This document shows positions 1 to 22,183 of a stretch of 22,183 bases of DNA, one piece after another. The translations under genes were made by a program, and so were the position numbers. The notes under the pieces are model-generated. The model saw only the letters and a program-made list of their open reading frames with translations, had not been told where the DNA came from and ran no database searches. The first letter of the stretch is position 1; the number at the start of each line of letters is the position of its first letter. This DNA comes from a virus: IMG/VR virus record IMGVR_UViG_3300027742_000036, positions 1 through 22,183 of that record. One strand, 5' to 3'.

Positions 1-1
1 G

Positions 2-67
2 ACTTCGGTGAACATGCCCGGCTTTGCGGTCAGCCGCTGCCCGGTGTTGGGGTGGAATACATCATGA
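2..67 (+). CDS. 3' end of an upstream gene (partial, unrecognised)
   Basis: Frame 2 is open from the left edge and ends with TGA at 65-67, giving about 21 residues that finish in RCPVLGWNTS. The stop overlaps the ATG at 64-66 of the next gene in an ATGA arrangement, the junction used throughout this window, and this is the main reason to believe the frame. Too little is visible for a function. The competing frame 1 is also open to the left edge, so this could instead be non-coding sequence under a longer version of the next gene. Confidence 0.4.
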   Translation, partial: TSVNMPGFAVSRCPVLGWNTS

Positions 68-558
68 TGCAGCGTGGCCCGGTTGGCGCGCGTGTCGATG
101 GCGGCGGTGTGTCCTTCCCCCACGATGATGCCTATTTGGTTGCAGATGCGCTTGAGAACCTGGCGCGGCGTGAGGTTGCCACCTATATCGCTGAGCTTGC
201 CCGAACCGGTAGTGCGCCGGATCCGATGGTGGATGCGCAGCCAAAGGTGCGGCCACTTGACTGGCAGGAAAACCAGCACGGCATGCGGCCAAGGACTGCG
301 GATGCGACTGATCTTGGGCCAGAGGGTTGGAAGCCTTTTTGCCGTATCAATCGCAAGGGCAAGACGGTCTATGATCGCTCGCGCTGCACCCCAGTGAAGA
401 TAGAACCAACAGTGCAGCAAATTGCCAACGCGCGCCGGGCTTGGCTGGATTGGTGGGGTGGCCTGTTGGATGTGCGCCTGACCTTGCAGACCGGCATGCC
501 GCTGACCCGTTGGGTGGTGACGGATGAGATGCCGCCGATGCGCCCTTGGCGAAAATGA
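64..558 (+). CDS. Phage protein of unknown function, candidate late regulator
   Basis: This encodes 164 aa from the ATG at 64; a second ATG at 67 and a GTG at 52 are in frame. I chose 64 because it makes an ATGA overlap with the stop of the preceding frame. No signal peptide or membrane segment is seen. The middle is basic (RINRKGKTVYDRSR) and the C-terminal third is Trp- and Arg-rich, ending PPMRPWRK. It has only two cysteines, so there is no obvious zinc finger. I recognise it only as a type of hypothetical protein found before the late genes of Rhodobacteraceae prophages. It is the last gene before a promoter/hairpin leader and the late operon, the position of Q-type antiterminators in lambdoid phages. 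That role is inference from position alone. Confidence 0.75.
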   Translation: MMQRGPVGARVDGGGVSFPHDDAYLVADALENLARREVATYIAELARTGSAPDPMVDAQPKVRPLDWQENQHGMRPRTADATDLGPEGWKPFCRINRKGKTVYDRSRCTPVKIEPTVQQIANARRAWLDWWGGLLDVRLTLQTGMPLTRWVVTDEMPPMRPWRK

Positions 559-559
559 T

Positions 560-588
560 TTGACTTTGAAATCTGCCCCCCCTAGACA
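560..588 (+). promoter_or_regulatory. Candidate late promoter (sigma70-like)
   Basis: TTGACT (560-565, 5 of 6 to the -35 consensus) and TAGACA (583-588, only 3 of 6 to the -10 consensus) are separated by exactly 17 bases that end in a run of seven C. It is the best promoter-like match in the 120-base non-coding gap before the late genes. The poor -10 box keeps confidence low. A -10 this weak could mean reliance on an activator. Confidence 0.35.
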
Positions 589-608
589 AGACGCACTCAA
601 CACAGCTG

Positions 609-639
609 CGCCCGGAGTGGATCACACCACTGCCGGGCG
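609..639 (+). terminator. Leader hairpin, possible intrinsic terminator
   Basis: CGCCCGG (609-615) plus AGTGG (616-620) pair with CCACT (627-631) and CCGGGCG (633-639). This makes a 12-bp stem with one bulged G (632) and a 6-base loop. It is followed by TTCTCATTT, a broken rather than perfect T-tract, so termination efficiency is uncertain. It sits about 20 bases downstream of the candidate promoter and 40 bases before the first late gene, so it could act as an antitermination-controlled leader terminator. Confidence 0.5.
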
Positions 640-678
640 TTCTCATTTGTGGCATTTACCCCAACATCGGAGATCATC

Positions 679-1128
679 ATGAAACAACTGGCCCTCGCCA
701 GCGTGGCACTTATTGTGGGTGCCTTCGCCGCCTTCGCTTCCCCTTCAACTGACCGGGCATTCGACATCCAGCCCCCTCCCTTTGTCGAGTTGATGGCCGT
801 TGATGACGTCGGCCTGTCCAACCTGCAGGCCATTGCCCTGCTTGCCGAGGCCGTTGCAACAGGGGATATGCACATGCACATCGCACACATCGAAGGTGCC
901 ACGCGCACCATTGGCAAAACACAGGGCTATCTTGGCCTGCCCATCCGTGACGTGAGGATCAACTGTACGGTGAATGGTGAAGACACACCCGCGATGGTCA
1001 CGGCCTGGCATCCGACACCGGATGAGCTGCAGGCATTGATGAAGGGCGCGCCGGTCTATGTTCAGTTGCTCGGCCAGTCGCACCCACCCATCATGGTCGG
1101 TACTGGCCCCGAGCCTGACCCGGTCTGA
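679..1128 (+). CDS. Small exported or membrane-anchored phage protein, function unknown
   Basis: This encodes 149 aa. The start is the ATG at 679, which has a GGAG (669-672) six bases upstream; a GTG at 649 in the same frame lies too close to the leader hairpin and lacks a ribosome site. The first ~22 residues look like a Sec signal peptide: MKQL, a hydrophobic core, then AFASPS with a plausible Ala-x-Ala-type cleavage site. The C-terminal half (about residues 75-149) has the feel of a family of short cytoplasmic phage hypothetical proteins, with GATRTIGKTQGYLGLP, then a Trp-His-Pro-Thr-Pro-Asp-Glu-Leu stretch and HPPIMV near the end. It is the first gene of the late operon, before the HNH nuclease. 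It could be an accessory (moron-like) gene, but nothing proves that. Confidence 0.8.
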   Translation: MKQLALASVALIVGAFAAFASPSTDRAFDIQPPPFVELMAVDDVGLSNLQAIALLAEAVATGDMHMHIAHIEGATRTIGKTQGYLGLPIRDVRINCTVNGEDTPAMVTAWHPTPDELQALMKGAPVYVQLLGQSHPPIMVGTGPEPDPV

Positions 1129-1136
1129 TAAGCCTA

Positions 1137-1511
1137 ATGGGTAAACTGGCGGGCCGAGGCCTGCCGCCTCGTTTGGCATCCGCACCACCTCGATTGGGGC
1201 GGGCGGCACCTCAAACGGAAACTCAGCGCACGCAACAGCGGGATGAAACCCAGCCTTGGCGCGCCTGGTACAAGACGGCGCGTTGGCAAAAGATGCGCCT
1301 CAAGGTGTTGAAACGCGATGACTACATCTGCCAACAAACCGGCGCGAGGTTGATTGGCAAACACCCTGCACCAAACAGCCCAGTCGCGGATCACAAGACC
1401 CCACATCGCGGCGATCCGGATCTGTTCTGGAGCGAAGACAACCTGCAGACCGTGTCGAAGGAATACCACGACCGGATCAAGCAAAGCCAAGAGCGGCGCG
1501 GCGACATCTGA
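1137..1511 (+). CDS. HNH endonuclease (packaging-associated)
   Basis: This encodes 124 aa. The C-terminal two thirds carry an HNH core: WQKMRLKVLKRDDYIC, then SPVADH with the first catalytic His, EDNLQ with the Asn, and KEYHD with the second His, followed by KQSQERR. In HK97-like cos phages, a small HNH protein encoded next to the terminase is needed for efficient cos cleavage and packaging; the position just before the terminase genes fits that role. The N-terminal ~40 residues are Pro/Arg-rich and probably disordered. The ATG at 1137 lies eight bases after the previous stop with no clear ribosome site, so translation may be coupled. The family call is firm; the packaging role is inferred from context. 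Confidence 0.9.
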   Translation: MGKLAGRGLPPRLASAPPRLGRAAPQTETQRTQQRDETQPWRAWYKTARWQKMRLKVLKRDDYICQQTGARLIGKHPAPNSPVADHKTPHRGDPDLFWSEDNLQTVSKEYHDRIKQSQERRGDI

Positions 1512-1555
1512 GCCGTCAACCACACCCAACCATCAAGGGGGGGTGGGTCAAAAGT

Positions 1556-1607
1556 CTGGAACCCCTCCAGCCCTAGACCCGCCTCCCCAGCATCTGGAGA
1601 TTTTTTT
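1556..1607 (+). other. Weak hairpins and T-tract over the terS ribosome-binding site
   Basis: The 97-base gap between the HNH gene and terS contains a run of seven G (1537-1543). A 5-bp hairpin follows, CTGGA/TCCAG (1556-1570), and then a 4-bp one, CCAG/CTGG (1587-1597), directly followed by AGA and seven T (1601-1607). The 3' arm of the second hairpin overlaps the Shine-Dalgarno GGAGA (1596-1600). The stems are short, so this is at most a weak attenuator or translational control element. In cos phages, the gap before terS is also where cos commonly lies. Confidence 0.3.
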
Positions 1608-1608
1608 C

Positions 1609-2091
1609 TTGAGTGACGTGGAATTTGACCTCTTTGGCGATCCTTGCACGTTACCCAATGGGCGGCGTGGTCGCCCGAAGCATGTGCCAACACAAAAATT
1701 GCGCAATAAAGTCATAGTGTTACTGGGGCTTGGATGGAGCCAAGAGCGGATAGCCAATGCAATTCACTGCTCAGGCCCAACCCTGCGACGGTATTATTTT
1801 TCGGAATTGAAACGCCGGTCAATGCAGCGAGACCGATTGGATGCCTGGCGGTTTGAGAAAGTGATGGCCGCTGCTGATAGCGGCAATGTTGGTGCGCTTC
1901 GGCTTTTGGATCAGCTGGTTGCCAAGAATGATATGATGCTGGCCGCGACCCGATTGCGAGATGCTCAAGACGAAACTCCACTTGAAAACATTGGCAAAAA
2001 GGAAATGGAGCGCAGGGCCGCACATGAATTGACATCATCGGACAAGGTCGAAGGCTGGGATGATGACCTGAAACCGGGGTACGCAAACTGA
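1609..2091 (+). CDS. terS: Small terminase subunit-like DNA-binding protein
   Basis: This encodes 160 aa. The start is a TTG at 1609, set by GGAGA (1596-1600) at 8-base spacing; the longer open frame back to 1354 is only the shadow of the HNH gene. Residues ~20-65 hold a helix-turn-helix of the homeodomain-like kind: RGRPKHVPTQKLRNKV, then GLGWSQERIANAIHCSGPTLRRYY. The rest is helical and charged (SGNVGALRLLDQLVAK). Small terminases bind the packaging site and load the large subunit. The stop TGA (2089-2091) overlaps the ATG of the large terminase by one base, which supports the assignment more strongly than sequence similarity alone. Confidence 0.85.
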   Translation: MSDVEFDLFGDPCTLPNGRRGRPKHVPTQKLRNKVIVLLGLGWSQERIANAIHCSGPTLRRYYFSELKRRSMQRDRLDAWRFEKVMAAADSGNVGALRLLDQLVAKNDMMLAATRLRDAQDETPLENIGKKEMERRAAHELTSSDKVEGWDDDLKPGYAN

Positions 2092-3809
2092 TGGACGGTG
2101 GATTTGATCATCACCGTAACCCGGCATGGAATACTGCCGTGCCTGATTGGGAAGATCGTATTTTGAATGGGCGTTCGTTGATCCCTGATCTGCCGTTGTT
2201 TGATCAGGTGGCCGAAAAAGCGCTGCGCATTTTCAAGCGATTGAAGGTGCCAGACCTGATTGGCACCCCAACGTATGGCGATGTATGCGAAAACTGGGTG
2301 TTTGATTTGGTTCGCGTCATCTTTGGCAGCTATGACCCGGAAACCAAACGCCGGATGATCCGAGAATTTTTCCTGTTGATCCCAAAGAAAAACGGAAAAT
2401 CAGCGATAGCAGCTGCGATAATAGTGACGGCCGCAATCCTGAATGAGCGCCCGCAAGCGGAACTTCTGTTGATTGCCCCGACGCAGGAAATTGCAAAGAT
2501 CGCGTTTAAGCAGGCCAAAGGCATGATTGCGCTGGATGATGCCCTGGCAAATGTCTTCAAAGTGCAGAACCACGTTAAGACGATCACACATCTGGACACT
2601 GAAGCTGAGATCAAAATCCTTTCATCTGATGGCGATGTGATTACCGGCTCTAAAGCTGCATATATCCTAGTGGATGAAACGCATGTTCTGGGGTCGAAGC
2701 ACAAGGCTCCTGATATTTTTCTTGAGCTTCGTGGAGGTTTGGCCTCGCGGCCAGAAGGTTTCATGCTGCAAATTACAACGCAGTCAAAGGAACGCCCTAC
2801 CGGCCAGTTTGACAAGGAGTTGGTGCGGGCCCGCGAGGTTCGGGACGGGACGCGTGATAGCTCTCTTTTGGCTGTGCTGTATGAACTGCCACAAGAAATG
2901 CTTGAGGCTGAAGCGTGGCGTGATGAGAAAACATGGGGGATGGTCAATCCCAATCTGGATCGCTCGGTGGCGCTCGAATACTTGCAGGAAAAATACCAAG
3001 AGGCGGAACGTGATGGCCCAGATGCGATGGCGTTGTTTGCTTCGCAACATCTGAATGTTGAGATTGGTATAGGCCTGAACTCTGGCCGATGGGTTGGTGC
3101 TGATTACTGGTTGAAGGGTGCCAAGTCCGACATGGATTTGCAGTACATTCTTGATGTTTGTGAAGTGTGCGTGGCTGGTGTTGACGGTGGCGGACTAGAT
3201 GATCTGTTGGGGTTTTCGGTGATGGGCCGCCATGCGCAGACCAAGGAATGGCTGCATTGGGGGCGGGCCTGGGCGGATCGGGATGTGCTGAAGTTGCGCC
3301 AGATCATCGCGCCCGAACTGCTGGCTCTGGCGGCGAAGGGTGAATTGATCCTGGTGGATAACATCGAGGAAGAGGCTAATCCTGAGATAGTAGAATTGTG
3401 CAGCCAAATCCGGGACGCGGACCTTTTCCCTGAGCAGAATGGAATTGGGATGGATCCCGAAGGTGTTGGATCAATCATTGATGCGCTGGTCGAGGCGGGG
3501 TTCGTGATCGAAAACATCGCGTCAATCAGTCAAGGGTACAAGCTGAACGCAGCGATCAAAACAGCGCCGGTCAAACTAAAAAACGGGACAATGAAACATT
3601 GCGGCCAAGGCTTGATGACCTGGTGTGTGGGCAATGCAAAAACCGAACAGCGAGGAAATGCTGTGATCGTAACAAAAGCACAAAGCGGATCGGCTAAAAT
3701 TGATCCGCTGATGGCAATGTTCAACACGGTGATGTTGATGAGCTGGAACCCAGTATCCGCCAAGAAAGACCTGAGTGCATTCTTTGAAAATCCGGTGATG
3801 GTCGTATGA
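2091..3809 (+). CDS. terL: Terminase large subunit (ATPase/nuclease packaging motor)
   Basis: This encodes 572 aa of the HK97-type Terminase_1 family. The Walker A motif is PKKNGKS (residues 98-104, Lys103) and the Walker B is YILVDETH (Asp195, Glu196), followed by a coupling region with LQITTQS. The C-terminal nuclease begins at GVDGGG (Asp365) with Asp369/Asp370 close by, and a later NGIGMDPEGVGSI segment. The protein pumps DNA into the prohead at the portal and cuts the concatemer. Length is normal for the family and no domain is missing. The start codon overlaps the terS stop and the stop overlaps the portal start (ATGA). Regional codon use is less GC-rich than in the tail genes. Confidence 0.97.
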   Translation: MDGGFDHHRNPAWNTAVPDWEDRILNGRSLIPDLPLFDQVAEKALRIFKRLKVPDLIGTPTYGDVCENWVFDLVRVIFGSYDPETKRRMIREFFLLIPKKNGKSAIAAAIIVTAAILNERPQAELLLIAPTQEIAKIAFKQAKGMIALDDALANVFKVQNHVKTITHLDTEAEIKILSSDGDVITGSKAAYILVDETHVLGSKHKAPDIFLELRGGLASRPEGFMLQITTQSKERPTGQFDKELVRAREVRDGTRDSSLLAVLYELPQEMLEAEAWRDEKTWGMVNPNLDRSVALEYLQEKYQEAERDGPDAMALFASQHLNVEIGIGLNSGRWVGADYWLKGAKSDMDLQYILDVCEVCVAGVDGGGLDDLLGFSVMGRHAQTKEWLHWGRAWADRDVLKLRQIIAPELLALAAKGELILVDNIEEEANPEIVELCSQIRDADLFPEQNGIGMDPEGVGSIIDALVEAGFVIENIASISQGYKLNAAIKTAPVKLKNGTMKHCGQGLMTWCVGNAKTEQRGNAVIVTKAQSGSAKIDPLMAMFNTVMLMSWNPVSAKKDLSAFFENPVMVV

Positions 3810-5035
3810 TGAAATTGATGCGCGCCGCCCTGCGCGGTGTTAAGGCGGAATTGGCGGCTGGTGAATCTGGTTGGGTGGCGTTGTCTGGCAATCAGTTGTT
3901 CAGTGAGATGGGTCTGTTGTCGAACGCAGGCACCACAGTGTCGTCTGAAACCGTTATGCGATTGTCTGCTGTCTGGGCTTGTGTGAGCCGGACATCACAG
4001 CTGATTGGAACGCTGCCGCTGAACCTATATGAAAAGCAGCTACAAGGCGGGCGCGTGCGTCTGGACAACGAGTTGTCAGCGATGGTGACGAATAAGCCGA
4101 ATGTTGTTCAAACTTCGGTTGAGTTTTGGGAAGGCACGGGTGCACATGCTTTGCTGCATGGCAACAGCTATTCTGAGAAACTGATGATCGCAAACCGATT
4201 GGTCGGATTGCGGCCATTGCTGTCTGCGGTGCCAAAACGGCGTGGTGATGGTCGGTTCGACTATCATGTGAACGAAAATGGTAAGATTTATGTATTGCCT
4301 CCTGAAAAGGTGTTTCACCTTCGTGGGTTTGGCGGTGGCGATGGCCTGGGCCTGTCGGCCGTCAAGTATGGAGTTCAGTCATTTGGCGCGGCTCTGGCGG
4401 CGGATTGCACGGCGTCCAAAGTGTTTTCCAACGCGCTGATGCCGTCTGGGGTGCTTGAATCGGACGATCTGTTGCAGCCAGAACAGCGAACGCAGTTGCA
4501 AGAAATGTTGGCCACCTATTCAGGATCCAGCAAAGCGGGAAAAACGCTGGTACTGGAAGCCGGGTTGAAGTGGAACCAGGTGCAGATGAATCCTGAAGAC
4601 GCGCAGCTGCTAGAAACGCGGCGGTTCCAAGTCGAGGATATTTGCCGATGGTTTGGCATGCCTCCAATCATCATTGGCCATTCGGCAGAAGGTCAAACCA
4701 TGTGGGGATCGGGTGTGGAAAGCATCATGCTGTCGTGGTTGACGACCGGCATCAACCCGCTGCTACGCCGGATCGAGGCCCGCATGAACTGCGATCTAGT
4801 GCCGAGTGACAAGCGCGGCCGTTGGTATTTTGAATTTAACCGGGAAGCCATGCTGCAGATGGACAGTAAGGCCAAGGGAGAGTTCCTGTCGAAAATGGCC
4901 ACCTCTGGCACACTGACGGCCAACGAGCGCCGGGAAGTGCTGAACAAAGATCATCACGCAGATCCGGCGGCGAATGATTTGCTGGCGCAAACTGCGCTGG
5001 CCCCGCTGGAAGACCTGAGAAAGGAAGACACATGA
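3806..5035 (+). CDS. Portal protein (HK97 family)
   Basis: This encodes 409 aa. HK97-family portal hallmarks are present: MRLSAVWACVSRTSQLIGTLP near residue 50, HALLHGNSYSEK near 110, and the helical block with RWFGMPPIIIGHSAEGQTMW near 280, then a stem-helix region and MNCDLVP. The dodecameric portal forms the DNA entry vertex, docks the terminase and later carries the neck. ATG at 3806 overlaps the terL stop; an adjacent in-frame ATG at 3809 is an alternative. The last ~40 residues are charged and helical (LTANERREVLNKD), as is usual for this family. The stop overlaps the protease start. Confidence 0.95.
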   Translation: MMKLMRAALRGVKAELAAGESGWVALSGNQLFSEMGLLSNAGTTVSSETVMRLSAVWACVSRTSQLIGTLPLNLYEKQLQGGRVRLDNELSAMVTNKPNVVQTSVEFWEGTGAHALLHGNSYSEKLMIANRLVGLRPLLSAVPKRRGDGRFDYHVNENGKIYVLPPEKVFHLRGFGGGDGLGLSAVKYGVQSFGAALAADCTASKVFSNALMPSGVLESDDLLQPEQRTQLQEMLATYSGSSKAGKTLVLEAGLKWNQVQMNPEDAQLLETRRFQVEDICRWFGMPPIIIGHSAEGQTMWGSGVESIMLSWLTTGINPLLRRIEARMNCDLVPSDKRGRWYFEFNREAMLQMDSKAKGEFLSKMATSGTLTANERREVLNKDHHADPAANDLLAQTALAPLEDLRKEDT

Positions 5036-5868
5036 AACGCAACCTGCCAAAGGTAGATGTGAGCGTGCGCCCTGGCGTGCGCAGTGATATTAGCTCCACC
5101 GCGATTGACCGGTGGAGCCCTGATCTGCGTGCCGCTGCAAATGGGGATGACGCCACAATTTCCATTCTCGATCCGATCGGTCAGGATTTCTGGGGTGAAG
5201 GCGTGACTGCCAAACGGATATCGGCGGCTTTGCGATCCATCGGGGATAACCCGGTCACGGTGAATATCAACAGCCCTGGCGGCGATGTGTTTGAAGGGTT
5301 GGCGATCTACAATCTGTTGCGGGAACACAGCGCAGAGGTGACAGTGAATATTCTGGGCCTAGCCGCGAGTTCGGCATCGGTGATCGCTATGGCCGGAGAT
5401 CGCGTCCGGATTGGCCGCGCGGCGTTTGTTATGATCCATAATAGCTGGGTGATCGCCATGGGTGACCGCCACGCGCTGCGTGACGTATCTGACTGGCTGG
5501 AACCCTTCGATGCTGCCCTTGGGGATGTCTATGAGGCCCGCACGGGCCTGTCGCGTCCCAAGCTGATGGGCATGATGGACGATGAAACCTGGATCAATGG
5601 CCAGTCGGCGGTTGATCAGGGCTTTGCCGACGATCTTTTGGAATCGGATGACGTTGCCCATGACGGTGAAGGGGCCTCGGCCAAATCACTGCGGGCAGAA
5701 AAGAAATTTGACCTTGTTGCAGCGCGAGCTGGCCTTTCGAGAAGTGCCGCCCGCGATCTTCTGCGCGAGTGCAAGGGGGGCCTGCCTGGCGCGGCCCTGA
5801 CCCACACGCCCGGTGCTGTGGATTTGGCAGCGCAGATTAATGATTTGCGCGACTTTTTGAAAACATAA
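5032..5868 (+). CDS. ClpP-like prohead maturation protease
   Basis: This encodes 278 aa of the ClpP/S49-type serine protease family used by HK97-fold phages. Residues ~45-205 hold the ClpP core: NINSPGGDVFEGLAIYN, then GLAASSASVIAMAGD with catalytic Ser113, and MIHNSW with catalytic His136. The third residue is probably Asp183 or Asp184 in MMDDETW, followed by INGQSAVDQGFAD. It cleaves the capsid N-terminal delta domain and itself during prohead maturation. Residues ~210-278 are a charged tail beyond the ClpP core, possibly flexible and lost by self-cleavage. ATGA overlap with the portal stop (start 5032). The capsid gene begins 15 bases after the stop. Confidence 0.95.
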   Translation: MKRNLPKVDVSVRPGVRSDISSTAIDRWSPDLRAAANGDDATISILDPIGQDFWGEGVTAKRISAALRSIGDNPVTVNINSPGGDVFEGLAIYNLLREHSAEVTVNILGLAASSASVIAMAGDRVRIGRAAFVMIHNSWVIAMGDRHALRDVSDWLEPFDAALGDVYEARTGLSRPKLMGMMDDETWINGQSAVDQGFADDLLESDDVAHDGEGASAKSLRAEKKFDLVAARAGLSRSAARDLLRECKGGLPGAALTHTPGAVDLAAQINDLRDFLKT

Positions 5869-5883
5869 CTGAAAGGAAAGACT

Positions 5884-7194
5884 GTGAAAAAGTCTCTCAT
5901 TAATACCAGCGCCCTGGCGCTGCACCTTGCGGCGTGCCCGGTGGGTGTGCTTGCTAAACCACGCGCGGAAGCAACCGGTGATGTGGCCCACGCCCTTGCT
6001 GGTCTGAAAACCGACATCACTGCTATGCGGGAAGATCTGTTTCCGAAGGCCGAACTGGCACTGAAAGAAGCAGCCAAATCGGGCGAGATCGGCGCCGAAG
6101 TGAAAGTGGGCCTGGACAAGCTGATGGCCGACTTCAACGAAGCAAATGCGCAGGCGGCTAAACTTGAAGGCAAGATGGAAGTCTTGGAAACCCGCAACAC
6201 TGACCTTGAACAGTTGGTGGCGCAGGGTGGCATTGGCGCTGGTGGCAAAGTAACCACGATGGGCGCACAAGTGGCCGAATCTGAGGGCCTGAAGGCATGG
6301 ATTAGTGGCGGCGCCCAAGGCTCGCACAAGATCGATGTTCAGGCAGCTATCACATCTGCAGGCGGGTCAGGTGGTGGTCTGATCTGGTCAGACCGCGATG
6401 AGGTGCCGGTAAATATGGCCCGCCGCCGACTGCGGATCCGTGACCTTCTGGATGTGGTGACAACCACAGCGCAGGTAATTGACTACACCAAGCAGACCAC
6501 GCGCACTAACGCCGCAGCCCCCGTGGCTGAAGAAGGCGCGGCCCCAGCGTCCAGCTACGGTTGGACCAAAGACACTGCCAATGTGCGCAAGATTGCCCAT
6601 GTTACCCATATCTCGGATGAGGCACTTGCGGATAGCGGGCAGCTTCAGGGTGAGATCGATGGCGAGATGCGGTACGGTTTGGACTTGGTCGAAGAAAATC
6701 AGATCCTTGCTGGCGATGGCACTGGCGAAAACTTGTCGGGTTTGTTGACCGATGCAACAGCGTTTTCTGCGGCGGCGGGGCTTCCCAATACCGACCGGAT
6801 TGAGCGCTTGCGGTTGGCGATCCTGCAGGTGACGCTGGCCGATTATGCCGCGGACGGTGTGGTGATGAACCCGACGGACTGGGCGGGGGTTGAGCTGCAG
6901 CGCGAAACCGCCACGGGCAAGTTTATCATTGGTGGGCCCGATGCGCCTGCTGGGCCATCCCTGTGGCGTTTGCCAGTGGTCGAAAGCAACTCGATGACAG
7001 CGAACAGCTGGCTGGTGGGGGCCATGATGATGGCTGCGCGCCTCTATGATCGGATGGAAACGGAAATTCTGATTTCGTCCGAGCATGGCACCAACTTCGT
7101 GGATGGCATGAAAACGATGAAGGGCACCAAGCGTCTGGCACTTGCTGTGCGCCGCCCGACTTCGTTGGTGACTGGTAACTTCACCTTCGCCTGA
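5884..7194 (+). CDS. Major capsid protein (HK97 fold)
   Basis: This encodes 436 aa. The start is a GTG at 5884 behind AAAGGAAAG (5872-5880). Residues ~35-125 form an Ala/Lys/Glu-rich coiled-coil region that acts as the scaffold-like delta domain removed by the protease. The mature fold starts about 130-150. HK97 features follow: LIWSDRDEVPVNMA, the E-loop area rich in Thr/Ala, VTHISDEALAD, the spine helix GEMRYGLDLVEENQILAGDG, and the P-domain ending TSLVTGNFTFA. Oddly, residues 1-25 look like a bacterial lipoprotein leader (MKKSL, hydrophobic stretch, LAAC). Because they lie within the domain expected to be cut away, this may be chance. A strong terminator-like hairpin follows the gene. Confidence 0.95.
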   Translation: MKKSLINTSALALHLAACPVGVLAKPRAEATGDVAHALAGLKTDITAMREDLFPKAELALKEAAKSGEIGAEVKVGLDKLMADFNEANAQAAKLEGKMEVLETRNTDLEQLVAQGGIGAGGKVTTMGAQVAESEGLKAWISGGAQGSHKIDVQAAITSAGGSGGGLIWSDRDEVPVNMARRRLRIRDLLDVVTTTAQVIDYTKQTTRTNAAAPVAEEGAAPASSYGWTKDTANVRKIAHVTHISDEALADSGQLQGEIDGEMRYGLDLVEENQILAGDGTGENLSGLLTDATAFSAAAGLPNTDRIERLRLAILQVTLADYAADGVVMNPTDWAGVELQRETATGKFIIGGPDAPAGPSLWRLPVVESNSMTANSWLVGAMMMAARLYDRMETEILISSEHGTNFVDGMKTMKGTKRLALAVRRPTSLVTGNFTFA

Positions 7195-7212
7195 TCCGGC
7201 GTCGAACCACAT

Positions 7213-7246
7213 ACCGACGGCGGGTGATCTGCCGTCGGTTTTTATT
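7213..7246 (+). terminator. Rho-independent terminator or attenuator after the capsid gene
   Basis: A perfect 9-bp GC-rich stem, ACCGACGGC (7213-7221) with GCCGTCGGT (7231-7239), has a 9-base loop. The stem runs straight into a T-tract (7239-7243, then ATT). It is the best intrinsic terminator in the window. It stands 18 bases after the capsid stop and 22 bases before the next start, inside what must be one late transcription unit. It therefore most likely reduces rather than stops expression, giving more capsid than tail mRNA. Confidence 0.88.
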
Positions 7247-7268
7247 GAAGTGTATGGAGGGAAAGCCC

Positions 7269-7595
7269 ATGCTAGTAAAAATGACCCGCACACAATGCAC
7301 TGCCTTTGGCATGTTGCATTCTGGTGTTGCATATAATCTGGATCCGAAAACACCTGATCAGGAAAAATCGCTCAAGCTTCTGATCGAGCGAAAATTTGCG
7401 GTGAAAACTGCAGCGAAGAAACTTGAGGCTGCCAAGGCGTCGGCGGAGGAAGTTTCGCGCGCAGGTCAAGATGCGGCGGCCCAGGCGGCTGACGTGGGCG
7501 CCAAAGCCAAAGCCAAGGCCGATGCTGATGCCAAAGCCAAGGCTGATTCCGACGCCAAAGCCAAGGCTGATGCCGACGCCAAAGCCAAGGCCTGA
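7269..7595 (+). CDS. Small protein with Lys/Ala/Asp tandem-repeat tail
   Basis: This encodes 108 aa. The start is the ATG at 7269, with GGAGG (7256-7260) 8 bases upstream; upstream in-frame ATG 7254 and GTG 7224 fall in the ribosome site or terminator loop. Residues 1-45 form a small domain (KMTRTQCTAFGMLHSGVAYN), similar in outline to the short proteins placed between head and connector genes in many phages. Residues ~48-108 are low-complexity, ending in an octapeptide repeat AKAKADAD. The repeat is encoded by near-perfect 24-bp DNA repeats. The tail is alternately basic and acidic and surely disordered. Function is not known; its place suggests a minor capsid or head-completion protein. Confidence 0.8.
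   Translation: MLVKMTRTQCTAFGMLHSGVAYNLDPKTPDQEKSLKLLIERKFAVKTAAKKLEAAKASAEEVSRAGQDAAAQAADVGAKAKAKADADAKAKADSDAKAKADADAKAKA
7506..7592 (+). repeat. 24-bp tandem repeats inside a coding region
   Basis: Three full 24-bp units (7506-7529, 7530-7553, 7554-7577) and a 15-bp partial unit (7578-7592) share the core GCCAAAGCCAAGGC. The variation is mostly third-position changes plus one Ser for Ala, so the units read in frame as AKAKADAD, AKAKADSD, AKAKADAD and AKAKA. A further GCCAAA at 7500-7505 precedes the array. The 24-bp period is a multiple of three, so copy-number change would keep the frame. Confidence 0.95.
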
Positions 7596-7598
7596 TCC

Positions 7599-7880
7599 GT
7601 GTCTAAAGTGCAACTGGCCGAAGTGAAGGCGCATTGTATCATCGAAACGAACGACGATGATGCAATGCTTCAATCCTACATTGATGCTGCCGAGCAGCGT
7701 ATTCAGGATTATCTTCGCCGAGATCTCGACACCGATTACCCCAGCGATTGGCCGACGCCGATCGTTACGTCTGTCATGATCCTTGTGGCTGCTTTTTATG
7801 CGGATCGTGAGGCGGCCAGTGGCAATATCATTCCCGTCAGCGTTAAAGGCCTGCTGGCGTCGTATAGGGTGCATTCCTGA
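7599..7880 (+). CDS. Head-tail connector protein (gp6-like)
   Basis: This encodes 93 aa from a GTG at 7599, with AAGG (7587-7590) from the last repeat unit as the only ribosome site. The all-helical pattern fits the HK97 gp6/SPP1 gp15 connector family: LAEVKAHCIIETNDDDAMLQ, then AAEQRIQDYLRRDL and VTSVMILVAAFYADREAAS. These proteins form the ring that extends the portal channel. The stop overlaps the next start (TGATG at 7878-7882). The family assignment is good because of the pattern plus position. Confidence 0.87.
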   Translation: MSKVQLAEVKAHCIIETNDDDAMLQSYIDAAEQRIQDYLRRDLDTDYPSDWPTPIVTSVMILVAAFYADREAASGNIIPVSVKGLLASYRVHS

Positions 7881-8242
7881 TGAGGGGTGCGGGCGGTTTG
7901 CAAGAGCGAGTGGCGTTTGATCCGCCACTGGTTGCCCCGGACGGGTCACATGGTGTCGAAACTGGTTGGGACACGGCCGACGCGGTCAACCGGCGGGCTG
8001 AATTCATCTATCAGCGAGGATCTGAGGCGGTTGAGGCCGCGCGCTTAAGTGGCCGGGCCATCTACAAGATCAGAATCCGATCCAGTGCGCAGACAAGGGC
8101 CATCACCACGGCCTGGCGGATGCGGGATTTGCGCCGAAAAGATCAGCAGGACAAGGATGTGGAATACAATCTGCGTGAAGTTGATGTGATCACCAACCGG
8201 CAGTGGATCTACATCATTATTGAGGGCGGGGTGGCGGTATGA
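7880..8242 (+). CDS. Head-tail joining/closure protein
   Basis: This encodes 120 aa. It resembles the Phage_H_T_join family (SPP1 gp16/HK97 gp7-like): a small beta-barrel beginning GGLQERVAFDPPL, then AEFIYQRGSEAVEAARLSGRA and a strand-rich second half ending ITNRQWIYIIIEGGVAV. It caps the connector and keeps DNA in the head before tail joining. It begins in a one-base overlap with the gp6-like gene and ends in an ATGA overlap with the next gene. Confidence 0.85.
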   Translation: MRGAGGLQERVAFDPPLVAPDGSHGVETGWDTADAVNRRAEFIYQRGSEAVEAARLSGRAIYKIRIRSSAQTRAITTAWRMRDLRRKDQQDKDVEYNLREVDVITNRQWIYIIIEGGVAV

Positions 8243-8646
8243 CTAGCCCCTCCTTGGAGTTGCAAACCCTTGTGGGTGACATTCTGAAAGCGAATGCGGA
8301 TGTGGCCGCCATTGTGGGCGATCACGTCTATGACGCGATGCCATCCAGCGGCAATTATCCTTGCATCACCTTTGGGCCATCTGATTACAGCCCAGAGGAT
8401 GCTGATTGTATCACTGCTCGGCGCGAGACATTGCAGCTGGATTGCTGGGTGCAGGCGCAAGGCAGGCTTGGGCCCGCCAAGCAACTGGTGGACGCTGTAA
8501 AGGCGGCATTGCACCACGCGGATGCAGAATTGCCAGTGAATGCACTTGTGTCGCTTAACGTGGTTCTGTCGCGCGTTTTTCTGGATCCGGATGGTGTGAC
8601 TGGCCATGGTGTGGTGCAGGTTGGCGCGCGGATCGAAGAGTTGTAA
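8239..8646 (+). CDS. DUF3168-type tail terminator/completion protein
   Basis: This encodes 135 aa. The pattern matches the DUF3168 family: LQTLVGDILKANADVAAIVG with a DHVYDAMPS turn, YPCITFG, then TLQLDCWVQAQG, and a last strand near RVFLDPDGVTGHGVVQV. Members cap the tail tube end that meets the head. In many HK97-type phages the gp10-like protein comes before this one; here the order is reversed. Overlaps both neighbours (ATGA before, TAATG after). Confidence 0.85.
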   Translation: MTSPSLELQTLVGDILKANADVAAIVGDHVYDAMPSSGNYPCITFGPSDYSPEDADCITARRETLQLDCWVQAQGRLGPAKQLVDAVKAALHHADAELPVNALVSLNVVLSRVFLDPDGVTGHGVVQVGARIEEL

Positions 8647-9080
8647 TGGTCCAGGGTTTGGATGCGCTCAAGCGGCGCTTTGAAGCGATCCCGCATAAGA
8701 TCATTGACGACCTAAAACCCGTGATGGAGCGATATGCAGATCGCATTGTCGGGCATATGCGTAATTTGGTGCCTGAAAAAGAGGGCAAGCTAAAGCGTTC
8801 CATCGGTTGGACCTGGGGCGCGGCACCTGCCGGGTCACTGAAGATTGGCAATGTGGGGGGGCGTGCATTCGGTAAGCTGTCGATCACGATCTATGCCGGG
8901 GATGACAGCACGATTGTAGCCAACAGCCGGGGCGTGGAGTTCCAGAACGCGCTTATTCAAGAATTTGGAACATCCAATTCGCCAGCCAGCCCATACTTTT
9001 ACACGTCATGGCGTCTTGAGCGCCGGGCGGCAAAAGGCGCGATGACGCGCACCATTCGAAAATCCATCAAAAATTCATGA
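8646..9080 (+). CDS. HK97 gp10-like tail completion protein
   Basis: This encodes 144 aa with the usual features of the HK97-gp10 family: GLDALKRRFEAIP and a long N-terminal helix, LVPEKEGKLKRSIGW, a glycine-rich beta part, and FQNALIQEFGTSNSPASPYF near residue 105 (the conserved 'E-x-G-T ... P-x-F' motif), then a basic C-terminal helix. It is thought to act at the tail end or in neck assembly. It starts in a one-base overlap with the DUF3168 gene. Confidence 0.9.
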   Translation: MVQGLDALKRRFEAIPHKIIDDLKPVMERYADRIVGHMRNLVPEKEGKLKRSIGWTWGAAPAGSLKIGNVGGRAFGKLSITIYAGDDSTIVANSRGVEFQNALIQEFGTSNSPASPYFYTSWRLERRAAKGAMTRTIRKSIKNS

Positions 9081-9093
9081 AGAGGAGAAAATC

Positions 9094-9279
9094 ATGAAGA
9101 GTATCGTTGTGACCAAGGTGTTCAATCACACCCCTAAAACAGGTGGCAAAAGCTATCGGCTGGAGCCGGGTATGCACACTGATCATATTCCTGCGTCTGT
9201 GCGTCAGGCTGCTGTGGATGCGAAATGTGCGAAATATACCGAAGCCGACCCGGCGAAGTCCCCGCCTGCGAAACTCTGA
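9094..9279 (+). CDS. Short phage protein, function unknown
   Basis: This encodes 61 aa, starting at ATG 9094 with a strong GAGGAG (9082-9087) six bases upstream. It reads as one small beta-rich domain (SIVVTKVFNHTPKTGGKSYR, EPGMHTDHIPASV) followed by a short Lys/Pro tail. It is similar in size and outline to the first 45 residues of the protein at 7269, and both sit just before or after a head-tail gene block. A role in the tail tube or capsid surface is possible but unproven. Confidence 0.78.
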   Translation: MKSIVVTKVFNHTPKTGGKSYRLEPGMHTDHIPASVRQAAVDAKCAKYTEADPAKSPPAKL

Positions 9280-9331
9280 AACTCCCGCCCTTTCCGCCCT
9301 TGGGCAAGGCAGCAAAAAAGGAGCCTGAGCA

Positions 9332-9793
9332 ATGGCACTTCCTGAAACTGGCGGGCGCAAAGACGCGGTTGTCATGGTTGAATTTGATCCTGTGGGCGCG
9401 GCTGGCACCTACACCAACTGGTGTGGTGCAAACAGCATCCGCTTCGAGATCGCCAACGAAACCAAATCCCAAAAAGTGGGTGATTGCGATGATTGGACAG
9501 CGCCGGTGCAAGAGTTGGTCAACTATTCCGGGCAATCTGTTCGGATGAATGTCGATGCGAGTTGGACGGGCGCGACCCATGCCAAAACGTCTGATTGGGC
9601 ACTGAACCAGAAAAAGCTGAAAACACGGGTTCATTATCCCAACGCGTTGGTGGGTGAGGTCGAGTATTACGATGGCACAGCGCTGCTAACCGGGCTGACC
9701 AACGATGGCATCGGCAATGTTGAAGGCGATGTAATCAGCGAGTCAGTTTCGCTGGTGTTTGACGGTGGTGTAACACCAACCGCGAAGGCCTGA
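9332..9793 (+). CDS. Major tail tube protein
   Basis: This encodes 153 aa with AAGGAG (9318-9323) 8 bases before the ATG. It is beta-strand rich with no helices longer than a few turns: KDAVVMVEFDPVGAAGTY, NSIRFEIANETKSQKVGD, QSVRMNVDASWTGATH, VEYYDGTALLTGLTNDG and VISESVSLVFDGGV. This pattern and size fit siphovirus tail tube subunits. Its position right before the tail chaperone pair and tape measure gene supports the call. It forms the stacked hexameric rings of the tail tube. Confidence 0.85.
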   Translation: MALPETGGRKDAVVMVEFDPVGAAGTYTNWCGANSIRFEIANETKSQKVGDCDDWTAPVQELVNYSGQSVRMNVDASWTGATHAKTSDWALNQKKLKTRVHYPNALVGEVEYYDGTALLTGLTNDGIGNVEGDVISESVSLVFDGGVTPTAKA

Positions 9794-9795
9794 TT

Positions 9796-10206
9796 GTGGA
9801 CGCAAAGTTGCTACCATGGGTGGGGGGCGAGCATTTGTTCGCCCTCCGAGTGGGTGAGTTGGAAGCCCTTCAATTGGCCACCGATAGCGGCCCCGGCGAG
9901 GTGCTGAGCCGTCTTTATACATCAATGACGTTGGATGCGCCGCACTTGGGGCCGTGGCGCATTGGGGATATCATTGACAGCTTGCGCCTTGGGTTGATCG
10001 GGGGCGGAACTGAGGCCTTAGAGGCCCGCAATCTGGTGATGAAGACACTGGATCGGCATGGTCCGGTTGCGCTTTTGGGGGTGGCAGCAGAAGTCCTGGT
10101 GCATTCCATCGCGCCCAGACCCAAAGATGGGGAGGGCGAAGACGCGCCGGGAAAGCCCGAGGGCGAGACCGCGACCTCAGAAAGTGGGACTTCGCCGAAA
10201 TCCTGA
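9796..10206 (+). CDS. Tail assembly chaperone, G-like (GTA-gp10/TAC family)
   Basis: This encodes 136 aa from a GTG at 9796 two bases after the tail tube stop. Residues 1-100 match the GTA-gp10/Phage_TAC_11 pattern: PWVGGEHLFALRVGELEALQ, then GPGEVLSRL, WRIGDIIDSLRLGLIGGG and a helical ALLGVAAEVLV block. The last ~35 residues are Gly/Glu/Pro/Ser-rich linker. It is the shorter product of a pair; a slippery GGGAAAG in its linker (10149-10155) allows a fraction of ribosomes to shift -1 and make a longer G-T fusion. The pair keeps the tape measure protein soluble and recruits tube subunits. Confidence 0.9.
   Translation: MDAKLLPWVGGEHLFALRVGELEALQLATDSGPGEVLSRLYTSMTLDAPHLGPWRIGDIIDSLRLGLIGGGTEALEARNLVMKTLDRHGPVALLGVAAEVLVHSIAPRPKDGEGEDAPGKPEGETATSESGTSPKS
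10149..10155 (+). other. Programmed -1 ribosomal frameshift site GGGAAAG
   Basis: The heptamer reads G GGA AAG in the frame of the G-like gene, the canonical X XXY YYZ arrangement. It is identical to the lambda G/GT slippery site. After slipping, both tRNAs re-pair on GGG and AAA and reading continues at 10155 in the -1 frame, which is open to TAA at 10368-10370. A very short GCCC/GGGC inverted repeat (10155-10164) follows at once, but its two-base gap makes it unlikely to be the stimulator. Confidence 0.9.
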
Positions 10207-10370
10207 CCGCTGCCATGCGGGTTGGAATTGCACCGCGCGAGGCCAAGAAAACCATGCTGCGAGATTTGAAAACCGTGATCGAAGGTCTGGCCGAAGGTCA
10301 GCCCGGCGCACGCAAAGCAAAACCCATGACGCGAGAGAAATTGCGCGAACTCGGAATTGAGGGGGCATAA
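10155..10370 (+). CDS. T domain of the G-T tail chaperone fusion (-1 frame)
   Basis: This is a -1-frame extension of 71 residues, reading ARGRDRDLRKWDFAEILTAA from the shift point and ending LRELGIEGA. Joined to residues 1-120 of the upstream G-like gene it predicts a 191-aa fusion. It has no start with a ribosome site of its own (the only ATG, 10215, cuts into the first helix), so frameshifting is the natural way to express it. The T part contacts the tape measure in lambda. Its stop TAA overlaps the tape measure ATG by one base. Confidence 0.87.
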   Translation, partial: ARGRDRDLRKWDFAEILTAAMRVGIAPREAKKTMLRDLKTVIEGLAEGQPGARKAKPMTREKLRELGIEGA

Positions 10371-13300
10371 TGCCTAACAAAGAACCGCTGGATATTGAGC
10401 TTGGCGTTACCTTGGCCAAGCTGACCAAAGAGCTCGCGCGTGGACACACTCAAATTGAGAAGTCGACGAAGCGCATGGAGGCCTCTTTTCGCAAAGGGTC
10501 AGAACGTTCTGCAGGGCATTTTAAGCGCGTGGACAGTGCGCTATCCCGCACCTCTGGTAATATGAACCGATTTGCTGGCACGATTGTTGGTGCGTTGGGT
10601 GTGCGCGAGCTCCAGCATTACGCTGATGCCTGGACTGTGGCGGGCAACAAGATTGCGGCGGCTGAGGTAATTGCCGGACGGCAGGCCCGTTCCTTGTCTG
10701 CAATCAACGATATCGCGGATGAAACCCGCACTGGCTTGACGACTACGGCAGACCTTTATGCCAAGCTGTTGCGGGCCACCAAGGATGTGGCTGACAGCGA
10801 AGAAGATGTGGCCCGCGCCACCGAGTTAACCAACAAGGCATTCAAAGCTGGTGGGGCCGCAGCGTCAGAACAGGCTTCGGGCATCTTGCAGTTGGCGCAG
10901 GGCTTGTCTTCTGGGCTGTTGCAGGGTGATGAATTGCGGTCAATCCGAGAAAATGCCCCAATCATTGCCCAAGCGATTGCCGACGAGTTTGGCGTGACCA
11001 TTGGCGAGGTCAAAAAGCTGGGTGAAGAAGGTCAGTTAACTGCTGATCGGGTGTTCCAGGCAATCCTGAATGCGCAACCAAAGATCGAAGCTGCTTTTTC
11101 CAAGACCAACAGCACAATCGGTGAGGGTTTCACAGCCCTGCGCAATGCGCTGACCGAGTATATCGGCGCCGCCGATGGCAGCGTGAACGCCACGGGCAAG
11201 ATCGTATCTGCACTTGAGCTTCTGGCCGGTAATCTGGATGCCGTTGTGATTGCTGGTGGCATTCTTGGGGGAAGGTTCATTGGCCCGGTGTTGCTGACGC
11301 AGTTGACACGCGCTTTGACTAACGTCAGGGCGGCTCAGGCGGGGCTTGTGGGCCTTAGCGGCGCAGCCCGCCTCGCAGCGGGTGGTATGGGCGTCCTAAA
11401 GGGAGCGCTGGGGCTTTTGGGGGGGCCTTTCGGGTTGGCAATTGCTGCGCTGACGACACTGCCCCTGCTAACCGATACGACTGCCGACAAGGTGGATCGT
11501 CTGGAAGGGGTGGCGCGTACTGCCCACGGCGCTTTGAAAGAATTTGCCAGGCAGTCAAAATCGGCTGCAGAAGAACAAGCCAAACTAGAAGGCAAGGTTT
11601 CGTCTGCGACAAGCGCTATTTTGAACCAAAGCAGGGCAACCCTGCAGGCCAATCTGACAGATCTTCGGGAGGAACACCAAAATACGTTGAACGACATTTT
11701 GGGTGTAGGTGTTTTTGATGTCAGTGCTGTCACCAAGCCGATTGATCAGATCGAAGATCGGTTAGCACAGATTGCGCGCACCAATGCCAGCAATCCGGTT
11801 CTTGAGGGGGTACTTGCGCAACTGAAGGCATTGGAAGCTGGCAACGGCGACATTCCGCGCCTTGTTCGTGAAATGGATCGTTTGGCCGGGGCGGGTGACG
11901 AAGTCATTCAGGTGACAAAAGATATGTACCATGGCTTGCAAAATCCTGAGAAAATTGACCTATCCCAGACCATCGAACAGATGGTTGTTCTTGCGGAGGC
12001 TATTGGTGGCTTTGATGATGAATTAACGCGTCTTGAAGAGGCTGATGGGCCGGTGGAAACTACAGCCGCTGCGACGGCGCTTAGCGAAGCATTGTTCGAT
12101 GTGGCCGATGCCGGTGAGCTTATTCGCGGCAAAGCCGGGCGCGCGCTTTTGGACATGTTGACTGCCGCAGGTGCATCGAAGGAACAAATTGAGCTTATTG
12201 AAGCGGCATTGAAGGCGAATGCCGATCAGATGGATGAAATCATTGCGCGTGGTAACCCGTTTGATAGCACCGAGGATGGGGCGAAAAACGCCAAAGATGA
12301 AGTCGAAGGACTCGGCGATGCTCTCAAGAAACTGCCCAAGGAAATCAGCACCAAGATCAATGCGCTGGGGTCTGCAACGGATGGTGTCACAGCATCGGCT
12401 GCCCTGTTGCGTCAATTCGAAGGGTTCCGGGCCACGCCCTACAATGATCCCAAAACAGATAAGTTGGGCAATCAAGTTGGTCCAGATATTTATCGCGTTG
12501 GATTTGGGTCTGACACAATCACCCTTGACGATGGCAGCATTCAGAAGGTGGTTTTGGGCATGCGCGTGTCTGTGGCGGATGCCAACCGCGATTTGTTGCG
12601 TCGTGTCGAAGAGTTTCAGAATGTCGTGCGCGGGCAGATCGGCACGGAACGATTTGACAGCTTTACTGCCGCACAACAGGCGGCACTAACATCCATCGCA
12701 TACAATTATGGATCACTTCCAGATCGGATTGTTGGTGCGGTGCGCGATGGTTCGAGTGAAGAGATAGGAGCTGCGATCCGGGGACTTCAAGGGCCAAATG
12801 GTGGTGTGAATGATGTTCGGCGGGTTGCCGAGGCCACAATCTTTGAAACAGGAATAGGAATTGAAAGTTCGGCCCTGCGTCAAGAGCAAGATGCGGCGCG
12901 CGCCCGCTCGGACGCAGATCAGGCAGCGCGCCAGTCGGCAGAGGACACCACACGCGCCCTGGAAGAGCAAATGCAGGTGCGTCTGGATTTGATCGCCCTG
13001 GCCGATCAGGAGGTGGCAGACGCTGAATTTGAAGCCAGTCTGATCGGCAAATCTGCCGAAGAAGTGGCCCGGCTGCGCACTGAATACCGGCTTTTGAACG
13101 ATGCCAAAGCCAAAGGCATCGACGTCAATGAAAAGATCGCCGGGTCTGAACTGACCTATGCTGAACATGTTCGGCAGGCGTCAGAAGCGGTGGCTCAGGC
13201 CACGCGGAGCCTTGATCAAAACAAATCCTCAACCAAGGATTTTGAAGGAGGAATCGGCGAAATTGGCGATGCCTTTGCCGATGCTGTTCTGGAAGGTGAA

Positions 13301-13840
13301 AAATTTGCAGATAGTATCAAGCGCATATTCACTCAAATTGCCCACGACATTCTTGCAAGTGGGATCAGCAACTCGATCAGAAATGTGTTTAGCGGGCTCT
13401 CTGGTGCACTTCCTAGTGGCACTGGCGGCGGTTCAAGCGGTCTCTTTGGTGGCGCGATCATTCCCGGCATTCTGCATGAAGGCGGCATGGCCGGTCAGGA
13501 TGGATACAGCCATGGACGGGCACTGCCTGCATCGACATGGACGGGCGCACCACGGTTTCACACTGGCCGCATGCAAGGCCTGCGCCCAAATGAGATTGCG
13601 ACCATTCTTGAGGATGGCGAGTTGGTCATTCCGAAGGGCGGTTTCAAATCCGGTGCTGCAGGTGAAAGGCCAGGCATGAATGTGGTGATTCACAATGCGC
13701 CAGAGGGGGATCATCAAGTTGAGATGTCACCAGACGGGCGGCAATTGGAGATCATGATTATGGATACTGTCACGGGGCCAAGGGGGCGGCGCGCAATGCA
13801 AAGCACCTACGGAGTGCGCCCAACGGCAAGGGGGCGCTGA
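10370..13840 (+). CDS. Tape measure protein with embedded GH24 lysozyme-like domain
   Basis: This encodes 1156 aa. Residues ~1-70 are a charged helix. Residues ~70-270 match the tape measure N-terminal domain (LQHYADAWTVAGNKI, then GLSSGLLQGDELRSIRENAP). Residues ~285-365 are hydrophobic Gly/Ala/Leu-rich, likely membrane-active on ejection, and long coiled coils follow. Residues ~675-830 form a phage-lysozyme-like (GH24) domain: RQFEGFRATPYND with Glu684 and Asp693, then YRVGFGSDT (708-716) and AQQAALTSIAYNYG. The usual catalytic Thr position is Arg709, as in the YRxGYGSDT subgroup. The C-terminus has HTGRMQGLRPNEIATILEDG, typical of tape measure ends. It sets tail length and probably locally digests peptidoglycan during DNA entry. 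Confidence 0.95.
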   Translation: MPNKEPLDIELGVTLAKLTKELARGHTQIEKSTKRMEASFRKGSERSAGHFKRVDSALSRTSGNMNRFAGTIVGALGVRELQHYADAWTVAGNKIAAAEVIAGRQARSLSAINDIADETRTGLTTTADLYAKLLRATKDVADSEEDVARATELTNKAFKAGGAAASEQASGILQLAQGLSSGLLQGDELRSIRENAPIIAQAIADEFGVTIGEVKKLGEEGQLTADRVFQAILNAQPKIEAAFSKTNSTIGEGFTALRNALTEYIGAADGSVNATGKIVSALELLAGNLDAVVIAGGILGGRFIGPVLLTQLTRALTNVRAAQAGLVGLSGAARLAAGGMGVLKGALGLLGGPFGLAIAALTTLPLLTDTTADKVDRLEGVARTAHGALKEFARQSKSAAEEQAKLEGKVSSATSAILNQSRATLQANLTDLREEHQNTLNDILGVGVFDVSAVTKPIDQIEDRLAQIARTNASNPVLEGVLAQLKALEAGNGDIPRLVREMDRLAGAGDEVIQVTKDMYHGLQNPEKIDLSQTIEQMVVLAEAIGGFDDELTRLEEADGPVETTAAATALSEALFDVADAGELIRGKAGRALLDMLTAAGASKEQIELIEAALKANADQMDEIIARGNPFDSTEDGAKNAKDEVEGLGDALKKLPKEISTKINALGSATDGVTASAALLRQFEGFRATPYNDPKTDKLGNQVGPDIYRVGFGSDTITLDDGSIQKVVLGMRVSVADANRDLLRRVEEFQNVVRGQIGTERFDSFTAAQQAALTSIAYNYGSLPDRIVGAVRDGSSEEIGAAIRGLQGPNGGVNDVRRVAEATIFETGIGIESSALRQEQDAARARSDADQAARQSAEDTTRALEEQMQVRLDLIALADQEVADAEFEASLIGKSAEEVARLRTEYRLLNDAKAKGIDVNEKIAGSELTYAEHVRQASEAVAQATRSLDQNKSSTKDFEGGIGEIGDAFADAVLEGEKFADSIKRIFTQIAHDILASGISNSIRNVFSGLSGALPSGTGGGSSGLFGGAIIPGILHEGGMAGQDGYSHGRALPASTWTGAPRFHTGRMQGLRPNEIATILEDGELVIPKGGFKSGAAGERPGMNVVIHNAPEGDHQVEMSPDGRQLEIMIMDTVTGPRGRRAMQSTYGVRPTARGR

Positions 13841-13843
13841 GAT

Positions 13844-14194
13844 ATGCCAGATTGGCCATCAACTGTTCCATTCTGCGTGGTGGTGGACACCTACCGCGAA
13901 AAGCCGCGTGACAATGTGCGCCGCTCGTCGCCTGATTTCGGGCCGCGTTTTTCGCGCCGCCGGTTCACGGCTGTGTCTACGGATATTACCTTTGCCTTGC
14001 CGGATATGACCTTGGCCCAGAAAATCACTCTTCAGAACTGGTTTTCTGATGATCTGGCGGATGGTTCGGTGGCCTTTGATGCGGATCACCCTGTTACGGG
14101 CGAAGCAAAAACATTCAGTTTTAATGCGCCGCCAGAAGTGCGCGCCAGCGGCAACCTATTCGCGGTCACGATCAATCTGGAGCAGTTGCCATGA
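13844..14194 (+). CDS. Minor tail protein, distal tail
   Basis: This encodes 116 aa, beginning three bases after the tape measure stop. It is a beta-rich small protein (PFCVVVDTYREKPRDNVRRS, then FTAVSTDITFALPD, GSVAFDADHPVTGEAKTFSF). It occupies the place of lambda gpM, between tape measure and the gpL-like gene, and likely forms part of the distal tail ring. I recognise no named family with certainty. ATGA overlap with the following gene. Confidence 0.8.
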   Translation: MPDWPSTVPFCVVVDTYREKPRDNVRRSSPDFGPRFSRRRFTAVSTDITFALPDMTLAQKITLQNWFSDDLADGSVAFDADHPVTGEAKTFSFNAPPEVRASGNLFAVTINLEQLP

Positions 14195-14664
14195 GAGAAG
14201 CCCTTTCAGGCCCCATGTTGGCGGCTATGCATGCCCAGCACACCAGCGAAGTCATCCTGCCACTGATTAAGATGACGCAGGATGGATGGGAAGATCCGAT
14301 CTGCATTGTGCCGAACACCCAGCCGATCGTGCATCAGGGTGACACCTATTTGCCTCTCGGATTTGATATCGCGCTGCCAGATGAGGAAGAGGACACAATC
14401 CCGGTGGTGGCGTGGCGCGCTGACAACACGGATCGCCGGATGGTGCAGGCCATGCGATCAGTCATTGGGCTGGTGCAAGCCCGGATCGTGTGGGTATTGG
14501 CGTCCAGTCCTGAGCACATTGAAGTTGGGCCATATGACGTGGAAATGCGCAGTGCGAAATATGATGCCCAAGAGTTGAGCGGCACCATGGGGATCGAACC
14601 GGTGTTGGATATGCCGTTTGGCTATATGCAGTTTAACCCCAAAAATGCGCCTGCGTTGTTCTGA
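14191..14664 (+). CDS. DUF1833-type minor tail protein (gpL position)
   Basis: This encodes 157 aa of the DUF1833 type: TSEVILPLIKMTQDGWEDPI, then a YLPLGFDIALPDEEEDTIP segment and a C-terminal SGTMGIEPVLDMPFGYMQF. Such proteins occupy the gpL place in the distal tail hub. It overlaps the previous gene by ATGA and the next by TGATG, and precedes an NlpC/P60 peptidase exactly as gpL precedes gpK in lambda. Confidence 0.85.
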   Translation: MREALSGPMLAAMHAQHTSEVILPLIKMTQDGWEDPICIVPNTQPIVHQGDTYLPLGFDIALPDEEEDTIPVVAWRADNTDRRMVQAMRSVIGLVQARIVWVLASSPEHIEVGPYDVEMRSAKYDAQELSGTMGIEPVLDMPFGYMQFNPKNAPALF

Positions 14665-15041
14665 TGTGGACAGATGACTGGGTTGGCATCTCCTACCATG
14701 AAATGGGCAGGGGGCCGGAAAGCTATGATTGCCTGGGTCTTTTTGTTGCTCTGCAATCAGCGCGGTTTGAGCGATCTATCTTTGATCCGCTTTGTACCAC
14801 AGATGAAGCCATTCAACGTGAGATTGCGGCACGCCAGAAGAGGCTTTGGGAACCTGTTGAAACCGCACGCGAAGGCGACGCGGTGATGTTTCGTGTCTAT
14901 CGCGCGCCGGTACATTTGGGCTTTGCGCTGGATGATCGTCGCATGCTGCATACCGAAAAGGCCACAGGGTCACTGATCGAAGAATTCCGCGGTTCCAGAT
15001 GGGGTCAGCGGCTGGAAGGAATTTACCGATATGTTGGATGA
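14664..15041 (+). CDS. NlpC/P60 peptidase of the tail tip (gpK-like)
   Basis: This encodes 125 aa. The catalytic Cys23 lies in ESYDCLGLF and His84 in APVHLGFALD, which is the NlpC/P60 Cys-His layout; a third polar residue is not obvious. It starts MWTDDWVGISYHEMGRGPES and is close to the minimum NlpC/P60 length, lacking the JAB-type N-terminal domain of lambda gpK. The family cleaves cell-wall peptides, so it may assist tail penetration or tail assembly processing. The next gene starts 11 bases before its stop. Confidence 0.9.
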   Translation: MWTDDWVGISYHEMGRGPESYDCLGLFVALQSARFERSIFDPLCTTDEAIQREIAARQKRLWEPVETAREGDAVMFRVYRAPVHLGFALDDRRMLHTEKATGSLIEEFRGSRWGQRLEGIYRYVG

Positions 15042-18000
15042 TGCGGGCCTGACAAAAGGGTTTGAGGTGGTCAGCTATGACCACCCGTTCCGGTCGGATT
15101 TCAAACATGCCAATCTGCCTGAAGGATTGACCGTCGCTGAACTGGTTGTGCGCGCGAAGATCGATCCGAAGTTTCTGCCCGATATTCAGGTTGTGATCAG
15201 CAAGGGTACGAACCAAAGCATCTTGCCTATGGATATGTGGCACCGCGTGCGCCCGAAAGAAGGCAGTCACGTCCTGATTACACCGCGTGTTCAGGCGCCT
15301 GTTCTTGGGGCTGTGTTAGCGGCGGCGCTTCCGGCTGTTGCAGGGTGGGCCGCAGGCGCATTATTCGCCGTTGGCACGCTGGCATATTCGCTTGCCTTTG
15401 CGGCCTTCACCATTGTTGGATCACTTTTGATCAATGCGCTGATCCCGCCGTCAGCACCGCCAGCTCCGGCCTCGGGAGACTTCAATTTCTCAATCACCGG
15501 CATTTCCAATGCCGAAGCGCGCTATGGTGTTTATCCCACTGTTCTGGGGCGGCACCAAATGTATCCGCCGAAGACGGCGAAGGGGTATACTGAAGGCGAA
15601 GGCGAAGACATCTATTACCGGGGGCGCTTCACCTTCGGTTATGGACCTGTCGCGCTGGAAACCCTTAAAATTGGCACAACACCAATCTGGGAATTTGAAG
15701 GCGTCGAGCTTGAATTTTTGAATGTCGATAAGCCGCGCACATTGGCACACATGCCTGAATTGGATGCTCTGGTCACTGAAGTTTACAGCCAAAACGAAGT
15801 GCCTAATTTCAGTATTTATCGCGCCGGTTATACGCCCACTGTGTTCGAGGCAGTGCAGGAGTGGAGCGGCGTCTATGAGATTGAGGCAAACAGCCTTGCC
15901 AAGAGCTTCGCGCTGCGTTTTTCGGCACAAGAGAAGATAGCATGGGCAGGTGATCCCGAGAACAAGCCACCGAATGTGGGGTGGCAAGAGGCTGGCGGGT
16001 TTTCCCTGACCGTCAAATCGCGGCCTTTGAATTCTGAAACCTGGACTGTTGTTGATACGATCACGCGGCCCGATGGGGGGAAAACCGCCTGGCAAACCAC
16101 AGCCATCGACACATCGCAGGCGTTGGTGTTTCGGGTCGAGATTGCGGGCGGTGATGTTGATCGCGTGAGGATTCTCGAATCCAATATTGAGTTTGCGGAC
16201 GGCGCGCATATTGGCGGCTGGCGTCACGGTGGGGACCGTATGTCGCTCTATCCCGATGACGTGGCCGAAGAGCCTTATTCGGTTCTTTTGTCCGAAGATG
16301 TGGCGATAGTACGCGAAACGCGAGACCGGGCGATTTCAGCCGAAGTGGACGTGACCTATCAGGGGCTGGTCTGGTTTGATGGTGATGGCAACCCTACGCC
16401 GTGGACTGTTGATGTTAAATATCGCTACCGTGAGTTTGGTGCCGCAAATTGGATCGATGCGGGCACCATGACCCATGAGGGCGCGACCACCAGCCCCCTG
16501 CGGTTTTCCAAGTCCTTTCATTTCCCGAGAGAGGGGAAATACGAGATTGAGCTAACCCGCCTGACCGCTGAGCCGGGATTGGAAACCATCCGCGATGATG
16601 CCTATCTTTCGGCCATTCGATCAACGCAGGCCGGTGCTTTGCCCAGCCATGGAGGCCGAGCGCGCATTGCCGAAGTGGCAGTGCGCCTTAAAGCCAGTGA
16701 TCAGCTTAACAAACAGTTGGAATCCCTGAACGGGATTGTGCAGCAATTGGCCCCGGTCTGGGATGGCACAGAATGGGGCCCACATGAGCCGGTACGCCAT
16801 CCGGCTTGGATTTATGCCCACGCCCTCACCGGGCCGTCCTTGAAGCGCCCAGTGGCAAGGGACCGGTTGCAACCTGACGATCTGAAAGCATGGGCTGACG
16901 AAGAGTCGCATTGGACTTGTGATGCTGTGATTGATCAGCCTGCAACCGTGGGCGAGATCGTTGATATGATATGCGCGGCGGGCCGGGCACGCCGCACTCT
17001 GCGTGACATGAAATATTCAGTCATTCGGGACGGGGCAGCCGGTCCGGTCGTTCAACAATTCAGCCCGCGCAATTCGTGGGGTTTTCAAGGTGTTCGCCAG
17101 TTCCCAAAGGAACTGCATGGCCTGCGCGTGAAATGCATTTCAGAGCGCATGGAGTGGCAAGAAGACGAAGTTATTGTCTATGCAGACGGATACGACGCCA
17201 CCACGGCCACCGAATTGGAAGAACTGCCCCTGCGCGGGGTGGTTCTGAGCAAGGATGACGCCACAGGCGGCAATGCCTGGCGCTTGGGGCGCTACCATTT
17301 GGCGCAGAGCATACTGAGACCCGAAGAATTCACCTGGCAGGCCGATATTGATCATCTTCGCGTAAATCTAGGCGACAAAGTGCGTCTGGTACATGACGTC
17401 CCGTTGATTGGTGTGGGTGTAGGGTGGATCAAATCGCTGACCAGCAGTGGCGACAACCTGACGCATCTGGTGTTGGATGAGTTCATGTCGCTGGCCGGTG
17501 GGCCGTATCGATTGCGCCATCGAGCGGCAGATGGATCAGAAACCCTGTTTCACGCCAACCCGCCTGCCAGCAATGACGGCATCTGGACTGTAACCGATGT
17601 GATTGGTGCCGCTGGTATTGCGGAAGGTGATCAGGTGCTGGTGGAAGAAATGGGCCAAGACAGCATGGAATTGCTGATCAAGTCGGTGCGTCATTCCGGT
17701 GATATGACTGCAACCCTGACCGGTGTACCAGCTGCCCCCGCTGTCTTGCAGGCAGATCAGGGTACAATTCCCGACTATGAGCCGATCCTGACCAATGTGA
17801 CGCCCCGCGAGGTGCTGCGCCCGTCTGTGCCGGTTATCACCAAAGCCTTTGTCGTGGTGCAGGGCGCACCTGTCGTGGTGACGGCCCGGATCAAGATTGC
17901 GGAATATGACCGTTTTGATTCCGAGAAATTCCGCGTCAAGGTCATCGACCCTTCCGCCGTCACCACTCCATACGGCCCGTTTAGCGAAGGTGAATTTGAG

Positions 18001-20529
18001 GTGCCATTGTCCGCAACGGGCATCTACAGCATCGAAGTGCGCCGGGAAAATCGCGCCGGTTTGGTATCTGATCCGGCGATTGCTGAAGTTGAACTTGCAA
18101 CCGCCATGTTGCAACCCGGCACGCCGGGGTCTGCAAATGGCGATATTGCTGGTAATCACGTCACCCTAAGTTGGGCAACAGATGATCCCAAGGCACATTT
18201 CTATGAAATCCGGTTTTTGGCTGACGGCGTGCCGGGTGGCTGGGCTGATGCTACGCCGGTTGCGCAAAACATCACCAGCGACACAGCGACGGTTCCGGCT
18301 CAGGCGGGCACCTATTATGTGGCGGGCGTGTCGCAGCTTGGCCAGCAGAGCGAAACACCGGCAGAGGTCACACTGCTGCCTTCCCAGATTTCACCGGATG
18401 TGTCGCAGGTTTACGCGGAGACCAAAGCCGCTCATGACGCTCTCGTCGGTGATTTTGTTGGCAACCTGGAGGATGGATTTGACGGTCAACGCGAGGATAT
18501 TCTGTCGATCTCAGGCCATGGTAATATCGTTCACACAACTGATGCCACCGGGGGTGTTGGCGATTGGTTTGACACAGGTGAAAATGCCGATGTACCGGCC
18601 CACGCACCTGTCGGAGCAAAGTCTCTTGATTTTCTGGATGGTGCCCGAGAAAAGCCTGGTAGGTTGGGCAACCCGAATGGCCGAACCTACCGGATCACCG
18701 CATGGGTCAAATCCAATGCTGTCAATAATCAGTGGTGCCTTCGTGAAGCCAGCACTGGGGCGGCTCTATCAACGTTTGGCTCTATCGGCGATACAGGCGG
18801 CGCTTGGATTAAGGGCAGTTGGGAAATCACTGGCAATGTTGATGCCTTAAATTTCTGCCCCGCTATTGATGTTACTGTTTCCGGAACAGATGAAATTCTC
18901 GCTTACGATGTTCGTTTCGAGGACATCACCGAAGCCGCAGACATTCGCCAAACTGTTTACACTATTGCTGAAACTGATTTTGCTCTTGCTGCACTGGAAA
19001 CCGCCCTTAACGTCAGCATAGGGAGTAACTCAGGCGACATAACGAACATCATGGGCCTTACGGTGTCCCCACTCAGCGCCCTTGGAGTGTTTCTTACCGA
19101 GATGAACGTGGACGTAAATGGGAATAGCTCTTGGTATTCTCAAACCGTTAGCACTTTGGCCACCATAGAGGGGAACATGGCGGCCAGTTACGTCTTGGGG
19201 GTTGGAGCGGGAGGGGCATCTGCCGGGTTGGAACTTCATGCCTCAGCTGACATCGCTGGTGGTCCGGTCAGTAGCGTGAAGATTGCAGCGGATGCCTTGA
19301 TCATTGGGCGGGGGAATAACCTGCTCACGAACACAAACTTCGCAAATGGTGTGGCAGATTGGAGCTTTGCAGCCGGTAGTTCTCAGTCAACCGAAACCAC
19401 CATGTCGCTGCGCCCCCCTAACGCGACCTATGCAGGCAAAACTTACCCCACGCTCATGGCCTTCCAAGATGGGGCGGGTGCGACTGGGATCGCAGATATC
19501 TACTACACCCCACAAACCTACGGTGCGACTGTCAGTCCGGGCTTGCCGGTGAAAGAGGGTCAGTGGCTCGAAACTCATGTCTTGGGTTCCGTCGAGCGAT
19601 GCACGGCCCCCATTGTGATCTACTACTACAACGCCTCCGGGGGTTACGTTGGAGACAGCGGCACGCTTGACACAATCAACACTTTAGGGGACATCAGTGA
19701 TCCGAGCCAATGGGATCAATTCGGCGGGTTCCACCAAGTTCCGGCCGGGGCCGCGTATGCAACGGTTGATTACCGAAAAGGGGCCACGACATCGGGCACT
19801 TCGAGTTATATTTTTCTGCATGAACCCTACCTCGGGATCACCCATGAAGGCGCGACGGAATTTTCCGCATATGCCCACGGGGGTGTAACGATGATCACAG
19901 GCGATGGCATTATGGCCAACGCGATCACAGCCGAAAAGATAGATGTTGCTGATCTCTCTACAATTTCTGCAAGTTTTGGTGATGCAACCTTTTCCGACTA
20001 CATCCAGAGCGTTGCGGTCAATGGCGATGGCGATCCGCTTGTTAAGATTGATTTCACGACAGGTGAGGCAACTTTCTTGAACGTGACCGAAATGAACCCA
20101 GAGGCGATACAAGCATCGGGTACTGCGGGCGGCCTAGTGGTACTCACTTTGGGGTCTCCATGGCAGACGTTCAGGACACATACGATCATCGGCGGTGGTT
20201 ACGAGCGACAGGTTTTCATCAAAGGTAAGCTGCAAGCTCATTCCAGTGGGGATTATTACACAGAAGCCCGTGTCTATCGGAACGTCAAGACAGCGGGAAC
20301 CTGGAACGGTTGGGAGTTGATGGAGCTATTCGATGGTGTCCCGGAGACCGATCCTAAGTGGACGCCGTTCACCTTCCATGAGGTAATTCCGGACTGTGAA
20401 GAGGTAGACTACGCAATACAGGTGCGCTTGCAGGGACCGAGTATCCCCGGTGGCGGCGTTGCCAACACTGATTTGGATTTCCAGCCCGGCATTCATTGGC
20501 AAGAGCTTTACAGCCCGTCCGTCGATTAA
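15031..20529 (+). CDS. TipJ/gpJ-like tail tip attachment protein (receptor binding)
   Basis: This encodes 1832 aa, with AAGGA (15016-15020) before the ATG and an 11-base overlap with the peptidase gene. Residues ~1-85 resemble a tail-assembly (gpI-like) ubiquitin-type domain (EVVSYDHPFR, LPEGLTVAELVVRAK). Residues ~88-145 are very hydrophobic with Gly/Ala and end IPPSAPPAP, as in TipJ proteins. Then comes the gpJ hub core (GISNAEARYGVYPTVLG) up to ~900. A fibronectin-III-like module lies at ~1026-1115 and a jelly-roll-like module at ~1157-1303. A DUF1983-like central part is at ~1311-1427, a second jelly-roll-like module (NLLTNTNFANGVADWSF) at ~1429-1613, and a unique tail follows. It forms the tip and probably contacts the host receptor. 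The region 18.7-20.5 kb is lower in GC than the rest. Confidence 0.93.
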   Translation: MLDDAGLTKGFEVVSYDHPFRSDFKHANLPEGLTVAELVVRAKIDPKFLPDIQVVISKGTNQSILPMDMWHRVRPKEGSHVLITPRVQAPVLGAVLAAALPAVAGWAAGALFAVGTLAYSLAFAAFTIVGSLLINALIPPSAPPAPASGDFNFSITGISNAEARYGVYPTVLGRHQMYPPKTAKGYTEGEGEDIYYRGRFTFGYGPVALETLKIGTTPIWEFEGVELEFLNVDKPRTLAHMPELDALVTEVYSQNEVPNFSIYRAGYTPTVFEAVQEWSGVYEIEANSLAKSFALRFSAQEKIAWAGDPENKPPNVGWQEAGGFSLTVKSRPLNSETWTVVDTITRPDGGKTAWQTTAIDTSQALVFRVEIAGGDVDRVRILESNIEFADGAHIGGWRHGGDRMSLYPDDVAEEPYSVLLSEDVAIVRETRDRAISAEVDVTYQGLVWFDGDGNPTPWTVDVKYRYREFGAANWIDAGTMTHEGATTSPLRFSKSFHFPREGKYEIELTRLTAEPGLETIRDDAYLSAIRSTQAGALPSHGGRARIAEVAVRLKASDQLNKQLESLNGIVQQLAPVWDGTEWGPHEPVRHPAWIYAHALTGPSLKRPVARDRLQPDDLKAWADEESHWTCDAVIDQPATVGEIVDMICAAGRARRTLRDMKYSVIRDGAAGPVVQQFSPRNSWGFQGVRQFPKELHGLRVKCISERMEWQEDEVIVYADGYDATTATELEELPLRGVVLSKDDATGGNAWRLGRYHLAQSILRPEEFTWQADIDHLRVNLGDKVRLVHDVPLIGVGVGWIKSLTSSGDNLTHLVLDEFMSLAGGPYRLRHRAADGSETLFHANPPASNDGIWTVTDVIGAAGIAEGDQVLVEEMGQDSMELLIKSVRHSGDMTATLTGVPAAPAVLQADQGTIPDYEPILTNVTPREVLRPSVPVITKAFVVVQGAPVVVTARIKIAEYDRFDSEKFRVKVIDPSAVTTPYGPFSEGEFEVPLSATGIYSIEVRRENRAGLVSDPAIAEVELATAMLQPGTPGSANGDIAGNHVTLSWATDDPKAHFYEIRFLADGVPGGWADATPVAQNITSDTATVPAQAGTYYVAGVSQLGQQSETPAEVTLLPSQISPDVSQVYAETKAAHDALVGDFVGNLEDGFDGQREDILSISGHGNIVHTTDATGGVGDWFDTGENADVPAHAPVGAKSLDFLDGAREKPGRLGNPNGRTYRITAWVKSNAVNNQWCLREASTGAALSTFGSIGDTGGAWIKGSWEITGNVDALNFCPAIDVTVSGTDEILAYDVRFEDITEAADIRQTVYTIAETDFALAALETALNVSIGSNSGDITNIMGLTVSPLSALGVFLTEMNVDVNGNSSWYSQTVSTLATIEGNMAASYVLGVGAGGASAGLELHASADIAGGPVSSVKIAADALIIGRGNNLLTNTNFANGVADWSFAAGSSQSTETTMSLRPPNATYAGKTYPTLMAFQDGAGATGIADIYYTPQTYGATVSPGLPVKEGQWLETHVLGSVERCTAPIVIYYYNASGGYVGDSGTLDTINTLGDISDPSQWDQFGGFHQVPAGAAYATVDYRKGATTSGTSSYIFLHEPYLGITHEGATEFSAYAHGGVTMITGDGIMANAITAEKIDVADLSTISASFGDATFSDYIQSVAVNGDGDPLVKIDFTTGEATFLNVTEMNPEAIQASGTAGGLVVLTLGSPWQTFRTHTIIGGGYERQVFIKGKLQAHSSGDYYTEARVYRNVKTAGTWNGWELMELFDGVPETDPKWTPFTFHEVIPDCEEVDYAIQVRLQGPSIPGGGVANTDLDFQPGIHWQELYSPSVD

Positions 20530-20540
20530 CCCAAACTTGT

Positions 20541-20681
20541 ATGAACGAGCAAAGCGGCTTTATGCGTGATCCACAATTAGCAGAAACACCGGCTGACGTG
20601 ATGCAGGCCATCGAATGGGCCGAAGCCGAAGCCGAAGCCGTCAAAGCTGTGGCGACAGCAAAGACACAAATTTTGGCCTGA
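20541..20681 (+). CDS. Small phage ORF, function unknown
   Basis: This encodes 46 aa from ATG 20541; a second in-frame ATG is at 20562. It has no good ribosome site at either start. The sequence is acidic and helical, with an imperfect GAAGCC repeat (EAEAEAVKAV) at the end. It fills the gap between the tail tip gene and the lysis genes. It could be a small tail fibre helper or a spurious ORF; evidence for coding is only its fit in the operon. Confidence 0.5.
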   Translation: MNEQSGFMRDPQLAETPADVMQAIEWAEAEAEAVKAVATAKTQILA

Positions 20682-20707
20682 CACTCATCAACATTGGAGA
20701 GACAACC

Positions 20708-20890
20708 ATGACGCAGATTGTTCTGATCTGGGCGCTGTTCATCTGTGCCCAGTTTGCAGATGTATGGACCACGAACAAAGTTCTAAGCCAAGGCGGGCGT
20801 GAGCTGAATGGTGTGGTCGTGCGGATCATGCTGGCCGTGGGCCTGATCACTGCGGCTGTCGCCGCCAATAACTTTGGGCAGATCAAATGA
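20708..20890 (+). CDS. Small membrane protein, DUF5658-like, holin candidate
   Basis: This encodes 60 aa, starting at ATG 20708 behind GGAGAG (20696-20701). Two hydrophobic segments, TQIVLIWALFICAQFADVWT and VVRIMLAVGLITAAVAA, flank a short loop LSQGGRELNG. The pattern resembles DUF5658 membrane proteins. It is next to an endolysin gene and is a two-TM protein of holin size, so a holin function is reasonable, but the sequence gives no direct proof. ATGA overlap with the next gene. Confidence 0.75.
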   Translation: MTQIVLIWALFICAQFADVWTTNKVLSQGGRELNGVVVRIMLAVGLITAAVAANNFGQIK

Positions 20891-21171
20891 GTGATGATAA
20901 GCCACACTGGACGCTGGATCGCCGCATTCCACTGGCATTGATCCTAGCCATTTTCCTGCAATCTGGGTCGGCCATATGGTGGGCGGCAGGCGTGTCTGGG
21001 CGCTTAGGTGTCTTGGAGCGGGATGAAAGCCGTGTCGAAGCAGACGTTCGGATCAATGAACGCGCAATTCGCGTGCTGGAAACGGGTAGCGCTCGCCAAG
21101 AAGAGCGTTTGAACGAAATTCTGAGGTTGGTTCAGGCCATAGATAAACGCCTGAACCAAAGCAACCGGTAA
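20887..21171 (+). CDS. Single-TM coiled-coil protein of the lysis cassette
   Basis: This encodes 94 aa. After a short charged N-terminus there is one hydrophobic segment (~residues 14-36, IPLALILAIFLQSGSAIWWA). It is followed by a long heptad-like coiled coil to the end (VLERDESRVEADVRINERAI). This fits a class of phage lysis-region proteins that are anchored in the inner membrane by one helix; it may be a holin partner or spanin-like. Translation is coupled to the previous gene (ATGA) and AGGAGA right at the stop serves the endolysin gene. Confidence 0.8.
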   Translation: MSDDKPHWTLDRRIPLALILAIFLQSGSAIWWAAGVSGRLGVLERDESRVEADVRINERAIRVLETGSARQEERLNEILRLVQAIDKRLNQSNR

Positions 21172-21181
21172 GGAGAGACGA

Positions 21182-21928
21182 ATGAAACTTATCCCAAATG
21201 CGGGGCGTGTTGCCCTGCGCGCCCATTCGATGTGGGCCAATTATCTGGGCATTCTTTGCCTGATCACACCCGAATTGATCTATTGGCTGTTTGAGCGCGA
21301 TACCAACCCGCGCACCTGGTGGTGGCTTGGAATTGCGCTGATCCTTTACGGCGTGATTGGCCGGATCAAAGATCAAGGCATCGTCCGTAGCCCGGAAGCC
21401 GTGCTGATTTTTGCTGTCCTTATGTCCATCGTCCCAGAACCACCCGCTGCACAGCAGACTGGGCCAGAGGTCACAGAGGCACAGTTCGTTCATGTTGCAA
21501 CGCCTTTGGTTGCTAAGTGGGAGGGCAAGCGCAACAAGGCGTACAGGGATATCGTCGGCGTCTGGACGGTCTGTTATGGCGAGACACGGGGTGTGCGTCC
21601 AGGTGATACCTACACCGACGCAGAGTGCCATGCCATGTTGCAGGCAGGATTGCTGGAATATCGCGCGGGTCTGCACGGGTATTTCAACAATGACACAATC
21701 AATTTGCGCCTGACGCCACACAGGGACGCCGCCTATGTGTCTCTAGCGTACAATGTTGGTATCCGTGGCGCAGGCAAAAGCACGGCGACCCGCCGGTTGA
21801 ACGCAGGCGATATTGCGGGTGGCTGCCAGGCCCTCGGGTGGTGGAATAAAGCTGGTGGCCGCGTGGTTCGAGGGCTCGTCAATCGGCGCGCTGAGGAAAC
21901 GCAGCTTTGTATGCGGGGGCTGGCATGA
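21182..21928 (+). CDS. Membrane-domain/GH24 lysozyme fusion (endolysin)
   Basis: This encodes 248 aa with AGGAG (21171-21175) six bases before the ATG. Residues 1-90 contain MKLIPNAGRVALRAHSMWAN and three hydrophobic segments (~20-37, ~46-61, ~72-84); they resemble the small holin-like membrane proteins (DUF7940 type) often found as separate genes before Rhodobacteraceae prophage lysozymes. Residues ~103-248 are a GH24 muramidase: KWEGKRNKAYRDIVGVWTVC gives the T4-like triad Glu114-Asp123-Thr129 with exactly 9 and 6 residue spacing, then AYVSLAYNVGIRG and NRRAEETQLC. The usual GHT is GET here. The membrane part probably anchors or exports the enzyme, a SAR-like or pinholin-like arrangement. 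Confidence 0.92.
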   Translation: MKLIPNAGRVALRAHSMWANYLGILCLITPELIYWLFERDTNPRTWWWLGIALILYGVIGRIKDQGIVRSPEAVLIFAVLMSIVPEPPAAQQTGPEVTEAQFVHVATPLVAKWEGKRNKAYRDIVGVWTVCYGETRGVRPGDTYTDAECHAMLQAGLLEYRAGLHGYFNNDTINLRLTPHRDAAYVSLAYNVGIRGAGKSTATRRLNAGDIAGGCQALGWWNKAGGRVVRGLVNRRAEETQLCMRGLA

Positions 21929-22183
21929 TTGCCGCGCTGGCTGCCTCTCTGGGCCTGTCACATGCCGCTGCGCGTCTGATGTTGGTCGCAGGCCTGATGC
22001 TGGCGCTGTGGGGGGCTGTGGCCTGGCTTAGAAACGATGCGGCAGCAGATGAGCGCGCAAGACTGGCAGCAGAAGCGGTTTTTAAGCGGATAGAAACCAT
22101 TGAAGATACCAAACGGAGGCGGAACGATGTTGAAAAATTGCCTGATGATACTTTGCTTGACAACCTTCTTGGCAGGGTGTCCG
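21925..22183 (+). CDS. Rz-like inner-membrane spanin (partial, runs off right edge)
   Basis: ATG at 21925 overlaps the endolysin stop (ATGA). 86 residues are visible with no stop before the edge. Residues ~15-36 form one transmembrane helix (LMLVAGLMLALWGAVAWL), then a charged coiled coil (ADERARLAAEAVFKRIE) and the periplasmic start of KLPDDTLLDNLLGRV. The layout and place right after the endolysin fit an i-spanin, which pairs with an outer-membrane lipoprotein to fuse the membranes at lysis. The nested lipoprotein frame at 22127 strengthens this call. Confidence 0.8.
   Translation, partial: MIAALAASLGLSHAAARLMLVAGLMLALWGAVAWLRNDAAADERARLAAEAVFKRIETIEDTKRRRNDVEKLPDDTLLDNLLGRVS
22127..22183 (+). 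CDS. Rz1-like outer-membrane lipoprotein spanin (partial, nested)
   Basis: A second frame starts at ATG 22127, +1 relative to the i-spanin gene, with GGAGG (22115-22119) at 7-base spacing. The visible 19 residues, MLKNCLMILCLTTFLAGCP, are a textbook lipoprotein leader with the lipobox LAGC and Cys18 as the lipidated residue. Nested or overlapping Rz/Rz1 pairs are known from lambda. The gene is cut by the window edge, so its length and Pro content cannot be checked. Confidence 0.75.
   Translation, partial: MLKNCLMILCLTTFLAGCP

Follow-up and report, generated by a model that had tools for sequence, protein, structure and literature searches.

A conserved promoter–hairpin element and its phrog_9306 protein, a probable on-switch for virion genes in Rhodobacteraceae phages

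The window analysed here, which is the whole 22,183-base stretch of a virus contig (IMGVR_UViG_3300027742_000036), begins inside a gene whose product has phrog_9306, a family of uncharacterised function, as its sole profile match. The gene is followed on the same strand by promoter-like boxes, a bulged hairpin and a long series of virion genes (Table 1). Its open frame has 185 codons in the window, meets no upstream stop and is open at the contig start. The length of 164 aa given for it in the earlier note was wrong, as it counted from the first ATG of the truncated frame, the contig end having cut the gene; a full-length relative that is 97% identical to the window protein (L005, IMGVR_UViG_3300027852_000975, 3812-4558) comprises 248 aa. 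A look-alike (IEGATRxIGKSQG) of the first protein encoded past the hairpin is found directly behind the element in another locus (L099), and the first late gene could thus belong to a cassette that recurs.

Table 1. Features at the start of the window
Feature	Position	Strand	Remarks
phrog_9306 gene, 3' part (5' end lost at contig start)	1..558	+	phrog_9306 E=4e-19; predicted Q21-like antiterminator
-35 box TTGACT	560..565	+	directly past the stop codon of the gene; perfect TTGAC here in 68/76 loci
17-nt spacer	566..582	+	candidate site for the DNA-binding element of the protein, by analogy with the lambdoid Q binding element (PMC6606751)
-10 box TAGACA, class A element	583..588	+	spacing of 17 or 18 nt from the -35 box in 11 of 12 class A loci
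Initially transcribed region	589..607	+	start predicted at about 595-597, which would place the hairpin from about +12
Leader hairpin, bulged G632	608..640	+	8 bp, bulge, 5 bp, 6-nt loop; probable intrinsic terminator/attenuator
T-rich tract TTCTCATTT	640..648	+	63% T in the 9 nt past the hairpin (75 loci)
First late-operon gene, signal-peptide-like protein of uncharacterised function	679..1128	+	weak phrog_34105/phrog_25433
HNH endonuclease	1137..1511	+	phrog_589 E=5.5e-24
Small protein before TerL (small-terminase position)	1609..2091	+	phrog_12540 E=3e-43, uncharacterised function
Terminase large subunit	2091..3809	+	phrog_9 E=2e-110
Portal protein, start of long co-directional virion operon	3806..5035	+	phrog_12 E=5.5e-90

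Pfam gave no match for the window protein, and sequence searches of Pfam, NCBIfam and the PDB with the protein returned nothing useful; weak matches to ThiG in seven family members (best 1.5e-6) were judged spurious. All 83 aligned members match phrog_9306, and most are 210-250 aa long. More than 100 relatives are spread across Rhodobacteraceae phages and prophages, with 33 loci in Rhodobacteraceae genomes, 80 in IMG/VR, 11 plasmid records and three phage records, including Paracoccus phage Pben1, in which the gene (pben1_p34) sits past the replication genes and before the terminase. The gene occurs in 23 of the 198 Rhodobacteraceae genomes of the family sample and in four of the 398 genomes sampled more widely from the phylum; it was the alignment query that yielded loci in the search of genome contigs, a single-protein query yielding none. 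Two records deposited as Synechococcus and Nostoc phages (L002 and L004) carry an identical Q-like protein and an element of the Rhodobacteraceae type, and their real hosts could be alphaproteobacteria inhabiting cyanobacterial cultures. The latter record (PP438413.1, Nostoc phage Nsp-JY21) also contains, at about 5700-5910 in the interval that separates the Q-like gene from the late genes, a poly-G/poly-C block with the Illumina-adapter-like GCTCTTCCGATCT, which is probably an assembly artefact of the deposited record.

The TTGACT-17-TAGACA boxes described in the earlier note are indeed present at 560-588, and comparison of the loci separates two promoter classes, A and B. In class A the second box reads CTAGACA and lies 17 or 18 nt from the -35 box in 11 of 12 loci. 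Class B has TTGACATATT as its second box, at a distance of 13 or 14 nt in 47 of the 60 loci with a clear box, and a CATATT, preceded by TGn, that is thereby placed 17 or 18 nt from the -35 box. Between the starts of the second box and the hairpin there are 25 or 26 nt in nearly all loci, and the bases conserved ahead of the hairpin are G-15, C-14, A-9, C-7, A-4 and T-1. The spacer is poorly conserved family-wide and similar inside subclades, while upstream of the boxes there is little information besides an A-rich stretch. The initial transcript, in which TGCG is conserved alongside G-15, C-14, A-9, C-7 and A-4, contains no TATAAT-like hexamer of the kind expected for a -10-like pause. Class B elements do contain a TTGAC-TTGAC direct repeat that is indistinguishable from the promoter boxes, and spacers are subclade-specific; neither a direct-repeat binding element nor a -10-like pause sequence is clearly assignable in the element. 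A lambda-type, -35-like pause element is not claimed, the second box being off the matching position relative to the -10. A generic promoter/terminator scan of the window did not list the promoter–hairpin, because the -10 box does not end in T and the T tract is discontinuous; the T at -7 is often absent from alphaproteobacterial promoters (PMC8407463), which partly explains this miss.

Downstream of these boxes, and again as the earlier note had it, lies a hairpin followed by a T-rich tail. In the window it folds with -24.1 kcal/mol (z = -5.2; none of 200 shuffles was equally stable), and a search for the layout under strict criteria gives one instance in the window as against 0.01 per block-shuffled window. 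Across loci the hairpins average -23.5 kcal/mol and combine a lower stem of 7-8 bp, almost invariant in sequence, with an upper stem of mostly 3-5 bp that varies in sequence and length and shows compensatory changes (A-U, C-G and G-C at one pair). RNAalifold recovered the invariant lower stem only, because the length of the upper stem varies, and the upper stem was analysed by folding each hairpin individually; its pairs exceeded those of shuffles in all 51 distinct hairpins (4.9 vs 3.0). A one-base bulge or a 1x1 mismatch follows after 6-9 pairs in 67 of 75 hairpins. The T content past the hairpin (Table 1) compares with a background of 18%, and the 9 nt ahead of it contain 39% A. It should be noted that the T tract is interrupted (TTTnCRTTT), and the strength of termination is therefore uncertain. 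Covariance models of Rfam 15 gave no match to the element, with a single chance-level match elsewhere. Judged by anatomy and conservation, then, a sigma70 promoter is followed by a proximal intrinsic terminator, the activities of both being predicted.

Gene, promoter and hairpin are co-conserved. The element stands directly past the phrog_9306 gene in 59 of 105 distinct loci, with a shared order of TTGAC, a second box T(T/A)GACA, 18-19 nt, a GCGCCCG hairpin and TTTnCRTTT. A covariance model trained on 52 elements adjoining the gene retrieved 20 further elements in loci lacking an adjoining one, mostly displaced by 0.5-3 kb, and its best match was on the strand of the gene in every locus. Because the hairpin accompanies the promoter where other genes lie in between, a reading of the element as the terminator belonging to the phrog_9306 gene itself was rejected. 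In a gene-blind test, in which the DNA pattern was scanned over IMG/VR, 48 previously unseen records were obtained; 36 of them score as true elements by the covariance model, and exactly those 36 encode the protein, the remaining 12 having neither element nor gene. The extra DNA that separates the Q-like gene from the late promoter in several loci (L015, L051, L055-L062 and L064; 0.5-2.4 kb) differs from phage to phage and resembles moron-like cargo.

The gene never adjoins the element in a clade comprising 22 proteins; for most of these, a whole-record search located a second element subtype at another place within the genome or virus record that holds the gene. Nine virus records hold gene and element on one molecule, whereas whole bacterial genomes could hold another prophage. 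A gene kilobases away from an element in the same record is suggestive of a factor that works in trans at a site in cis. This second subtype (L265-L287, e.g. L276:1460-1570) is very uniform, consisting of TTGACAAAGCTGCCCCCCTTGACCTACCCCTTGATCATCGAAGAATT and a hairpin, and its leader ahead of the hairpin shows much stronger conservation than that of the main type. On a tree of 104 proteins the label 'adjacent element' changes nine times, a number in keeping with an ancient association that has undergone several displacements. The earlier note had held that homologues in phages without the leader would speak against its reading; for most homologues this objection fails, since the element is displaced within the same record, and it retains force for two records in which a whole-record search detected the gene and no element, L112 (47 kb) and L124 (29 kb), and for some genomes. 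A third such record, L120, is a short fragment (7 kb), and in four genomes with the gene no element was detected among 150 scored of some 2,000-4,000 candidates. A far relative (L232, 1513-3273; E = 1.3e-9), from a genome of the wider-phylum sample, shows past its gene a TTGAAC, TTTGACATAGTG, a hairpin that carries a 1x1 mismatch, and a tail containing T; the layout is alike, the stem sequence is entirely unlike that of the main type, and the locus suggests that the family extends beyond Rhodobacteraceae.

What follows the element is likewise consistent. A long open frame begins no more than 4.5 kb from the element in 61 loci, and in 55 of them it encodes a terminase large subunit, of the phrog_9 type in 35 and the phrog_15 type in 20; with two terminase types represented, the switch would be common to phages with different packaging modules.

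Two AlphaFold models of the protein were examined, one of the full-length relative L005 (pLDDT 89.7) and one of L118, 31% identical (pLDDT 89.3). Foldseek against the PDB gave no significant match for either; the best of 350,542 chains for the L005 model was phage-21 Q (6jnx, E = 0.84, not significant), Q21 was absent from the best 50 matches for the L118 model, and a search of viral models returned nothing. VIA-align, which re-examines Foldseek candidates only, placed five Q21 entries as the top five of 304 chains for the L005 model (Z 6.7-5.1), the next row, at Z 4.0, covering an N-terminal helix only; for the L118 model the top four of 994 chains were Q21 (Z 7.1-5.7), followed by 2.9. The alignments vary in extent: Z 6.7 is reached over 130 residues (rmsd 8.8) for the first model, and for the second Z 7.1 over 122 residues (rmsd 8.1), or else 6.8 at 4.5 A with 98 residues aligned. 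The fold match extends over Q21 residues 10-153 with Z below 8 throughout. As Q21 chains alone stand out among the re-aligned chains, we have moderate confidence that the predicted fold is that of Q21. In Q21 a long loop joining the two HTH helices enters the minor groove (PMC6606751); our models appear to place a strand-rich insertion before the long C-terminal helix, about where Q21 has this loop. At the level of sequence the relationship is not visible: the PF06530 profile matched none of the 83 members at E<=1, hhalign against 15 and 6 PF06530 members gave non-significant probabilities of 1.9 and 0.2, with a non-significant local match pairing HPDAe-IIAaaV with C-DDDG-IIDaaV, and the profiles PF03589 (lambda Q) and PF06323 (Q82) likewise found no match in the 83 members. 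Comparison with known Q families, as the earlier note had proposed, thus points to a predicted resemblance to phage-21 Q, and its suggestion of a new class of late regulator is borne out for the sequence family and not for the fold, which is predicted to be Q21-like.

We propose that the promoter–hairpin, together with the phrog_9306 protein, is probably the on-switch for the virion genes, and we consider it likely that phrog_9306 is a sequence-distinct branch of Q21-like antiterminators operating at a compact promoter–terminator. The reading of the region as a Q/pR'/tR' layout, first put forward in the earlier note, is thereby supported: the gene lies ahead of the late operon on the same strand, element and terminase come next in most loci, and co-conservation, presence of the leader in most homologues and a Q-like predicted fold all held. 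The boxes at 560-588 would be the late promoter of the phage, probably active unaided, from which polymerase would proceed some 45-50 nt before halting at the bulged hairpin and T tract, so as to yield a short leader RNA only. The phrog_9306 protein, encoded upstream, would bind the promoter DNA and load onto polymerase detained in the leader. The Q protein of phage 21 meets polymerase during sigma-dependent pausing at the late promoter and, as a ring inside the RNA exit channel, blocks hairpin formation (PMC6606751); by analogy we infer the same for the phrog_9306 protein, which would act as a nozzle, narrowing the exit channel such that hairpins cannot fold; the modified polymerase would then transcribe the terminase–head–tail operon. 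It is also conceivable, albeit unlikely, that phrog_9306 is a separate, previously unrecognised antiterminator lineage that reads both promoter DNA and the nascent bulged hairpin, the latter serving as a stop and as a loading or pausing signal.

Other explanations fare less well. The protein might instead activate initiation at the late promoter, with the hairpin serving not as a terminator but as a 5' leader structure that affects the stability or translation of the RNA. The fixed promoter–hairpin distance and the conserved initial transcript could indeed serve initiation or RNA stability, and the interruption of the T tract would fit, yet the -35 box is near-perfect in most loci (68 of 76), unlike that of typical activator-dependent promoters, so that a constitutive promoter fits better; in view also of the T-rich hairpin tail and a predicted fold like that of the antiterminator Q21, we regard activation as improbable. 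Less probable again is that the hairpin RNA is itself a put-like or nut-like element, giving polymerase resistance to later terminators with or without a protein. HK022 put RNA sets a precedent for a leader RNA doing so (PMC9378689), and the frequent bulge or 1x1 mismatch and the nearly invariant lower stem seem to exceed what a plain terminator calls for; the T-rich tail is nevertheless typical of terminators, co-occurrence with a protein of predicted Q21-like fold is strict, and the stem of the far relative L232 has an entirely different sequence. Very little speaks for the hairpin as terminator of the early operon, with the promoter an unrelated neighbour and the gene in another role: its position directly past the stop codon in the window and 59 loci would suit this, but the hairpin follows the promoter at a constant spacing and the two shift together when genes intervene, by which it is refuted as a general account. 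Chance co-occurrence of promoter-like boxes and a GC-rich hairpin, with which the silence of the generic scan would agree, is practically ruled out by conservation across more than 100 divergent loci, which we take as decisive.

If the preferred reading of phrog_9306 as a Q21-like antiterminator holds, a function can be offered for an uncharacterised family of phage proteins, and Q21-type antitermination would extend to Alphaproteobacteria. With the cis-element model, the late promoter can be located across a sizeable group of Rhodobacteraceae phages, and the more than 100 natural sets of promoter, hairpin and protein may prove useful for studying site recognition, the role of the conserved bulge and the co-evolution of Q and promoter. 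The switch may likewise offer a means of approaching prophage induction in Paracoccus, Phaeobacter, Rhodovulum and their relatives. We found no report of a Q system in the literature on late control in Rhodobacteraceae outside subscription journals, and the main text of the Pben1 description mentions no antiterminator, promoter or terminator (PMC6536676).

Three Q families are recognised, PF06530, PF03589 and PF06323 (PMC7171158), and by sequence phrog_9306 falls outside them; membership in PF06530 is not claimed. The closest parallel is phage 21 Q (21PR'/21tR', PF06530), whose gene likewise precedes the late promoter, which is followed by a leader terminator, and over nearly the whole chain of which the predicted phrog_9306 fold extends (Z up to 7.1). 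In contrast to Q21, phrog_9306 proteins lack a PF06530 match, are longer and seem to carry a strand-rich insertion at the HTH loop, while their hairpin would start from about +12 and keeps its bulge, and their hosts are Alphaproteobacteria. Lambda Q (PF03589) and Q82 (PF06323) share genome position and proposed role, but no Pfam match to them exists in the 83 members. Unrelated proteins can do the same job, as illustrated by AlpA (PMC7969949) and by GafZ (PMC11150451), the latter in an alphaproteobacterium. AlpA of Pseudomonas aeruginosa resembles the present case in that a promoter is followed by proximal intrinsic terminators bypassed with the factor (PMC7969949); host and protein differ, family scans showed no similarity, and the two are set apart by description. 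GafZ/GafA, of the Caulobacter and Rhodobacter gene transfer agents, is an alphaproteobacterial antiterminator of a phage-like late cluster with no reported similarity to Q proteins (PMC11150451); compared by description, it differs in that the terminator described there sits past the first gene (PMC11150451). Taken against these systems, all indirect signs are that phrog_9306 works like a Q system, as a form of late control of the Q type whose factor is Q21-like and distinct in sequence and whose leader terminator is compact and bulged.
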